Positions 1-64,000 of a stretch of DNA of 64,000 nucleotides are shown here, in pieces (position 1 is the stretch's first letter; each line of letters opens with the position of its first letter). The notes below the pieces were generated by a model. That model searched no databases. It worked only from the letters and a program-made list of their open reading frames with translations, and was not told where the DNA came from. The stretch lies in contig JAGYIR010000010.1 of NCBI GenBank assembly GCA_018402525.1, positions 496,001 to 560,000 on the forward strand. The letters run 5' to 3'. The DNA comes from Crocinitomicaceae bacterium (GTDB taxonomy: Bacteria; Bacteroidota; Bacteroidia; Flavobacteriales_D; Crocinitomicaceae). A program made the position numbers and the translations under genes.

Positions 1-2
1 CT

Positions 3-626
3 GAACATTACACTGGTTCGGTAGAAGAGGGAGGAAGTGTAAACTTTAGAAATATTTTCTTTAATCCGCATGGACATGGGACACATACAGAATGCTTGGG
101 ACATATAACACGAGAAGTGCACTCAGTGAATGCGACGCTCAAGGAATATTGGTTTAAAGCGAAACTGGTGACCATAGAACCTGATAAAATCAGGAATAAT
201 GAAGGAGGTATTGACGATGTTATCACTGCGAATCAAATTTTAGCACTTGGCAGTTTAGAAGGATATGAAGCACTTGTTGTAAGAACACAACCAAATTTGG
301 AAAATAAGAAGTCACTCAATTACTCGAATTCAAATCCTCCCTATTTTGATGTGAACTGCGCGAAAATTATAACGAAAGCAGGAATTCAGCACTTGCTAGT
401 AGACCTTCCTTCTGTTGATCGGGAAAGTGATGGAGGAAGTTTAGCGTTTCATCATGCTTTTTGGGAAGTGCCTTCTAACCCAAACTTCATGCGGACAATT
501 ACTGAACTCGTTTTTGTTGACGATTCAGTTGAGGATGGAACCTATATATTAAACCTGCAGGTGGCTCCTTTTGAAAATGACGCAGCTCCAAGTCGACCAG
601 TACTCTATGAAATAAAAAAGGCTTGA
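3..626 (+). CDS. Cyclase-family metal-dependent hydrolase (partial, 5' end outside window)
   Basis: The open frame enters from the left edge, so the N-terminus is missing. The first visible codons give a His-Gly-His-Gly-Thr-His-Thr-Glu segment (residues 23-30 of the visible part), which matches the metal-binding motif of the cyclase/kynurenine formamidase family (PF04199). Further on are a Val-Asp-Leu-Pro-Ser-Val-Asp segment and a His-His-Ala-Phe-Trp segment, also usual in this family. Such enzymes hydrolyse amide or ester bonds using a divalent metal; the substrate here is unknown. A TTG at 96 could be read as a start, but it would cut away the metal motif, so it is not the real one. A terminator hairpin follows directly. 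Confidence 0.85.
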   Translation, partial: EHYTGSVEEGGSVNFRNIFFNPHGHGTHTECLGHITREVHSVNATLKEYWFKAKLVTIEPDKIRNNEGGIDDVITANQILALGSLEGYEALVVRTQPNLENKKSLNYSNSNPPYFDVNCAKIITKAGIQHLLVDLPSVDRESDGGSLAFHHAFWEVPSNPNFMRTITELVFVDDSVEDGTYILNLQVAPFENDAAPSRPVLYEIKKA

Positions 627-648
627 ACCAAAATTCAAGCCTTTTTTA
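614..648 (+). terminator. Rho-independent terminator after the cyclase-family gene
   Basis: The hairpin arms are AAGGCTTGAA and TTCAAGCCTT with a short loop, followed by a T run. The left arm overlaps the last codons and stop of the gene. The A run on the left gives it a partial bidirectional character. Confidence 0.85.
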
Positions 649-998
649 GTAATAAGTTAATTTTTAAGTAGTATTAACAACAAACATTCTCTTCCGAGAA
701 ACTAAACTTTTAAACTAGAAACAAAAAATCAGGAATTTTCTTCAAGCTTGCCGAAGCAGCCTTGAAAAAATGAAGGATTAAGAACTGTTATACTCTTTAA
801 TCAAACTAGAAAATGAAACTGCCTCTCCAAGCAGTGTAAAACCTTCATTGTATTTCAAAGCGAAACTTAAAGAAAATTTCCTGACATTTCTCCTTATTTC
901 TTATATCAAGTATACAAACTTAATTTCGACTGAAAGTTGTCAAATGAATATTCTCCAAGTACGGATGAATATTAAGGCAATTTGGTTTATTTTTGAAT
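649..998. other. AT-rich intergenic stretch with no recognised feature
   Basis: About 350 bases lie between the end of the cyclase-family gene and the stop of the convergent LytTR regulator. I see no ORF with coding character, no RNA gene and no clear terminator for the regulator gene. Confidence 0.5.
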
Positions 999-1742
999 TT
1001 AGATATTCTCTAAACGCTTGAAGAATAGATCTCTTTTAGCTGGAGACAAAGGAACTTCGGACCCATCTTTCATCACCACAGCGCCACCATTCTTTTTATC
1101 ATAGCGGTCAACATAGTCTATATTGATAAGGTGTGATTGTTGCACGCGCAAGAAGTTATGCGCCGACAATAGTGTTTCGTACTCCTTCAAGGTTTTAGAA
1201 ACAAGTATTTTCTTATTGTCCTTCAAAAAGAACGATGTATAATTTCTGTCAGCTTCGCAACGAATGATCTGGTCCAATTCCACTACGTGCACGCTTTCTT
1301 GAGTTTTCAGAACCAAACGTCTTTTTTCGGTAGGCTGAATATTGCTCTGCAATGCTTCAAATTGACTTGGTTCTTTCTTATCGTCTACTGTTTCAATGGC
1401 TTTTTCCAAGGCGGCTTTTAACTCAGCTGTATCAACTGGTTTAAGTAAATAATCTAGTGCACTAAACTTAATCGCTTTGATAGCAAATTCTTCATGTGCA
1501 GTAATAAAAATCACTTCAAAAGTCTTGTTTTCTATTGATCGAATCACATCGAACCCTGTTCCATCAGGCATCTGAATGTCAATGAAAACAATGTCCGGCT
1601 GATGTTTTTCAATCGCCTCAATTCCAGATTGCACGTTTTCACCTTCAGGAATTGTTTGGACATCAAACCCAAATGAATCAATCATACGAGCGATGAGTTC
1701 TCGCGTTCTATTTTCATCGTCAATGATTAAGACTTTCTTCAT
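999..1742 (-). CDS. LytTR-family response regulator
   Basis: This 247-residue two-component regulator has an N-terminal receiver domain (about 1-120) and a C-terminal LytTR DNA-binding domain (about 145-247). Receiver landmarks are the acidic pair Asp8-Asp9, phospho-acceptor Asp55 in FIDIQMP, Thr81 and Lys101 in LLKP. The LytTR part shows the family pattern around RCEADRNYTSFF and the FLRVQQSHLIN segment. The gene follows the sensor kinase by only 4 nt and is surely co-transcribed with it. By family knowledge it binds direct repeats upstream of its targets once phosphorylated; the targets cannot be told from this sequence. Confidence 0.95.
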   Translation of the reverse strand: MKKVLIIDDENRTRELIARMIDSFGFDVQTIPEGENVQSGIEAIEKHQPDIVFIDIQMPDGTGFDVIRSIENKTFEVIFITAHEEFAIKAIKFSALDYLLKPVDTAELKAALEKAIETVDDKKEPSQFEALQSNIQPTEKRRLVLKTQESVHVVELDQIIRCEADRNYTSFFLKDNKKILVSKTLKEYETLLSAHNFLRVQQSHLINIDYVDRYDKKNGGAVVMKDGSEVPLSPAKRDLFFKRLENI

Positions 1743-1746
1743 ACGG

Positions 1747-3972
1747 TTAACTTAGTTGTTTGTGATCAATAGTGTAAGGTAACGAAATTAATACTTTTGT
1801 TCCAGTTTCCAATGCTTTATTGTAATCTTCAACCAACAATTTACCATCGGTTTTGTTCTTTTTATTCAAATTTTTGATACGCTCACTGGTAATGTCCATC
1901 GCCATGCTTTTGTGCGCAGACCCCTTTTTATTGGCTCTAGCATTCTTTCGACCTATCCCGTTATCTTCAATGCTGATACAGAGCATGTTGCTTTCTTTCG
2001 TAAATGAGACACGAATAAATCCTCCCTCGATGGTATGTAGTTGACCGTGTTCAATGGCATTTTCAATAAAAGGTTGCGTAATCATAGGTGGAATAATAGC
2101 CGATTCATCAAACAACACCTCGTCGGTGTATATTTCAAAGTGAAACCTATCCTGAAAACGCAATTTTTGCATTTCTAAATATTTTTGGAGTATTTCAACC
2201 TCAGTCGTAATGGGAATAAACTCCTTTGGTGAGTTCTCTAAGATTAATCGCATTAAACGCGAAAAATTGACCAAAAACTTGGATGAATTGACCGTGTCAT
2301 TTTCAAATATATAACTCTGAATTACCGACATCGCGTTGAAGACAAAGTGTGGATTCATCTGCGTCCTCAGCAGGGTTTGTGACATTTCCGCTTCGCGCTG
2401 TTGCTGGGTGATCTTTGCGTGATTCCATCGGTAAAAAATGATGACACCTGCCAGCACAATGATAATGACAAAGGCGATGATGATGTACATCTGAAAATTA
2501 TTTCTGAGCTGACTGTTTTCCAGTTTCGTTGAAGTCAACATTCGCTCCTGTTGTTGCCTTCTCAACGAGTCAGCTTGGGCGTTAATCAGTCGCTCGCGCT
2601 GCTCCGAACGATACGATTCACTCAATTCCGCAATTTTTGTCGCAGCTTGAACGGTTGTATTGCTGTCCAAATAATTCAAATACAACTCCATGTACTCCAA
2701 CGATTTTTGAGAATTATTGATCTCCTTGTACAAATCAGCAATCGTTCGATAGGTGTGATAAATCTGATTTTTCGCACCGTACTGCGTTCTAATCTCAATG
2801 GATCGATTCAAATAATTCAAGGCATTCGAATACTTCTTTTGTTCTTTGAATACAGTGCCAACATTGTGATATACACCAGCAATTTTCTCTTTGTTACTTG
2901 TCGCCTCGTAATAAACCAGTGCTTGATTGAAACTAGTGGCAGCTTCATTGTATTTGCCCTGTTTTTGGTAAACCATGCCCAAAATGTTATAGGCCTCACC
3001 CAAACCGTTAAAATCGTTCAACTCTGTCAAATACTTGATGGCTTGATTACTGTTTGTAATGGCAGTGCCAAGCTGATTTCTGTCGAGATTGACTGAAGCT
3101 AGATTTGATAATGCCATACCCATTTGCCTTCGATCATGGATTTGTTTGGCATAATTAAAAGAACGTTTAAAATAATACTCTGCATCGTCCAGATTAAGAA
3201 TCACCTTCTGCTCTTGGCCAATTTCGCGACAGTATTTGGAAAGTAACCATTTATTCTGAACTTCTTCTGCCAACTGTAAGCTGATCAAGTTTTTAGCAAC
3301 ACTTAATTCAATTTGCCCAAAAAAGTCGTACACCCTGGCCTGCGTATTGAATGCTCGCGAAAGGTGTGACTTATCTTTCCCACGTCGTGCAAAATTTATG
3401 GATTTATCCGAATAGGCGAGTGCTGAATCTTTCACATTGGCGGACATAAAATTGAGAGCAAGGTGAGAATAGGCTTCGGACAACTGATAATTGTTCTTCT
3501 CCTTTTTGCCAATTTTTACAGCTAAACGGTAGTAAAAATCAGCTGTTTCGAATTCTTGCATGCTGCTGTGGTAAAATCCCAAATGCCGAAACAGTTTGAA
3601 TTGCGCCTCCTCAGAGTTCAATTTCCCAAGGAAGGGTTGACACGCTAGAATGGTTTTAAAATATTCATCCTGATCACCACATAGTTGCGCCACCTCAGCA
3701 TTGTAAAAAAGTGCGTTGAAACGAATGGAATCCTCAAAATTGATACTTTCCTTTAAGATCACGTGTCGAATAGAATCTGCCCGTCGAAGATGGTTTTGCT
3801 TGTAATACTCACCTAACGCCATCAAACGACTGAATTTCTTGTTCGGGTTTTTTTCTGTGTTGTACGATTGAACAAGTTGTTTCTCCTTACTGACTTGACC
3901 GAATGAATACATCGACCCAAGCAGCATAAACAACAGGGGAAACAAGAAATTGGAGATAGAGTTTTTAAACAT
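1747..3972 (-). CDS. TPR-containing LytS/YehU-type sensor histidine kinase
   Basis: The 741-residue protein has a signal peptide (about 1-25), a long periplasmic array of tetratricopeptide repeats (about 30-470), one membrane helix (about 490-515) and a cytoplasmic kinase core of the His_kinase family (PF06580). The phospho-acceptor is His542 in the NPHFVFN motif. The ATPase part shows the N box in PFIENAIEHG and the G box DNGIGRKNA. The partner regulator follows after 4 nt. TPR-periplasmic LytS kinases paired with LytTR regulators are common in Bacteroidota; the signal sensed is not known. There is no obvious TAnnTTTG box directly upstream. Confidence 0.93.
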   Translation of the reverse strand: MFKNSISNFLFPLLFMLLGSMYSFGQVSKEKQLVQSYNTEKNPNKKFSRLMALGEYYKQNHLRRADSIRHVILKESINFEDSIRFNALFYNAEVAQLCGDQDEYFKTILACQPFLGKLNSEEAQFKLFRHLGFYHSSMQEFETADFYYRLAVKIGKKEKNNYQLSEAYSHLALNFMSANVKDSALAYSDKSINFARRGKDKSHLSRAFNTQARVYDFFGQIELSVAKNLISLQLAEEVQNKWLLSKYCREIGQEQKVILNLDDAEYYFKRSFNYAKQIHDRRQMGMALSNLASVNLDRNQLGTAITNSNQAIKYLTELNDFNGLGEAYNILGMVYQKQGKYNEAATSFNQALVYYEATSNKEKIAGVYHNVGTVFKEQKKYSNALNYLNRSIEIRTQYGAKNQIYHTYRTIADLYKEINNSQKSLEYMELYLNYLDSNTTVQAATKIAELSESYRSEQRERLINAQADSLRRQQQERMLTSTKLENSQLRNNFQMYIIIAFVIIIVLAGVIIFYRWNHAKITQQQREAEMSQTLLRTQMNPHFVFNAMSVIQSYIFENDTVNSSKFLVNFSRLMRLILENSPKEFIPITTEVEILQKYLEMQKLRFQDRFHFEIYTDEVLFDESAIIPPMITQPFIENAIEHGQLHTIEGGFIRVSFTKESNMLCISIEDNGIGRKNARANKKGSAHKSMAMDITSERIKNLNKKNKTDGKLLVEDYNKALETGTKVLISLPYTIDHKQLS

Positions 3973-4073
3973 CTTACAGTAAAAATAATATTTTAACTTG
4001 TTTGTTTAGCTAAATCGATAAAATCAGTTCATTACTTGCCATTTTCGAAGCGGTGACTTTCTGCCTTTTTTGG

Positions 4074-4081
4074 TATCTTTG
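4074..4081 (+). promoter_or_regulatory. -7 box (TATCTTTG) of the leuS promoter
   Basis: It matches the Bacteroidota -7 consensus TAnnTTTG exactly and lies 26 nt before the leuS ATG. No clean TTTG is seen at the -33 position. It is in the divergent gap between the kinase gene and leuS. Confidence 0.5.
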
Positions 4082-4107
4082 TCGCCTTAATTGGATAAAA
4101 GAAGAAC

Positions 4108-7104
4108 ATGGATTACAATTTTCAGGACATAGAAAAGAAATGGCGAGCGTTTTGGGCAGAAAACAAGACGTTTAGAGCTGAGGACAACTCATCCAAACCA
4201 AAATTCTATGTGCTGGACATGTTTCCATACCCTTCTGGAGCGGGATTGCACGTTGGTCATCCATTGGGATACATCGCTTCGGATATCTATGCACGTTACA
4301 AACGTTTACAAGGGTTCAACGTGTTGCATCCCATGGGATACGATTCATTCGGATTGCCAGCCGAACAATACGCAATTCAAACGGGACAACATCCAGCGGT
4401 TACCACAAAAACCAATATTGAAGGCGGGGTAGATAACCAAGGAAATAAAATTGCTGGATATCGAAATCAGTTGGACATCATGGGATTCTCATTCGATTGG
4501 GACCGTGAAGTCAGAACTTCTTCGCCCGATTATTACAAATGGACGCAGTGGATTTTCAAGCAATTGTACAATTCATATTACGATACTAAAGCGGATAAGG
4601 CGCAGTCGATTGATATGCTTATTGCTGAATTTGATAAGAACGGAAATGCTGAGGTAAATGCCACACACGATTGCGATATTACTTTTTCAGCAGAAGAATG
4701 GAAAGCATTTTCTATAAAGCGAAAAGAAGAAATTTTGCAAATGTACCGTTTGACGTTTCTCGCCGATTCATGGGTAAACTGGTGTCCCGCTTTGGGAACT
4801 GTTTTGGCCAACGATGAGGTTGTAAACGGTGTTTCTGAACGTGGCGGTCACCCTGTAGAACAGAAATTAATGCGCCAATGGTCCATGCGAATCAAAGCGT
4901 ATGCTGAGCGTTTATTGACAGGACTTGATACCATCGATTGGACGGATTCCATCAAAGACCAACAACGCAACTGGATCGGGAAATCGGTAGGTGCAGCGGT
5001 TCGCTTCCCCCTTTGGAGGGGGACTGAGGGGGAGGACCACAAAGATCTTGATCCAATTGAAGTCTTCACCACCCGCCCAGATACCATCTTCGGAGTTTCG
5101 TTCATGGTGTTAGCACCAGAACATCCGTTGGTTGATCAAATTACAACTGCTGAATTTGCGGCAGGTGTTGCAGAATACAAAAAACAAGCATCCTTAAAGT
5201 CGGAAAGAGACCGACAAGCAGATGTAAAAAATATTACGGGACAAAACACAGGTGCATTTGCCATTCACCCATTTACTGGAGAAAAAGTGCAGATTTGGAT
5301 TGGCGATTATGTCTTGGCTTCTTACGGAACAGGTGCTGTGATGGCGGTTCCATGTGGCGACCAACGCGATTGGGAGTTTGCAAAACATTTCGGCATTGAA
5401 ATCAGCAATATTTTTGAAGGAAAGGACATTTCTGAGGGAGCATACACGGAAAAAGATGCGGTGATTGCCAATTCTGATTTCTTGAACGGACTTCCTGCAC
5501 CAAAAGCCATTAAGTTGGCAATTTACGAGATTGAAAAGCGTGGAATTGGCAAAGGAAAAACGCAATACAGATTGAGAGACGCTGTTTTCTCACGCCAACG
5601 TTATTGGGGAGAACCATTTCCTGTTTATTACAAAGATGAAACGCCTTATTTGGTAGATGACAAACATTTACCGATTACATTGCCAGAAGTCGATAAATAT
5701 TTACCGACCGAAGATGGTGAACCGCCTTTGGCACGAGCAGAGAAATCTGCTTGGAACCATTTTGAAGGCGACAGAATGGAATACAACACCATGCCAGGTT
5801 GGGCAGGAAGTTCGTGGTATTTCTTGCGCTACATGGATCCGAAAAATGACAACGAGTTTGTAGCCAAAGAAAAAGTGGACTACTGGCAAAATGTGGATTT
5901 ATACATCGGTGGTTCCGAACACGCTACGGGACATTTACTGTACGCACGTTTCTGGACAAAATTCCTCTACGATTTAGGCTTCGTTCCTTTTGATGAACCT
6001 TTCAAGAAGTTGATCAATCAAGGGATGATTTTGGGGACGAGTGCTTTTATTTATGTTTTGAGTGTCAAAGTAAAAATGAAGAAAGGTTATCAAGGAACTC
6101 ATTACATGGCAATGTTACCTTGGCAAGTAGTTATCCCAAAACAAATGTATCTAGAGTTCAACGATAATAAATTCAATCAAACTAATCAATTGTTAGAGGA
6201 ATTGTCGAAAACTGATTATTTGGATGAATCAATCGAAATAGATTTCGAATCGATTAATAAAAATAATATTCGACCATATCATATTTCAGTTTCTTTAGTT
6301 AATTCTTCTAGTGAAGTAGATATAGTGGAATTGAAAGATTGGTTAGGTTATTCTGCAGATGAATTAGACTTCTCATTAATTGGAGATAAATATGTGGTTG
6401 GGCACGAAGTCGAAAAAATGTCCAAGTCCAAGTACAACGTTCAAACGCCAGACGAGTTAGTCACAAAATTTGGAGCAGACACCTTGCGCATGTACGAGAT
6501 GTTTTTGGGGCCGTTGGAGCAAGCAAAACCTTGGGATACTAAAGGAATTAATGGCGTACACAACTTCTTGCGTAAATTTTGGCGTTTGTTCAACATCGAC
6601 GAGAGCGGAAATGCACAATTGTCCAACGAAGCGCCGAGCAAAGAAGCATTAAAGACCTTGCACAAAACCATCAAAAAAGTGGGAGATGATTTAGATCGCT
6701 TTTCGTTCAACACAGGCGTTTCCAATTTTATGATTTGTGCCAACGAACTCACCGACCAAAAATGCAACAACAAGCAAATTTTGGAGGAATTGGTCGTGTT
6801 ACTTTCACCTTATGCGCCACACGTCTGTGAGGAATTATGGGTGAAATTGGGCAACGAGGCAGGAACATTGAGTTATGCGAAATTCCCCCAATTCAACGAA
6901 GCACATTTGGTAGAAGCCAACATTGCGTACCCAGTCTCGTTCAACGGTAAAATGCGTTTCAAAATAGAATTGCCAACAGCATTAACCCCAAAAGAAGTCG
7001 AAGCGGAAGTGCTGGCTTTTGAGCAAACACAAAAATACTTGGAAGGAAACACACCTAAAAAGGTAATTGTCGTTCCAGGGAAGATAGTGAATGTGGTGAT
7101 GTAG
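4108..7104 (+). CDS. leuS: Leucyl-tRNA synthetase
   Basis: This class I aminoacyl-tRNA synthetase charges tRNA-Leu. The HIGH-type motif is HVGH at 48-51 and the KMSKS loop is at 770-774. The editing (CP1) domain includes FTTRPDTIFGV and GTGAVMAVP. At 998 residues it is longer than the roughly 920-950 I expect for Flavobacteria. Two places account for the extra length. Residues 300-310 are encoded by a GC-rich palindromic repeat that is also found elsewhere in the window. The lineage-typical insert before KMSKS (about 648-765) is enlarged and its DNA is visibly AT-richer than the flanks. The reading frame is open throughout. Its last 84 nt recur at 7765-7891, which suggests allele replacement at this locus. 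Confidence 0.97.
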   Translation: MDYNFQDIEKKWRAFWAENKTFRAEDNSSKPKFYVLDMFPYPSGAGLHVGHPLGYIASDIYARYKRLQGFNVLHPMGYDSFGLPAEQYAIQTGQHPAVTTKTNIEGGVDNQGNKIAGYRNQLDIMGFSFDWDREVRTSSPDYYKWTQWIFKQLYNSYYDTKADKAQSIDMLIAEFDKNGNAEVNATHDCDITFSAEEWKAFSIKRKEEILQMYRLTFLADSWVNWCPALGTVLANDEVVNGVSERGGHPVEQKLMRQWSMRIKAYAERLLTGLDTIDWTDSIKDQQRNWIGKSVGAAVRFPLWRGTEGEDHKDLDPIEVFTTRPDTIFGVSFMVLAPEHPLVDQITTAEFAAGVAEYKKQASLKSERDRQADVKNITGQNTGAFAIHPFTGEKVQIWIGDYVLASYGTGAVMAVPCGDQRDWEFAKHFGIEISNIFEGKDISEGAYTEKDAVIANSDFLNGLPAPKAIKLAIYEIEKRGIGKGKTQYRLRDAVFSRQRYWGEPFPVYYKDETPYLVDDKHLPITLPEVDKYLPTEDGEPPLARAEKSAWNHFEGDRMEYNTMPGWAGSSWYFLRYMDPKNDNEFVAKEKVDYWQNVDLYIGGSEHATGHLLYARFWTKFLYDLGFVPFDEPFKKLINQGMILGTSAFIYVLSVKVKMKKGYQGTHYMAMLPWQVVIPKQMYLEFNDNKFNQTNQLLEELSKTDYLDESIEIDFESINKNNIRPYHISVSLVNSSSEVDIVELKDWLGYSADELDFSLIGDKYVVGHEVEKMSKSKYNVQTPDELVTKFGADTLRMYEMFLGPLEQAKPWDTKGINGVHNFLRKFWRLFNIDESGNAQLSNEAPSKEALKTLHKTIKKVGDDLDRFSFNTGVSNFMICANELTDQKCNNKQILEELVVLLSPYAPHVCEELWVKLGNEAGTLSYAKFPQFNEAHLVEANIAYPVSFNGKMRFKIELPTALTPKEVEAEVLAFEQTQKYLEGNTPKKVIVVPGKIVNVVM
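5005..5037 (+). repeat. Palindromic GC-rich repeat in frame inside leuS
   Basis: The core TTCCCCCTTTGGAGGGGG followed by ACTGAGGGGGAGGAC closely matches the two inverted copies at 59807-59838 and 59944-59975, which read TTCCCCCTTCGGAGGGGG then AGCAGGGGGAGGAC. In leuS it is translated as Phe-Pro-Leu-Trp-Arg-Gly-Thr-Glu-Gly-Glu-Asp (residues 300-310), just before the editing-domain FTTRPDT motif. It has not broken the frame. Confidence 0.85.
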
Positions 7105-7141
7105 GAATTAGAATAATTTATTGTAATTTACGGTAAATTAA

Positions 7142-7759
7142 ATGTCTGAAATGCAAAGAATTGGTTATTTATTGCTGCTATTCCTTGTTTTTTTGTCCTC
7201 ATGCAATGACGATGAAATCACACCGATTAACAATCCATCTTCTTCACAAGATTTTTACATTTCATATGAAATAGATGGAGTTACCTACGAATACAGGAGA
7301 GGAGTCAATAGTTATTATATTGACTTACATACATTTGAAGCTACGAATCAGGACTCAGCATATTATGGCTACGGCTGCAGAGGAGAAATTTTAAATGGAT
7401 CATTTTTGGATTCAAGCTTTAACATAATGGTAAGAGATTACATTGCTGTAGACACCGAAGTGGCTCACTTTGACCAAGCTTTTCCAGTGGGCAATATCGC
7501 TTATGGCTATGGAACTTGGTCATCCTCGCAATCACATAATGTAGAGTTTGAAATACTTGCGAATGGTTCCACGTATAGTTCGAGGTCCAGAATACAGGAT
7601 GGGGACAGTTATTTTACTATTACCGGTTCTGAAGTAATTTATACTAGTCACCCAGTGTATAAAGCCATTTCTGGTGAATTTTCTTGTTATATACCAAATA
7701 CAACCGATTCGGTGCGTGTTAATGGTCATTTTAAGTTACCTTTTGGGGTGTTCAATTAA
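7142..7759 (+). CDS. Putative lipoprotein of unknown function
   Basis: The 205-residue product starts with a hydrophobic stretch and a lipobox LSSC, followed by an Asn-Asp-Asp-Glu tail. This is a typical Bacteroidota lipoprotein signal, and acidic residues after the Cys often mark surface export. The mature part is rich in Tyr, Ser and Gly and resembles a beta-sandwich; I do not recognise a family. An ATG at 7151 is an alternative start that leaves the signal intact. It sits between the intact end of leuS and a second copy of the leuS 3' end, so it probably came in with, or was trapped by, the recombination that duplicated that tail. Confidence 0.7.
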   Translation: MSEMQRIGYLLLLFLVFLSSCNDDEITPINNPSSSQDFYISYEIDGVTYEYRRGVNSYYIDLHTFEATNQDSAYYGYGCRGEILNGSFLDSSFNIMVRDYIAVDTEVAHFDQAFPVGNIAYGYGTWSSSQSHNVEFEILANGSTYSSRSRIQDGDSYFTITGSEVIYTSHPVYKAISGEFSCYIPNTTDSVRVNGHFKLPFGVFN

Positions 7760-7764
7760 ATTAA

Positions 7765-7891
7765 GACCAAACACAAAAATACTTAGAAGGAAACACACCG
7801 AAAAAGGTGATTGTCGTTCCAGGGAAAATTACCTTCCTGTCTGACGGCAGGAAAAGGTGCTTGCGTTGCAGGTGTGAATGTGGTGATGTAG
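7765..7891 (+). pseudogene. Orphan second copy of the leuS 3' end
   Basis: This stretch repeats the last 84 nt of leuS (7021-7104), including the stop codon, and is collinear apart from a 43-nt insert at 7831-7873. From the CAA codon onward all differences are third-position synonymous changes (TTG/TTA, CCT/CCG, GTA/GTG, AAG/AAA, ATA/ATT). That shows both copies evolved under coding constraint before they met. It has no start and no upstream leuS body, so it is a remnant. Confidence 0.9.
7831..7873. repeat. 43-nt palindromic insert in the orphan leuS tail
   Basis: The insert starts with an imperfect hairpin (ACCTTCCTG ... CAGGAAAAGGT) and ends in GGTGCTTGCGTTGCAGGTG, which runs one base past the insert. 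The hairpin part resembles the CCTGTCTGCCGACAGGCAGG palindrome at 59902-59921. The end matches 16917-16935 at 16 of 19 bases. Its length is not a multiple of 3, so it would disrupt the leuS frame. Confidence 0.7.
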
Positions 7892-7906
7892 GAGTAGTGG
7901 TTTTCC

Positions 7907-8605
7907 TTAATCTTTTATGCAACGAATGCAAAATCCAGCCCGTTGGTATTCGGAATTGTTATTTGAAATGTAAGTTCCATCTGCAAAAATGGAAAAGTTA
8001 AAACTTCCTGCTGTAAATAGGGAAGACCACCATCTTGCTGTACCACCGATACTGTAGAAATTACCGTTGGTTTGTCTATATCCACCAGGAAGAGCATTAA
8101 ATCCGCTTTCATTCGTAGCTCCAGTATTTGGGCTAATCCAATGTGTGGTACCAATTGACTTCATTTTACCTCCAGCAACGCTTTCGCCTCCTAAATAATT
8201 TGTTAGTACTAACCATTCAGCTTTTGATGCAACATGCCAGCCAGATGGACATATATTTCTGAAGTCATCTACTGCGTACCAATTATAAAGTTTCCCATAC
8301 CCATTGTTATAGGAGCTTTGATTATTGTAGTGGCACCAAGCTCCAGAAGTTAAATTATTCCAATCTGTCATATCTGTAACATTGGGAATGGCATCTCCAT
8401 TGGCATATCTGGTTGTTTTTAGGTTTTCTGCCATCCATATTTGATTCCCAATTTTAACTGTTGAGTAGCTGTTTCCGTCCACGTCTACGACATTGGCGGG
8501 AGGGTTTTCATTTGCGTTTTGGTTTGGATCGGTATTGTCGTTATTGTCCTTGTTACATGCAAAAGTTAAACTTGAAATTAGAAGGATAGTGAAAATATTT
8601 TGCAT
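7907..8605 (-). CDS. FISUMP-domain lipoprotein (Fibrobacter succinogenes major paralogous domain)
   Basis: The 232-residue protein has a lipoprotein signal (MQNIFTILLISSLTFAC), a low-complexity Asn/Asp/Pro linker, and then a complete FISUMP domain (TIGR02145). Family landmarks are GNQIWMAENLKTTRYANG, LYNWYAV, CPSGWHVAS, GGYR and the C-terminal GFCIRCIKD. The function of this domain is not established; it is a common surface module in Bacteroidota. I start at the ATG at 8605 because the longer frame begins with TTG. It lies 17 nt after the restored end of the frameshifted secreted-protein gene, so the two probably share the palindrome-bearing promoter at 9065-9113. Confidence 0.88.
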   Translation of the reverse strand: MQNIFTILLISSLTFACNKDNNDNTDPNQNANENPPANVVDVDGNSYSTVKIGNQIWMAENLKTTRYANGDAIPNVTDMTDWNNLTSGAWCHYNNQSSYNNGYGKLYNWYAVDDFRNICPSGWHVASKAEWLVLTNYLGGESVAGGKMKSIGTTHWISPNTGATNESGFNALPGGYRQTNGNFYSIGGTARWWSSLFTAGSFNFSIFADGTYISNNNSEYQRAGFCIRCIKD

Positions 8606-8622
8606 AATGTTTACCAAGAATA

Positions 8623-9041
8623 TTAATTAAACGTTGAACGTTTAACGACTGTATATCCATCTGATTTTTTCCATGACCAATCGTATTGTGACAAGTTGCT
8701 CACGGCCCTTTCTTCAGCTTCTGCATAAGAACTTGAACTCGCACCAAGTCCAAAAGAGGTTATTCTTTTCCTTCATAATTAGTTCTTACTGCCTCAACAA
8801 CAATCCAATAACCGCTAGTTAAGTTGTGTCCTCTTTGCTCTCCTCCGGTTAAAGTGTAAACATTTGTGTAACCTTGTTCTTTTAGTTTGGCACGGGCAAC
8901 TGATTCCGTTTCCCAGCCTTCATTGTAAACAACTTGCCAACGAACGGAAGACCCATTATCATCTTTTGCTACAGCAATACCAATTTGGGAATAAACATTA
9001 TAAGTAAAAAACAGTGAAATAGTGATTAGTAAATTTTTCAT
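8623..9041 (-). pseudogene. Small secreted protein gene with a 1-nt frameshift
   Basis: The open part (8760-9041, 93 codons) encodes a signal peptide ending near Tyr-Ser-Gln and a soluble domain. It stops at NYEGKE. The next frame continues without a stop for about 45 more codons to 8623, with coding-like content (SYAEAEERAVSNLSQYDWSW). Adding one A to the A run at 8766-8769 joins the two halves into a 139-residue protein. So either the gene lost one base or the assembly has a homopolymer error. I do not recognise the family. The promoter carries the same palindrome as the operon at 13.3 kb. Confidence 0.75.
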
Positions 9042-9064
9042 GGTAATTGTAATTTAGCGTTAAA

Positions 9065-9113
9065 CAAATTAACATGAACGATTTTGAGTACACAATACTC
9101 AGCGCTGAGTATT
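9065..9113 (-). promoter_or_regulatory. Promoter with -33/-7 boxes overlapped by a perfect 20-bp palindrome
   Basis: On the minus strand, the perfect palindrome AATACTCAGCGCTGAGTATT (9094-9113) runs into the -33 TTG (9093-9095). A 20-nt spacer follows, then a -7 box TTAATTTG (9065-9072), one change from TAnnTTTG. The same arrangement, with the same spacing, occurs at 13373-13421. A palindrome fused to the -33 box is a likely regulator site. Confidence 0.75.
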
Positions 9114-9119
9114 TTGGCG

Positions 9120-11120
9120 TCATTTACCGTTATAATCGAAATTGGAAGGAGGGTAAGTCGTAACGTGATCTTCCACAGGATATTTAGGTTCAAAAATTAT
9201 TTTTCCATTTTCATCAATGATTCCGTATAAATCACCGATTCGGTAGTTGTAAATAGGGATGTCAGATTTACTTGTCCAATCATCAAGTCCGTTACAACTA
9301 ATGGTTCCTTTGGGAAGCGGTTTTTTGGAGAACAATAGATAGGGTTTACTATCTTTTACATACATGGAAAGTTTTAATGAAGTAATGTTTCCCTTATCCA
9401 CTACGAAACTATCAAATGAATCGTAAAATGAATAATATTTTGAAAACTGAATCAGATAGTTTGTATTCTTGTAGTTGATTAACAGCTGTTTAAAAGGTTG
9501 ATACCTTCTAGTTTCGCGGGGTACATATCTACCAGTATTGGCATTAGAGAGAAGTTTATCAAAAACGGGAAAATTAGTTGCTCGTTTCCCATCTACATAT
9601 AAAAAACATGAGTTCTTTTGATGTGCTACTATAAAACCATCTCCGAGATAAGATAACGAGTCATAGATAAATTCGGCCCCCTCAAAAGATTTAGGGTGAA
9701 CTAATCCCCACTTATCATTCTTTTTAATAAACAGTGAATCACTAAGAGACCCATTTAAAAAATTTGCAACATTTTCGCTCAACGCTTGGATTCCTTCTGG
9801 CAAAATATTCTTTTTTAAATCCAAGGAATAGTAATTGATTTTACCATCCTTGGTATATCCAAACAAATCACCAAAACTCTTGTAGTTATGCAAGGTGTAG
9901 TAATCTTGATTATAACCATGAAAATACGGTTCATCAATATCTGAAATGATATGATTAAAATTCTCATCCAAAAGATCAATTTTTCCTTTTGAATTTTCGC
10001 CAATAATCACCATGTTAACTTTTTCTTTCTCAAATTGTGGATACAATGATTTTGAAAGTACTCTTATGTCTTTCAATTTCAAATCTGTTATTTTCCCGTC
10101 ACTTGGATTATAGAAAAAGGCGTTCTCATTTTCATCTTCAAGAAGTAATTGAGTAGAAATTAATCTAATACTTTTATACTGGATTGGTATAACAAATTCT
10201 TGATTTTTATTGACAACTCCGTAAAGTTGGTCGCCATAACTATTTTTGTCTGCGTTGCTAACAATAGTAAGTTCCAAAGATTGAATTCTCTCTACAATAT
10301 AATGATCTGATTTTTCAACAGAATTATCGTTACAATGGTAAAAGATACTACCATTGTGAGAACCCTGTTTCAAGAAAATTTCTTCTTCACAGTTAGGTGC
10401 GGTACTGTAATATTCACCTTCTTGGGCATAGTAAAGTTTATCGTCTATAACAAATTTGCCTTGTTCGTTTACAAGAGACCAATATCCTCCATACAGGCCA
10501 TCATTGCTGTTCCCATCAATATATACTTTCCCTACATTCTTACTATTTAGATTGCTACACCATGTGAATTTTGCAGGTGTAATTTCGGTTCCATCAACGT
10601 TGATATACCCCCATTTCCCTCCTTGCACCAATTGAGGCATCATGTCTCTTCCTCCCTTATTAAATGGGGCAATTCCGTTCTTGTTTACTTCTCCGATGTA
10701 GCTATATTTTTTGGTAACGACTTCTTTCTTATTTTTTATATCGTAGACTCCATAACGGGGAAGAACATCGTCGTTTGGGTTTGCATCTATGGCAACTACA
10801 GTGGCATAATTTGGGTTTTCTGAAGAAATTGAAGCATTAGAATATTTTTTTTCGGGCACTAGTTTCTTCAGGTCGGTGGTTAAAATCTGAACGGTTTCAT
10901 CTTCGTAGTGAACCACAAAAAATTGATCTTCGACAATTGTCGCTTCAGAGAATACAAATCCAGTGAGATTTGTTCCTGTTTTTTCATTGAAGATAGCATA
11001 TGGAGGAGAACCATAACTTCCTGCTTGGGCGTAAACTTTATAGGTTTGGGCGTGGGAGGGGATGACAAGTAATAAAATTGTTAGAACAACGAAGAAGGGG
11101 TACAGAAGTCTGTTTTGCAT
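9120..11120 (-). CDS. Exported WG-repeat protein
   Basis: The 666-residue protein has a signal peptide (about 1-24) and many copies of the WG beta-repeat, with units such as GKWGYINVDGTEITPAKF, KWGLVHP and LYGIIDENGKIIFEPKYP. WG repeats form beta-propeller- or solenoid-like surfaces thought to mediate binding; no enzymatic residues are evident. It starts just upstream of the palindrome promoter that drives the next minus-strand gene and has no matching palindrome of its own. The 285 nt upstream are AT-rich, include a C7A8 run near 11340, and show no clear promoter. Confidence 0.85.
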   Translation of the reverse strand: MQNRLLYPFFVVLTILLLVIPSHAQTYKVYAQAGSYGSPPYAIFNEKTGTNLTGFVFSEATIVEDQFFVVHYEDETVQILTTDLKKLVPEKKYSNASISSENPNYATVVAIDANPNDDVLPRYGVYDIKNKKEVVTKKYSYIGEVNKNGIAPFNKGGRDMMPQLVQGGKWGYINVDGTEITPAKFTWCSNLNSKNVGKVYIDGNSNDGLYGGYWSLVNEQGKFVIDDKLYYAQEGEYYSTAPNCEEEIFLKQGSHNGSIFYHCNDNSVEKSDHYIVERIQSLELTIVSNADKNSYGDQLYGVVNKNQEFVIPIQYKSIRLISTQLLLEDENENAFFYNPSDGKITDLKLKDIRVLSKSLYPQFEKEKVNMVIIGENSKGKIDLLDENFNHIISDIDEPYFHGYNQDYYTLHNYKSFGDLFGYTKDGKINYYSLDLKKNILPEGIQALSENVANFLNGSLSDSLFIKKNDKWGLVHPKSFEGAEFIYDSLSYLGDGFIVAHQKNSCFLYVDGKRATNFPVFDKLLSNANTGRYVPRETRRYQPFKQLLINYKNTNYLIQFSKYYSFYDSFDSFVVDKGNITSLKLSMYVKDSKPYLLFSKKPLPKGTISCNGLDDWTSKSDIPIYNYRIGDLYGIIDENGKIIFEPKYPVEDHVTTYPPSNFDYNGK

Positions 11121-11405
11121 GTCTATAGTGGTTTTTAATAGGTTAGAATTTAGGTGTTAATAATTGACTTTAGCAATAGTTTTTATTATTTTCACTAAAG
11201 CCTCTTTGTAATTGCTTTAGAAATCTTGGTTTTGGATCATACACAAATTCTAAATGGGGGAATTCTCAGTAAATCTTTTGGATGTTTTTTGATTGATTTA
11301 TCTGATGTTATTTATAAATGTAATTTATGAGGCAATTCCTCCCCCCAAAAAAAATTACTTGTGGATTAAATAATGCATTTATATAATAGTGAGTTCGATC
11401 TGAAC

Positions 11406-12578
11406 CTATTCTTGAAAAGTAATCATAAAAACGCCCTTAGATATGAGGTGCTTAATTAAATTAATTTTTCCTTCATCATCTATACTGCGCGGTAAGTCGT
11501 TGATGCAGACAGGCTCATCTTGGTTGAAAAGCTCCCGAACTATTCCTTCTGTATACTTTGGAAGGATTATATATTCTCCCCCACATATGATCGTTAGTTC
11601 TTCCTTATCCACTGTGATAGAGAATGCTAATTTTGAAGTTCGTTCAACCTTAGTCTTTAAGTCAATAGTACCAATTTGCCTAGCGTGATCAATGTAATTA
11701 GAAATTACTGGTTTCTGATTTTTTTGAATAAAAGATTTGACATAGTTATATATATATTCAAGTGTATTCTTTTCATTAAAGATGTTTTGAAATTTGTTAA
11801 GGAATATGTCATTTAATTCCTTTTCGTTTGAATTGAAAAAGGGAACATATTCTCTCAGTTCTACATTTGATAAAATCTGTTCTTGAACATAGGTCGCAAT
11901 GAAATCACCCCAAGTTGTTCCCATATATCCTATCGTAATATGCAACGAATATTCACCGTCAGATTCAGCAGAATGCCAAACCCCTCTGGGAATATATAGA
12001 GTATCACCTTGATGTAAAGTAAAATCTTCAATACAATTTCCATGTTCATATTCCCCAGAAACAAATTTCTGATCGTGGTGGGGCCATTTTATCGGACTCT
12101 CATCAAAAATTTTCCATTTCTTTTGACCTCCTACTTGAAGAACTATGACATCATGACTATCGTAATGAATTTTGAACCCTTGGGAATTCGGGGGAGTCAA
12201 GTAAACATTGGTTTGAAATCTATGTCCAGTTTCTCCCTCAAGTTCACTTGTTAGAACGGAAAGTGGTCGAATGCTTTTGTGCAACCCTGAAAAGGCTATT
12301 GTGGCGCCATTTATAAAGTTTTCGAACAACGCTTTTTTATTTATTACACTGTTGGAATACACGTATAGTTTAGTATCGATTGCCTCAGCATTTTTAACAA
12401 TTCTAACATCAGGATACCTTAGCTCTACGTTTTGCAAGTAATTCTCAATTATTTCTTTGTTCAATAATTTGTAAAAGTAATTTGAGTTGGCTCTTTTAAG
12501 AATTAAATGTTTTTTTTGAAAATAATTGTGAATAAAGTCATCATGATAGTTGTCAAAAATGTATTGTAATCTTTTCAT
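11406..12578 (-). CDS. JmjC/cupin-8 Fe(II)/2-oxoglutarate oxygenase (ROX-like)
   Basis: The 390-residue protein matches the ribosomal-oxygenase/JmjC fold (PF08007 type). Likely iron ligands are His138 and Asp140 in HYDSHDV and His202 in YIPRGVWHSAE; the 62-64-residue spacing fits YcfD-like enzymes. VLQVGGQKKWKIF is the usual segment after the first ligands. The C-terminal 80 residues look like a winged-helix domain, usual in ROX proteins and loosely like PqqD-type peptide-recognition domains. Family members hydroxylate proteins or peptides. It lies downstream of two small exported-protein genes on the same strand but beyond a terminator, so its substrate is open; the Ser/Tyr/Asp repeat peptide at 13070-13336 is a candidate. 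Confidence 0.85.
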   Translation of the reverse strand: MKRLQYIFDNYHDDFIHNYFQKKHLILKRANSNYFYKLLNKEIIENYLQNVELRYPDVRIVKNAEAIDTKLYVYSNSVINKKALFENFINGATIAFSGLHKSIRPLSVLTSELEGETGHRFQTNVYLTPPNSQGFKIHYDSHDVIVLQVGGQKKWKIFDESPIKWPHHDQKFVSGEYEHGNCIEDFTLHQGDTLYIPRGVWHSAESDGEYSLHITIGYMGTTWGDFIATYVQEQILSNVELREYVPFFNSNEKELNDIFLNKFQNIFNEKNTLEYIYNYVKSFIQKNQKPVISNYIDHARQIGTIDLKTKVERTSKLAFSITVDKEELTIICGGEYIILPKYTEGIVRELFNQDEPVCINDLPRSIDDEGKINLIKHLISKGVFMITFQE

Positions 12579-12660
12579 AAATTGGACTTGTATAAGGAAA
12601 GTTTTTAGAAATTGTAATAAGATGCTTCACATAACACTAATTTCGTAGATTTCGTCAATG

Positions 12661-12694
12661 AAAAGAGGTTGCTCCTTACTCAGAAACAACCTCT
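12661..12694 (-). terminator. Terminator between the small helical protein gene and the JmjC gene
   Basis: On the minus strand, arms AGAGGTTG and CAACCTCT enclose a loop and are followed by TTTT. It probably ends most transcripts from the 13.3-kb promoter, so the JmjC gene may depend on read-through or its own promoter. Confidence 0.7.
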
Positions 12695-12710
12695 AATTGG
12701 ATTTAACAAT

Positions 12711-13055
12711 CTATTTTTTTACTAGTAAGTTCCGGTTCATTTGAGCCCATTCAGCCTTCTTTTGATCGCTAGAAAGAATGGAAGTTACGGCTACATAGAA
12801 ATCCTTTCGGGTTTCAATCATTTCTTGTTCATAGTCAGCTTCTAACATTTTCTTTCCCTTTTCACGTAGTTTCAACGTGTTTGATTGAAAGATAACACAC
12901 TCATTGTAGAGTGCCTTTTTTTCCTGCTCAGTTAATTCTATTTGAGCCGTAATTTTTGCCACTTGTTTTTCAGCTCTTTCATTCGATGAGCGATCATTTT
13001 GTCCGTTAACTGCCATAGTAATAGTTGTGGCGAGAATTAAAATTAAAATTTTCAT
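12711..13055 (-). CDS. Small exported alpha-helical protein
   Basis: The 114-residue product has a signal peptide ending near Val-Asn-Gly-Gln, then a charged, Glu/Lys-rich helical body. LTEQEKKALYNE and SSDQKKAEW recall the LTxxQ segments of Spy/CpxP-like periplasmic proteins, but the match is loose. It follows the repeat-peptide gene by 14 nt and precedes a terminator, so the two form a short operon from the palindrome promoter. A periplasmic chaperone-like or sensor role is possible but unproven. Confidence 0.7.
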   Translation of the reverse strand: MKILILILATTITMAVNGQNDRSSNERAEKQVAKITAQIELTEQEKKALYNECVIFQSNTLKLREKGKKMLEADYEQEMIETRKDFYVAVTSILSSDQKKAEWAQMNRNLLVKK

Positions 13056-13069
13056 AGTTCACTTTTATA

Positions 13070-13336
13070 TTAATTATCAGAATAACTTGTAACATCAGAA
13101 TCATTAAGATCATAAGCTCCTACGTCATATGAATCATTACCAGGCCCCACATCATATGAACCGTTATCATAAGAATCCTGCGCTGGATCAGCATATGATG
13201 TTGTGTCATTATCCGAACAAGCTGTCATAAGGGTTAACAGCGCAGCTCCAATAATTGTTTTCGAAGAGCCTAATAAGTTTTTTGAAATGTCGCTTGATTG
13301 GATATCACTTAAGCCCAACGTTGGAAGTTTTTTCAT
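13070..13336 (-). CDS. Small Ser/Tyr/Asp-repeat peptide with leader or lipoprotein signal
   Basis: The 88-residue product has three parts: a polar N-terminus (MKKLPTLGLSDIQSSDISKN, then LLGSSK), a hydrophobic stretch ending in the lipobox-like MTAC, and an acidic tail of SYDNG/SYDVG/AYDLN-type units with no Lys or Arg. The 26-residue N-region is long for a lipoprotein signal and resembles leader segments of Bacteroidota peptide precursors. It could be a surface lipoprotein or a modified-peptide precursor. The GPGNDSYDVG segment also recalls a single RTX-type calcium turn. I start at the ATG at 13336; the TTG at 13375 overlaps the -7 box and cannot be right. Confidence 0.7.
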   Translation of the reverse strand: MKKLPTLGLSDIQSSDISKNLLGSSKTIIGAALLTLMTACSDNDTTSYADPAQDSYDNGSYDVGPGNDSYDVGAYDLNDSDVTSYSDN

Positions 13337-13372
13337 AGCATAAAATTTAATCGTTGAATAATTTAGTTGATG

Positions 13373-13421
13373 CAAATATATTTCTCGAGAATTTTGAATA
13401 CAATACTCAATACTGAGTATT
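13373..13421 (-). promoter_or_regulatory. Promoter with -33/-7 boxes overlapped by a 20-bp palindrome
   Basis: On the minus strand the palindrome AATACTCAGTATTGAGTATT (13402-13421, 8-bp perfect arms) runs into the -33 TTG (13401-13403). A 20-nt spacer and a perfect -7 box TATATTTG (13373-13380) follow. Only 15 bases separate the palindrome from the stop of the PAS-LuxR gene. The layout matches the promoter at 9065-9113 base for base in spacing. Confidence 0.8.
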
Positions 13422-13436
13422 TTTCACCCAAAAAAC

Positions 13437-14171
13437 TTAAACAATTCCGTTTTGATGGCAAAAAGACATGAGATCCAGGGTGTTCTTACAGCCTGCTTTT
13501 CTTAGTATGTTTCTTCTGTGGGTATCTACAGTGTGTCGACTTATAAACAGCAAGTTTCCTATCTCTTCACTGCTTAATCCACTGTGAATCCCGTTAACAA
13601 TTTCTAACTCGCGTGGGGAGAAAAAGTTTTCATACTGGTGACCTATGTATTTTTTAAAGGCTTCTTGATCTAAACCGCTTGCGTCAAATTTCCATTCAAC
13701 ACAGTTTGCAGTATTCATGTATGAAATATCTGTAAGCAATGATAAGTTACTGATGAACTTGCCATTATTATCAACTTCAAATACATTGGATTGTCGAAGT
13801 ACTTTGATGTACTCTCCATTCTTTTTCCGTAACCTAAAAGTCAAATAAAGATGACCATCTTGATACAGGTTATGGTCAATGGCATAACTCACTGCGGCTT
13901 GAATAATACGTAGTACCATTCCTGCATCGTCGGGATGAAAATAGCTGTGAATTAAATCAGAGTTAATTTCCTCAGGAGTATATCCTAAAAATTCAAAAAC
14001 GCCTTTTTGGAATGTAATAGATGAGGTTTGATAGTTGTGGACATATAAACATTGTGATAAACCCAAAGGATATCTTTCTAAACTATCAAACGATTGCGCT
14101 GAAACTTCTACGTGCTTCAGCTTTTCCTTTTGTTGCTTAAGAAATGAATGTATGGGGCTACCTTCAATCAT
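13437..14171 (-). CDS. PAS-LuxR transcriptional regulator
   Basis: The 244-residue protein has an N-terminal PAS-like sensing domain (about 30-165; FLGYTPEEINSDLIHSYFHPDD and FRLRKKNGEYIKVLRQSN are typical PAS_3 pieces) and a C-terminal LuxR helix-turn-helix (about 180-244; FSPRELEIVNGIHSGLSSEE then IGNLLFISRHTVDTHRRNI). There is no receiver domain, so it probably responds to a ligand or redox cue rather than phosphorylation. Its start overlaps the end of the hydrolase gene by 4 nt. It lies just upstream of the palindromic promoter of the repeat-peptide operon, so it is the obvious candidate to bind that palindrome. Confidence 0.88.
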   Translation of the reverse strand: MIEGSPIHSFLKQQKEKLKHVEVSAQSFDSLERYPLGLSQCLYVHNYQTSSITFQKGVFEFLGYTPEEINSDLIHSYFHPDDAGMVLRIIQAAVSYAIDHNLYQDGHLYLTFRLRKKNGEYIKVLRQSNVFEVDNNGKFISNLSLLTDISYMNTANCVEWKFDASGLDQEAFKKYIGHQYENFFSPRELEIVNGIHSGLSSEEIGNLLFISRHTVDTHRRNILRKAGCKNTLDLMSFCHQNGIV

Positions 14172-14947
14172 GTAAATCGTTCTAGAAATTTTAGCGTTAA
14201 GTCGTAACTTTCTTTTGGTTTTTCCAATAAACTGTAATGTCCTGCACCTTGAATTTCTGCGAAGAAATCAAAAACGCCTTCGCTGTTTAGCAGGACTAAG
14301 TACTCATTGTTTACGACGGTATCCGCAAGACCAATAATGCAACCAACTGGAATAGATTTATTTTGTTTCACTATTTCTAAATGGTCAGAAAATTTCAATG
14401 CGCCAAACTCTTGCAGTAATCGATCTCTAAAAGCTGGATCAGTAGTTGAAAACGTCTTTTTCAGATAGCTCATAGTGCTTTTAGTAGAATCAAAATTCCG
14501 GAGAAATTCTTCAATTAGGACAAGATTTTCTTCTTCGTTATTTGTTAGGGCTAAATCTGGAAGTTTTAAATAAGCGGCAAGGCTACTTGTGTATGAAATG
14601 GGTGCAGCAGACAACAATAGCAATCCGTCAACCTTAACCATTTTCATCAGTTCTATAGCTAAATTTCCACCCATAGAATGTCCAATTATGACAAGCTTTT
14701 TATAGCTAAAATTGTTCAACAGTTCAACCAAGCACTGAATAAATAATTCATAATTGTATTCGCTTGGCTCAAGCCTTGGACTTTTTCCGTGTCCAATATA
14801 ATCAGGGGCAACTACATTCCAGCCTTCAAATGTATGTATGAATGTTTCGAAATAGTTGGAATCTGTAGAGTTTCCATGTAGGCATAATAGTAGTTTATCA
14901 GAATCACACATGCTTTTCTGATAGTGAAGAGGTAATAGTTTGTTCAT
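14168..14947 (-). CDS. Alpha/beta hydrolase
   Basis: The roughly 259-residue alpha/beta-fold hydrolase has the nucleophile elbow GHSMGG (Ser91), an oxyanion-side HGNSTDSNYF segment near the N-terminus, a likely acid Asp in LADTVV, and a catalytic His in GAGHYSLLEKP. No signal peptide is seen, so it is cytoplasmic. I take the ATG at 14947; the longer frame begins with GTG at 14965. It overlaps the PAS-LuxR gene by 4 nt, so the two are co-expressed. An enzyme that makes or removes the ligand of the regulator is a reasonable but untested idea. Confidence 0.88.
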   Translation of the reverse strand: MNKLLPLHYQKSMCDSDKLLLCLHGNSTDSNYFETFIHTFEGWNVVAPDYIGHGKSPRLEPSEYNYELFIQCLVELLNNFSYKKLVIIGHSMGGNLAIELMKMVKVDGLLLLSAAPISYTSSLAAYLKLPDLALTNNEEENLVLIEEFLRNFDSTKSTMSYLKKTFSTTDPAFRDRLLQEFGALKFSDHLEIVKQNKSIPVGCIIGLADTVVNNEYLVLLNSEGVFDFFAEIQGAGHYSLLEKPKESYDLTLKFLERFT

Positions 14948-15121
14948 TAAGTTTGTTTTCAGCACAACAAATTAAGCAAAATAAATTGAAACTGGTTTGA
15001 AAATGGCTTTTGCACTTTGGTAAATTCTCTATGATATAATTTGTTAAAGCTTATTGCACCGAGCAACAGCCGTTACTTTTCTCCTTTCTCGACTTATAAG
15101 AATAGAACAAAACCGATTCTT

Positions 15122-15799
15122 ATGAGAACAACTCTTTTTTTCGCACTAATATTCATACTGTTTTCCAGCAATGCGCAAACTGCAAAATTTGCTCCCGTGG
15201 TCGTCAGCGTGATGGACTATGATAAGCAACCAATCGTCTACGATAAAATCATCTTTGAAGGCCGAAGGAAAAAGAGGATTGTTACTGGTATTACCGATAT
15301 CCATGGCATGTTCACAACAAAATTACCTGTTGGCGACATCTACGACATTAGAATTGATGCTATAGGTGATCAGCTTGAATACAATTCATTAGAGATTCCA
15401 GCCATTCCAGACAACGCTGAATACGGCGTTATGGAATTATTTGTGATGTACGAAATGCCTGAAATGTTCACGCTTTCAAATCTTCACTTCGAGACAGGTA
15501 AATCAACCATTAAATCATCGAGCTATGCATCGTTGGATCAATTGGCAGATTTCCTCATACGAAAGAAGCGTCAGAAGGTATTAATAGCGGGTCATACAGA
15601 CAATGTCGGCGATTCAGCCGCAAATAACATGCTTTCGCTAAATAGAGCAGAGGCTGTTAAGAAATACCTAATCAACAAGGGAGTTCCACCAGAGTTAATA
15701 AAGGCAAAGGGTTTCGGAGCTACACAACCCATAGACGACAATTCTTCTGAAGCAGGACGGGCTATGAACAGGAGAACCGAGATTCACATTGTAAAGTAG
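15122..15799 (+). CDS. OmpA-family outer membrane protein
   Basis: The 225-residue protein has a signal peptide (MRTTLFFALIFILFSSNAQ), an N-terminal beta-sandwich region (about 25-115) that looks like a carboxypeptidase-regulatory or CNA-B type fold, and a C-terminal OmpA peptidoglycan-binding domain (about 118-225). The OmpA part includes FETGKSTIKSSSYASL, the GHTDNVGD motif, LSLNRAEAVKKYL and NRRTEI. It likely tethers the outer membrane to the cell wall. The upstream in-frame start at 15041 would put 27 residues before the signal peptide, so the ATG at 15122 is chosen. Confidence 0.9.
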   Translation: MRTTLFFALIFILFSSNAQTAKFAPVVVSVMDYDKQPIVYDKIIFEGRRKKRIVTGITDIHGMFTTKLPVGDIYDIRIDAIGDQLEYNSLEIPAIPDNAEYGVMELFVMYEMPEMFTLSNLHFETGKSTIKSSSYASLDQLADFLIRKKRQKVLIAGHTDNVGDSAANNMLSLNRAEAVKKYLINKGVPPELIKAKGFGATQPIDDNSSEAGRAMNRRTEIHIVK

Positions 15800-15907
15800 T
15801 TATATGTTAACATACTAATTCACGGCTATTTTCGTTAGATTATTATGTGCGCGCATTGGAATTTGGCACATGCTTTGCTTTTGTGTAGTACATTAAATTG
15901 AGAAACC

Positions 15908-16690
15908 ATGAAAAGATTCATTTATTCAGCGGCCTTTATAGGATTATTTTTCGGAATGACGAGTTCAACTGTTGTGAAGTATCCTTCTGTGAATAACACT
16001 GCTTTCAAAATAGGCGAGAAATTGCGCTACCGTGTTACCTATGGTTTTATGGATGCCGGCGAAGCTATTATGGAGGTGAAATCGACCTCTAAGAAAGGAG
16101 CTAATCGACCGTTATACTCTGTGAAGGGTACAGGAAGAACACTAGGTGGGTTCAACGCTTTTTATAAAGTACAGGATACGTATGAAAGTTATATTGATCA
16201 GCAGTCTATTATGCCCTGGTATTTTGTAAGAGACGTGAATGAAGGAGGGTATAAGATCAAGCAGGAATATACCTTTAAGCAGAATTTGAATAAGGTGGAG
16301 ACTGGAAATAAATCGTTTAAAACACCAATGGGTGTGCAAGATATGATTTCATCGTTCTACAAAGCACGCACGTTGAATTTCAACAACATGAAGAAGGGAC
16401 AAACGTTTGAGTTTAAATGTTTCATGGACGATGAGGTGTACAACTTAAAAATTAAGTATGCGGGAGATGAGGAAATCAAAATTCGCAAAGGAAAATTCAA
16501 ATGCCACAAATTTGTACCGGTCGTGCAAACTGGGCGTTATTTTGAAAATGAAGAAGACGTGAACTTTTGGGTAACGGCGGATAAGAATAAAATACCAGTC
16601 TTGGTAAAAGCAAAAATTCCTGTGGGAACCGTGAAGATGCATCTTGTGGAATGGGATGGTTTGAAGAATGAGTTGACAAGCAAGTTGTAA
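15908..16690 (+). CDS. DUF3108-domain exported protein
   Basis: The 260-residue protein has a signal peptide and matches the DUF3108 pattern: FKIGEKLRYRVTYGFMDAGE near residue 35, then a lipocalin-like beta-rich body and a C-terminal VNFWVTADKNKIPVLVKAKI segment. The function is unknown; in Bacteroidota it is a widespread periplasmic protein. It appears monocistronic and is followed by a strong terminator. Confidence 0.88.
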   Translation: MKRFIYSAAFIGLFFGMTSSTVVKYPSVNNTAFKIGEKLRYRVTYGFMDAGEAIMEVKSTSKKGANRPLYSVKGTGRTLGGFNAFYKVQDTYESYIDQQSIMPWYFVRDVNEGGYKIKQEYTFKQNLNKVETGNKSFKTPMGVQDMISSFYKARTLNFNNMKKGQTFEFKCFMDDEVYNLKIKYAGDEEIKIRKGKFKCHKFVPVVQTGRYFENEEDVNFWVTADKNKIPVLVKAKIPVGTVKMHLVEWDGLKNELTSKL

Positions 16691-16713
16691 ATTCACCCTG
16701 CAGTAGTAGAAAG

Positions 16714-16741
16714 AGAGGAATCATATGGTTCCTCTTTTTTT
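16714..16741 (+). terminator. Terminator after the DUF3108 gene
   Basis: Arms AGAGGAA and TTCCTCT with a short loop, followed by a run of seven T. Confidence 0.85.
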
Positions 16742-16890
16742 GTTGCTATTAATTGAGATTGATTAACGCTGCTATGACATTGTTTTGTAGAAATTGTCTT
16801 TTACCGTTTTTGAAATGCGAGTGGTTGGGGTACATTAAGAACCGTGGAACCTTGTACCAGTTTTAACGCAAGACTACTTGAGTTAGGAGA

Positions 16891-16953
16891 GCGCTTAATT
16901 TCGCCATATTACCTACGGTGCTTGCTGCGCAGGTGCGAAATTGCTTACAGCGC
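16891..16953. repeat. Structured inverted repeat in the 16.7-17.1 kb gap
   Basis: Arms AATTTCGC (16897-16904) and GCGAAATT (16935-16942) are perfectly complementary, with outer GCGCT/AGCGC arms. The loop holds GGTGCTTGCTGCGCAGGTG, which shares 16 of 19 bases with the end of the 43-nt insert near the leuS tail. The rest of this 350-base gap has no gene I can support. Confidence 0.6.
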
Positions 16954-17094
16954 ATTTGCTGTGAATGTTTGAGCTATAAATGTAAAACTTTACTAGTGCT
17001 TTTCGGAACGGAAGTATAACTGTTTGTATGAGATAACTGAGTAGTTCTACTTCCCCAGATTGGTATAAGAATTAACGATGTGAGTACTGTCCAT

Positions 17095-17126
17095 AAAAAA
17101 AGGGAGTTGCAATTTGCAACTCCCTT
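17095..17126 (-). terminator. Terminator of the large T9SS protein gene
   Basis: Perfect 11-bp arms GGGAGTTGCAA/TTGCAACTCCC are separated by one base, with a T run on the minus strand. It lies directly after the stop of the gene. Confidence 0.9.
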
Positions 17127-17145
17127 CTCTGATTGTTTAATCAAT

Positions 17146-20100
17146 CTATTGTTTTACAACTCTGAATGTTTTTTCAGCACTAGCGTTATAAACTCGAATC
17201 ATGTAGATACCTGGTTCTAGTTTTTCTAAGCTAATCTCAGCTGTTTCTGTACCGTTGATTGCAGCTTCTTTCACTGAAATCACACGTCCATTCACATCTG
17301 TCAATTCATAGTTGAATACTTCAGCATTTCCAGTGCTAGAAACGAACACCAATCCATCAGTCGGGTTAGGATAAACGTTCATGTCACCGAATACTAACTC
17401 CTGAATATCTAAATAATCACAAGTTGGCGATACTGTCAATACAATATTAGAAGTGTCATTAGGACAAATTCCATTTGTTGTAATGTAATCATAGTTGAAA
17501 CTTCCAGGAATGCTACTTGCTGTAATAGAAACAGAAACTGGGTTGTTTGATGGATCATACCATTGACCACCTAAATCTACTGTTCCTGACAAACCAGACA
17601 ACAAGTTGATTGGTTCATTCATACATGCAGTGATTGTACCATCTACACCTGCCGTTGACGGAGGGTAAATAGTTAATGTAGCTACTGTTGTATCTTCAGC
17701 ACATGGAGTTTTTACAATATAGTAGAAATCAAATGTACCAGACGGTAATGCAGAAACACTAACAACACTTCCATTCAACACTCCAGGGTTAGAAGGGAAA
17801 CTCCATGTTCCGAAATCTTCACCTACAGTTACGATTGTGCTTACGTCAAATGTACCATCCAAACGACAAACATCTGCAGCGCCATCAACACCAGGATTCA
17901 AGTTACATGGAAGTACTTGAACGTAGTCGATCACATTTGCACGACCCCAGTTGTTGATTCCTTCAAAAGCAATCTTCTCAGTTGTATCTGCCACGAAGAT
18001 CGTATCAACCGTCCATGTGTTTACGTTGGTAGTGTATGATGCAACCTCATTCCATGTTGCAGCTGGACCAAACGTGTACACCTTTGTTGTATTTTGTGTA
18101 ACCCAAGATTCTTGAGCATAAGCAAACACGACTGCAACACTGTCTTGTCCTGCTAAATCAAAACGTGGACTCTCTAATTTAGTGATAGGACTGTTTGTTC
18201 CAGGTATAGAAACAAAACGTGCATTCAATACACCTTCATAAGCAGTTAGAACTGTTCCTCCACCAGCACCAGTTTGGTATGTCCAATTAGCTGCTCCAAC
18301 TTCTTGGATATTTTGCCAACAAACGCGTGTTTCAGAATCATCTTCGAACGTTTCGATGAATGGTAGACCATAAATTCCACAATCCGTTGTCCAGTTCACC
18401 ATATCCCAAGAACCTGCAGTTGTACCAGCTCCGCAATTTGCAGAAACATATACATCGTAGTTAGTATTACCATCAAGACCAGTAATAATCGCAAAGGTAT
18501 CGGTTGCCGTAGCACTTCCAATCTCTGTTCCTGTACCTGGTGTAAATCCTGGTAATCCCCATTCAACGTTCCACTCCGTTTCAGTACCGTTAGAATTCCA
18601 TGAAACTTGACCACCATTATCAGTGATGTCTTCCATATAACTATCTGAAGGAGCACCAGCTTCACCGATTACAACATCGTAAGCAGCGCTTTCATCCATA
18701 TTCATGTCTTGAACGATTACTGAATAAGTTCCAGCCATCAAATCATTAGGGATAGCTCCAAAAGCACCTCCATCTACTGAATATAAAAATGGTGCAACCC
18801 CACACTCTACTGTTCCCAAAATGAATGAACCAGTTGGTGCATTGTTACAATCTGCGTCAATCGGATCTAGAGTTACGTTAACGTTATTAACATTTACTGT
18901 CACCAATGTACGAGACGTACTAACACAGTTTCCTGCAACTGATTCAGCGTAGAATTCGTAAACACCTTCACTTGCTGGTGAAGCCAATACAGAGGTTCCT
19001 ACTGATTCTAAAGGAGAGCCACTACCTAAGTTAGAACCAGCTGTTGCGGCATCATACCAATTAACGCTAGTCATAGGCATTGAGTAGTTGATGTCAATCG
19101 ACCAATCTAACAATGTACCTACGTCTCCACCTAAGTCATCGGCAACAAGTAGTGTCCAAGTTCCATTCAATACACTAAACAATGTGGTCATGTCTCCTTC
19201 TGCTGCAAATGTTCCAGTCATTGGAGCTACTGCACCTGTGATAGGGTTTACACCATTAGAGCTAATTACAGTGTTTGTATAGTTGTCTCCGGCACCTCCG
19301 TTATCTGTGGATAATTCAATCGTTGTGCCATTTGCACCTGTTAAAGAGATATCTAAATCACTATTCCAAGTATGGTTAATGTTCAACGTAACTGATAAAT
19401 CAGTAACTGTGGCACCAGCTGGAATTCCTGATATAATTAAATCAGACGTAATTCCAGTTGGGTTACTATCGGGGATCGGAATGTTTAGTGAACCGCTGGT
19501 AGCTGATGAAGTTCCAGAGTTTTCTGCTTCCGCTTCAATTGGCTGCGTTAACGCACCTGAACAGATATTATAGAAGTCAGGATCTGCTAATGGAGCAGCT
19601 GGAATATACGTATCTGTTGTACCAATTACAACAGTAACTGGAGCACTTTCATCTAAATTTACATCTTGAATAACCACCTCATATGTTCCAGGTGCTAGGT
19701 CTGTTGGAATTGCTCCGAAAGCACCACCGTCTACTGAATATTGGAACGGCGCTATACCACATTCAACCGTACCAAGCGTAAATGAACCATTCGCTTCACC
19801 AGTACATGTTTCGTCGATCGCCACTAAATCAACCAATACAGAACTTAAGTTAACCGTAACGATCGTTGCATCAACACTGTAACACCCGTTTAAGTTATTG
19901 TAAGCGTAGAACTCATACGTTCCTTCAGCGCCAACAGGGATAACTGTCGTACCAAGTGCATTGAGAACTGGTTGATCTCCTAAGAAGTCACCACCTGTTA
20001 CAGCAGAATACCATTCTGGAATTGCTCCGCCAACAGGACAAGAGAAAGGTCCAATGTTTGTCGTTTGACTTGCAGGAGCCGTTCCACTAAAGACAACATT

Positions 20101-22218
20101 TCCTCCTACAGAAACAGAATAGCTTGGTGAATTATCACCGAATGTAGAAGTTAAATTTAAAGTATAAGGGCCATTATCGGCAAATGCTATTGTCTGCAGG
20201 TCATTATAACCGTTACCATAAGTTCCACCGCTTAGAACAGTAGCACCATCATTGTCGGTAACTGTCCATGTCGTAGCATCACCCCAACTTGCACTGAATA
20301 CATTCACTTCAATAGGACATCCCAATGGAAGAACCTCCACTTCAATATCCATAGGATCTGAATCAACACAATAGTTATAAATAGCCTGTACTGGATTTGG
20401 GGCGTTTGGAATTACTGTAGAAGCAGTTCCAACGGTTACTGGAATTGGTGCACTCTCTAACATCATTGCATCTTGCACTATTACTGAATAAGTTCCAGCA
20501 GATAGATCCGTTGGAATTGCTCCAAAAGCACCACCATCTATTGAATATAAGAAAGGTGCAGTACCACAGTTCACGTTAGCAAGTGTAAATGAACCATCAC
20601 CATATGCTGTACATGATTCATCAATCGCTGTTAAATCAACACTCACTTCAGAAACGATCACTTCAACGAGTTCACGAGCACTTTCGCATCCGCCCATATC
20701 GTTAGCTACATAGAACTCATATGTTCCATCAACACCTGTAGGAAGTACAGTTGTACCCAAAGCATTTAAAGTTAATCCAGAACCCAAGAAGTCACCACCA
20801 GTTGAAGCAGAATACCACATTGGAGTAATTACAGGAGCAGGACAAGAGAATGGTCCAATATTCGTAGTTTGACTTGCAGGTGCAGTTCCACTGAATACAA
20901 CGTTTCCATCTACAGATACTGTGTAGCTTGGTGAGTTATCACCGAATGCAGAAATTAAAGTAAGAGTATAAGGACCATTGTCGGCTGAAGGAATAGATTG
21001 TAAATCGTTATATCCGTTACCGTAAGTTCCACCACTTAAAACGGTCGCACCATCATTATCTGTAACTGTCCATGTAGTTGCATCCCCCCAACTTGCACTG
21101 AAAACATTTACATCAATAGGACATCCAACAGGAGCATCAACTACTTCAATATCCATAGGATTGTCAATTGAACAATAAACATAAGTTGATTGCACTGGAG
21201 TTGGCATAGCAGGAATATCAGAATTAACTGTTACTAGAGTCCCTACTCCATCAGACCAACATTGTGAAGCGATATCGTATGCCGCCACATAATAAGTTCC
21301 TGTTGTTCCTACTGCATATGGTGCAGTAGCTGGGTCTGCTTGAGAAGAACCAAATTCATTGGTTCCTTGCCAATAGTATTCAATACCACCTGGCGCAGCA
21401 GGCACGGTAAGATTTGTACCAGGAACACATACAGGATTCTGATCCGCAACTGGTGCAGGAGGAGCAGGTGCAGTAGGCATGTTTACCACTGTAACAGATG
21501 AAGCACCAGCTGACCAAATATCATTCACTGCGTCATAAGCACGCACATAATAAATACCATTTGTAAAAACAGTATAAGGACCACTAACCAAGTTGGCAGT
21601 AGAAGTACCACCAGTAGTGGTTTGCCAGTACCAGTCAATTCCAGGGTCTGGAGTACCAGGTACGCTCAAGTCAGTTCCTGTTGCACACGTTGGTGCTGCA
21701 GGGTCTTGCAATGGTGTCGGAGGAGTTTCTAAAGTGAAATTCACCGTAACTGACCAAGTATTATTTACTACGTAGTTATAAATTTGATCACATGCGCTTC
21801 CACCCCATGTTCTCCATGCACGCATTTCGAACGTTAGCACAGTACCTCCAGGATATGTGCCATTGGCAATATCAACTCCAGTTCGAGCATAATTAAATGT
21901 TCCTCCCATTCCTGTACCTTGGAAAACAGTCGCTTCCGTTGTTAAGGTATTCTGGCAATGAAGTTGAGATTGCTGCTCGGACATCCAAGCTCCACCTGTG
22001 GCTAACATGTTATAGGCTGTTTCAACATCTGTTACGACCCATGGACCACCAACCGGTAAGGTTACTGTAACAGTTGTCAACGGACCGTTACATGTTGGGT
22101 CATACGCTCCAAATGAAGTCGAAATGTTCCCAGTGCTATACACTTCAGTAATTGAGCCTTGCGAAAAAGCAATTACCGAGAAGCATAACACACTCATTAA
22201 TAAGTAAATTTTCTTCAT
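17146..22218 (-). CDS. Giant T9SS-secreted adhesin-like protein with repeated Ig/SprB-type modules
   Basis: The 1,690-residue protein has a signal peptide and a C-terminal type A T9SS sorting domain (VYPNPTDGLVFVSS ... GIYMIRVYN). Between them are Ig-like units with WYxSxTGGxxLG pieces, and SprB-like repeats (IDESCT, then GTAPFLYSIDGGAFGAIP and a closely related second and third copy). There is also a P/proprotein-convertase domain (about 19080-19570), a fibronectin type III domain near 18420-18660 and a MAM-like region near 17950-18380. Two neighbouring modules of about 267 residues (roughly 21200-20400 and 20400-19600) are near copies. It is probably a cell-surface or released adhesin. I start at the ATG at 22218; the longer frame has 23 implausible residues before the signal peptide. 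Confidence 0.9.
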   Translation of the reverse strand: MKKIYLLMSVLCFSVIAFSQGSITEVYSTGNISTSFGAYDPTCNGPLTTVTVTLPVGGPWVVTDVETAYNMLATGGAWMSEQQSQLHCQNTLTTEATVFQGTGMGGTFNYARTGVDIANGTYPGGTVLTFEMRAWRTWGGSACDQIYNYVVNNTWSVTVNFTLETPPTPLQDPAAPTCATGTDLSVPGTPDPGIDWYWQTTTGGTSTANLVSGPYTVFTNGIYYVRAYDAVNDIWSAGASSVTVVNMPTAPAPPAPVADQNPVCVPGTNLTVPAAPGGIEYYWQGTNEFGSSQADPATAPYAVGTTGTYYVAAYDIASQCWSDGVGTLVTVNSDIPAMPTPVQSTYVYCSIDNPMDIEVVDAPVGCPIDVNVFSASWGDATTWTVTDNDGATVLSGGTYGNGYNDLQSIPSADNGPYTLTLISAFGDNSPSYTVSVDGNVVFSGTAPASQTTNIGPFSCPAPVITPMWYSASTGGDFLGSGLTLNALGTTVLPTGVDGTYEFYVANDMGGCESARELVEVIVSEVSVDLTAIDESCTAYGDGSFTLANVNCGTAPFLYSIDGGAFGAIPTDLSAGTYSVIVQDAMMLESAPIPVTVGTASTVIPNAPNPVQAIYNYCVDSDPMDIEVEVLPLGCPIEVNVFSASWGDATTWTVTDNDGATVLSGGTYGNGYNDLQTIAFADNGPYTLNLTSTFGDNSPSYSVSVGGNVVFSGTAPASQTTNIGPFSCPVGGAIPEWYSAVTGGDFLGDQPVLNALGTTVIPVGAEGTYEFYAYNNLNGCYSVDATIVTVNLSSVLVDLVAIDETCTGEANGSFTLGTVECGIAPFQYSVDGGAFGAIPTDLAPGTYEVVIQDVNLDESAPVTVVIGTTDTYIPAAPLADPDFYNICSGALTQPIEAEAENSGTSSATSGSLNIPIPDSNPTGITSDLIISGIPAGATVTDLSVTLNINHTWNSDLDISLTGANGTTIELSTDNGGAGDNYTNTVISSNGVNPITGAVAPMTGTFAAEGDMTTLFSVLNGTWTLLVADDLGGDVGTLLDWSIDINYSMPMTSVNWYDAATAGSNLGSGSPLESVGTSVLASPASEGVYEFYAESVAGNCVSTSRTLVTVNVNNVNVTLDPIDADCNNAPTGSFILGTVECGVAPFLYSVDGGAFGAIPNDLMAGTYSVIVQDMNMDESAAYDVVIGEAGAPSDSYMEDITDNGGQVSWNSNGTETEWNVEWGLPGFTPGTGTEIGSATATDTFAIITGLDGNTNYDVYVSANCGAGTTAGSWDMVNWTTDCGIYGLPFIETFEDDSETRVCWQNIQEVGAANWTYQTGAGGGTVLTAYEGVLNARFVSIPGTNSPITKLESPRFDLAGQDSVAVVFAYAQESWVTQNTTKVYTFGPAATWNEVASYTTNVNTWTVDTIFVADTTEKIAFEGINNWGRANVIDYVQVLPCNLNPGVDGAADVCRLDGTFDVSTIVTVGEDFGTWSFPSNPGVLNGSVVSVSALPSGTFDFYYIVKTPCAEDTTVATLTIYPPSTAGVDGTITACMNEPINLLSGLSGTVDLGGQWYDPSNNPVSVSITASSIPGSFNYDYITTNGICPNDTSNIVLTVSPTCDYLDIQELVFGDMNVYPNPTDGLVFVSSTGNAEVFNYELTDVNGRVISVKEAAINGTETAEISLEKLEPGIYMIRVYNASAEKTFRVVKQ

Positions 22219-22245
22219 AAAATATAATTTGATAATATTAAGAGG

Positions 22246-22277
22246 CAAATGTAGGGTAAATTTATCTACATAACAAA
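22246..22277 (-). promoter_or_regulatory. Promoter of the giant T9SS protein gene
   Basis: On the minus strand, TTTG (22274-22277), a 20-nt spacer and TACATTTG (22246-22253) match the Bacteroidota -33/-7 consensus exactly. The -7 box is 27 nt before the ATG. Confidence 0.8.
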
Positions 22278-22428
22278 AATTTAACAAATAGTTGTTTGAA
22301 TACTGTTTTCCATCGAATAATATACATACTGCATTTATTCGTTTGTTAAAATTTGTGACATGTGAGAAACCCTTGCTAGTTGAATTTTTGTTAGAATAAC
22401 AACAATAAAGATTTTTTGTCTCATTTTA

Positions 22429-22460
22429 ATTGTCATACATTTGTTGATAGGTTAAACTTG
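22429..22460 (+). promoter_or_regulatory. Probable promoter of the haloperoxidase-like gene
   Basis: ATTG (22429-22432), a 20-nt spacer and TAAACTTG (22453-22460), one mismatch from TAnnTTTG, lie 13 nt before the ATG. Confidence 0.55.
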
Positions 22461-22473
22461 ATTTAATATAAGT

Positions 22474-25400
22474 ATGAATAAAACTACTGCTAATGCCAAA
22501 CGGTTTCTACTTTTGGTAATAATGCTTGCTGCAATGCAAACTACTCTGGCTCAGGGCGGTAATCATTCCATTGCTCGAACTTGGGTGGAGCAATTGCTTT
22601 TTTCTATTCGGAACGATTTCGCCCGACCACCGGTTCATGCGAGGAATCTTTTTCATGTTTCTGTTGCTATGCATGATGCTTGGGCAGCATATGAAGATGG
22701 AGTAGAGTTTTACTTTTTGGGACAAGAAGTGCACGGCTTTTATTCTGAATTTTATGGAGTTCCTCTTGAATTGGACTCAGCGACACGAGTAGCCAAGCAA
22801 CATGAAGCCATTTCATTTGCCGCGTATCGTCTAATTCGGCAACGATTTATGAATGCACCAGGTGCATTTTTTATCTATGAAGGTGCGGATAGTGTTATGC
22901 TGGCAAATAACTATGACATTACAAATTCATCAACAAATTATTTAGAGGATGGTCCTGCTGCTTTGGGTAATTACATTGCCGAACAGATCATTCAATACGG
23001 TTTTCAAGATGGGTCGAATCAGATTGGAAATTATGATTATCAGTATTATACGCCGGCAAATACACCTATCGAGGTGGAGCTCCCTGGAAATCCCAACATG
23101 GTGGATCCAGATCGATGGCAACCCATCAGTTTGTCGAACCCAATAGACCAAGCGGGAAATCCATTGCCATCAACACCCTTGCATCTTGGACCTGAATGGG
23201 GAGATGTATATCCTTTTTCACTATTACCGAGCGACATGAGTCTTCATGTGCGTGACGGGCATACTTATCAGGTGTACCACGATCCAGGTGCACCCCCATA
23301 TCTTGATCAGATAAATCCAACTGAAATGGAAGATTTTTTTAAATGGAATTTTGTCTTAGTCTCTATTTGGCAGTCGCACCTTGATCCAGATGATAATACC
23401 ATGTGGGATATATCTCCAAATTCAATTGGAAATATTCAAAATTATCCGCAGTCTTGGGCGGAATATGATAGTTTTTATGATCTTTTTGACGGTGGAGATC
23501 CAGGGATTGGTTATGCAGTAAACCCAGCTACAGGTTTACCATATGCACCGCAAGTAGTTAAAAGGTCAGACTATGGTCGCGTGCTTGCTGAGTTCTGGGC
23601 GGATGGACTAGACAGTGAAACCCCTCCTGGTCATTGGTTTAATATTTACAATGAAGTGAGCGACCATCCTCAGTTTGAAAGAAAATGGAAGGGGGAAGGA
23701 AATGAACTCGGAAAGCTGGAGTATGATTTGAAGGCATACTTAACATTAGGCGGCGCAATGCACGATGCTGCGATATCAGCTTGGTCTATTAAAGGATGGT
23801 ATGATTATCCTCGTGCTGTTTCAACAATTCGCTACATGGCGGACAGAGGGCAGAGTTCAGATCCAATGTTGCCAAATTTTAACCCAGCAGGTTTGCCTTT
23901 GATACCAGGGCATGTTGAACTAGTGGAACTAGGCGATCCTTTAGCGGGAGTATCAAATGAGCATGTAGACAAGATAAAACTCCATACTTGGAGAGGTCCA
24001 GAATACATTAATGATCCACTCACTGATTATGCTGGGGTAGGTTGGATTTTAGCTGAAAACTGGTGGCCTTATCAGCGACCAAGTTTTGTAAGCCCACCTT
24101 TTGCTGGGTACGTTTCAGGTCACTCTACATTTTCTAGTGCAGCGGCAGAAGTTATGACTTTCATAACAGGATCACCATACTTTCCAGGGGGCATGAGTGG
24201 CTTTGTCGCGGAGATGAACGATTTTTTAGCATTTGAGCAAGGACCTTCCCAAACAATTACTTTGCAATGGGCAAAATACAAGGACGCTTCAGATCAATGC
24301 AGTTTATCGCGAATTTGGGGTGGTATCCATCCACCAATTGATGATATACCTGGTCGTTTTATTGGAGAAGATGTAGGACAAGAGGCGTGTGCGTTGGCCG
24401 ATCAAATTATCGCACATAATCAACCAATTGTTACCAATGTGACAAGTAATTTTTCAACAATTAATACCGATTTGATAGGACAGAACTTATCGCTGACGTT
24501 CGAATTTGACAGTATCATGTCTACAAGTGTAGATCCACATATCAATTTTCTAATTAATAATCCGGTTGGTGCAGCAATTAACGTCGTTGGATCTAGTTGG
24601 TTGTCATCGACTTCATACGAAGTTATTTATTCTATTGATGGAACAGATCTTGAAATGAACAATATGTACATACATATTGATAGTGCCGTGAGCGCTTTTG
24701 GAACACTTCAAAAACCGTGTGTTTCTATACCTATGTTTACATACGATACTAAAATTCCAGAAATTGATTCGGTGCTTGTAAATTACTACGTAATAAATTC
24801 AGGGCACAACAACGATCAATTGTTAGTGGATATTTATTTCTCTGAGGATTGCGATCAATCAACACCAACAATTGATTTTTCACCTGTTCTCCCCTTGTCT
24901 TACTCGTTTGATATATCAGTTGCTAGTTCTTGGATTGCACCGAATCACTATCAAGGAGTTTTTGACATTTCTTTATTAGATCCACTGATTGAATATGTCG
25001 ACTTTAGTATTTCAGGAGTTATGGACAATGCTGGAAATGAAATGTTAAATGTAGTTTCAATTGACAGTGTTTTAATTGATACCGAAATACCTGTTGTAAC
25101 GAGTGCCTTAGCGAACGAGGCTTACCTCAACATTTACGACATCGGTTCAGAGGCATATTCCATAGATTTACTTTTTAGCAAGGAGATGAATACATCGACA
25201 CTTCCAGTGATAGTATTTGATTACGGAGGTTCTTCAGTGCAACCATTGGATTTGAATCTAACGTTGAGCCAGTGGAATAGTTCGAGTTCATTAACACTTG
25301 TTTACAATTTACCGCTTACAAGTGAAGTAGAGCTGATCGAAATGAGTTTGATTTTGGAGTACAATGAAGACGTATCGGGAAATATTATCTCAAATGAAGC

Positions 25401-26055
25401 ACTTAACATAGAGCTATCTATTGATACAAAACGTCCAGAGGTTTACATTGCAATTCCATCTCAATCATTTGTGGACATTACCAATTTTGTTAATCAAGAT
25501 TTCTATATTGACATTGTGTTTGACGAAACAATGGATGTGAGCACAATCCCAATTGCAGAAATTCAAAATGGAGGGAGCCCCGTTGGGATAATTGCATATA
25601 ACCCTTTTACAAGTGAATGGCTGAATCAACAGGTGTTTAGAGCAAAATTCACATTGCCGAATCAAGTGGTAAATGAAACTGATTTATCCGTTATGTTGGC
25701 TTTGGGACAAGACTCATTGCTTAATCCACAGATCGTTTTTGTTTCTAATGGGATGTTTGATGTGAACTATGACCCAGTTGAATTGGGACTTTCTGATTTG
25801 GAAAAAAGTGAAATTTTCTTGTTCCCTAATCCTGTATCTAAAGGGGCAGATGTTAACGTCCAAAGTGATGGAGCTACGGTGTTCGAAAGTTACTCAATCA
25901 TGGATCAAATGGGCAGAGTAGTTTCTGCAGGAGATATCGTTTACCAGGGCAGCAATATTGTGATTTCTAATTTGAATCTTAGTCATGGAATCTATGTGGT
26001 TAGATTAATTGCTAAAAATAGTTATGTTGACTTAAGACTTGCAGTACATGAATAA
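22474..26055 (+). CDS. T9SS-secreted vanadium-haloperoxidase/PAP2-like protein
   Basis: The 1,193-residue protein has a signal peptide (about 1-27) and a PAP2/vanadium haloperoxidase-type domain (about 30-650). Its phosphate/vanadate pocket motifs are SGHSTF with His550 and SRIWGGIHPP with Arg613 and His619. Beta-rich Ig-like repeats follow (about 660-1110), each with a FDETMD- or FSKEMN-type strand, and then a type A T9SS sorting domain (FLFPNPVSKGAD ... GIYVVRLIA). It may oxidise halides or act as a phosphatase-like enzyme outside the cell; the sequence does not decide which. The next gene starts 8 nt before its stop, so the two are translationally linked. Confidence 0.85.
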   Translation: MNKTTANAKRFLLLVIMLAAMQTTLAQGGNHSIARTWVEQLLFSIRNDFARPPVHARNLFHVSVAMHDAWAAYEDGVEFYFLGQEVHGFYSEFYGVPLELDSATRVAKQHEAISFAAYRLIRQRFMNAPGAFFIYEGADSVMLANNYDITNSSTNYLEDGPAALGNYIAEQIIQYGFQDGSNQIGNYDYQYYTPANTPIEVELPGNPNMVDPDRWQPISLSNPIDQAGNPLPSTPLHLGPEWGDVYPFSLLPSDMSLHVRDGHTYQVYHDPGAPPYLDQINPTEMEDFFKWNFVLVSIWQSHLDPDDNTMWDISPNSIGNIQNYPQSWAEYDSFYDLFDGGDPGIGYAVNPATGLPYAPQVVKRSDYGRVLAEFWADGLDSETPPGHWFNIYNEVSDHPQFERKWKGEGNELGKLEYDLKAYLTLGGAMHDAAISAWSIKGWYDYPRAVSTIRYMADRGQSSDPMLPNFNPAGLPLIPGHVELVELGDPLAGVSNEHVDKIKLHTWRGPEYINDPLTDYAGVGWILAENWWPYQRPSFVSPPFAGYVSGHSTFSSAAAEVMTFITGSPYFPGGMSGFVAEMNDFLAFEQGPSQTITLQWAKYKDASDQCSLSRIWGGIHPPIDDIPGRFIGEDVGQEACALADQIIAHNQPIVTNVTSNFSTINTDLIGQNLSLTFEFDSIMSTSVDPHINFLINNPVGAAINVVGSSWLSSTSYEVIYSIDGTDLEMNNMYIHIDSAVSAFGTLQKPCVSIPMFTYDTKIPEIDSVLVNYYVINSGHNNDQLLVDIYFSEDCDQSTPTIDFSPVLPLSYSFDISVASSWIAPNHYQGVFDISLLDPLIEYVDFSISGVMDNAGNEMLNVVSIDSVLIDTEIPVVTSALANEAYLNIYDIGSEAYSIDLLFSKEMNTSTLPVIVFDYGGSSVQPLDLNLTLSQWNSSSSLTLVYNLPLTSEVELIEMSLILEYNEDVSGNIISNEALNIELSIDTKRPEVYIAIPSQSFVDITNFVNQDFYIDIVFDETMDVSTIPIAEIQNGGSPVGIIAYNPFTSEWLNQQVFRAKFTLPNQVVNETDLSVMLALGQDSLLNPQIVFVSNGMFDVNYDPVELGLSDLEKSEIFLFPNPVSKGADVNVQSDGATVFESYSIMDQMGRVVSAGDIVYQGSNIVISNLNLSHGIYVVRLIAKNSYVDLRLAVHE

Positions 26056-28477
26056 GTTCCGAACCTTAATATACAACCTTGGGATAGGTGTCTTATGTGC
26101 AACGAGTTATCTGCAATCGTTTTCACAAAATTTTGTGAATGTTGCTCCTGCAATGGGAATATTTCACTCGGTCGATACAGACTTATTGTACGGAGGAAAC
26201 GGCGTCAGTTTTTTTGATTTTGACAACGATGGCTGGGACGATATTACCTTTATTCAAGAAAATGACAGCATACTATTTTATAAGAATAACAATGGAGTGT
26301 TTCGATCTAATTCCGTCTATTTGTATACAATCCAGTGACAGACAAGACAGGTTTTATGGGTAGACTATGACAATGATGGCGACAATGATCTGTTCGTTAC
26401 CGCAACCAACGGACTTGCTAGGTTACTTAATAATGATGGTTCATTTAATTTTACGGATGTCTCAGTGGCCGCTGGTCTAAGCATTTTTACCACCAATAAT
26501 TTTGGTGTGTCATTCGCTGATTATGACAATGATGGGTTCCTTGATTTTTATTTAGCGAGGTATTTTTTATCTGGAAATGCAGCTGATCCAAATCAAACAA
26601 ATGCATTATACAGAAACAATGGTGACGGTACGTTTACGAACGTGACAATTGCGGCAGGAGTGGGTAACGGAATTCAGCCCACCTTTATGGGTGTTTGGAT
26701 TGACGTCGACAATAATTCCTTGCCTGATTTATATGTCATCAATGATCGAGTGCTATGGGGAAACACATTGTATATTAATAATGGAGACGGTACGTTTACC
26801 GATTATACGGTTGAAAGTGGTACTGAAATGTTTGGAGAAGATCCTATGTGTGCTACATTTGAAGATTTTGATAACGATAGTGATTTGGATATTATTTGTT
26901 CAAATGGTGGACCACCTAGCAAGCCTATTCGATTCTACATAAATAACGGTGACAGCACATTCTCTCAGGTTCCTGGTGCTTTGGGTATTCATGTTGATGT
27001 TACGCACCATTGTACTTGGGGTGCCAATTGGATCGATGTTGACAATGATGCGTACAGAGATCTCTATGTTGCCACAGGTTTATTGACACTTGACGCCTCC
27101 AATGAGATTCGGAGTTATTTATTTATGAGTAATAATGCGACATCCTTTACAGATAGTCCAGGTTTGTTCGCAAATAACCATATTGCAGCCAGTTATGGAT
27201 GTGCAAAAGGAGATATAAATAATGATGGTTTCGCTGATTTAGTGGTGCAAAATGCCAAAAATTTTAATTCTTTTATTTGGCAAAACGAACTGGTCAACAC
27301 TTCTCAAAACCATTACGTTAAAATTACGTTGGAAGGCACGGTCTCTAACAAGATGGCTATAGGTAGTTGGGTTAAGTTGTATTGTGATAATAATGTTTAT
27401 ACGCATTACACCAGATTAGGAGAAAGCTTTGTTAGTCAAAATTCTCAGCACTACATTTTCGGCGTTGGAGATTATGAGAAGGTTGATTCAATCATCGTTT
27501 CTTATTCGAGTGGTACAACCGATGTTTATTATAACAAGCCTACGGATGTTCATTACTATTTCACAGAAGGAGAGACTATTACGAATGAGATTTCTTTCAA
27601 TGGAAGTCTCATATTTTGCGAGGGAGAGTCCATTGTTTTGGACGCTGGTGATTATGAGTCTTATTTGTGGAGCACTGGCTATAATCAGAGATATTTGACC
27701 GTAAGCCAAGGTGGACAGTATTCCGTCCTTGTTGAAACAACTACTGGGCTTATGGTTCCAAGCGACACTATAAATGTTGTTGTGTTAAATCAACCTGCTA
27801 TCACATATAGTGTTATGCACAACCAGTGCGCAAATTCCAACGATGGCTCTATATCACTTTTGATTAACTCTGCTGCGCAATCACCATTAGTTGTATGGTC
27901 CAACGGTTCGACAGGCACTTCTATCCAAGGTTTACCTGCTGGATTATATTCGTTTAACTACAGTGATGAAGGCGGATGTGTTGAGAGTGGACAACTTGAA
28001 ATATTGGAACCGAGTGAAATTACCGTATTTAGTCAAACAGCTTGGAATGATATCGATCAGTCCTTTTCCGTTGATTTTATAATATTCGGAGGAACACCAC
28101 CCTATGAGATAACATATAATGGGAACCTTGTTGGAACAACAGTCAGTGGACTCAGCAATGGCATGCACGACTTCTATATTACCGACCAAGCGGATTGTGA
28201 TACTGTTGTCACTCTGGTTTTAGGTGAAAACACATTAAATGATAATGAGATTTTCGATTTTCAGGTGTACCCGAATCCTAACACAACTGGAGTCTTTACG
28301 TTGGACGGGATACCTGTTTCAAGCACGCTAGAGTTGTTCGATGGGTTTGGAAGAGTTGTACCATTTAACTTGTTAACTTCACAACAACTTCGGATAAATG
28401 AACCAAGTAAGGGTGTTTATTATTTGAAAGTAAGTCAATCATCGGATTATTTTGTATATAAATTGGTTATTCACTAA
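26048..28477 (+). pseudogene. CRTAC1-like VCBS/ASPIC-UnbV T9SS protein gene with an in-frame TGA
   Basis: The reading frame from ATG 26048 is open to 28477 except for a TGA at 26336-26338 (codon 97). Both sides are clearly one protein. Before the stop are a signal peptide and the first FG-GAP/VCBS repeat (FFDFDNDGWDDIT). After it come further repeats (VDYDNDGDNDLFV, FADYDNDGFLDFY), an ASPIC/UnbV domain (HYVKITLEGTVSNKMAIGSW), an SprB-like piece and a type A sorting domain (VYPNPNTTG). The TGA could be a nonsense change (GGA or CGA to TGA), a sequencing error or a read-through site. It overlaps the haloperoxidase-like gene by 8 nt; this pairing suggests a joint surface function. Confidence 0.85.
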
Positions 28478-28585
28478 GGTATAAGATCGTTTTATCGAGT
28501 TTTTCAAGAATCGTTTGTTTATTGTATTTACTTAGAGTGATTCATACATGATACTCAAAGTTGTATTTTTGAATAAAAACTACAC

Positions 28586-29368
28586 ATGGAATTATCAGGG
28601 AAGCACGCCATTGTTTGCGGAAGTACTCAAGGAATTGGACTGGAAACAGCAAAACTTTTGGCTGAAAGAGGCGCAAAGGTAACCTTGGTGGGAAGAAATG
28701 AGAAAAAATTGATTATTGCTCAACATTCCCTTGCCAAACCCGAAGGTGCAGAACATAACTTTTTGATGGCAGATTTTTCGCAACCTCTCAGCCTAAAAGC
28801 AGCGTTAGACAAGTACCTGAATGATGGTAATGCTCCAACAATTTTAGTCAACAATACAGGTGGACCAAAGGGTGGTGCCATTATAGACGCAGATATTTCT
28901 GAGTTTCTCGCAACGTTTAATCAGCATTTGATTTGCAATCATATCCTGGCTCAAGCACTTGTTCCTGTGATGAAAAGCAAGGGCGAGGGCAGTATCGTAA
29001 ATATTATTTCAACCAGTGTCAAGCAACCGTTGAATGGCTTAGGTGTCTCAAACACCATTCGAGGAGCTGTGGCAAACTGGAGTAAAACTTTGGCCAATGA
29101 ATTGGGGCAGTTTAATATTCGTGTGAACAACGTTCTCCCTGGAGCAACAAATACAAGTCGTTTGCAAGAAATTGCGAATGCTAAATCTGAAACGAGTGTA
29201 CAGAACGTTGCAGAGATTTTTGAGGAAATGGCCAAACAATCACCCATGCAACGAATTGCAGAACCAAACGAAATTGCCGAAGCGGTGGCTTTTTTGGTTT
29301 CACCAAGAGCGTCTTACATCAATGGAATTAATATTCCTGTAGACGGAGGTCGCACCAAATCGCTTTAA
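28586..29368 (+). CDS. SDR-family oxidoreductase lacking the usual Tyr-Lys pair
   Basis: The 260-residue Rossmann-fold protein has the nucleotide motif GSTQGIG (Gly12-Gly18), the NNTGG segment and a C-terminal PVDGGRT, all typical of FabG-like short-chain dehydrogenases. In the active-site region the usual Tyr-x-x-x-Lys is replaced by Ser-Asn-Thr-Ile-Arg. Other SDR lineages show the same SNTIR-type change, so this is a subfamily trait rather than damage. The reaction is uncertain. A -7-like TATTTTTG lies about 15 nt upstream of the ATG. The lipoprotein gene overlaps its stop by one base. Confidence 0.85.
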   Translation: MELSGKHAIVCGSTQGIGLETAKLLAERGAKVTLVGRNEKKLIIAQHSLAKPEGAEHNFLMADFSQPLSLKAALDKYLNDGNAPTILVNNTGGPKGGAIIDADISEFLATFNQHLICNHILAQALVPVMKSKGEGSIVNIISTSVKQPLNGLGVSNTIRGAVANWSKTLANELGQFNIRVNNVLPGATNTSRLQEIANAKSETSVQNVAEIFEEMAKQSPMQRIAEPNEIAEAVAFLVSPRASYINGINIPVDGGRTKSL

Positions 29369-29757
29369 TGCGGATCTTCCTCTTCCTACTTTTATGCGCT
29401 ACTGGATGTGAATCCTACGATAACGGCGGTGAAATTTTTACTATCCAAGGAATTGCTCATTTGAACGATGTATCGATTCATTCTATTGATGCGTTAACGC
29501 TATCACATGTAGCTTATACTAACGGCGATCATGTGCGCATTGTCAACGGTGCTATTTCCGTTTCAGATACGTTGTATCCGTTTTCTGTGGTTTTGGATGA
29601 TCAAGAGGAGACCAACGTAATTCTCGCAACATTTCCCTTCACACATTTCGATAGCATGGAATACAGGTGTTCGTTTCGATTTCTTAACAGCGGAGTTGCT
29701 GAGATATGTTGGGTAAGAAGTGGCAAGCGGGTTTACCTGCGGAAGAAAATTACTTGA
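29368..29757 (+). CDS. Small putative lipoprotein
   Basis: The 129-residue product has a short lipoprotein signal ending in ATGC (MRIFLFLLLCATGCES). The mature part is beta-rich with no recognised family. The TAATG overlap with the SDR gene indicates translational coupling. Its 3' end overlaps the convergent choice-of-anchor L gene by 8 nt. Confidence 0.75.
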   Translation: MRIFLFLLLCATGCESYDNGGEIFTIQGIAHLNDVSIHSIDALTLSHVAYTNGDHVRIVNGAISVSDTLYPFSVVLDDQEETNVILATFPFTHFDSMEYRCSFRFLNSGVAEICWVRSGKRVYLRKKIT

Positions 29758-32122
29758 GCACGTTCACATGTCCTACTAGGGACTCGGTCCTGCCAGAGTT
29801 GGTCGTATAATTAATCTTATACGTGTAGGTTCCGTCATTCACATAACGTCCTCTATAAGTGCCGTCCCATTTAAACCGTGGGTCGTCGTCTTCAAAAATG
29901 AGCTGACCCCATCGATTGAATATTTGTACACTTAGAACTTCGATTCCAACTACACTAACTTGAAACGTGTTATTAAATCGATCACCATCAGGTGTAAATG
30001 TATTTGGAATATAAATGTACCATTCTTCCTCGATGGAAATTGGTTTTTGAATGGTGTCTTTACACCCTTTGTCGTCTGTGGCAATTAATGTGACGTAATA
30101 CGTTCCGGGTTCATCGTACGTATTATTAGGATGCACTAAGGTTGAATTTTGGCCATCACCAAAGGTCCACTCATACGAAATGGCGTTTTGTGATGAATTT
30201 TGAAAGGTAATAGGTAGGTCGTTGAACAATACAGGACCAATGATTTCAAAGTTAGCCGTTGGTTCGACAACAACAATTTGAACACTTCCTTCCACCGTAA
30301 ATGTTTGACATTCATCGGAAACGCTCACGGTATAATTCGTTGTAACTTCAGGATTTACCCAAACACTTTGCGTTGTTTCACCACTATGGAACCACTCGTA
30401 AAAATAGTCTCCAAAACCACCCGATGGATTTACAAATATTTCAGTTGAATCTCCAGGGCAAATTTCTACTGAAGGACTCATTTCGAGGACTAACGGCGGA
30501 CTTAAAATTGTATAAACAATGTCTTCGGAAACTTGGTTGCCACACAGATCAGTAACGGTAATTGTGTACGTAGTTGTTGTTGATGGCACCGCCATGTACG
30601 AGTCGTTTGTTGACAAGTTTGGTGCAAAACTAGAAGACCATTGATAGGTATATGGTGCTAATCCACCAGAGGCATTTGATTCTAATAAAGCTGGAACGAA
30701 AGGACAAATATCTTCGAGGTCACTCGTTTGGTTTAACACCAGTGGAGGGTAGACAGGCACAACGACTTGATAGTTATCAAAAGCAGTTTGATTTAAACAA
30801 TCGTCAGTCACTTCCACAGAATAATTTTCGCTTGCGTTTGGTGAAACAAAAATGGATGGAGTAGTCTCACCAGTACTCCAAAGATACGTGTACGGAGGAG
30901 CTCCACCTGAGGCAGTAGCAAACAATTCAATTTCGTCTCCCGGACAAGTAATTTCAGCACCAGTGATTTCTACTTCTACAGGTTCTGTATCTTGAATAGC
31001 AAGGTTTAAGACAATGGGGTTTACATTTCCACAGGGGTCTGTAATTGGAAACGATAAAATAATGGTTTCAAGTCCTTCAGCAATGCCATCTTCAAATGCA
31101 TCAAACGAGAATTCGATTTGTCCAACGCCCGCTGGAAAGGTCACAGAATTGGGTAAGTTAGAATAGTCCACACCCTCTGTTGCGGTGCCTGAAACATTGA
31201 CAGGAATTGTTAAAGGTGCGGATAAGTCCTGACCACCACGATTCAAAGTTACCGTTGCAGTGACACAACCTTCTGCAGCGATATTAGGGTCATTAAATAC
31301 ATTTTGCGAAAGTTGATGAGTTATTGCCACCGGCACATCAGACTGCAAACTGTTGGCTTCAAGAAAAATTCCAGAATCGTAAATAGCATCTCCAGCATCC
31401 GCAATAGCAATAATGAGGTGATACGTTTCTCCACACTGAACGTTTGAACTTGCTGTTAAAACCGTAGTAAAACCATCGTATTGAATCGTAGCACCACCAT
31501 TGTTGTTGACATAGAAGCCACCATTTGCAGCGCCAAAAGAAACTCCATTTATGTTGGTTCCAGCAGAGTGTACGTTGTCAATGGTTACCGGTTGCGTGTT
31601 TGGAAGCCGTGCGATATTTTGTTGACCTCCTGGAATTCCTGGGCCAGAAATAAAAAAGGCGAAGGCATCATTAAATCCAGTGTTCACGTATTCCAAGTAT
31701 TCCTCTGAACCGAAAACGTACCTAAACTCAACAAAATCTGAATAGGGTACAAAATCAAATTCTAACACAGCCGCATTAAATGTAGTTGCTCCGGCAATAC
31801 CGTTTAATGGTGAGTAACCACCAGCGCCATTGTCCATCCCTGCGTCTGGTTGATTATTAGGACCGTGAGGACCAGCTCCTGTATTGGAAATAGTTCCTGT
31901 TGTCATTACAATTCCAGAAGCCAAACCTAAATTGGTACCACCTGCAGTAAATTGACCAATGGCCATTCCCGAACCTGAATAATTAATATTTGAAACTGTA
32001 ACACCTTGTCCGAGTAGGACATTTTGGACAAGGTTGGCTGCACCTCCACCAGGATTCGTTACCAATTGACCTAGTAAGATCGTTGGGATTAAGAACAGTG
32101 CTATGGAGATAAATTTTTTCAT
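29750..32122 (-). CDS. Choice-of-anchor L / PKD protein with type B (CHU_C) T9SS domain
   Basis: The 790-residue secreted protein has a signal peptide (about 1-19) and then a choice-of-anchor L domain (about 20-265; FVEFRYVFGSEEYLEYVN and AFAFFISGPG are diagnostic). A Calx-beta-like segment follows (ATEGVDYSNLPNSVTFPAG), then several Ig/SprB-like units with YLWSTGETTPSI-type cores and a PKD domain (YEWTFGDGQNS). The C-terminus is a gliding-motility-associated type B domain (YIPNTFTPDGDRFNNTF ... VQIFNRWGQLIFE ... WDGTYRG). Such proteins are exported by T9SS and attached or released at the surface. It overlaps the small lipoprotein gene tail to tail. Confidence 0.92.
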   Translation of the reverse strand: MKKFISIALFLIPTILLGQLVTNPGGGAANLVQNVLLGQGVTVSNINYSGSGMAIGQFTAGGTNLGLASGIVMTTGTISNTGAGPHGPNNQPDAGMDNGAGGYSPLNGIAGATTFNAAVLEFDFVPYSDFVEFRYVFGSEEYLEYVNTGFNDAFAFFISGPGIPGGQQNIARLPNTQPVTIDNVHSAGTNINGVSFGAANGGFYVNNNGGATIQYDGFTTVLTASSNVQCGETYHLIIAIADAGDAIYDSGIFLEANSLQSDVPVAITHQLSQNVFNDPNIAAEGCVTATVTLNRGGQDLSAPLTIPVNVSGTATEGVDYSNLPNSVTFPAGVGQIEFSFDAFEDGIAEGLETIILSFPITDPCGNVNPIVLNLAIQDTEPVEVEITGAEITCPGDEIELFATASGGAPPYTYLWSTGETTPSIFVSPNASENYSVEVTDDCLNQTAFDNYQVVVPVYPPLVLNQTSDLEDICPFVPALLESNASGGLAPYTYQWSSSFAPNLSTNDSYMAVPSTTTTYTITVTDLCGNQVSEDIVYTILSPPLVLEMSPSVEICPGDSTEIFVNPSGGFGDYFYEWFHSGETTQSVWVNPEVTTNYTVSVSDECQTFTVEGSVQIVVVEPTANFEIIGPVLFNDLPITFQNSSQNAISYEWTFGDGQNSTLVHPNNTYDEPGTYYVTLIATDDKGCKDTIQKPISIEEEWYIYIPNTFTPDGDRFNNTFQVSVVGIEVLSVQIFNRWGQLIFEDDDPRFKWDGTYRGRYVNDGTYTYKINYTTNSGRTESLVGHVNVLK

Positions 32123-32228
32123 TTCTATTACGTAGACGTAAAAATACTAAAAACGTTTCCTTTCAAGGTCTTACAAAATCTAGGCCAAGGTAGATTTATA
32201 CTATTTTAACGTTTCGAAAGCAATTATA

Positions 32229-32260
32229 TTTGCTGATTCGGCAATTAATAATCAGATTTG
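32229..32260 (+). promoter_or_regulatory. Promoter of the M23 peptidase gene, predicted leaderless
   Basis: TTTG (32229-32232), a 20-nt spacer and CAGATTTG (32253-32260, one mismatch from TAnnTTTG) end exactly 4 nt before the GTG start at 32265. That places the transcript start at about the first base of the gene. A second possible -7 box, TATATTTG, overlaps at 32225-32232. Confidence 0.6.
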
Positions 32261-32264
32261 TCAC

Positions 32265-33104
32265 GTGAGGATTGGAAAAAAAATAATAAAGGCGTTGGGT
32301 AAAAATTTGAAATTTTCTATTTCGAATCCAACAAGCTTTAAGGAAATATGGAGTTTTAACAGCAATGGCATTCGTGTAATTAGCTTGTTGTTACTATTAA
32401 TAATTTTGGCAAGTTTCGCCATTGCTTATTTTTTTGGAGCACGATTTTTTAGCTCGGAAACAAAGACAATCGAGCGCGAAAAATTGGAAGCGCAAACCCT
32501 CGCCATTGACTCGCTATCCAGTCAAATTCAAGCGCAAGAAAATTACATTTTGGCGATTCGTAAAATGCTCAGCGGTGAACTACCAGTTGTCAGTACGATG
32601 GATTCAATTCCCGAAATACCGAAGGAGCTTGATTTAAGTAACATTAGCACGCAAAAATCAAAGGAAGAAGTGCGAATTGCAGAGAAGGTAAAGGCCGATT
32701 TAATGACACAGAGCACTCCAAAAGAATCGAACATTCCCTATTTCGGAAATCCAGTAACTGGGGTGATTAGTCAAACATACGATCGGAAAACTCACCACGC
32801 CATCGACATTGTTACAGAGAGAAATATGGCAGTCAAAGCATGTCTAGCGGGAACGGTTATTTACGCCGGTTATACACGTCGCGATGGTTATATTATCGTG
32901 ATTGATCATGGTAATAAGTTTTTGTCCATATACAAACACAACAAGCGAATTCTGAAAAAAACTGGTTCGAAGGTTAAATTGGGCGATCCAATTGCAATAG
33001 TTGGAGATACGGGTGAAAACTCTGATGGGCCTCACTTGCATTTCGAATTATGGTTGGATCAGCAACCTGTGAATCCAATCAAATACATGGATTTTAAGCA
33101 CTAA
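32265..33104 (+). CDS. Membrane-anchored M23 (LytM) metallopeptidase
   Basis: The 279-residue protein has a basic cytoplasmic N-terminus, one membrane helix (about 38-60), a short coiled coil (about 70-100) and a C-terminal LytM domain (about 160-275). Zinc-site motifs are complete: His177-x3-Asp181 and HLH at 257-259 before FEL. This predicts an active cell-wall endopeptidase or, as in NlpD/EnvC, an activator; the intact site favours the former. The GTG at 32265 is chosen because of the promoter spacing and because no ATG gives a full N-terminus. It overlaps the convergent ABC exporter by 11 nt. Confidence 0.9.
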   Translation: MRIGKKIIKALGKNLKFSISNPTSFKEIWSFNSNGIRVISLLLLLIILASFAIAYFFGARFFSSETKTIEREKLEAQTLAIDSLSSQIQAQENYILAIRKMLSGELPVVSTMDSIPEIPKELDLSNISTQKSKEEVRIAEKVKADLMTQSTPKESNIPYFGNPVTGVISQTYDRKTHHAIDIVTERNMAVKACLAGTVIYAGYTRRDGYIIVIDHGNKFLSIYKHNKRILKKTGSKVKLGDPIAIVGDTGENSDGPHLHFELWLDQQPVNPIKYMDFKH

Positions 33105-34938
33105 TGCCTTGCAACGAGGATAAGTTATAATACATACCCTTCAAGGCAATCAATTCGTCATGCGTTCCTTGCTCTTTTATTTCACCTTTTGAAAGGACAA
33201 TGATGTTATCTGCTTTTTGAATGGTGCTCAATCGGTGCGCAATCACCAAACTGGTTCTATCTTTTAACAAGTTATTCAATGCATCTTGAACGAGTTTTTC
33301 AGATTCTGTGTCTAAGGCTGAAGTAGCCTCATCGAGGATGAGGATGGGTGGATTCTTTAACACAGCTCGAGCAATACTTACCCGTTGTTTTTGTCCACCA
33401 GATAATTTATTTCCTCTTTCACCAATGTTGGTATCGTAACCGTTTTCTAGCTCCAAAATAAATTCATGGGCATTGGCAATTTTCGCAGCTTTGATAATTT
33501 CTTCTTCACTAGCATCGGGCTTTCCAAAGGCAATGTTTTCACGAACTGTGGTGTTGAATAGAATAGATTCTTGAGAAACAATTCCAATTTGCTGACGCAA
33601 TTCAAAAATGGAGGCATCCTTGATGTTGACGTCATCGAAAGTGATAGCGCCCTTGTGGATATCGTAAAAGCGTGGTAACAAATCGGCTAGTGTAGACTTT
33701 CCGCTTCCAGATTCTCCAACCAGGGCAATGGTTTTACCAACTGGAATTTCAAACGAAACATCTTTTAGCACGTAATCGTTGTTGTACTTAAAGGAAACGT
33801 TGGTGTATTTTACGCCCTTTGTTAATTCGTTGAGTGGAACTGGATTTTCGGGACTGTTAATTTTCTCGTCGGTGTTCAACACTTCGTTAATTCTGTCTTG
33901 TGACGCTTTTGCTTTGTTTAAATTGGCAATGGACTTCGATACTCCTTGAATTGGCACCAAGAGTTGTGTGAAGACAATGATGAATGCTATAAAATGCGGA
34001 GCCGTTAAACGCGATTCAGATGTCGCTTCAAGAATCAGCGAACCTCCGTACCACACAATGATCATCATAACAATTGCCCCCAGCGTTTCGTTAAGTGGTG
34101 GAGAAAGATCTCTTTTTCTAAAAGCTTTTGTAATCAATTGTTGATGTCTTAAATTTTCTTTTTTGAATCGATTCGTAATCGGTTTGATAGCGTTAAATGC
34201 TTTGATAATCCGAATTCCACCCAGACTCTCATCCATGATGGAATAGAGAAATCCCATTTGTTCTTGCCCTTGTTTGGCGGTACGTTTCAAACTTTTCCCA
34301 ATGATTGCAATAATAAGCGCTGTAAGTGGCAACAAGATGAGCGAGAACATGGTGAGGTTCACACTCCAATAAAGAAGTGCACTTAAATACAATATGATTG
34401 CGATTGGTTCTCTAAAAATCAGCTCTAACACAGCAACCACGGCCAATTCAATTTCTCCCACATCACTTTGCATACGCGCAATTAAATCCCCTTTTCGCTC
34501 ATTGGTGTAATAGGAGAGAGGTAAATTCATTGCCTTTGTAAATAACGCGTCTCTGACATCCCTTACGACAGACATGCGCAGCTGAGATTGAAACCAAATT
34601 GCACCATAACGGAACAAATTTTTGAGGAAAAAGGAAATCGCTACAGAAATACAAACGAATACCAACGCTCCTTTTGGGTCTGAAGCCGACATTGTTTGCA
34701 TGATGTAGTTATAGTATTCTCCACAATATTCGAAAAAACCAACAAATCCTTCTGTACGTGATGGTTCAATAATATCAGATACTTGTTCTTCTGGAAAAAA
34801 AATAATTTGAAGAAAAGGAATGAAAAGTGCCATTGAAAGTAGGTTGAACAGCACGAACAGCAGGTTGAAAAGTATCACCAAAATAGCAGTCCATTTATAC
34901 TTAAACGTATACCTGTAAATCTCTAATATTCCTTTCAT
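33094..34938 (-). CDS. MsbA-like ABC exporter (fused permease and ATPase)
   Basis: The roughly 614-residue half-transporter has an N-terminal six-helix ABC permease domain (about 1-330) and a C-terminal ATPase domain (about 370-605). Walker A is GESGSGKST, the signature is LSGGQKQR, Walker B is ILILDEATSALD and the switch His is in IAHRLST. Homologues flip lipid A-core or export other lipids or drugs. I start at the ATG at 34938; the longer frame adds residues before the natural MKGILEIYRYTF beginning. It shares a short divergent promoter region with rbfA. Confidence 0.93.
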   Translation of the reverse strand: MKGILEIYRYTFKYKWTAILVILFNLLFVLFNLLSMALFIPFLQIIFFPEEQVSDIIEPSRTEGFVGFFEYCGEYYNYIMQTMSASDPKGALVFVCISVAISFFLKNLFRYGAIWFQSQLRMSVVRDVRDALFTKAMNLPLSYYTNERKGDLIARMQSDVGEIELAVVAVLELIFREPIAIILYLSALLYWSVNLTMFSLILLPLTALIIAIIGKSLKRTAKQGQEQMGFLYSIMDESLGGIRIIKAFNAIKPITNRFKKENLRHQQLITKAFRKRDLSPPLNETLGAIVMMIIVWYGGSLILEATSESRLTAPHFIAFIIVFTQLLVPIQGVSKSIANLNKAKASQDRINEVLNTDEKINSPENPVPLNELTKGVKYTNVSFKYNNDYVLKDVSFEIPVGKTIALVGESGSGKSTLADLLPRFYDIHKGAITFDDVNIKDASIFELRQQIGIVSQESILFNTTVRENIAFGKPDASEEEIIKAAKIANAHEFILELENGYDTNIGERGNKLSGGQKQRVSIARAVLKNPPILILDEATSALDTESEKLVQDALNNLLKDRTSLVIAHRLSTIQKADNIIVLSKGEIKEQGTHDELIALKGMYYNLSSLQGISA

Positions 34939-34947
34939 ATTGCTATA

Positions 34948-34955
34948 CAAAGATA
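34948..34955 (-). promoter_or_regulatory. -7 box (TATCTTTG) of the ABC exporter gene
   Basis: A perfect TAnnTTTG match on the minus strand, 9 nt before the ATG at 34938. Between it and the rbfA promoter is a small hairpin-forming TGCACG/CGTGCA pair (34973-34989). Confidence 0.55.
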
Positions 34956-34998
34956 TATTTTGTTTTTCGTAGTGCACGAAAACCGTGCAAACAATTCT

Positions 34999-35006
34999 TA
35001 CTTTTG
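34999..35006 (+). promoter_or_regulatory. -7 box (TACTTTTG) of rbfA, predicted leaderless
   Basis: A perfect TAnnTTTG match that ends exactly 4 nt before the rbfA ATG at 35011. No good TTTG is seen at -33. Confidence 0.6.
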
Positions 35007-35010
35007 CACT

Positions 35011-35346
35011 ATGAGTTCAATAAGACAAAGTAGAATAGAAGGTGTAATCAAAGAAGAACTGTCTGTCTTTTTTCAAAGAAATGCCCGTGAAATATGCCTT
35101 GGGGCAATGGTAAGCGTGAACGTAGTGCGCGTTTCTCCTGACTTATCAAGTGTTAAATGCTACCTAAGTATTTTTGCGGGTCCTCCAAAAGAAGAAGTGT
35201 TAGAGAATGTAAAAATCAACGCTTCTAAAATTCGTGGAGAAGTAGGTAGACGGTTGAAAAACATGAAACACATCCCGACACTCACATTTTACATTGACGA
35301 TTCGATTGATTATGCGAATGAGATCGAGCAATTGTTAAAAAAATAG
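35011..35346 (+). CDS. rbfA: Ribosome-binding factor A
   Basis: The 111-residue KH-like protein is needed for late 30S maturation and 16S 5'-end processing. RQSRIEGVIKEELS, SVNVVRVSPDLSSVKCYLS and PTLTFYIDDSIDYANEIEQL match the family from end to end. The ATG at 35011 fits the usual MSSIRQ-like start; the longer frame from 34960 would include promoter sequence. The permease gene follows in the same reading frame directly after the stop. Confidence 0.93.
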   Translation: MSSIRQSRIEGVIKEELSVFFQRNAREICLGAMVSVNVVRVSPDLSSVKCYLSIFAGPPKEEVLENVKINASKIRGEVGRRLKNMKHIPTLTFYIDDSIDYANEIEQLLKK

Positions 35347-35352
35347 ACGGTC

Positions 35353-36567
35353 ATCAATGTTCCATTTTTCATAGCGAGAAGATACCTTTCCACCAAACGA
35401 AGAAAGAATGTTGTCAATCTGATAACACGAATTTCTGTCATTGGGATTGCCGCAATTACTGCCGCACTGATCATTTTGCTTTCGGCTTTCAACGGAATAG
35501 AAATGATGATCGATCGGTTGTATTCAGAGTTTGACAGCGAAATCACCATTCGATTAAAAGAAGGAAAGACCTTCAATGAACAGCGCATTGATCCCGATCA
35601 ACTACTTAAAATTGATGGCGTTGTTCGCTACTCTCGAGCGATAGAAGAAGTTGTGATTCTCAAGCATGAGAACAAATGGGTGAATGCGCAATTATTAGCT
35701 GTCGACTCATCGTTCTTGAAAATGACCAACATGAAAGACCACATGGTCGATGGAAAGCCACACCTCGTAATGGAGGGTGAAAACTTCGGATTGATAGGCG
35801 CAACACTGTTAGATAAATTAGGCGGCTATATTCCCGGGAACTTTGGCTACGAGACTATTATTTGCTACGTCCCTAAAAGAGATTTAAAGATCCGTTTCGG
35901 AAAGAATCCGTTTCAAACAAAAATGATTCAGCTTGCAGGAAGAATTAATTTCAACAGAGAAGTCAACGCTCAAAGTCTAATAGTCCCAGTTGAGGTTGGA
36001 AAAGAATTAATGGAGTACACCAATCATATTTCTGCATTGTACATTGAATGTGGAAAAAAGGAAGATCGAGAACACATCAAAGCGCAAATCCAGACACTTG
36101 TGGGGGACGAGTTTACTGTAAAGACCAACCTTGAAAAGAATGAGCTCATCTACAAAACCAGTAAATCGGAGAAACTCATCGTTTTGATAATCCTACTTTT
36201 CATATTTATCTTGGCTGCATTTAATTTAGTAGCGTCGTTGACCATGTTATTTGTCGAGAAGCTAGACAATTTAAAAACAATGGTCTCCTTTGGAGCACGA
36301 AACAATTTCATATTTAAGATTTTCTTCTACGAAGGACTACTAATTGCAGGAAAGGGGATTGTAATTGGAGCTTTAATTGGTTATGCAGTATGTTTGGCAC
36401 AAATTCACCTTGATTTAATCACCATGCCTAATTCAGCCGGAGAACCATTTCCGATGCGATTATCGTTTTGGGACGGTGTGTTGATTTTATCGCTGGTTTC
36501 ACTGCTAAGTTTGGTTTTTTCGTATCTACCTGTAAAGTTCTTGATCAGAAATAATCTAAATAAATGA
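35353..36567 (+). CDS. FtsX/LolE-like ABC permease with an apparent AUC start
   Basis: The product belongs to the FtsX/MacB permease family, as in lipoprotein-releasing LolC/E: an N-terminal membrane helix (about residues 25-45), a periplasmic domain and three C-terminal helices (about 275-395). Homologues begin Met-Asn-x-Pro-Phe-Phe-Ile-Ala-x-Arg-Tyr-Leu. Here that segment reads Ile-Asn-Val-Pro-Phe-Phe with codon ATC at 35353, 6 nt after the rbfA stop. No ATG, GTG or TTG occurs in frame between the rbfA stop and the TTG at 35476, which lies after the first membrane helix. So either AUC is used or the start codon is mutated. The next gene overlaps by ATGA. Confidence 0.8.
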   Translation: MNVPFFIARRYLSTKRRKNVVNLITRISVIGIAAITAALIILLSAFNGIEMMIDRLYSEFDSEITIRLKEGKTFNEQRIDPDQLLKIDGVVRYSRAIEEVVILKHENKWVNAQLLAVDSSFLKMTNMKDHMVDGKPHLVMEGENFGLIGATLLDKLGGYIPGNFGYETIICYVPKRDLKIRFGKNPFQTKMIQLAGRINFNREVNAQSLIVPVEVGKELMEYTNHISALYIECGKKEDREHIKAQIQTLVGDEFTVKTNLEKNELIYKTSKSEKLIVLIILLFIFILAAFNLVASLTMLFVEKLDNLKTMVSFGARNNFIFKIFFYEGLLIAGKGIVIGALIGYAVCLAQIHLDLITMPNSAGEPFPMRLSFWDGVLILSLVSLLSLVFSYLPVKFLIRNNLNK

Positions 36568-39236
36568 GTTTGGAAGGTATCAAAATGGAGTTTTTCAGTA
36601 AAGAAAAAAAGTTGGTGTTTCTTTTGACGGCCTACATTGTTGGTATCTTTTTATTTGCTGGGTCGACTTATTTCACGACGGAATTATTCCAATCCAACGA
36701 TTTTATGATTGGTGAGGCTACTGCGAAAGGCGTCAATGTTTCTGCTCGAATATCCAATTTTTACACGCTGCTATTAGTTGGTCTTTTGAGCTTTGCGCTT
36801 TTTTATTTGTTTTTGAGCAAGCTCTTTAACGCATTCATTAATAGGATCACATACAAAGAAGAACTCTCCACGCTAATTGTATTGCAAATTTTATTGGCAA
36901 TATTTCATTTTTTTAGTGAAGAAAAATCTGTAACCGATGCAGTTTTGCATTTATCCATTGTGTTTTTAGTTGGATTGGAAATCGCTCAATACTATGTGAA
37001 GCGGCAATTTGAGTTTTTCAATGATAAAGTATTAAAATCATTGTTCCTGTCCCTAATCGCGTTATACCTTGTCACAGAAAACATTTTTATTACTGGAACC
37101 ATTTTGTTTGTACTGCTAATTTTGATGAAATTCAAAACAATCCAAAATACATTTAACGGTATTTCGGTAGTACTAGCAGCCTTACCCTTACTATTGTTTA
37201 TAACAGTTGAAGCTACATTGATTTTAAATCAAAATGGATATTTTAACTGGCATTATTGGTTTTCGGGGTGTTTTGTTTTATTGGTTTTACTCATCATTCT
37301 GTATTGGAGAAAAATAAATCAACACGTCTTAAGCCAAGTCATCTTTAACTGGCAAGCGCCAGTTGTTATTTTAGGATCCTGCATTTATTGTATTTATTCA
37401 ACGACAGTTCCACTTTCAGGGGACTTATTTGAATCGGCAAATAATCTCAATCCAGTAATGATGAGTGAGGTGCATGGCACAACATATTTTATAGATTATA
37501 TTTCATCGCATTTAATGAGTGATTACTTTTGGATGAAGTTATTCACGCTATTCAACGGCTATCAAAATGACACATCACAAGTTATTTATTATGGGTTTTC
37601 GTTTTCCATCTACACCCTAACAATATACTATTTTTTAAAAGTATATTTCAGGTCTAATTTTGGAGTTGTGGTGTTTATGCTGTTCATGCCATATGTATAT
37701 TTTTATTTACCTAACACCTACGCTTTCGCCCTGATACCGTTGATTTTTTTAGATAAGTTTTTTTCACAACGGAACCCTCTATTTTTATGGATCTATGGAG
37801 TCACTTCTACGCTAACCATATTTTGGCGTTTAGATTTAGGCATTGCTGTAATAGGAACAGCAGTAGTAATTTTCATTTTTCTCTTTTTTATGGAGAAGGC
37901 ACTTAGAGCCACTTTAATAAAAATTGCCACAGTTTTAACTGTATTTTATGGTTTGCTTTTTAGTTTGTACTATTCGCTTTGCTCTGAACTTGTAATAGAA
38001 GCGCTTCACTATTTTGGCGGTTCTCAAGCCCATGGCCACAGTCAGTTAACCCAAGAGACTTCAAATTTATTTTATCTAAACTATTATATTTTGCCAATTC
38101 TTATAGGCTTATGCGTTTTATACCTGTTGATTCATTTTAAAAAGTATAGAAGCGAAAAGTTCTTTTGGATTGTCTTGTTTTTTGCCTCATTTTATTTTTT
38201 CAATTTTCAACGCGGTTTGGTACGACATAGTTTTTTCTCAATGCGAGAGCTATACATAGCGTCTTTTGGATGGTTGGTCTTACTATTAGTGTACTTAAGG
38301 TTTTACAGAGCCAAACTATCTGTTACATTTTTTTCTGCATTGGTAATTGGTGGTTTTTTGCTTTCCATTTATTCCGTTGAACATAAAAAATCATTACTGA
38401 ATGAAAAAAAATCTTTTTCGGTAAATGATTTGCCTAGGATAAACGGTAAAAAAATTGATCGGGCAACTGAAAATACGGACTTCCAGTCCTATACAAAACC
38501 CGCTGTCGATTTCCTCAGGAGAGAATTAAAAAACAATGAAACATTTTTCGATTTTTCGAACTCTCCAATACTATATTATCATACGGAGAAAAGAATTCCA
38601 ACGCAATTTAGTCAGTCTTTACAATACATAGTTGACTTTTATCTTCAGAAAGAATGTGTAGAACGTATTCAAAAACACACGATTCCTTGGGTCGTATACA
38701 GTCAAACGCAAGAAGCATTTGGAGATAATATTGATGGTATCCCAAATGGGATAAGGTATTACTATGTTGCGTCCTATTTAATTGATAATTATAGACCATC
38801 GAACGGTCATGGACTTTTTCATCTGTGGAAGAAAAAAAACGGAAATGAAATGGACACAACTGCACATGAAGTTAGAAGAGAACATTGGAATCTTGGCTTA
38901 ATGCCATATTTTTGGAAGTCAAACAAGAACGAACCGAAATTGAAATTCAAACGTAAAGTAAAGATAGAAGTTGGAAGCGCTTCAATTGGAGATATTGTGG
39001 GAGGTGATTTTATACAGTTGACTGTAAAATCTGAGACGGAAACGGTTCTAAGAATGTGGATGAAGGGACAGAAGTACAATGATTTTTTCGTTCAATTGGA
39101 TCTAAAAAAGGGGACGAATAATTATAAATTCCCAGTTTGCGGCTCTTATTACCTTAGAAGTGCAATTAACCCAGTACTTGAGTTTCAATCTGATTCAACG
39201 AGTGAAGTATTAAAAATTGAAATTTTGAACCAATAG
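36564..39236 (+). CDS. Large multi-pass membrane protein, glycosyltransferase-like
   Basis: The 890-residue protein has about 13-16 hydrophobic helices in its first 600 residues and then a soluble C-terminal part (about 610-890). This layout resembles GT-C glycosyltransferases of the ArnT/PMT type, and an Asp-Leu-Phe-Glu-Ser segment follows one of the early helices, but I cannot point to a certain catalytic pair. Its start overlaps the permease stop (ATGA) and a family 9 glycosyltransferase follows after 1 nt, so a role in envelope glycan synthesis is likely. The DNA is AT-rich, as usual for membrane genes. Confidence 0.65.
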   Translation: MSLEGIKMEFFSKEKKLVFLLTAYIVGIFLFAGSTYFTTELFQSNDFMIGEATAKGVNVSARISNFYTLLLVGLLSFALFYLFLSKLFNAFINRITYKEELSTLIVLQILLAIFHFFSEEKSVTDAVLHLSIVFLVGLEIAQYYVKRQFEFFNDKVLKSLFLSLIALYLVTENIFITGTILFVLLILMKFKTIQNTFNGISVVLAALPLLLFITVEATLILNQNGYFNWHYWFSGCFVLLVLLIILYWRKINQHVLSQVIFNWQAPVVILGSCIYCIYSTTVPLSGDLFESANNLNPVMMSEVHGTTYFIDYISSHLMSDYFWMKLFTLFNGYQNDTSQVIYYGFSFSIYTLTIYYFLKVYFRSNFGVVVFMLFMPYVYFYLPNTYAFALIPLIFLDKFFSQRNPLFLWIYGVTSTLTIFWRLDLGIAVIGTAVVIFIFLFFMEKALRATLIKIATVLTVFYGLLFSLYYSLCSELVIEALHYFGGSQAHGHSQLTQETSNLFYLNYYILPILIGLCVLYLLIHFKKYRSEKFFWIVLFFASFYFFNFQRGLVRHSFFSMRELYIASFGWLVLLLVYLRFYRAKLSVTFFSALVIGGFLLSIYSVEHKKSLLNEKKSFSVNDLPRINGKKIDRATENTDFQSYTKPAVDFLRRELKNNETFFDFSNSPILYYHTEKRIPTQFSQSLQYIVDFYLQKECVERIQKHTIPWVVYSQTQEAFGDNIDGIPNGIRYYYVASYLIDNYRPSNGHGLFHLWKKKNGNEMDTTAHEVRREHWNLGLMPYFWKSNKNEPKLKFKRKVKIEVGSASIGDIVGGDFIQLTVKSETETVLRMWMKGQKYNDFFVQLDLKKGTNNYKFPVCGSYYLRSAINPVLEFQSDSTSEVLKIEILNQ

Positions 39237-39237
39237 T

Positions 39238-40443
39238 TTGAACACCAGAAGAAAAATAGTCATCGATAAATTTTTGGGCGTATTTATTGCGTTCCCTCTA
39301 AATTTTCTTGTTCGTTTGGTTGGGTTTGTTACCAATTTTGACCATTCTTTAAAAGGTGACAAGAGAAAGATTGTTGTTTGTAAGTACAAAGGGATGGGCA
39401 GCATCATTCAAGCTACACCTTTAATACAGACGTTAAAGACAAGCTATCCGAATGCCAAAATAACCTTTGTTAGCTCTGTAGAAAACAAATCTATTCTCGA
39501 ACGAATCTCCATTATTGATCAGGTTTTATTAGTCGATGATCGAAAATTTTTAAGTTTAATAGGTTCGACCATTCGTCTTTTAACTCAATTGGTCAGGATG
39601 AGGGCTGACCTGTATATTGATTTGGAAATATATTCAAATTTCTCAAGTATTATTACAACATTCAGTATGGCTAAGGACCGATTTGGATATTACCTCAGCA
39701 CGAGCAAGTATAGAATGGGCATGTATACGCATATGATGTACTTCAATACCAATTCGCCAATATCTGAATCGTACCTGCAATTTGCCAGGTTGTTAGATTG
39801 TGAAAAAATTATTCATCATCAATTTGTATTTGAAGAGAAAAAGGAGTTTTCGCCTCACCTCGAAAATTATATAATCATCAACTGCAATGCTTCAGATTTA
39901 AGAATAGAGCGGCGTTGGCCAAAACAATCTTTTATTGATTTGATTCATTTTGTAAGAAAATCAAACAATGAGTTATCCATTGTCTTGATTGGCTCTAAAA
40001 ATGAAGCGGAATACGTTGCTGAAATTTCTAATTCTTTTTCAGAAGATAATAAGGTTCTTGATTTAAGCGGCAAAACAACGTTGAATGAGTTAATTGAACT
40101 AATCCGTCATAGTAATTTTGTAATTACGAATGATACAGGACCAATGCATTTGTCTTCGGCATTACAAAAGAAAACAATCGCTCTGTTTGGACCCTGTTCT
40201 CCACAACAATATGCTATTGGCGAAAACATAATCCCCATATACAAGGATTTGTATTGCAGCCCTTGTGTGCACGAGTTCATCGTACCACCGTGTAAAGGGA
40301 ACAACCAATGTATGAAATCCATTGGCGTCGAAGAAGTACTAAGATCAATCGATAAAATCAATCAAGTCAATACTTCAGCAAAACGCGAAGTAACGTATGT
40401 GGGAATTGATGGTGTTGTTGCTGGAAAAGTGGTAAGAAATTAA
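39238..40443 (+). CDS. Glycosyltransferase family 9 (heptosyltransferase-like)
   Basis: The 401-residue GT-B enzyme has the GT9 beginning KIVVCKYKGMGSIIQATPLI, then a Rossmann-like donor domain with LIGSKNEAEYV and the late motif NDTGPMHLSSALQKKTIALFGPCSP, which binds the nucleotide sugar. A Cys-rich stretch (CSPCVHEFIVPPCKGNNQCM) follows, as in many heptosyltransferases. It likely adds a sugar to a lipopolysaccharide or other surface glycan. The only start that keeps the N-terminus is a TTG at 39238, 1 nt after the previous stop, which points to translational coupling. Confidence 0.88.
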   Translation: MNTRRKIVIDKFLGVFIAFPLNFLVRLVGFVTNFDHSLKGDKRKIVVCKYKGMGSIIQATPLIQTLKTSYPNAKITFVSSVENKSILERISIIDQVLLVDDRKFLSLIGSTIRLLTQLVRMRADLYIDLEIYSNFSSIITTFSMAKDRFGYYLSTSKYRMGMYTHMMYFNTNSPISESYLQFARLLDCEKIIHHQFVFEEKKEFSPHLENYIIINCNASDLRIERRWPKQSFIDLIHFVRKSNNELSIVLIGSKNEAEYVAEISNSFSEDNKVLDLSGKTTLNELIELIRHSNFVITNDTGPMHLSSALQKKTIALFGPCSPQQYAIGENIIPIYKDLYCSPCVHEFIVPPCKGNNQCMKSIGVEEVLRSIDKINQVNTSAKREVTYVGIDGVVAGKVVRN

Positions 40444-40538
40444 TTCTGTGTTTTCGTTGGTTTTCAACTTAAGTTAGTAGGGGTGGTTTTCAATTAAAAT
40501 AATATAATTGTTTTTAGGAAAGTTTAGAATAAATAAGC

Positions 40539-40546
40539 TAACTTTG
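40539..40546 (+). promoter_or_regulatory. -7 box (TAACTTTG) of the atpD promoter
   Basis: A perfect TAnnTTTG match, 40 nt before the ATG. A purine-rich AAAGGACACGG stretch follows, which may help ribosome binding. Confidence 0.55.
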
Positions 40547-40565
40547 CGCAAAATTTAGGAGTTAA

Positions 40566-42089
<1,524 letters not shown>

Positions 42090-42115
42090 TTTGTGCATAC
42101 ACAAAAGAAAAGACA

Positions 42116-42406
42116 ATGCAATTAGAAATTATAACACCTGAAGCGAAAATTTTTACTGGAGAAGCCAGCGCTGTTCAATTTCCGGGATTAGATGGTTCTT
42201 TTCAAGTATTGAACAATCACGCAGCAATTATATCTGCTCTTGTAGCAGGTGATGTTAAAGTCAATTTGTTGTCCCCTTTGGATGAAGAGGAAAAGATTGA
42301 CCCCAACATTAAAATTGACAATGCTGACAAGAAGATAATTCGTGTAGCAATAAAAGGCGGAGTTGTTGAAATGTTAAACAATAAAGTAATTGTTCTTGCT
42401 GAGTAA
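42116..42406 (+). CDS. atpC: F1Fo ATP synthase subunit epsilon
   Basis: The 96-residue product covers the N-terminal beta-sandwich of epsilon (LEIITPEAKIFTGEASAVQF, GLDGSFQVLNNHAAIISAL, GGVVEMLNNKVIVLAE) and lacks the C-terminal helical hairpin, as is common in Bacteroidota. It follows atpD by 26 nt and is closed by a strong terminator. Confidence 0.95.
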   Translation: MQLEIITPEAKIFTGEASAVQFPGLDGSFQVLNNHAAIISALVAGDVKVNLLSPLDEEEKIDPNIKIDNADKKIIRVAIKGGVVEMLNNKVIVLAE

Positions 42407-42432
42407 AACTCTCAATTAGAACGTGATAGTGA

Positions 42433-42476
42433 AGAGGGAATTTGTCATCCTTAGGTTGACAACTCCCTCTTTTTTT
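42433..42476 (+). terminator. Terminator of the atpDC operon
   Basis: Long arms (AGAGGGAA-TTTGTCA and TGACAA-CTCCCTCT) are followed by a T run. Confidence 0.88.
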
Positions 42477-42557
42477 GTTAAACTTAGTTAAGTCAACAAG
42501 CGATTATAGTACAGACATACGATAGTTTGTTTATTTTCGTTGATTATTCCTGTGAGA

Positions 42558-43307
42558 ATGGATTTTTTAAGTAAGATAAATAAAGACACTACACCTGAGC
42601 ACATCGCAATAATAATGGATGGCAATGGACGTTGGGCTCAAAAACAAGGGCATGATCGCTTATTCGGTCACAACTTTGGTGTGGAGTCCGTTCGCGAGGT
42701 GTTGAAGGCGGCTCAAACTGTCAACGTAAAGTATCTTACGTTGTATGCTTTCTCCACAGAAAACTGGAACCGCCCGCAAGAAGAGGTAGATGGACTGATG
42801 AATTTACTTGTAAGTACGATTGGCAACGAAGTAGATGAGTTAGATAAGAGTAATGTCGTTATTCGGGGAATTGGAAATATTGAGGGCTTGCCAGCGACAT
42901 GTAAAGAAGAGCTAAAAGCAGCCTTTGAAAGAACAAAGAGTAACACTGGGGTTCACTTAATTCTAGCATTGAATTATAGTGCACGCTGGGAGCTGACGGA
43001 AGCAAGCAAGAAAATTGCTCAAGAAGTAGCTCAAGGAAACATTCAGTTGGATGCTGTAAACGATGAACTGGTTAGTTCTATGTTGACAACAGCTGAGATT
43101 CCCGATCCAGAATTATTGATCAGGACCAGTGGTGAATTGAGAATTAGTAATTTTCTGCTGTGGCAAATAGCCTATGCAGAATTGTATTTTACAGAAGTGC
43201 TTTGGCCCGATTTTAAAAAAGAAGATTTATATGAAGCTATCTTGCATTATCAATCGCGTGAGCGACGATTTGGAATGGTTTCAGAGCAAATAGAAAAGAA
43301 TTTATGA
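42558..43307 (+). CDS. uppS: Isoprenyl transferase (undecaprenyl diphosphate synthase)
   Basis: The 249-residue cis-prenyltransferase makes the C55 lipid carrier for peptidoglycan and surface glycans. Diagnostic motifs are HIAIIMDGNGRWA near the start, LTLYAFSTENWNRP and the C-terminal PDPELLIRTSGELRISNFLL. The ATG at 42558 fits the family start better than TTG 42540. A TATTTTCG (one mismatch from TAnnTTTG) lies at 42532-42539. The bamA start overlaps its stop by ATGA. Confidence 0.95.
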   Translation: MDFLSKINKDTTPEHIAIIMDGNGRWAQKQGHDRLFGHNFGVESVREVLKAAQTVNVKYLTLYAFSTENWNRPQEEVDGLMNLLVSTIGNEVDELDKSNVVIRGIGNIEGLPATCKEELKAAFERTKSNTGVHLILALNYSARWELTEASKKIAQEVAQGNIQLDAVNDELVSSMLTTAEIPDPELLIRTSGELRISNFLLWQIAYAELYFTEVLWPDFKKEDLYEAILHYQSRERRFGMVSEQIEKNL

Positions 43308-45862
43308 AATTGAACTTTCGACTATTACTTGTTTTCATGCTACTTACGGCGACATATTTGGATGCGCAAGTATTAACGCTGGATGGAGGTGTGAAAATTG
43401 ATTATAAAAACCCAAAAACCTACGAAATTGGGCCTATTCGCGTCGAAGGGGCAGATAACTACGACCACAATGCCATCAAGTTATTGGCTGGGTTAAGACA
43501 AGGTCAATCCATTACAATTCCTGGGGAGCAGGCAACCAAAGCCATTAAAAATTTGTGGGAAGAAGGACTTTTTTCAAATGTTGAACTCCTTGCAGAGAAA
43601 GAGATTGCAGGGGTTATTTACCTAGTAATCAAGCTGGAACCTCGCCCAAAGCTTTCTAGATTCAAATTTATCGGCGTAAGCAAAAGAGAAGTTGATAAGC
43701 TGAGAGAAGAAATTTCGCTTTTTTCTGGAAAGACCATTAGTGAGAACCTTGTTTTTGAAACCGAGAGTAAGATCAAAGGTTATTTCCGAGAAAAGGGGCA
43801 TTATTCAGTGAAAACATCTATTACTCGAATCAATGATTCATTGATGAATAATTCAGAGATTTTTGTTGTAGATATTGATAAGGGAAAAAAAGTGAAAATT
43901 GGAAAGTTGAACTTTATCGGCAATGAAGCGGTCCCAACGTGGAAGCTTCGAATGGCAATGAAAGACACAAAACAAAAGGCCTTTTGGAGATTTTTTAAGC
44001 GTTCAAAATTTTCCGAATCAGCATACAAGCGGGACATGAAAACCATGTTGGATAAGTTTGCATCAAAAGGGTTAAGAGACGTTGAAATAGCATTCGATAC
44101 AGTCTATTTGGCAAACCAAAAGAATTTACACATTGACATTCGTATTGATGAAGGAGCTACTTATTATTTCGGTGATATTGAATGGATCGGTAACTCTAAA
44201 TTTCCAACCCCATTTTTAGACACTGTTTTGGGAATTAAACGAGGTGATTTGTACAACAAACCGCTGCTAGAACAACGACTTTTCATGAGTCAAGACGGTC
44301 GAGATATTTCGTCTTTGTATATGGATCGAGGATATTTGTTTTTCCAGGTAATACCTGTGGAAACCAATGTGGAAAACAACTACATCAATTATCAAATGCG
44401 TATAATTGAAGGTAAGGAAGCAAGAGTGAAGCGCATTATCATTAAAGGAAACACCAAAACAAACGAACACGTCATACGACGGGAAATAAGAACCCGACCA
44501 GGTGATTTGTTCAATCGAAATGACATTATTCGTACCCAGCGAGAATTGGCTCAATTGGGTTATTTTAATGAACAGGCGTTTCAAATAAATCCAATTCCAA
44601 ATCCACAAGATGGAACGGTGGATATTGAGTATATTGTTGAAGAAAAATCATCGGATCAAATTGAACTTTCTGGTGGATACGGCGGAATGGGGCTGAACGG
44701 TCGAGGAAGCATCATTGCCACACTTGGTTTGACATTCAACAACTTTAGCACAAAGAACATTTTCAAAGCAAATTCTTGGACACCACTGCCAGGAGGTGAT
44801 GGACAACGTTTATCCATTCGTGGACAAACAAGTGGACGTTTTTACCAAGGGTACAACTTTTCGTTTACCGAACCATGGCTGGGAGGAAAGAAACCAAATT
44901 CGTTGTCTTTTTGGATGAATCACACCATGCTTGGAAATGGAAACCTACGTTCCAATCCGGATTACGCTGGACTTTCAATTACCGGTGTGGGCGTTGGATT
45001 TGGACGAAGAAAGAAATGGCCAGATGATTGGTTTCAGGCATATTACGAGTTGAGTTATCAGTACTACGACGTAGTAAACGATTCGCGTTTCGGAATTTTT
45101 ACCAACGGTTATGCGAATGATATTGCTTTAAAGTATACCTTACAACGTAGCTCTGTTAGTGCCCCGATCTACCCGCAAAACGGTTCAAACATTAAGTTTA
45201 CGGCGAAGTCAACACTCCCCTATTCGATGTTCGATGGGGTTGAGGATTACTCAACGTTAGCAAATCAAGATCGCTATAAGTTTCTAGAATATTATAAAAT
45301 TAAATTAACGGGTGAGTGGTTTTTCCCATTGACCAATGATAAAAAATTGGTATTAATGCCACGTGTCGGATTTGGTTTCTTAGGCGCATACAATCAATCG
45401 AAGGGACTTACGCCATTCGAACGATTTACCCTAGGGGGAAGCGGTTTGACAGGAGTTAACCAAATTGGTGGAAGAGAAATTATTGCCCTGCGAGGTTATG
45501 ACGATAATTCCTTGAATTCCTCAGCAGGAGATGCATTGATTGCAAAGTATACACTTGAGTTGCGTTACCCCATTTCGTTGAATCCTTCTGCTACGTTCTA
45601 TGGACTTGTTTTTGCAGAAGCTGGAAATACGTATCCAACATTTAATGAGTTCAATCCCTTCAACGTAAAACGATCCGTTGGTGTCGGTATTCGTGTCTTT
45701 TTACCGATGTTTGGTATGCTTGGGTTGGATTATGGTTTCGGCTTTGACAGGTTGGATTATTGGTCGGTTGGTTACCAAGGAGCTTCCGATGCTTCCATTA
45801 TGGAGAAGGGATATTTTCCAAAGCTAAATTTCACGATTGGTATGAACCTTGGAGAACTATAA
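43304..45862 (+). CDS. bamA: Outer membrane assembly factor BamA
   Basis: The 852-residue Omp85 protein inserts beta-barrel proteins into the outer membrane. A signal peptide (about 1-21) is followed by POTRA domains (about 35-440), with units such as IRVEGADNYDHNAI, KIGKLNFIGNEAVP and RIIIKGNTKTNEHVIRREI. The C-terminal 16-strand barrel includes the conserved loop-6-type LRGYDD segment. It is coupled to uppS and followed by two OmpH/Skp chaperone genes, the usual Bacteroidota order. Confidence 0.97.
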   Translation: MKLNFRLLLVFMLLTATYLDAQVLTLDGGVKIDYKNPKTYEIGPIRVEGADNYDHNAIKLLAGLRQGQSITIPGEQATKAIKNLWEEGLFSNVELLAEKEIAGVIYLVIKLEPRPKLSRFKFIGVSKREVDKLREEISLFSGKTISENLVFETESKIKGYFREKGHYSVKTSITRINDSLMNNSEIFVVDIDKGKKVKIGKLNFIGNEAVPTWKLRMAMKDTKQKAFWRFFKRSKFSESAYKRDMKTMLDKFASKGLRDVEIAFDTVYLANQKNLHIDIRIDEGATYYFGDIEWIGNSKFPTPFLDTVLGIKRGDLYNKPLLEQRLFMSQDGRDISSLYMDRGYLFFQVIPVETNVENNYINYQMRIIEGKEARVKRIIIKGNTKTNEHVIRREIRTRPGDLFNRNDIIRTQRELAQLGYFNEQAFQINPIPNPQDGTVDIEYIVEEKSSDQIELSGGYGGMGLNGRGSIIATLGLTFNNFSTKNIFKANSWTPLPGGDGQRLSIRGQTSGRFYQGYNFSFTEPWLGGKKPNSLSFWMNHTMLGNGNLRSNPDYAGLSITGVGVGFGRRKKWPDDWFQAYYELSYQYYDVVNDSRFGIFTNGYANDIALKYTLQRSSVSAPIYPQNGSNIKFTAKSTLPYSMFDGVEDYSTLANQDRYKFLEYYKIKLTGEWFFPLTNDKKLVLMPRVGFGFLGAYNQSKGLTPFERFTLGGSGLTGVNQIGGREIIALRGYDDNSLNSSAGDALIAKYTLELRYPISLNPSATFYGLVFAEAGNTYPTFNEFNPFNVKRSVGVGIRVFLPMFGMLGLDYGFGFDRLDYWSVGYQGASDASIMEKGYFPKLNFTIGMNLGEL

Positions 45863-45920
45863 TTTAAGTCAATCAAAATAAAAATGTTACTTTCGTCGTT
45901 TGGCTAACAAAAAATAGATC

Positions 45921-46433
45921 ATGAGGTTGCTTATTTTATCATTGTTATTTGTTTTTGGCACAGGGTTTGCCAATTGTCAGAAGTACGCTTATATTGATTC
46001 GGATTACATTTTGAAAAATGTTCCGGCATATGCAGAAGCGAAAGAAAAATTAGATAAGTTGGCGGATCGATGGACGAAAGAAATAGAAGAACGCTACGAA
46101 GTTTTAAACAAAAAAAAGGAAAATTTTGCAAGAGAGGAAGTGCTTTTGCCAACTGAAGAAAAAAAGAAACGAGAAGAGGAAATCAAACAGCTTGAATTGG
46201 AAGCGATGCAAATGCAAAAATTAAGATTTGGAGTGAATGGAGATTATTTTCAAAAACGACAGGAATTAATAAAACCAATTCAAGATGAGGTATACGATGC
46301 AATGCAAAAAGTAGCATCAAAAAGAAGTTACTCGTTCGTGTTTGACAAAGCCAACCAAAGCAATTTGGTCTACGCTGACAGCAAGTTCGATATTAGCAGT
46401 AGTGTTTTAAAGGAAATGGGAATTTCTGATTAA
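45921..46433 (+). CDS. OmpH/Skp-family periplasmic chaperone (first copy)
   Basis: The 170-residue protein has a signal peptide ending near Ala-Asn-Cys-Gln, the YAYIDSDYILKNVPAYAEA motif of OmpH proteins, and a long charged helical region (about 40-130) that forms the Skp tentacles. It holds unfolded outer membrane proteins for BamA, encoded just upstream. The second copy follows after about 60 nt. Confidence 0.92.
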   Translation: MRLLILSLLFVFGTGFANCQKYAYIDSDYILKNVPAYAEAKEKLDKLADRWTKEIEERYEVLNKKKENFAREEVLLPTEEKKKREEEIKQLELEAMQMQKLRFGVNGDYFQKRQELIKPIQDEVYDAMQKVASKRSYSFVFDKANQSNLVYADSKFDISSSVLKEMGISD

Positions 46434-46494
46434 CAATAAATAATAAACAGAGTGGGGAAACCACTTTAAAAAGTAAAAATCAACAATTAAAATC

Positions 46495-47001
46495 TTGAAA
46501 ATGAAAAAATTATTATTCGTATTGGTGTTAGTATTCGGAGCTGGAACCTCATTCGCACAATCAAAAGTGGCGCACGTAAATACACAAGTCATTTTGGATA
46601 CACTTCCTTCACGTAAGGTGGCGATTACGAAATTGCAAGAGTTTGAGAAAAACGGTATTGCCGAACTTCAAGAAATGGAGGAGGACTTTAACAAAGCTGT
46701 TGCAAAGTACCAAAAGGAGCAGCCGAACATGACGCCGATATTGATAAAAATTGAGGAAGAAAAGCTGATGAAGAAACAACAGGCATTGCAAGAGAGAGAG
46801 AATGCGTTAAATACAGAGATGCAAGCGTATTCTCAAGAATTGAATGCACCAATTTTGGCAAAGGTTCAAAAAGCCGTTGAAATCGTTTCTGAGCGTTTGA
46901 AATTGAATTATGTTATTGATGAAAGTGTTACTTTGTACTTCAAAGGAGGAATGGACATTACTGACCAGGTGATTAAAGAGTTATTGGTATTGGACAAATA
47001 G
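46495..47001 (+). CDS. OmpH/Skp-family periplasmic chaperone (second copy)
   Basis: The 168-residue paralogue of the preceding gene has a signal peptide ending Ser-Phe-Ala-Gln, KVAHVNTQVILDTLPSRK and a Glu/Lys-rich coiled body. The ATG at 46501 is a nearly equal alternative start. The two copies differ widely in sequence, so the duplication is old. A terminator follows. Confidence 0.92.
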   Translation: MKMKKLLFVLVLVFGAGTSFAQSKVAHVNTQVILDTLPSRKVAITKLQEFEKNGIAELQEMEEDFNKAVAKYQKEQPNMTPILIKIEEEKLMKKQQALQERENALNTEMQAYSQELNAPILAKVQKAVEIVSERLKLNYVIDESVTLYFKGGMDITDQVIKELLVLDK

Positions 47002-47023
47002 TCTATTGAATAGAACATTTAGG

Positions 47024-47061
47024 GAATCCGTTGGTCGTTGACTAACGGATTCTCTTTTTTT
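47024..47061 (+). terminator. Terminator of the bamA-ompH operon, inside the murI promoter
   Basis: Arms GAATCCGTT and AACGGATTC with an 11-nt loop are followed by a T run. The T run abuts the murI -7 box at 47063-47070. Confidence 0.85.
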
Positions 47062-47062
47062 G

Positions 47063-47070
47063 TAGCTTTG
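47063..47070 (+). promoter_or_regulatory. -7 box (TAGCTTTG) of murI, predicted leaderless
   Basis: A perfect TAnnTTTG match ending exactly 4 nt before the murI ATG at 47075. A TTG at 47038-47040 (22-nt spacer, inside the terminator loop) may serve as -33. Confidence 0.6.
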
Positions 47071-47074
47071 AGCA

Positions 47075-47899
47075 ATGGGACCAATTGGCATATTTGATTC
47101 TGGATACGGTGGATTAACGGTGTTGCAAGATATTCGTGAGCGTTTACCGCAATATGACTTTTTGTATTTGGGAGATAATGCGCGTGCTCCCTATGGCTCT
47201 CGATCGTTTGATGTAGTATACGAGTATACACTTCAGGCAGTAAACGAATTGTTCAGTCGAGGATGTGAACTAGTAATTTTAGCATGTAACACCGCTTCTG
47301 CAAAGGCACTTAGAAATATCCAGCAAAATGATTTACCTAATATCGATCCTGAAAAGAGGGTGCTGGGAGTTATTCGGCCAAGCGCAGAAATTGTAGGACA
47401 GTACACAGCAACAAATTCCATTGGAGTATTGGCCACTCAAGGAACGGTCAATTCGAACTCTTACGTATTGGAAATTGCCAAATTTTCTCCTCAGTGCAAG
47501 GTTTATCAGCATGCCTGCCCTATGTGGGTGCCATTGATAGAAAACAATAATCATGATACTAAAGCAGGGAGAGAATTCATTCGTGAAGATGTAGAACGTT
47601 TATTGAGCATGAATAAATCAATCGATACAATTGTGTTAGGTTGCACACATTATCCTGTATTAAAAGAGTACATCGAGTCAATAGTCCCACCTTACGTAAC
47701 GGTTGTAGCACAAGGATCAATTGTTGCAGATAGTTTAGCGGACTACCTGCTACGCCACCCATGGTTGGACGCAAAATGCTCAAAAAATGGAACGATTCAG
47801 TTTCTAACCACGGAAAGTGTAGAGGAATTCAATCGTAATGCGGACAATTACATTGACGCAAACGTTAAAGCATCACATATAGATTTGGGAAAGTTGTAA
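47075..47899 (+). CDS. murI: Glutamate racemase
   Basis: The 274-residue enzyme converts L- to D-glutamate for peptidoglycan. The catalytic cysteines are Cys71 in LACNTASAKAL and Cys190 in VLGCTHYPVL. The N-terminal GIFDSGYGGLTVL and YLGDNARAPYG segments are typical. The start is fixed by the adjacent promoter. It is monocistronic. Confidence 0.96.
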   Translation: MGPIGIFDSGYGGLTVLQDIRERLPQYDFLYLGDNARAPYGSRSFDVVYEYTLQAVNELFSRGCELVILACNTASAKALRNIQQNDLPNIDPEKRVLGVIRPSAEIVGQYTATNSIGVLATQGTVNSNSYVLEIAKFSPQCKVYQHACPMWVPLIENNNHDTKAGREFIREDVERLLSMNKSIDTIVLGCTHYPVLKEYIESIVPPYVTVVAQGSIVADSLADYLLRHPWLDAKCSKNGTIQFLTTESVEEFNRNADNYIDANVKASHIDLGKL

Positions 47900-47999
47900 T
47901 CAGTTCAAAGTTCAAAAGATCAAAGTTGAAAGAGTGTACTTCTCTCAAATGTTATGAAGTCGATGCAATAGTACGAGTCTTAAGGTCTTTGTTCTTCAA
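47900..47999. repeat. Degenerate simple repeats after murI
   Basis: The gap holds near-repeats of AGTTCAAAGTTCAAAAGATC followed by AAAGTTGAAAG, and then near-repeats of AGTCTTAAGGTCTT/AAGTCTTAATGTCT. Similar GTCTT-type sequence occurs at 58469-58584. No gene is evident. Confidence 0.55.
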
Positions 48000-48002
48000 G
48001 TC

Positions 48003-48356
48003 TTAATGTCTCTCTCCGATCTTACTCTCAATCGTCCAACGAATTAAAAACGCGCGTTGTTTCGCAAGTTCAGCTTTTTCGCCACTGAACAATTCATCTA
48101 CCGTTTCGTTGAATAAGAAAATCCATTGGTCAAAATGCTCTTTTTTTAAAGGCATGTGCATGTGTTTTTGTGTGACATCGGTCGTGTAACCAGCTTCATC
48201 CAACAAAACAAACGACCAAAAATGAACCATTTTAGGAAGATGTGCTTGAAAATCGAGACGCTGAAAAAAGGAAGAAAGTAAATCGTCTTTGAGTACTTTA
48301 TCGTAGAAGGTGTTGACTAATCTTTCTACATCTTTTCTGTCCTTAATGTCAACCAT
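48003..48356 (-). CDS. Group III truncated haemoglobin
   Basis: The 117-residue 2/2 globin has proximal His74 in LKKEHFDQW, Tyr18 at the probable B10 position, and the Phe-Trp pair near 46-47 usual in group III. These proteins bind oxygen or NO, but their role is poorly defined. A perfect -7 box TACCTTTG lies upstream on the minus strand (48390-48397). Confidence 0.9.
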   Translation of the reverse strand: MVDIKDRKDVERLVNTFYDKVLKDDLLSSFFQRLDFQAHLPKMVHFWSFVLLDEAGYTTDVTQKHMHMPLKKEHFDQWIFLFNETVDELFSGEKAELAKQRAFLIRWTIESKIGERH

Positions 48357-48488
48357 AACTTTGGGAAATAAACGTTAAAATACTTCAGCAAAGGTAGTGA
48401 TTTAAACCATCCTATTTGTAACCGAGGTATACTCTTGAGATGTGTATTTGTAGTATTTTAGCTTCTGTAATCAGTTAAAAATAAAAAA

Positions 48489-48722
48489 ATGCTATTCGAT
48501 TTATTTAAGGCAAAATCAACGGATGATCAAAGGGTGTCATTGATGAAGACTATATCATGGCGAGTTATAGGAACCATTGATACAATTATCATATCGTACT
48601 TCTTTACTGGCAAATTAACTGTCGCACTTGGTATTGGTGGATTCGAAGTTATTAGCAAAATGATTCTCTACTATCTCCATGAGCGCACTTGGGTTCGTAT
48701 TGTAAAGGGGAAATGGTCCTAA
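48489..48722 (+). CDS. DUF2061 small membrane protein
   Basis: The 77-residue protein has two membrane helices and the DUF2061 pattern (SLMKTISWRVIGTIDTIIIS, YYLHERTWVRIVKG). The function is unknown; in other bacteria this domain is found alone or fused to sulfate-assimilation enzymes. It stands alone here. Confidence 0.88.
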   Translation: MLFDLFKAKSTDDQRVSLMKTISWRVIGTIDTIIISYFFTGKLTVALGIGGFEVISKMILYYLHERTWVRIVKGKWS

Positions 48723-48824
48723 TCCGCTATTTGCCAGTTTCGTTGCTGTACCATTTCCGCCTTTTCACCAATATTCAAAAGTGATCATTTTTTTAATAGT
48801 CAATAGTAACTTGTTGATCCAATT

Positions 48825-51269
48825 CTAAAAATTACATCTTAATCCTAGTTGGAACGACAATGGCATTCCTGGTCTCAATCCCGCTGGACGAGTTGCAACA
48901 AGGTAAGTTGCATTGGTTAAGTTTGTCCCGCTAACAAAGATGTTTAACTGTCTAATAATATTGTAACTCGCACTCACATCCAGCACAAAATAGGCAGGAA
49001 TTAGTTCCTCATCAACTGGTGTTCCTTGTCCCGCAGTTGTTCTCATTTCACTATTGTATTTCCCACTGATATTCACAGAGAATTTGGCATGCTCCAAAGA
49101 AGCATTTAGCGACAATTGGTTGTTAGATAAGTATGGTAGTTCGTCACCCGCATTTACTTGTCCCCAGTCTTCAAATGAACTATTGAAGCTAGATTTGAAG
49201 GTCGCTTCGGTGAACGTATAACCGATTGTGACAGGGAAGTTGAATTTTGATTTACTTTTTCTCAATACATCATAAGAAACGAAAAACTCTACACCGAAGG
49301 TTTCAACAGCACCACCATTAAACAAGTCACCGGTACCAAACCCACCAGCTGCAGCTAAATCTGAACCAAGTAGATTCGAGTAATCGTTGTAAAAACCTAC
49401 CAATTGACCATTGATACCATGCGTTGAATATTTAGCACCTACTTCATAATTGATGCTCGATTCAGGTCGTGTATTTGGGTTCGCACCAGGAGGACTAAAC
49501 CCTTTGTGAACACCAGCAAATGCGTTAAATTTTTTCGTAACTGCATAATCCAATGCTACGCCAGGTATAAATTCACTAATAACATTTTCACTCATTTTCA
49601 CATTGACCCCTGTTCTGTCGGGATCATTTTTACCAAAATCACTTTCCTTCAATGTGATGTATTCATGACGTATTCCAGGCGTAAAGCTAAATTTCTTGTA
49701 TTTCAAATTGTATTGAATGTGACTTGCAAAAGCATAGGCATTAGTGAGTCTATTACTCTCTCTTCCAGATACGCCAGCCTCAGTCATTAGCATGCGACCG
49801 TCAACCATCTGATATTCGTCCTGGTATTGAAAACGATCCATTTGATCTTGGTGGTAACGAATTCCTAAGTCAATATCGTGCTGGAGTTCACCTGTTTTAA
49901 AGTCAATTCCAACAGTTGATTGAACGCCTTGCGCATAGTGAGTGCGATTATTTCCTTTAACATAAAGCGTGTTTGTTGCTCCAGTTTCCCCAGTCAGAAC
50001 GTCGTACGCATCATTATGATCAGCTGGATTATCTAATAAGTTAGAAATGGAAACCTTGTTTCCTAAACTATCAGTCATAGCATCAAGTTTGTACCAATTT
50101 CTTTTGAAATCGTTGCGGTAAACAGTCGATGTGATGGAAAGAAATTTGGTCAATTTCGCCATGTGCGTCGCAGAAACTTGCGTGTGAAATGTTTCCATTC
50201 TATCAACTTGCGAGGCTGCATATCTTCGATAGGGGTTTTCATTAAAATCATCGCGTGTTAAACCGAGGTACGTTTCGTGTGAAAGTTCTTCAGCTTGACC
50301 GAGTTTTAAAGAAAGCGATTGATAAATTTTAGCGTCAGGATTGGTGTTTACACGAACTTTTGCGATGTAATCAGTTTTGTGAAAACCAGTGTTCCCACCG
50401 CCATCAAGTTCCTTAAATCCTTTGGATCCATAATGGAATGATTCTATGGAATAGCCTACATTCTTGTGCGAATTACCGACAAATGCACTTACGTTTCTAC
50501 CACCAAAGCTACCGCCTAATGCGTTCACTGTTCCCGAAAAATCGCTTGGTATTTGGCGAGAAATGAAGTTGATTGCTCCACCTGTTGTATATGGGCCGTA
50601 TTTAATTTGGCTACTTCCTTTCATTATTTCAACTGCTTGCATTCTCCCAAAAGTCGGGGTGTAATAGGCAGCCGGTGCAGAGTAGGGTGCAGGTGCAACT
50701 AAGATTCCATCTTCCATCAAAGTAATTTTTGAGCTTCTTTCAACCCCTGAACCTCGTAATCCAATATTAGAACGTAGTCCAAAGCCATCTTCTTCTTGTA
50801 TGTTAACACCTGGGATATTTCTCAATGCTCGGTTTAGATCGGTGTGTCCAAATTTTTGTAATTCCTTTGGAGAAAGATAGTACGCAGAACCAGGCATTTC
50901 CTTCATCCCTTCATCTCCACCAGTCATAGTAGCATGCTTAATCACCATCTCTGGTAGATCCATCACATTTTCACTAAGGATGATCGACAACTCCACATTT
51001 TCGCCATCCTTCACAGTAACAGCAGTTCTATACTTTTTGTAACCAGGGTACGTTGCCACAAAGTAATATTCACCTTCAGGAAGATTATTCAGAATGAACG
51101 TTCCATTACTCTTTGAAATCACATAATGTGATGTTTTGTCCAAGAACAATGTTGCACCTGAAACGGCAGTTGCAGAGTCGGCTTGCAGAATAGTGCCACT
51201 AATGGTTCCTTGTTGGGAGAACACAAAGCTAGTTGCGCAAATGAGTACGAAGCTGTATAGATATTTCAT
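48825..51269 (-). CDS. FecA-like TonB-dependent outer membrane receptor
   Basis: The roughly 814-residue receptor has a signal peptide, an N-terminal carboxypeptidase-regulatory-like domain (about 20-105), a plug (about 115-240) and a 22-strand barrel. The plug segment IPGVNIQEEDGFGLRSNIGL and the following RGSGVERSSKITLMEDG closely match the FecA-type ferric-siderophore/citrate receptors. The barrel ends in the usual Phe (RCNF). I start at the ATG at 51269; the upstream ATG at 51287 lies over the -7 box. The ligand is not determined; no Fur-type box was identified with confidence. Confidence 0.92.
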   Translation of the reverse strand: MKYLYSFVLICATSFVFSQQGTISGTILQADSATAVSGATLFLDKTSHYVISKSNGTFILNNLPEGEYYFVATYPGYKKYRTAVTVKDGENVELSIILSENVMDLPEMVIKHATMTGGDEGMKEMPGSAYYLSPKELQKFGHTDLNRALRNIPGVNIQEEDGFGLRSNIGLRGSGVERSSKITLMEDGILVAPAPYSAPAAYYTPTFGRMQAVEIMKGSSQIKYGPYTTGGAINFISRQIPSDFSGTVNALGGSFGGRNVSAFVGNSHKNVGYSIESFHYGSKGFKELDGGGNTGFHKTDYIAKVRVNTNPDAKIYQSLSLKLGQAEELSHETYLGLTRDDFNENPYRRYAASQVDRMETFHTQVSATHMAKLTKFLSITSTVYRNDFKRNWYKLDAMTDSLGNKVSISNLLDNPADHNDAYDVLTGETGATNTLYVKGNNRTHYAQGVQSTVGIDFKTGELQHDIDLGIRYHQDQMDRFQYQDEYQMVDGRMLMTEAGVSGRESNRLTNAYAFASHIQYNLKYKKFSFTPGIRHEYITLKESDFGKNDPDRTGVNVKMSENVISEFIPGVALDYAVTKKFNAFAGVHKGFSPPGANPNTRPESSINYEVGAKYSTHGINGQLVGFYNDYSNLLGSDLAAAGGFGTGDLFNGGAVETFGVEFFVSYDVLRKSKSKFNFPVTIGYTFTEATFKSSFNSSFEDWGQVNAGDELPYLSNNQLSLNASLEHAKFSVNISGKYNSEMRTTAGQGTPVDEELIPAYFVLDVSASYNIIRQLNIFVSGTNLTNATYLVATRPAGLRPGMPLSFQLGLRCNF

Positions 51270-51284
51270 GTGATTTTTTTTTGA

Positions 51285-51315
51285 CAAAGGTGCTGAGCGA
51301 AATCACTTTTCACAA
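51285..51315 (-). promoter_or_regulatory. Promoter of the TonB-dependent receptor gene
   Basis: On the minus strand, TTG (51313-51315), a 20-nt spacer and CACCTTTG (51285-51292, one mismatch) lie 15 nt before the ATG at 51269. This supports the shorter start. Confidence 0.65.
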
Positions 51316-51543
51316 TACCCGATTTATGGTATTTTAGAATGAATATAAATAAGGAGGTATTCGTTGAACAATTTGTTATGTGAAATTAACTTGATTTTGC
51401 TGATTGGTCGACTCGTTTGTGTTTTAAGCTAAAATGTGCATGACGTGTTATTATTTCGTTGATAACATTTCAAAAAAGCCTTGTACAAACAGCAAGCTGA
51501 TACGCATTTATTCACTAAATTCGCGACTTAATTATTTGAAGAA

Positions 51544-52812
51544 ATGTTAGAAATTCAGCGCATTAGAAATGAAAGACAGTCCGTTATCGATGGATTGAAA
51601 AAACGCCATTTTGATGCAAGTTCAATCATTGAGGATTTAATCCTAAAGGACGAGGAGTGGAGAGCGAAAAAAGGTGAACTTGAATCAGTTTCTTCACAGT
51701 TAAATCAAATTTCGAAAGAAATTGGAATGTTGTTTCAACAAGGAAAACAGGACGAGGCGAACGAAGCGAAACAACAAACGAACGTTCTTAAAGAGCAAGA
51801 ATCGACTTTAAAAGCTGAGGTAGATGCACTGGATGAAGCAATGACTGCATTGATGTATCAGTTGCCAAATGTTCCTAACGATCTTGTGAAAGCTGGCCGA
51901 AATGAAAATGACAATGAAATTGTAGAGGAAAATGGTCAAACACCACAATTTGATTTTACTCCTTTGCCTCACTGGGACATAGCAGAAAAATTTCGATTGA
52001 TCGATTTTGAATTGGGTGTTAAAATTACGGGAGCAGGATTCCCTGTCTACAGAGGTAAAGGTGCAAAATTACAGCGCGCTTTGATCAGTTTTTTCTTGGA
52101 TGAAGCTGAAAAAGCTGGCTATGAGGAACACACACCGCCTCATGTGGTCAACGAGGCATCTGGATTCGGAACAGGACAATTGCCTGACAAAGAAGGTCAA
52201 ATGTATTACATCGCAGAAGATGATCTTTATTTAATTCCTACGGCTGAGGTTCCTTTGACAAATATGTACAGAGGTGTTCTTTTGCCAGACGATAATTTCT
52301 CTATCAAAATCACAGGGTATACGCCATGTTTTCGTCGCGAAGCTGGGTCTTACGGAAAGGACGTGAGAGGATTGAATCGTTTACATCAGTTTGATAAAGT
52401 CGAAATTGTGCGTATTGAGCATCCAAATAACTCGGAAGCCGCACTCAACGAAATGATTGCCCACGTGAAAGGATTGCTTGAAAAACTTGGATTGCAATAT
52501 CGAATTTTAAGATTATGTGGTGGCGATACGGGATTTGCTGCGGCAATGACCTATGATTTTGAAGTATATTCTGCTGCGCAAGATAAGTGGCTCGAAGTAA
52601 GTTCTGTTTCGCGATTTGATACTTTCCAATCAACACGGTTAAAATTGCGTTTTAAAAATGCTGATAAAAAATCACAATTGTGTCATACGTTAAATGGTTC
52701 AGCATTGGCGTTACCTCGAATCGTTGCAGCACTTTTAGAGAATCATCAAACGCAGGATGGAGTTAATATCCCTGAAGTGTTGCATAAATACACAGGATTT
52801 ACCACTATATAA
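51544..52812 (+). CDS. serS: Seryl-tRNA synthetase
   Basis: The 422-residue class II synthetase has the N-terminal coiled-coil tRNA-binding arm (about 1-105), then motif 2 (FRREAGSYGKDVRGLNRLHQF) and motif 3 (LNGSALALPRIVAALLENHQ). Length and motifs are normal. It lies 24 nt upstream of the OmpA-type gene and may be co-transcribed with it. Confidence 0.97.
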   Translation: MLEIQRIRNERQSVIDGLKKRHFDASSIIEDLILKDEEWRAKKGELESVSSQLNQISKEIGMLFQQGKQDEANEAKQQTNVLKEQESTLKAEVDALDEAMTALMYQLPNVPNDLVKAGRNENDNEIVEENGQTPQFDFTPLPHWDIAEKFRLIDFELGVKITGAGFPVYRGKGAKLQRALISFFLDEAEKAGYEEHTPPHVVNEASGFGTGQLPDKEGQMYYIAEDDLYLIPTAEVPLTNMYRGVLLPDDNFSIKITGYTPCFRREAGSYGKDVRGLNRLHQFDKVEIVRIEHPNNSEAALNEMIAHVKGLLEKLGLQYRILRLCGGDTGFAAAMTYDFEVYSAAQDKWLEVSSVSRFDTFQSTRLKLRFKNADKKSQLCHTLNGSALALPRIVAALLENHQTQDGVNIPEVLHKYTGFTTI

Positions 52813-52836
52813 ATTTAACAAGCTATTTAACCAGAA

Positions 52837-53682
52837 ATGAAATCAATTATACTACTATCTTTAACTTGTTTGGCTTTCTTTGCCTCAGGTCAATTACAGA
52901 AAACTGATATTTACTTTGAGAAGTTATCCTCCGATTTAAAAGAGGATCAGATGGCGAAATTGAACAGACTTGCGGAACTATTAAAGGCTGATTCAACAAC
53001 AATTCAAGAAATATCGGTCTATTCAGACACGCTGGGCACAACGGAACTCAATTTTCGTTTAGCGAAAGAACGCTTTGCGAACGTTACAAAGTTTTTGGGG
53101 ATTAACGCACTTGAAGTTACTTTCACCGTGAATCTTTATGGTGAAGAGTTTCCTTTTGTGCCTGAAGAGTATTCGAAAGAATTGTTCAGACGTGCAACGA
53201 TTGTTCACTTCGTTAAGGAAGCCCCTGTAGAAGAAATCATCGAAGAAGAAGTGATTGTAGAGGAGGTCATTGAGGAAGAAGTCATCGAAGAGGAACCGTC
53301 TAAGTTGCTTACCGAATTGGAACAGTTTGCTCAAGACGCAGCAGCGAAGGAAGTGCTTGTTCAGTTATCAATTTTATTCGTTGGAGATAAGGATATTTTA
53401 ATGGAGACGTCAGTTCCAGAGCTCCAGGAATTGCACAGGTTTCTGAATGATAACCCAAACGTCACGGCACATATCAGAGGGCATGTGTGTTGTAAACCCA
53501 ATAAGAAATTATCAAAGGCACGGGCTTATAGAGTGTATAAGTACTTGATAGATCATTCGATTAGCAAAAAGCGAATTTCTTACAAAGGATATAGCAATAA
53601 ACGTCCATACACCAAACCTGAAATTTCAGAGGAAGACCGTCAAAGTAACCGTAGGGTGGATGTTATTTTCAAGAAACTCTAA
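52837..53682 (+). CDS. OmpA-family protein with two OmpA-like halves joined by an acidic linker
   Basis: The 281-residue protein has a signal peptide (about 1-19), a divergent OmpA-like half (about 22-115; IYFEKLSSDLKEDQMAKLNR and FRLAKERFANV), a Glu/Val-rich linker (about 127-150) and a standard OmpA domain (about 175-281; HIRGHVCCKPNKKLSKARAY, NRRVDVIF). The first half has lost the GHTD-type motif. It is probably a periplasmic or outer membrane cell-wall anchor. It follows serS and precedes a lipoprotein/TPR pair. Confidence 0.85.
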   Translation: MKSIILLSLTCLAFFASGQLQKTDIYFEKLSSDLKEDQMAKLNRLAELLKADSTTIQEISVYSDTLGTTELNFRLAKERFANVTKFLGINALEVTFTVNLYGEEFPFVPEEYSKELFRRATIVHFVKEAPVEEIIEEEVIVEEVIEEEVIEEEPSKLLTELEQFAQDAAAKEVLVQLSILFVGDKDILMETSVPELQELHRFLNDNPNVTAHIRGHVCCKPNKKLSKARAYRVYKYLIDHSISKKRISYKGYSNKRPYTKPEISEEDRQSNRRVDVIFKKL

Positions 53683-53735
53683 ACGGTAAGGTTTATTATA
53701 AATGGTTAAAAGCGATTGAAATACTCCGATCTTGG

Positions 53736-53743
53736 TATCTTTA
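53736..53743 (+). promoter_or_regulatory. Possible -7 box (TATCTTTA) 4 nt before the lipoprotein start
   Basis: One mismatch from TAnnTTTG and again exactly 4 nt before the ATG, as at rbfA, murI and glyS. Confidence 0.4.
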
Positions 53744-53747
53744 GGGT

Positions 53748-54296
53748 ATGAAATGCTGGTTAACGATAGCACTTGTTTATGGACTCGTTTCTTGTGGTGA
53801 TGTAAATCGCTCGGAGACATTGGAAAAAATAGCGCATCTTTCAACAGTTTTAGAGGCAACAACTGAATACCTAGATGTCCCTGTATCAGATTCATTGACG
53901 AAGGCTGTAGAACTTGGTTATGCAACTAAAATGTCAATCAAGGAAAAGTTGGGTGGTGATACGTTAACCATGGAAAGAGCTGTTCAAATTGATGAGTATG
54001 CAAGATATATCCTGGAGTTTGAGCATTTGCAAGCGCAATTACCCATCGTTCGAAGTAATGTTGCTGAGATTCAAAGGGCACTCAATGCGCTAAAATCGGA
54101 CATTGACCAAGAAGCTGGTAATCGCGCTAAATATGCCGATCAAATTAAATTAGAAGAAATGAAGGTAATGACATTGATGACCAAGATTGACTCAATTAGC
54201 AAGATAAAAAACGAAGGGCTCGAAGCATTTTATGAACTGCACAATAAAGTGACTGATTTTTCGCTTAATTTAGAAGAGAAAAAAGAAGAAGAGTAA
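53748..54296 (+). CDS. Coiled-coil lipoprotein of unknown function
   Basis: The 182-residue product has a lipoprotein signal (MKCWLTIALVYGLVSCGD) and a largely helical body with coiled-coil character in its C-terminal half. There are no catalytic motifs. Its stop overlaps the TPR gene start (TAATG), so they are coupled and the products may work together at the envelope. Confidence 0.7.
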   Translation: MKCWLTIALVYGLVSCGDVNRSETLEKIAHLSTVLEATTEYLDVPVSDSLTKAVELGYATKMSIKEKLGGDTLTMERAVQIDEYARYILEFEHLQAQLPIVRSNVAEIQRALNALKSDIDQEAGNRAKYADQIKLEEMKVMTLMTKIDSISKIKNEGLEAFYELHNKVTDFSLNLEEKKEEE

Positions 54297-56128
54297 TGAT
54301 AAAGCGACTAGGTTTTATAATGATTTGTTTTGTTGCGACTGTCACGTGGTCGCAAGGAACCGATCAACAATTGGCGCAGCATTACTATAACAATGGTGAG
54401 TTTGACAAGGCTGTGGTGTACTACGAGAAACTCTACGGTCAAGATGAATCGAAGTTTAATTTCACTCGATACGTCGAATGCCTGACGCAAACAGGGGACA
54501 CAAAGACAGCCGAAAAATTGCTCAAAAAGGCAGTGAGTAAGAATAAATACGATCAAGAGTACAGTATTTTATTAGCTACGTTTTACGAAGAAAACAACCA
54601 ACCAGTGCAAGCGAATGAAATTTATACAGATTTGATTGAAACCTTGCAGCCTAGTTCAAGAGATATCATTGAATTGTACAAGACATTTAAAAGTAGAGGC
54701 AATTCAGAAATGGCGTATGCAACTTTGGTGCGTGGCAGAAAACTATTGAAAAATACATATCCCCTCAACATTCAGTTCGCCGAATACTATGGAAGTATCG
54801 GAGAAACGGAAAAAATGTTGGGTGAGTACTTGGATTTATTGGATTACCATCCAGCGTACATGAGTAGTGTGCAACGTATTTTGTCTGTTCAAGTTGATTT
54901 TTCAATCGAAGACTCAAAAGAATATGAACTTTTAAAAAATGCATTGATTGAGCGTACTCAAAAGAATCCAGGAAATTTGGATTATGCTGAAATGTTGACT
55001 TGGCTTTTTATCCAACGGCAGAACTTTGCTGCAGCCCTTGTTCACGTGAAAGCAATGGATAAACGAAGCAATTTTGAAGGAGGTAAGGTGTTTGATTTTG
55101 GTGCTATTTGCGTCGAAAACAACGATTACAGTACCGCTCGGAATGCTTACAAGTACGTTGTGGATATAGGTCCTGATGGGCGCTATTTTTTGTATGCGCA
55201 AAATGCCTTGCTCAATGTCAGCTTTTTGGAGGTGACCACCCAGCGAAATTTTTCTCAAGCAGAGTTGGGTGAAGTACTTCAGGACTATTCAGTTGTTCTC
55301 CAGAAATATGGGAAGAAGCGAACTACGCTTCCTGTTATCATGGAAATGACCTATATACAAGCCTTTTATGCTAATCAAGCATCAAAGGCGATTACCTTGT
55401 TGAATGAAGCGTTGGAACTTCAAGGTCTCACTGATGTTCAATTAGCTGAAGTGAAAATGCAATTGGCGGATATTCATGTCTTGCACGGAGATATTTGGGA
55501 AGCATCACTGCTGTACATGCAAATTGACAAAGCATTTAAGTATGAAACGATTGGACAAGAAGCTAAATTCAAAAATGCACGAATTTTTTATTACGACGGA
55601 GAATTTAATTTTGCACAATCGCAATTGGATGTCCTCAAACAGGCAACATCTAAACTCATTGCAAACGATGCCTTAAAGTTGTCCTTGCTCATAACAGACA
55701 ATTATGGGTTAGACAGTAATTTCACGGCAATGTACAATTTTGCCAAAGCAGATTTATTGGTAGAACAGCACCGCTACAAAGAAGCATTTTACTTATTTGA
55801 TAGTATTTTATCCGAATTCCCTGCACACAGTCTCGGGGATGAAATATTGTTACGTAAGTCTCGTGCCATGCAGTTGCAGGGGGAGTGGGGAAAGGCAGTG
55901 TCCTATTTGGAGGAGTTGCTGAAATACCATAGCATGGATATTTTGGCTGATGATGCGTTGTTCCAATTGGGTGAAATTTATGAAAATCATTTATTCGACA
56001 AAGCAAAAGCAGCTGGGTTTTACAGACGAATTTTGTTCGAACACAAGGATAGTCTGTACACCTCAGAAACCCGAAAGAGGTATCAGGAGCTACGTGAATT
56101 TTTACCAGCCGAAGAGCGAACTTTGTGA
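54296..56128 (+). CDS. Exported TPR-repeat protein
   Basis: The 610-residue protein has a signal peptide (about 1-19) and tetratricopeptide repeats over most of its length (LAQHYYNNGEFDKAVVYYEK, DLLVEQHRYKEAFYLFDSIL, LFQLGEIYENHLFDKAKAAG). The C-terminal repeats resemble the BamD/YbgF type. It probably scaffolds an envelope complex with the coupled lipoprotein. The function is not established. Confidence 0.85.
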   Translation: MIKRLGFIMICFVATVTWSQGTDQQLAQHYYNNGEFDKAVVYYEKLYGQDESKFNFTRYVECLTQTGDTKTAEKLLKKAVSKNKYDQEYSILLATFYEENNQPVQANEIYTDLIETLQPSSRDIIELYKTFKSRGNSEMAYATLVRGRKLLKNTYPLNIQFAEYYGSIGETEKMLGEYLDLLDYHPAYMSSVQRILSVQVDFSIEDSKEYELLKNALIERTQKNPGNLDYAEMLTWLFIQRQNFAAALVHVKAMDKRSNFEGGKVFDFGAICVENNDYSTARNAYKYVVDIGPDGRYFLYAQNALLNVSFLEVTTQRNFSQAELGEVLQDYSVVLQKYGKKRTTLPVIMEMTYIQAFYANQASKAITLLNEALELQGLTDVQLAEVKMQLADIHVLHGDIWEASLLYMQIDKAFKYETIGQEAKFKNARIFYYDGEFNFAQSQLDVLKQATSKLIANDALKLSLLITDNYGLDSNFTAMYNFAKADLLVEQHRYKEAFYLFDSILSEFPAHSLGDEILLRKSRAMQLQGEWGKAVSYLEELLKYHSMDILADDALFQLGEIYENHLFDKAKAAGFYRRILFEHKDSLYTSETRKRYQELREFLPAEERTL

Positions 56129-56148
56129 TCATTATTTGTATACACGTC

Positions 56149-56156
56149 TATCTTTG
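56149..56156 (+). promoter_or_regulatory. Possible -7 box (TATCTTTG) for msrA
   Basis: A perfect TAnnTTTG match 51 nt before the ATG; TTTG at 56122-56125 could be -33, but the spacer is 23 nt. Confidence 0.45.
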
Positions 56157-56207
56157 AGATTTTGTAAGGATGCCTACCCAACGTCGTACTAAATTCAAAA
56201 AAATAAA

Positions 56208-56834
56208 ATGAAAAACCTTGTTGTAATTTTAGCCGTCTTATTTTCTGTAAACGCCTGCGGGCAGGACAAACGACATACAACCTCCAACGTTAGGAACCTG
56301 AGTAAGTACCAAACCGCCTATTTCGCCAGTGGTTGTTTTTGGTGTGTCGAAGCAGTGTTCGAATCCGTTGAGGGTGTCATTGAGGCTGAATCGGGCTACG
56401 CTGGAGGAGAAATGAAAAACCCAACATACGCTTTAGTCAGCGCTGGAAAAACAAAACATGCAGAAGCGGTAAAGGTTTACTATGATTCCTCAGTGGTTTC
56501 CTTTGAAACTTTGGTGGATGTATTTTTTAACTCGCACGATCCATCCACCCTGAATCAACAAGGGCCAGATAGAGGGACGCAATACAGATCAATTGCATTT
56601 TATTCAACGGAAGCTGAGAAAAAAGTCATCATCGACAAGGTTAACTACCTCTTGGAAAATAAGGTCTATTCAAAGGTAACTACGGAAGTTATACCGTTTA
56701 GAGCATTTTATAGAGCGGAGGACTATCACCAAAACTATGAAAAGCGTTATCCCAATGACAGTTATGTCCGAGCGGTGTCTATACCTAGGTTGAATGCATT
56801 CAAACGTAAAATGCCTGAGGTATTGAAAAAATAG
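56208..56834 (+). CDS. msrA: Peptide methionine sulfoxide reductase MsrA (lipoprotein form)
   Basis: The 208-residue enzyme repairs methionine-S-sulfoxide. The catalytic motif is GCFWC with Cys43; GYAGGEMKNPTYALVSAGKT, FFNSHDPSTLNQQGPDRGTQ, YRS and AEDYHQNY complete the family signature. The N-terminus carries a lipoprotein signal (lipobox VNAC, Cys17), so it acts in the periplasm or at the outer membrane rather than in the cytoplasm. No MsrB is fused. Confidence 0.95.
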   Translation: MKNLVVILAVLFSVNACGQDKRHTTSNVRNLSKYQTAYFASGCFWCVEAVFESVEGVIEAESGYAGGEMKNPTYALVSAGKTKHAEAVKVYYDSSVVSFETLVDVFFNSHDPSTLNQQGPDRGTQYRSIAFYSTEAEKKVIIDKVNYLLENKVYSKVTTEVIPFRAFYRAEDYHQNYEKRYPNDSYVRAVSIPRLNAFKRKMPEVLKK

Positions 56835-56912
56835 TCGCTATCTTTTGTGATTCAAGTTGGATAATTGATTTTTCCTTACCTAGAAGATAATAACTCATTG
56901 TTGACAACTTAC

Positions 56913-58445
56913 TTATTTCAATAAATGCGTCAACGAGACTTTTTCTGCAATTATAGCATGCAGTGCATCAACTGAAACACGATCTTGCTTCATTGTATCT
57001 CTATCACGCACAGTAACGGTATTGTCTTCCAACGTTTGATGATCGATCATTACGCAGTAAGGAGTTCCAATCGCATCTTGACGACGGTAACGCTTTCCTG
57101 GTGAATCTTTCTCATCGTATTGACAGTTGAAATCAAATTTCAATGCATCCATGATTTCTCGCGCTTTTTCCGGTAAGCCGTCTTTACGCGTTAAAGGCAT
57201 AATAGCGACTTTGTAAGGTGCTAACGCCGGTGGTAGTGAAAGAACAGCACGTTCGGTATCGTTTTCTAATTGCTCCGTCTTATAGGAGCTACTCAATACA
57301 GCCAAGAACATTCGATCCAATCCAATGGATGTCTCAATGACATACGGCACATAATTTTCGTTTATCTCCGGATCGAAGTACTGAAGTTTCTTTCCAGAAA
57401 ACTCTTCGTGTTGTTTTAAGTCGAAATCGGTACGTGAATGAATTCCCTCCAATTCTTTAAATCCCATTGGGAAGTCGAACTCTATATCACTTGCCGCATT
57501 TGCGTAGTGCGCCAATTTAATATGATCATGAAAACGGTAATTCTCATCACCAAGTCCTAATTTTTTATGCCATTTTATGCGAATGTCTTTCCAATACTCA
57601 TACCATTTCAACTCCTCACCTGGACGTACAAAAAATTGCATTTCCATTTGTTCGAACTCACGCATACGGAAGATAAACTGCCGCGCAACGATTTCATTTC
57701 GAAAAGCTTTTCCAATTTGTGCAATACCAAAAGGAATTTTCATTCGACCTGATTTTTGCACATTCAGGAAGTTAACGAAAATACCTTGTGCGGTTTCTGG
57801 ACGCAAATAAATTTTAGCCGATTCACCCGAAACAGAACCCAATTCAGTAGAGAACATCAAGTTGAATTGACGCACTTCTGTCCAATTCTTAGAACCAGAC
57901 AATGGACAAGAAATCTCCAAATCTATAATCAGTTGATAGACACCTTCCAGATCATTGTTTTCCAATGTTTCACGCATTCTATCTTCAATCTCTTTGATTT
58001 TTTCGGCGTTCCGTAATACATTTGGATTAGTTGCTCTGAATTCAGCTTCATTGAAGGCATCGCCAAAACGCTTCAGTCCTTTTTCGACTTCTTTATCTAT
58101 TTTTTGACGAATTTTTTCAATGTGGTCTTCAATCAGCACATCCGCTCGGTAGCGTTTTTTTGAATCTTTGTTGTCAATCAATGGATCGTTAAAGGCATCC
58201 ACGTGACCAGAAGCTTTCCATGTGGTTGGATGCATAAAGATGGCAGAATCAATACCGACAATGTTCTCGTGCATTTGCACCATGGATTTCCACCAATATG
58301 CTTTGATGTTATTTTTCAGCTCAGACCCTAACTGACCGTAATCGTAGGTTGCTGATAAACCATCGTAAATTTCAGAGGAAGGAAACACAAAACCGTATTC
58401 CTTGGCGTGAGATATGATCTCCTTAAGATTGTCTTCTTTTTGCAT
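56913..58445 (-). CDS. glyS: Glycyl-tRNA synthetase (single-chain type)
   Basis: The 510-residue class II synthetase is of the homodimeric type. KEYGFVFPSSEIYDG at the start, YLRPETAQGIFVNF, GIAQIGKAFRNEI (motif 2 area), RMREFEQMEMQFF and IETSIGLDRMFLAVL are diagnostic. The C-terminal anticodon domain (about 385-510) is complete. The -7 box ends 4 nt before the ATG, so the mRNA is probably leaderless. Confidence 0.96.
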   Translation of the reverse strand: MQKEDNLKEIISHAKEYGFVFPSSEIYDGLSATYDYGQLGSELKNNIKAYWWKSMVQMHENIVGIDSAIFMHPTTWKASGHVDAFNDPLIDNKDSKKRYRADVLIEDHIEKIRQKIDKEVEKGLKRFGDAFNEAEFRATNPNVLRNAEKIKEIEDRMRETLENNDLEGVYQLIIDLEISCPLSGSKNWTEVRQFNLMFSTELGSVSGESAKIYLRPETAQGIFVNFLNVQKSGRMKIPFGIAQIGKAFRNEIVARQFIFRMREFEQMEMQFFVRPGEELKWYEYWKDIRIKWHKKLGLGDENYRFHDHIKLAHYANAASDIEFDFPMGFKELEGIHSRTDFDLKQHEEFSGKKLQYFDPEINENYVPYVIETSIGLDRMFLAVLSSSYKTEQLENDTERAVLSLPPALAPYKVAIMPLTRKDGLPEKAREIMDALKFDFNCQYDEKDSPGKRYRRQDAIGTPYCVMIDHQTLEDNTVTVRDRDTMKQDRVSVDALHAIIAEKVSLTHLLK

Positions 58446-58449
58446 GCGG

Positions 58450-58457
58450 CAAAGATA
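58450..58457 (-). promoter_or_regulatory. -7 box (TATCTTTG) of glyS, predicted leaderless
   Basis: A perfect TAnnTTTG match on the minus strand, exactly 4 nt before the ATG at 58445. Confidence 0.6.
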
Positions 58458-58468
58458 ATGAATTTAAA

Positions 58469-58584
58469 AAGAGTCAAGACTGCAAGAGTTAAGATTTTAA
58501 GACCTATTCTGTTGAAATGTTTTTCAATACTTGATGACATTCTTGAATCATCAATTTGGTTCAACAAATCAAGTCTTGACTCTT
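58469..58584. repeat. Inverted repeat between the glyS and flavoprotein genes
   Basis: Perfect 13-bp arms AAGAGTCAAGACT (58469-58481) and AGTCTTGACTCTT (58572-58584) enclose about 90 nt. The arms resemble the GTCTT-type repeats after murI. It may act as a terminator-like structure for the flavoprotein gene or be a small mobile-repeat remnant. Confidence 0.65.
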
Positions 58585-58589
58585 GTTGT

Positions 58590-59771
58590 CTAAAAATGTT
58601 TCGCCAAAAAATGCCCCATACTAAAACAGGCTTGGAGCAAATAACCTCCTGTGGGAGCGTCCCAATCGACCATTTCGCCAATGCAGTAGTGATTTGGAAG
58701 CTTTTGAATTTCGCAATAGTGCGATAAAGCACTTCTATCAATTCCTCCAACCGTAGAAATTGCTTCATCAATGGGTGCAGCTCCAGTAATGGTGATTGGA
58801 AAAGCTTTGATGAGTTTCGCTAATTTTTCTTTGGAGTGAAACTCTTCTTTCGACGTGATCGATTTTAACAAGTCGATGTGCGTTGGCGAGAGTCGAATGT
58901 CGTGTTTCAAAATATCACCCATCTTGGTCCGCCACGATGACGATAGTTTCTCAAGAACTTCTTTTTGTCGAAGCGCAGGTTTAAAATCGATGGTAATTTG
59001 AGCTACTTTCTCTGTGAGAAATGCCTTTCTAATCTCAGAACTTAAGGCATAGATTGCGTTTCCTTCAAGTCCAAATTGCGTCAGAACGACTTCGCCTTTT
59101 TGCGTTTTTTTCCCACAGGAGATCGCACAATTCTTAATGGGTGCACCAGCATGTTTTTCAATAAGCGCATTGTCCCACTCGACTTGGTAAGCACAGTTCG
59201 ACGGTTCAAATGGGACGGTTTGAATGTTTTTTTCTTCAAAATAGGTGAGCCACTCGCCTTTAGACCCTGTCACTGACCAACTCCCACCACCTAACGCAAA
59301 GACAACTTTATCAGTTTTAATTGTAGCGCCATTTTTAAAGAGCAAGGATTGGTTTTCATCCCAACCGATCCATTCGTGTTCAAAATTGAAACGAATTCCT
59401 CTGCTTTTGAGAAATTCAACGATGGTATCCAGCACTTCAATGGGTTTGATGCCTTTTTCTGGATAAATGCGATTGCTACTTCCTGTAAACGTTGGAATTC
59501 CAATTTCTTTCAACCATGCTTGCAAATCTGTATTCGTAAAAGAACGAAGTGCATCCTCCAAAAAATCAGCAGGTGTATAGCGTTGAATAAATTGTTCGAT
59601 GTCCTCTGAGTGCGTGAGGTTAAACCCACCCTTACCAGCCACCAGGAATTTACGACCGAGTTGTTTATTTTTCTCGTAAATGGTGACGTCGTATTTCTGT
59701 GTGTCAATAAACGCAGCAAAACTTAACGCTGCGGGACCTCCACCAAGAATGGCAATTGTTTGTTTGGACAT
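58590..59771 (-). CDS. HI0933-family FAD-dependent oxidoreductase (TIGR03862-like)
   Basis: The 393-residue flavoprotein has the dinucleotide-binding motif GGGPAALSFAAF near its start, GRKFLVAGKGGFNLTHS (typical of the HI0933/BaiN group), a second FALGGGSW motif and a C-terminal GGYLLQACFSMG. Members are flavoproteins of mostly unknown substrate; some relatives act in bile-acid or tRNA chemistry. The upstream TATATTTA lies 4 nt before the ATG on the minus strand. A second, different family member is the next minus-strand gene upstream. Confidence 0.88.
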   Translation of the reverse strand: MSKQTIAILGGGPAALSFAAFIDTQKYDVTIYEKNKQLGRKFLVAGKGGFNLTHSEDIEQFIQRYTPADFLEDALRSFTNTDLQAWLKEIGIPTFTGSSNRIYPEKGIKPIEVLDTIVEFLKSRGIRFNFEHEWIGWDENQSLLFKNGATIKTDKVVFALGGGSWSVTGSKGEWLTYFEEKNIQTVPFEPSNCAYQVEWDNALIEKHAGAPIKNCAISCGKKTQKGEVVLTQFGLEGNAIYALSSEIRKAFLTEKVAQITIDFKPALRQKEVLEKLSSSWRTKMGDILKHDIRLSPTHIDLLKSITSKEEFHSKEKLAKLIKAFPITITGAAPIDEAISTVGGIDRSALSHYCEIQKLPNHYCIGEMVDWDAPTGGYLLQACFSMGHFLAKHF

Positions 59772-59806
59772 GGGGTAAATATAGTGTAATTTGAGGTTAA
59801 CTTCGT

Positions 59807-59838
59807 GTCCTCCCCCTGCTCCCCCTCCGAAGGGGGAA
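59807..59838 (-). repeat. GC-rich palindromic repeat, inverted copy
   Basis: On the minus strand it reads TTCCCCCTTCGGAGGGGG then AGCAGGGGGAGGAC, identical to the plus-strand copy at 59944-59975 and close to the in-frame copy in leuS. Confidence 0.9.
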
Positions 59839-59901
59839 TTCTAAATTTTGCTTTGTATGCCTATATATTCAGTTTATTTAATAGTATCAGCTCTCAAGTT
59901 C

Positions 59902-59921
59902 CCTGTCTGCCGACAGGCAGG
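59902..59921. repeat. Short palindrome between the two GC-rich repeat copies
   Basis: CCTGTCTGCCGACAGGCAGG forms a hairpin. It resembles the hairpin half of the 43-nt insert at 7831-7873. Confidence 0.7.
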
Positions 59922-59943
59922 AAAAAAAATAGTTTTGACTCGT

Positions 59944-59975
59944 TTCCCCCTTCGGAGGGGGAGCAGGGGGAGGAC
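59944..59975 (+). repeat. GC-rich palindromic repeat, direct copy
   Basis: Same 32-nt unit as 59807-59838 in opposite orientation. Together they form a 169-bp element with long inverted ends and the short palindrome inside. The 263-nt gap between the two flavoprotein genes is mostly this element. Confidence 0.9.
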
Positions 59976-60034
59976 TTAATTAAAAAGAGAGCATACCAAA
60001 TAATTAATACCTTCCTAATCCGCTAATCAGTCAA

Positions 60035-61249
60035 TCACTTCAGTTGCCCCGCAATAAACCCAGTAGTCCAAGCAGCTTGAAAATTGTAGCCACCTGTAAT
60101 TCCGTCGATGTCCATCACCTCACCAGCGAAATAGATGTTTTTACACACCTTGCTTTGCATGGATTTTACGTCAATATCTTCCAGACTCACACCACCGCAG
60201 GTCACGAATTCTTCTTTGAAAGTGGTTTTTCCCTGTACCTGATAGACATCGTTGGTCAACATTTCAATCATGCGATTGATTCCCTTTTTTCCTATGTTTT
60301 CCCACGTCTGATCTTTTGGAAATTCATATTTTTCGAGCAAGAATTGCCACAAGCGATCGGGTAGTAGGTAAGGTCGATAGTTCGTTAGTTTCTTGTGTGT
60401 ATGCTCTTGCGCAATGGTTTTTAGCTCATTCTGTACAATTTCTGCATTTTGAATGTTGACCCAGTTGACTCGAATGTTAAATGAGTAATCTTTTTGACTA
60501 AGTATACGCGCCCCAAAGGCTGAAAGCTTCAAAATGGCAGGACCGCTCATTCCCCAATGCGTAATCAGCAATGGACCATCCGACTTTAGTTTGGTTCCTT
60601 GGACGTTGACTTTTGTTTCTTCCACAACGATGCCCATCAAATCACGGACGTTCTCGTTAGGCATATTGAATGTATACAGCGAAGGAACTGGATCGACGAT
60701 CGTGTGTCCCAATTCTTCGAGCCATGTCAATCCTGATCTTTTTGGAGAACCACCTGTGGCAATAATGACTTTATCGAATTGTAGTTTTTCGTCGTCGAAA
60801 GTCAAATCAATCTTATCATTGATGGCAACAATCGATTTTACGGTTTTGCCTGTGCTAATTTTTACGCCCAATCGTTGACATTCGGTCATGAGGCAATCAA
60901 TGATGCTTTGAGAGTTTTGTGAGACTGGAAAAACGCAGTTATCTTCTTGGGTGACAAGTGGAACACCGCGCGATTCGAACCACTCCATCGCATGGCGTGT
61001 GTAAAACGTTCCAAACGCCTTTTTTAGAAACATTTCTCCTCGTGGGTACGCAGCTGCGAGTTGATTGATGTTTACACAACCGTTCGTTACATTGCAACGA
61101 CCGCCACCAGAAACCTTCACTTTGGACAGTAGTTTTTGTGACTTTTCAATAATCACCACTTCCGATTCAGCGTGATGTTCTTTTGCTGAAATTGCCGCAA
61201 AAAAACCAGCAGCTCCACCGCCAATTATTGCAATCTTTCTTTCAGACAT
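60035..61249 (-). CDS. HI0933/BaiN-family FAD-dependent oxidoreductase
   Basis: The 404-residue flavoprotein has IIGGGAAGFFAAISA (FAD-binding) at the start, KVKVSGGGRCNVTNGC (the family hallmark), IATGGSPKRSG and a C-terminal FAGEVMDIDGITGGYNFQAA. Length and motifs are normal for the YhiN/BaiN group. The substrate is unknown. It is a distant paralogue of the gene at 58590-59771; the 32-nt repeat pair lies between them. Confidence 0.93.
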   Translation of the reverse strand: MSERKIAIIGGGAAGFFAAISAKEHHAESEVVIIEKSQKLLSKVKVSGGGRCNVTNGCVNINQLAAAYPRGEMFLKKAFGTFYTRHAMEWFESRGVPLVTQEDNCVFPVSQNSQSIIDCLMTECQRLGVKISTGKTVKSIVAINDKIDLTFDDEKLQFDKVIIATGGSPKRSGLTWLEELGHTIVDPVPSLYTFNMPNENVRDLMGIVVEETKVNVQGTKLKSDGPLLITHWGMSGPAILKLSAFGARILSQKDYSFNIRVNWVNIQNAEIVQNELKTIAQEHTHKKLTNYRPYLLPDRLWQFLLEKYEFPKDQTWENIGKKGINRMIEMLTNDVYQVQGKTTFKEEFVTCGGVSLEDIDVKSMQSKVCKNIYFAGEVMDIDGITGGYNFQAAWTTGFIAGQLK

Positions 61250-61340
61250 AATTGATTAATTCTTTCTTCATCAGTGTTAATAATAGAAATGGAGTAAATC
61301 CGCCAATTAGCTAATTAGTCAATCCGTAATCCACTCTCTC

Positions 61341-64000
61341 TTAAAACTCGATTTCAAATTCCTGCTTTTTTTCCTGCTCAGATTCTTCCTTGAGTTTCTC
61401 CAACATTCGATTTATTTTCGTGTCCTTTTTCGGTTTTTTCTGTTCGATAACAGGGTCAACCGATTTGTCAGGATTAAATTCCAGAATTAACTCTTCTTTC
61501 GGCGGATTTTTTTCGTGAATGTATTGTTGTACCGTCGTATCGTTTTTAAACAATCCAAACTCCGATTTTAAGAGTGATTTAACGTTCTTTTTCTCCGCTT
61601 CAATTTCTTCTTTGGTGGTTTCTTTGCGTGATTGTTTATCCCATTCAATGGTTGGATTGTCAATGTGTCCGTGCATACGCATGAAGACTCTAAAACCAGT
61701 TCCATCGTCAATGATCTCGCCGAATTCGCTCTGTTTTGCTTGTTTTAAATCTTTGAAACGGAATCCAAAACGATAGTCGACTTGATTATCAAATGTATGT
61801 TTACCGGAAACTTCGACATCTAGGGCAGATGAAGCAATTGACATTTGTGGAATCGTTAGAACGCTGTTTTTTATGATCAACGTATTTTTCAATTGGTCAA
61901 AACGCAAATCTTTTAGCTTATTACCGAAAGCGTCGATATTGGCTTTTCCGATCACTACTTTTAAACTAGATGACTTCAAACTTTCAATGATCGTATTAAA
62001 GGTCTCCACATTTTTCAGACGTCCATTATCGATTTGAATACCAATATTCGCAACAATGGCATTGGAAATAATTCCAGAACGTAAATCGAACGGTGCTTCA
62101 AACGTAACGCTGGCTTTTGCTACGCCTTCAATGTTGGAACTTTTGATGACCGTTTGTTTGAAATCGTCCCATTCTTTAAATAAGGGTGTGAAGTTGATGT
62201 TGTCCGAAACTATTTGACTTGATACATGAAAAATCTCAGGTGTTCTTTCATCGATGGTCAACGAACCATAAATGTCCGCACCAGGTGTTTTTAAAGATAT
62301 TTTCGAAAAATGCACATTCCGCTGGTTGACAGCCATGTTTCCTGAAATTTCATTGAATGAGTGACCGTCATACTTCAGACTTCCAATCTCTACAAACATA
62401 CTTCCTGAAATATCGTTCGGTAAAATATAAGCTCTTTCGCGTTGAACAATGTCTTCTTTTGCTTCAGTTCCTAGATCTTCTAGGTGAATAATTTTACTTG
62501 AAATACTCACGTCTGCAATCAGACTTCCTTTCTTACTGATGTATTCGCTTAAGTTTTTAAAAATCCCGTTAAGGTTAAAATCAGAACGTTTTACTCGGAC
62601 GTTTACATTATCAATTCCCGCTTCGTTACCATTGAGGTACAAACGTCCTGCAATGTTTTCAAACACCCGTTTATCATCGATGAGTTGCAAGTTGACGCCA
62701 GTGAGTTGAATGGTGCCGTCGCATTTTTGAATTTCATAGTCAACTTTTTCTTCTTGGCTTTCTCCTTTGACAATAAAATCTGTATGAACGTCAAGTTGTC
62801 CATCCAATTTATCAATGTTGGGAATAGTAAACAAGGAATGAATGACAGCAAGATTCAGTGCTCCGTTTGCATTTCCTTGGAAACGAGGATGCGCAAATTC
62901 GGTGAGGGTTAAATTTCCTTTGAATGGACCACCTTTTGTTGAAAATGAAATGTTTTTTAAAGTCAGGTGCTCTTTTTTAGCTCCGCCTTTGTTTGAATAA
63001 GAACCGTCCACGTGTACGTTTCGAATCTCAATTCCAGATGTAGGCTCTTTCAAGTATCCATTCTTAATTCCAAAACTGCAATCAACATCTACCGGTTGCA
63101 CAGCATCGTTTGTTCCGTTGATGAATAAATCGAACAGCAAAAGGCCACTTCCACTGAACTGTTTAACGTTTTCCGATTCTTTCATGGCAAGTTTGTTGGC
63201 CGCATCCGCTATGCTGATATTCTTACCTTTTATACGAAATTGAAATCCATCATTTTTCACGTTGCCGATAAAGTCGAAGGGAAGTTCAGAAATGTAAATC
63301 GTGGATTGAGGAATATCGACGGTTGAAGTTTGCTTATCAACGTTCACACGTACGTCTAGTCTCGCTGGTTTATCGCTCACCAAGTTTATTTTTCCACTTC
63401 GTGCAGCAATGATGTGTAAGTCACTTGTTGCAGTCGCGGTAAACGCCGAAGCGTTAAAATCTCCCGCCAGCGCCATGTACTTAATCTTGGTCAAGTATTC
63501 TTGATCAACAGCACGGTTAACGTATGAAAAATAGAAGTCTTCGAATTCGACTTCTTCAAGTCTCAGTTCAAATCCAGTACTCTCTAACGTATCAGATTTT
63601 TCAGCGAAAATATCGAAGTTGTTTTTCCCTTCGTCATCGACCTTTAACTTCAGCGTTCCAGGCGATACCTCAATGGTTTTGAGCGTGTAGTTTTCTTGCC
63701 AGATGTCCATCGGGTTGAACTTTAAGCGTATGCGTTTTGAGTAAACCAGGGTATCCAATTCCGTTGATCCTTCAAAAGAGTCTTGAATAAATACATCTTT
63801 GAAATCCACCGAGAGACTTGGGAAAGAACCCCAAAAAGCAAGATCAACATCAGAAACAGAGACCTTTGCCTTTAACTGTTTGTTGACTTCATCGATGACT
63901 AAACCGCAGATATCGTCTTTGAAAACGTATAACAGGATAGTAATCAATAGCACAAGCCCGAGGATAATTCCTGTAAACCATTTGGCGATACGGAGAAGCC
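61341..64000 (-). CDS. AsmA-like membrane-anchored protein (partial, N-terminus outside window)
   Basis: The open frame continues past the right edge; residues before the apparent GTG at 63953 (LLRIAKWFTGIILGL) extend an N-terminal membrane helix, so the real start is outside. The body is a long beta-rich periplasmic region of the AsmA/TamB-like type, with VSVSDVDLAFWGSFPSLSVD near the start and an AsmA C-terminal-like part (LKDLRFDQLKNTLIIKNSVL, VDYRFGFRFKD). The end is a charged Glu/Lys-rich tail. Such proteins are thought to move lipids or assist outer membrane assembly. At least 886 codons are visible. Confidence 0.88.
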   Translation of the reverse strand, partial: LLRIAKWFTGIILGLVLLITILLYVFKDDICGLVIDEVNKQLKAKVSVSDVDLAFWGSFPSLSVDFKDVFIQDSFEGSTELDTLVYSKRIRLKFNPMDIWQENYTLKTIEVSPGTLKLKVDDEGKNNFDIFAEKSDTLESTGFELRLEEVEFEDFYFSYVNRAVDQEYLTKIKYMALAGDFNASAFTATATSDLHIIAARSGKINLVSDKPARLDVRVNVDKQTSTVDIPQSTIYISELPFDFIGNVKNDGFQFRIKGKNISIADAANKLAMKESENVKQFSGSGLLLFDLFINGTNDAVQPVDVDCSFGIKNGYLKEPTSGIEIRNVHVDGSYSNKGGAKKEHLTLKNISFSTKGGPFKGNLTLTEFAHPRFQGNANGALNLAVIHSLFTIPNIDKLDGQLDVHTDFIVKGESQEEKVDYEIQKCDGTIQLTGVNLQLIDDKRVFENIAGRLYLNGNEAGIDNVNVRVKRSDFNLNGIFKNLSEYISKKGSLIADVSISSKIIHLEDLGTEAKEDIVQRERAYILPNDISGSMFVEIGSLKYDGHSFNEISGNMAVNQRNVHFSKISLKTPGADIYGSLTIDERTPEIFHVSSQIVSDNINFTPLFKEWDDFKQTVIKSSNIEGVAKASVTFEAPFDLRSGIISNAIVANIGIQIDNGRLKNVETFNTIIESLKSSSLKVVIGKANIDAFGNKLKDLRFDQLKNTLIIKNSVLTIPQMSIASSALDVEVSGKHTFDNQVDYRFGFRFKDLKQAKQSEFGEIIDDGTGFRVFMRMHGHIDNPTIEWDKQSRKETTKEEIEAEKKNVKSLLKSEFGLFKNDTTVQQYIHEKNPPKEELILEFNPDKSVDPVIEQKKPKKDTKINRMLEKLKEESEQEKKQEFEIEF

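Follow-up and report, generated by a model that had tools for sequence, protein, structure and literature searches.

Quorum-sensing LuxR proteins carry a LuxR-type helix-turn-helix (HTH) and have their palindrome near -42. LuxR solos of the PipR type adjoin hydrolase genes, and the receptor VqmA, present in Vibrio and in phage VP882, consists of a PAS domain and a LuxR-type HTH. For NarL, the consensus letters of the heptamer are TACYYMT. In E. coli, according to the accessible parts of PMC7419079, yeaR is activated by NarL bound to a 7-2-7 site immediately upstream of the -35 element, and at ogt the downstream NarL site has its centre at -44.5. One engineered 16-mer 7-2-7 operator is given in the accessible part of PMC4549865. 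No operator for Bacteroidota LuxR-type HTH regulators was found in the literature searched.

The locus described here lies in a stretch of 64,000 nucleotides (the window, at its full length) and includes a regulator gene and a hydrolase gene:

13437-14171, minus strand: regulator of 244 aa with PAS_3 and GerE (LuxR-type HTH) domains, the presumed binder of both palindromes
14168-14947, minus strand: alpha/beta hydrolase, overlapping the start of the regulator gene by 4 nt

The HTH of the regulator is C-terminal (GerE, PF00196, E 8.7e-13, residues 184-236 of 244) and is accompanied by a PAS_3 match (E 3e-11). This combination of a PAS domain and a GerE HTH in a short protein fits the PAS-LuxR class. 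Neither a receiver domain nor an autoinducer-binding domain gave a Pfam match at E values up to 1. The best PDB match, 3clo_A ('Transcriptional regulator', E 8.9e-9), covers mainly the HTH, with its best stretch at residues 175-233. In having PAS_3 and no match to an autoinducer-binding domain, the protein differs from quorum-sensing LuxR proteins and PipR-type solos, although a hydrolase gene stands alongside in the latter as it does here. With VqmA it shares the PAS domain and the LuxR-type HTH, a likeness at the level of domains; the lineage is a different one.

The palindromic box has the form TACTCAN-NN-NTGAGTA at a fixed promoter distance, which appears to match the NarL 7-2-7 class. Going by the accessible parts of PMC7419079 and PMC4549865 on yeaR-yoaG and ogt, both systems combine a GerE HTH with inverted heptamers that stand 2 bp apart, TAC...GTA ends and a site just upstream of or abutting the -35 element. 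However, NarL works with a phosphorylated receiver and nitrate, whereas the present regulator has a PAS domain, its gene is overlapped by a hydrolase gene, and the promoter is of the Bacteroidota type. In our view the box is likely to be an operator of the NarL-like 7-2-7 type with its centre near -43.5, from which the adjacent PAS-LuxR would activate surface-protein operons.

Two palindromes share one promoter layout

The following operators and promoters are predicted in the window:

13402-13421, minus strand: predicted palindromic operator 1, AATACTCA-N4-TGAGTATT, 15 nt past the stop of the PAS-LuxR gene
9094-9113, minus strand: predicted palindromic operator 2, located 6 nt beyond the stop codon of the WG-repeat gene
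13373-13403, minus strand: predicted promoter of the 88-aa gene, with TTG at 13403-13401, N20 and TATATTTG at 13380-13373
9065-9095, minus strand: predicted promoter of the 93-aa gene, with TTG at 9095-9093, N20 and TTAATTTG at 9072-9065

On the minus strand the two palindromes, which lie 4.3 kb apart, read AATACTCAGCGCTGAGTATT at 9113-9094 and AATACTCAGTATTGAGTATT at 13421-13402. At both sites the last two bases of the palindrome and the next G form a TTG, followed by 20 nt and then by TTAATTTG and TATATTTG, respectively. Both promoters fit TTG-N20-T(A/T)nnTTTG with the palindrome running into the TTG; the second -7 box of the window, TTAATTTG, departs from the strict TAnnTTTG. The minus-strand sequence thus bears out an earlier note on this DNA, which had described the same palindrome and promoter layout at both places, and the coordinates agree with its claim that the PAS-LuxR gene ends 15 nt from the palindrome at 13402-13421. 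By eye, an extra TACTCA half-site can be seen inside the promoter spacer of operator 2.

When up to three mismatches were allowed, the window held five matches compared to 0.21 in shuffles, namely the two palindromes on both strands and one place with three mismatches. The check that the earlier note had proposed, a scan of the whole genome (G000; 3,157,214 bases, 98.3% complete), was run and found matches with 0-1 mismatch at these two places only; the remaining places listed all have three mismatches. The palindromes are therefore a two-site set and not a repeat scattered over the genome or a box used throughout it.

The box adjoins LuxR-type genes in other genomes

The box recurs in related genomes. 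Among 299 genomes of the order, 8 contain a total of 13 sites that fit the first pattern with at most one mismatch, and a reversed-pattern control gave matches in 3 genomes. Eight of the 13 sites have a LuxR-type gene no more than 150 bp away (G160, G292:C72, two in G145, G008, two in G034 and the window site at 13402), and five do not (G292:C37, G292:C44, G182, G128 and the window site at 9094). The conserved part of the box, AATACTCA-N4-TGAGTATT, was deduced from these order-wide matches.

A search of public genome contigs for loci related to the regulator confirmed none. An exact-pattern scan of such contigs returned at least 116 loci with at least 120 sites, with 80 of the loci titled; a Polaribacter locus (L148) and one of Flavobacterium aquicola (L149) have a layout similar to that of the window. 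Among the matches listed (120 sites, 116 loci), 24 LuxR-HTH ORFs are found no more than 150 bp from a site, compared to 0.78 expected from the density of such ORFs at 150-8000 bp from the sites, and 96 of the 120 sites have no detected LuxR gene inside 150 bp. For these listed matches the Poisson probability is 2e-27 if the loci are independent; some of the compared loci are kin, so the counts are not all independent. In addition, nine exact sites in six genomes were found among 395 genomes of the class, while the mirror-image pattern gave 0 sites in the same genomes. Seven of the class-sample sites are outside the window, and one of these (L204) has a LuxR gene nearby, as judged from the loci of 3 kb that were inspected.

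Since the box adjoins LuxR-family genes far above chance, it is very probably the control site of a LuxR-family regulator. Chance or a repeat as its origin was ruled out by the shuffles, the count of two copies in the genome and the mirror control (0/395 genomes). A scatter of the palindrome at chance frequency, which the earlier note had named as the outcome that would speak against its proposal, is seen neither in the own genome nor in the class scan with its mirror control.

Spacing between the palindrome and the -7 box

To describe the promoter geometry, arms were read outwards from each palindrome end in both directions, giving 259 arms from 130 non-duplicate sites; each promoter uses one arm of its palindrome only. 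Among the matches listed, 36 of the 259 arms have a TAnnTTTG that starts exactly 21 nt from the palindrome end (TTG plus 20 nt), 223 have none at this position, and the runner-up offset, 20, has four arms. The 36 divide into 11/52 arms at LuxR-adjacent sites and 25/207 elsewhere, again among the matches listed and with L204, near a LuxR gene, counted as far.

Among the matches listed, the 21-nt TAnnTTTG is present at 26 of 60 sites in Bacteroidota-titled loci and at 0 of 24 in others. The phylum labels in this comparison rest on the titles that the first 80 loci carry, which excludes 36 further loci; two loci titled only 'bacterium' were placed with the others, and a looser -7 pattern was applied to the two window sites. 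At the seven class-sample sites outside the window the strict TAnnTTTG at 21 nt was never found; in their 14 arms TTTG stands in the right place in four, and TACTATTG in one.

The fixed 21-nt spacing with this distribution among phyla, the lack of a G+C-rich stem (by eye), the empty mirror control in 395 genomes and the presence of just two copies in the genome all speak against the idea that the palindromes are terminators, mobile-element repeats or chance occurrences with a coincidental promoter layout. We regard that idea as very improbable, even though both palindromes lie just past a stop codon and the class-sample sites have the strict -7 box in 0/7 cases.

The base next to the palindrome was also compared. 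A G follows directly in 25 of 35 boxed arms vs 49 of 208 unboxed arms and is lacking in 10 of the 35 boxed arms (all among the matches listed). Judged by these counts, the -33 TTG is favoured but not required.

In Flavobacterium psychrophilum, according to the accessible part of PMC9723704, the -7 box of sigma-A promoters is TAnnTTTG and occupies -12 to -5. If TAnnTTTG sits at -12 to -5 here too, as that excerpt places it, simple arithmetic gives a palindrome span of -53 to -34 and a centre at -43.5. Under the same assumption, an operator centre near -43.5 would correspond to a class II activator position. The spacing between palindrome and -7 box is directly observed, and its fixed value would suit an activator that touches RNA polymerase.

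The same operator and regulator might also work by repression, with the protein covering the -33 box and departing once its ligand is bound. The palindrome overlaps the TTG of this box, a position that could repress, and the TTG is kept in 25/35 boxed arms among the matches listed. However, simple occlusion tolerates several distances to the -7 box, whereas a single value is found; the 10/35 boxed arms without TTG are ones in which an activator could replace it (among the matches listed); and NarL sites at such positions activate, according to the accessible part of PMC7419079. We therefore infer activation and judge repression unlikely.

PAS-LuxR proteins and other candidate binders

LuxR proteins with other sensors adjoin the box as well: receiver types at L139, L141, L160 and L165, TPR-SpoIIE types at L069 and L071, and hemerythrin types at L102 and L156. 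When 20 LuxR proteins at palindromes or tandem partners were scanned, eight had PAS_3 (E < 0.001) and four of the short ones had no sensor match. A box private to PAS-LuxR proteins was ruled out by the receiver, TPR-SpoIIE and hemerythrin LuxR proteins at the same box. Because LuxR proteins with different sensors adjoin it, the box is best assigned, from these gene neighbourhoods, to the HTH class, which several kinds of LuxR protein reuse. A search of the literature on hemerythrin-LuxR proteins gave nothing to the point.

Relatives of the regulator at E 1e-18 occur in 16 of the 299 order genomes, own genome included. Of 19 PAS-LuxR loci selected by protein, seven, including that of the window, have a site (at most two mismatches) within 260 bp of the gene and 12 have none at this threshold; about 0.1 sites would be expected at the 19 loci. 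This expectation derives from three unselected matches in 337 kb, the three of 18 that remained after 13 pattern-selected ones (or the window and L068 sites themselves) and two at PAS-LuxR genes were left out. The heptamer variants TACTCC and TACCCA are among the sites at PAS-LuxR homologues.

LuxR-type HTH matches were found in all 40 genomes searched (own genome plus 39 relatives), and the regulator query has four matches in the genome. Some other LuxR-family protein encoded here could thus bind the box, with the adjacency of the PAS-LuxR gene being coincidental, and the receiver-, TPR- and hemerythrin-type LuxR proteins next to the box elsewhere would agree with this. On the other side, only two sites exist in the genome, one of them 15 nt from the PAS-LuxR gene. 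Two of the three other LuxR genes were inspected and lack such a site; their best 12-base-core match in about 2 kb searched has three mismatches and is about 800 bp off. The co-directional hydrolase pairs described below also speak against another binder, which we consider improbable. We assign the box to the PAS-LuxR because the two are adjacent, because the genome has only two sites, and because the two further LuxR genes inspected, out of three, have none.

A recurring hydrolase and PAS-LuxR gene pair

Co-directional hydrolase and PAS-LuxR genes overlap or abut in the window and at L150, L068/L101, L181 and L078. In 5/5 of the co-directional pairs found, the palindrome lies 0 to about 39 nt past the last LuxR gene; at L078 it has two mismatches. 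L150 and L181 were chosen by the palindrome scan and are not independent, whereas L068 and L078 were chosen by protein search. The L150 regulator is 44% identical to that of the window; L068/L101 has two LuxR genes and L181 two hydrolases. At two further, scan-selected loci (L193 and L145), the LuxR gene and a related hydrolase gene are convergent, with the palindrome at the hydrolase start, preceding a divergent gene with a signal-like start. The Ser at the nucleophile position and a His are invariant across six aligned hydrolases. Going by this recurring gene neighbourhood, the hydrolase may make, destroy or release the PAS ligand.

A model for the two promoters

The comparative data are best read as one regulon under the adjacent PAS-LuxR. 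This was the prediction of the earlier note, and it is supported by the adjacency of LuxR genes, the fixed distance to the -7 box and the site after the LuxR gene in five hydrolase pairs. In our model, the HTH dimer would bind two inverted TACTCAN heptamers with a 2-bp gap. The operator would be built into a Bacteroidota sigma-A promoter, whose -33 box would take its TTG from the operator end; a fixed 20-nt spacer would separate this TTG from the -7 box. The adjacent PAS-LuxR would be the likely binder in this genome, and the product of the overlapping hydrolase gene may make, destroy or release its ligand. Once active, the regulator would switch on two cell-surface outputs, the 88-aa, 114-aa and JmjC genes on the one hand and the 93-aa gene on the other.

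Sequence and recurrence of the box are observed directly, and they point to a NarL-like operator that would be promoter-locked at many Bacteroidota sites among the matches listed. As box and exact promoter spacing are readable from sequence, targets become predictable, the gene next door first. The data also suggest that, in a phylum whose promoter code is its own, sensors of the PAS, receiver, TPR and hemerythrin types all make use of a 7-2-7 rule in the style of NarL.

Target genes and a candidate lipidated peptide

The genes behind the two predicted promoters are:

13070-13336, minus strand: 88-aa peptide with a leader LPTL..SDI, a hydrophobic stretch, a lipobox-like Cys40 and Asp/Tyr/Ser/Gly repeats (DSYDxGxYD)
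12711-13055, minus strand: 114-aa exported-looking small protein, with weak similarity to a protein encoded next door in related cassettes
11406-12578, minus strand: JmjC_2 (PF08007) oxygenase, 1.2e-25, after a 132-bp gap from the preceding gene
9120-11120, minus strand: WG-repeat protein with a signal-like start, after a 285-bp gap from the JmjC gene
8760-9041, minus strand: 93-aa exported-looking protein, the first gene past operator 2
7907-8605, minus strand: FISUMP (Fib_succ_major) lipoprotein-like gene, next downstream of the 93-aa gene after a 154-bp gap

Operon extents are predicted, and membership of the WG-repeat gene is uncertain because of its 285-bp gap from the JmjC gene. By eye, the first gene behind operator 2 encodes 93 aa with a signal-like N-terminus and that behind operator 1 encodes 88 aa with a lipobox-like Cys, in line with the earlier note's small exported proteins behind both sites. 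Elsewhere, an ORF was called in 29 of the 35 boxed arms with a crude first-ATG rule, and 16 of these 29 start like a signal peptide or lipoprotein by eye (both among the matches listed).

Homologues of the JmjC protein were surveyed at 13 loci of other genomes; ORFs were listed for 10, while L216, L218 and L220 were covered by a composition filter only, and L213, a second JmjC match in the own genome, is outside the survey. A peptide like the 88-aa one directly precedes the JmjC gene in 6/10 loci (L210, L211, L212, L214, L215 and L223, with L211 and L212 being close relatives), and none is seen in the ORF listings of L217, L219, L221 and L222. The peptides share an LVDSDI-like leader and Asp-rich tails, Tyr-rich in most. 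The lipobox-like motif of the 88-aa peptide, LMTAC, was recognised by eye, and its Cys is not one column across six aligned peptides. By eye, no exact palindrome is present in 230 nt upstream of the related JmjC cassettes at six loci; the link between palindrome and JmjC cassette is therefore seen only in the own genome among the loci inspected.

The JmjC oxygenase is the presumed modifier of the 88-aa peptide, which is possibly a lipidated RiPP precursor. Lipidated RiPPs exist in the form of DAG-RiPPs, which are RiPP-lipoprotein hybrids (PMC12636315, a preprint), a JmjC enzyme hydroxylates a RiPP precursor (PMC12707348), and bacterial relatives of JmjC proteins with RRE-like folds occur in settings that resemble RiPP loci (PMC12710340), each according to the accessible part of the source. 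Because of these reports, a lipidated, hydroxylated peptide product is plausible by analogy. As far as those parts describe them, DAG-RiPPs have a short precursor peptide with a lipobox beside an oxygenase, which the 88-aa peptide with its lipobox-like motif (by eye) resembles, but they use MNIO enzymes, whereas here a JmjC_2 oxygenase is present; no MNIO enzyme was matched at E up to 1 among nine neighbouring proteins. Similarly, BipG, the JmjC RiPP hydroxylase, is described there as hydroxylating ornithine, whereas Asp/Tyr repeats accompany JmjC_2 here. A RiPP class of JmjC-hydroxylated, lipid-anchored Asp/Tyr-repeat peptides was not found in the literature searched.

More speculatively, and with considerable doubt on our part, the whole might be a portable Bacteroidota signalling cassette, in which the level of a small diffusible ligand is set by the hydrolase and read by the PAS-LuxR, and the palindrome promoter drives a surface gene, here for a JmjC-hydroxylated, lipid-anchored Asp/Tyr-repeat peptide. 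If so, any surface gene placed behind the palindrome promoter would become an output.

The 114-aa protein gave a weak match to the chryseobasin precursor model (E 1.8e-4, 22 bits, with a cut-off of 50), and a protein weakly like it is encoded next door in L210-L212.

The palindrome beside putatively iron- or oxygen-related genes and beyond Bacteroidota

Two of the public loci from other genomes used for comparison, L186 (near 7075) and L190 (at about 3669), have the 20-bp palindrome, followed at 21 nt by the -7 box, upstream of genes whose products resemble, by eye, FeoA (ferrous iron transport). The palindrome promoter is also present in the regions upstream of the hemerythrin-LuxR genes of L102 (4298-5311) and L156 (5618-6643), which suggests self-regulation of these genes, with a sensor of iron or oxygen type.

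The box is also found at such a regulator gene outside Bacteroidota: the palindrome lies 24 nt upstream of a PAS-LuxR gene of Desulforhopalus (L098, 629-1451). At 21 nt from this palindrome, TAnnTTTG is absent.

Gene neighbourhoods

The PAS-LuxR genes of L082 (7010-8482) and L083 (7335-8831) adjoin a gene resembling, by eye, a metal-dependent hydrolase gene, in place of an alpha/beta hydrolase gene. In L193 (2160) and L145 (7069), the palindrome lies at the start of an alpha/beta hydrolase gene, with which a LuxR gene is convergent, and the palindrome also precedes a divergent gene whose product looks exported.

Around the JmjC cassette, gene likenesses were likewise judged by eye. A TonB-receptor-like gene lies upstream of the Asp-rich peptide and JmjC genes in L214 and L215, hinting at metal or peptide uptake. 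An HPr-kinase-like gene follows the JmjC gene in L219 and L222, and a PqqD-like small ORF lies near it in L221; by these likenesses, the surroundings in the three loci are RiPP-cluster-like.

In the window, similar-looking sequence (SFGLGASSSSYAEAEERAV...) runs on in another frame beyond the stop of the 93-aa gene (8655-8770, minus strand), and this gene may therefore have undergone a frameshift or decay there, or the region may contain an assembly error.
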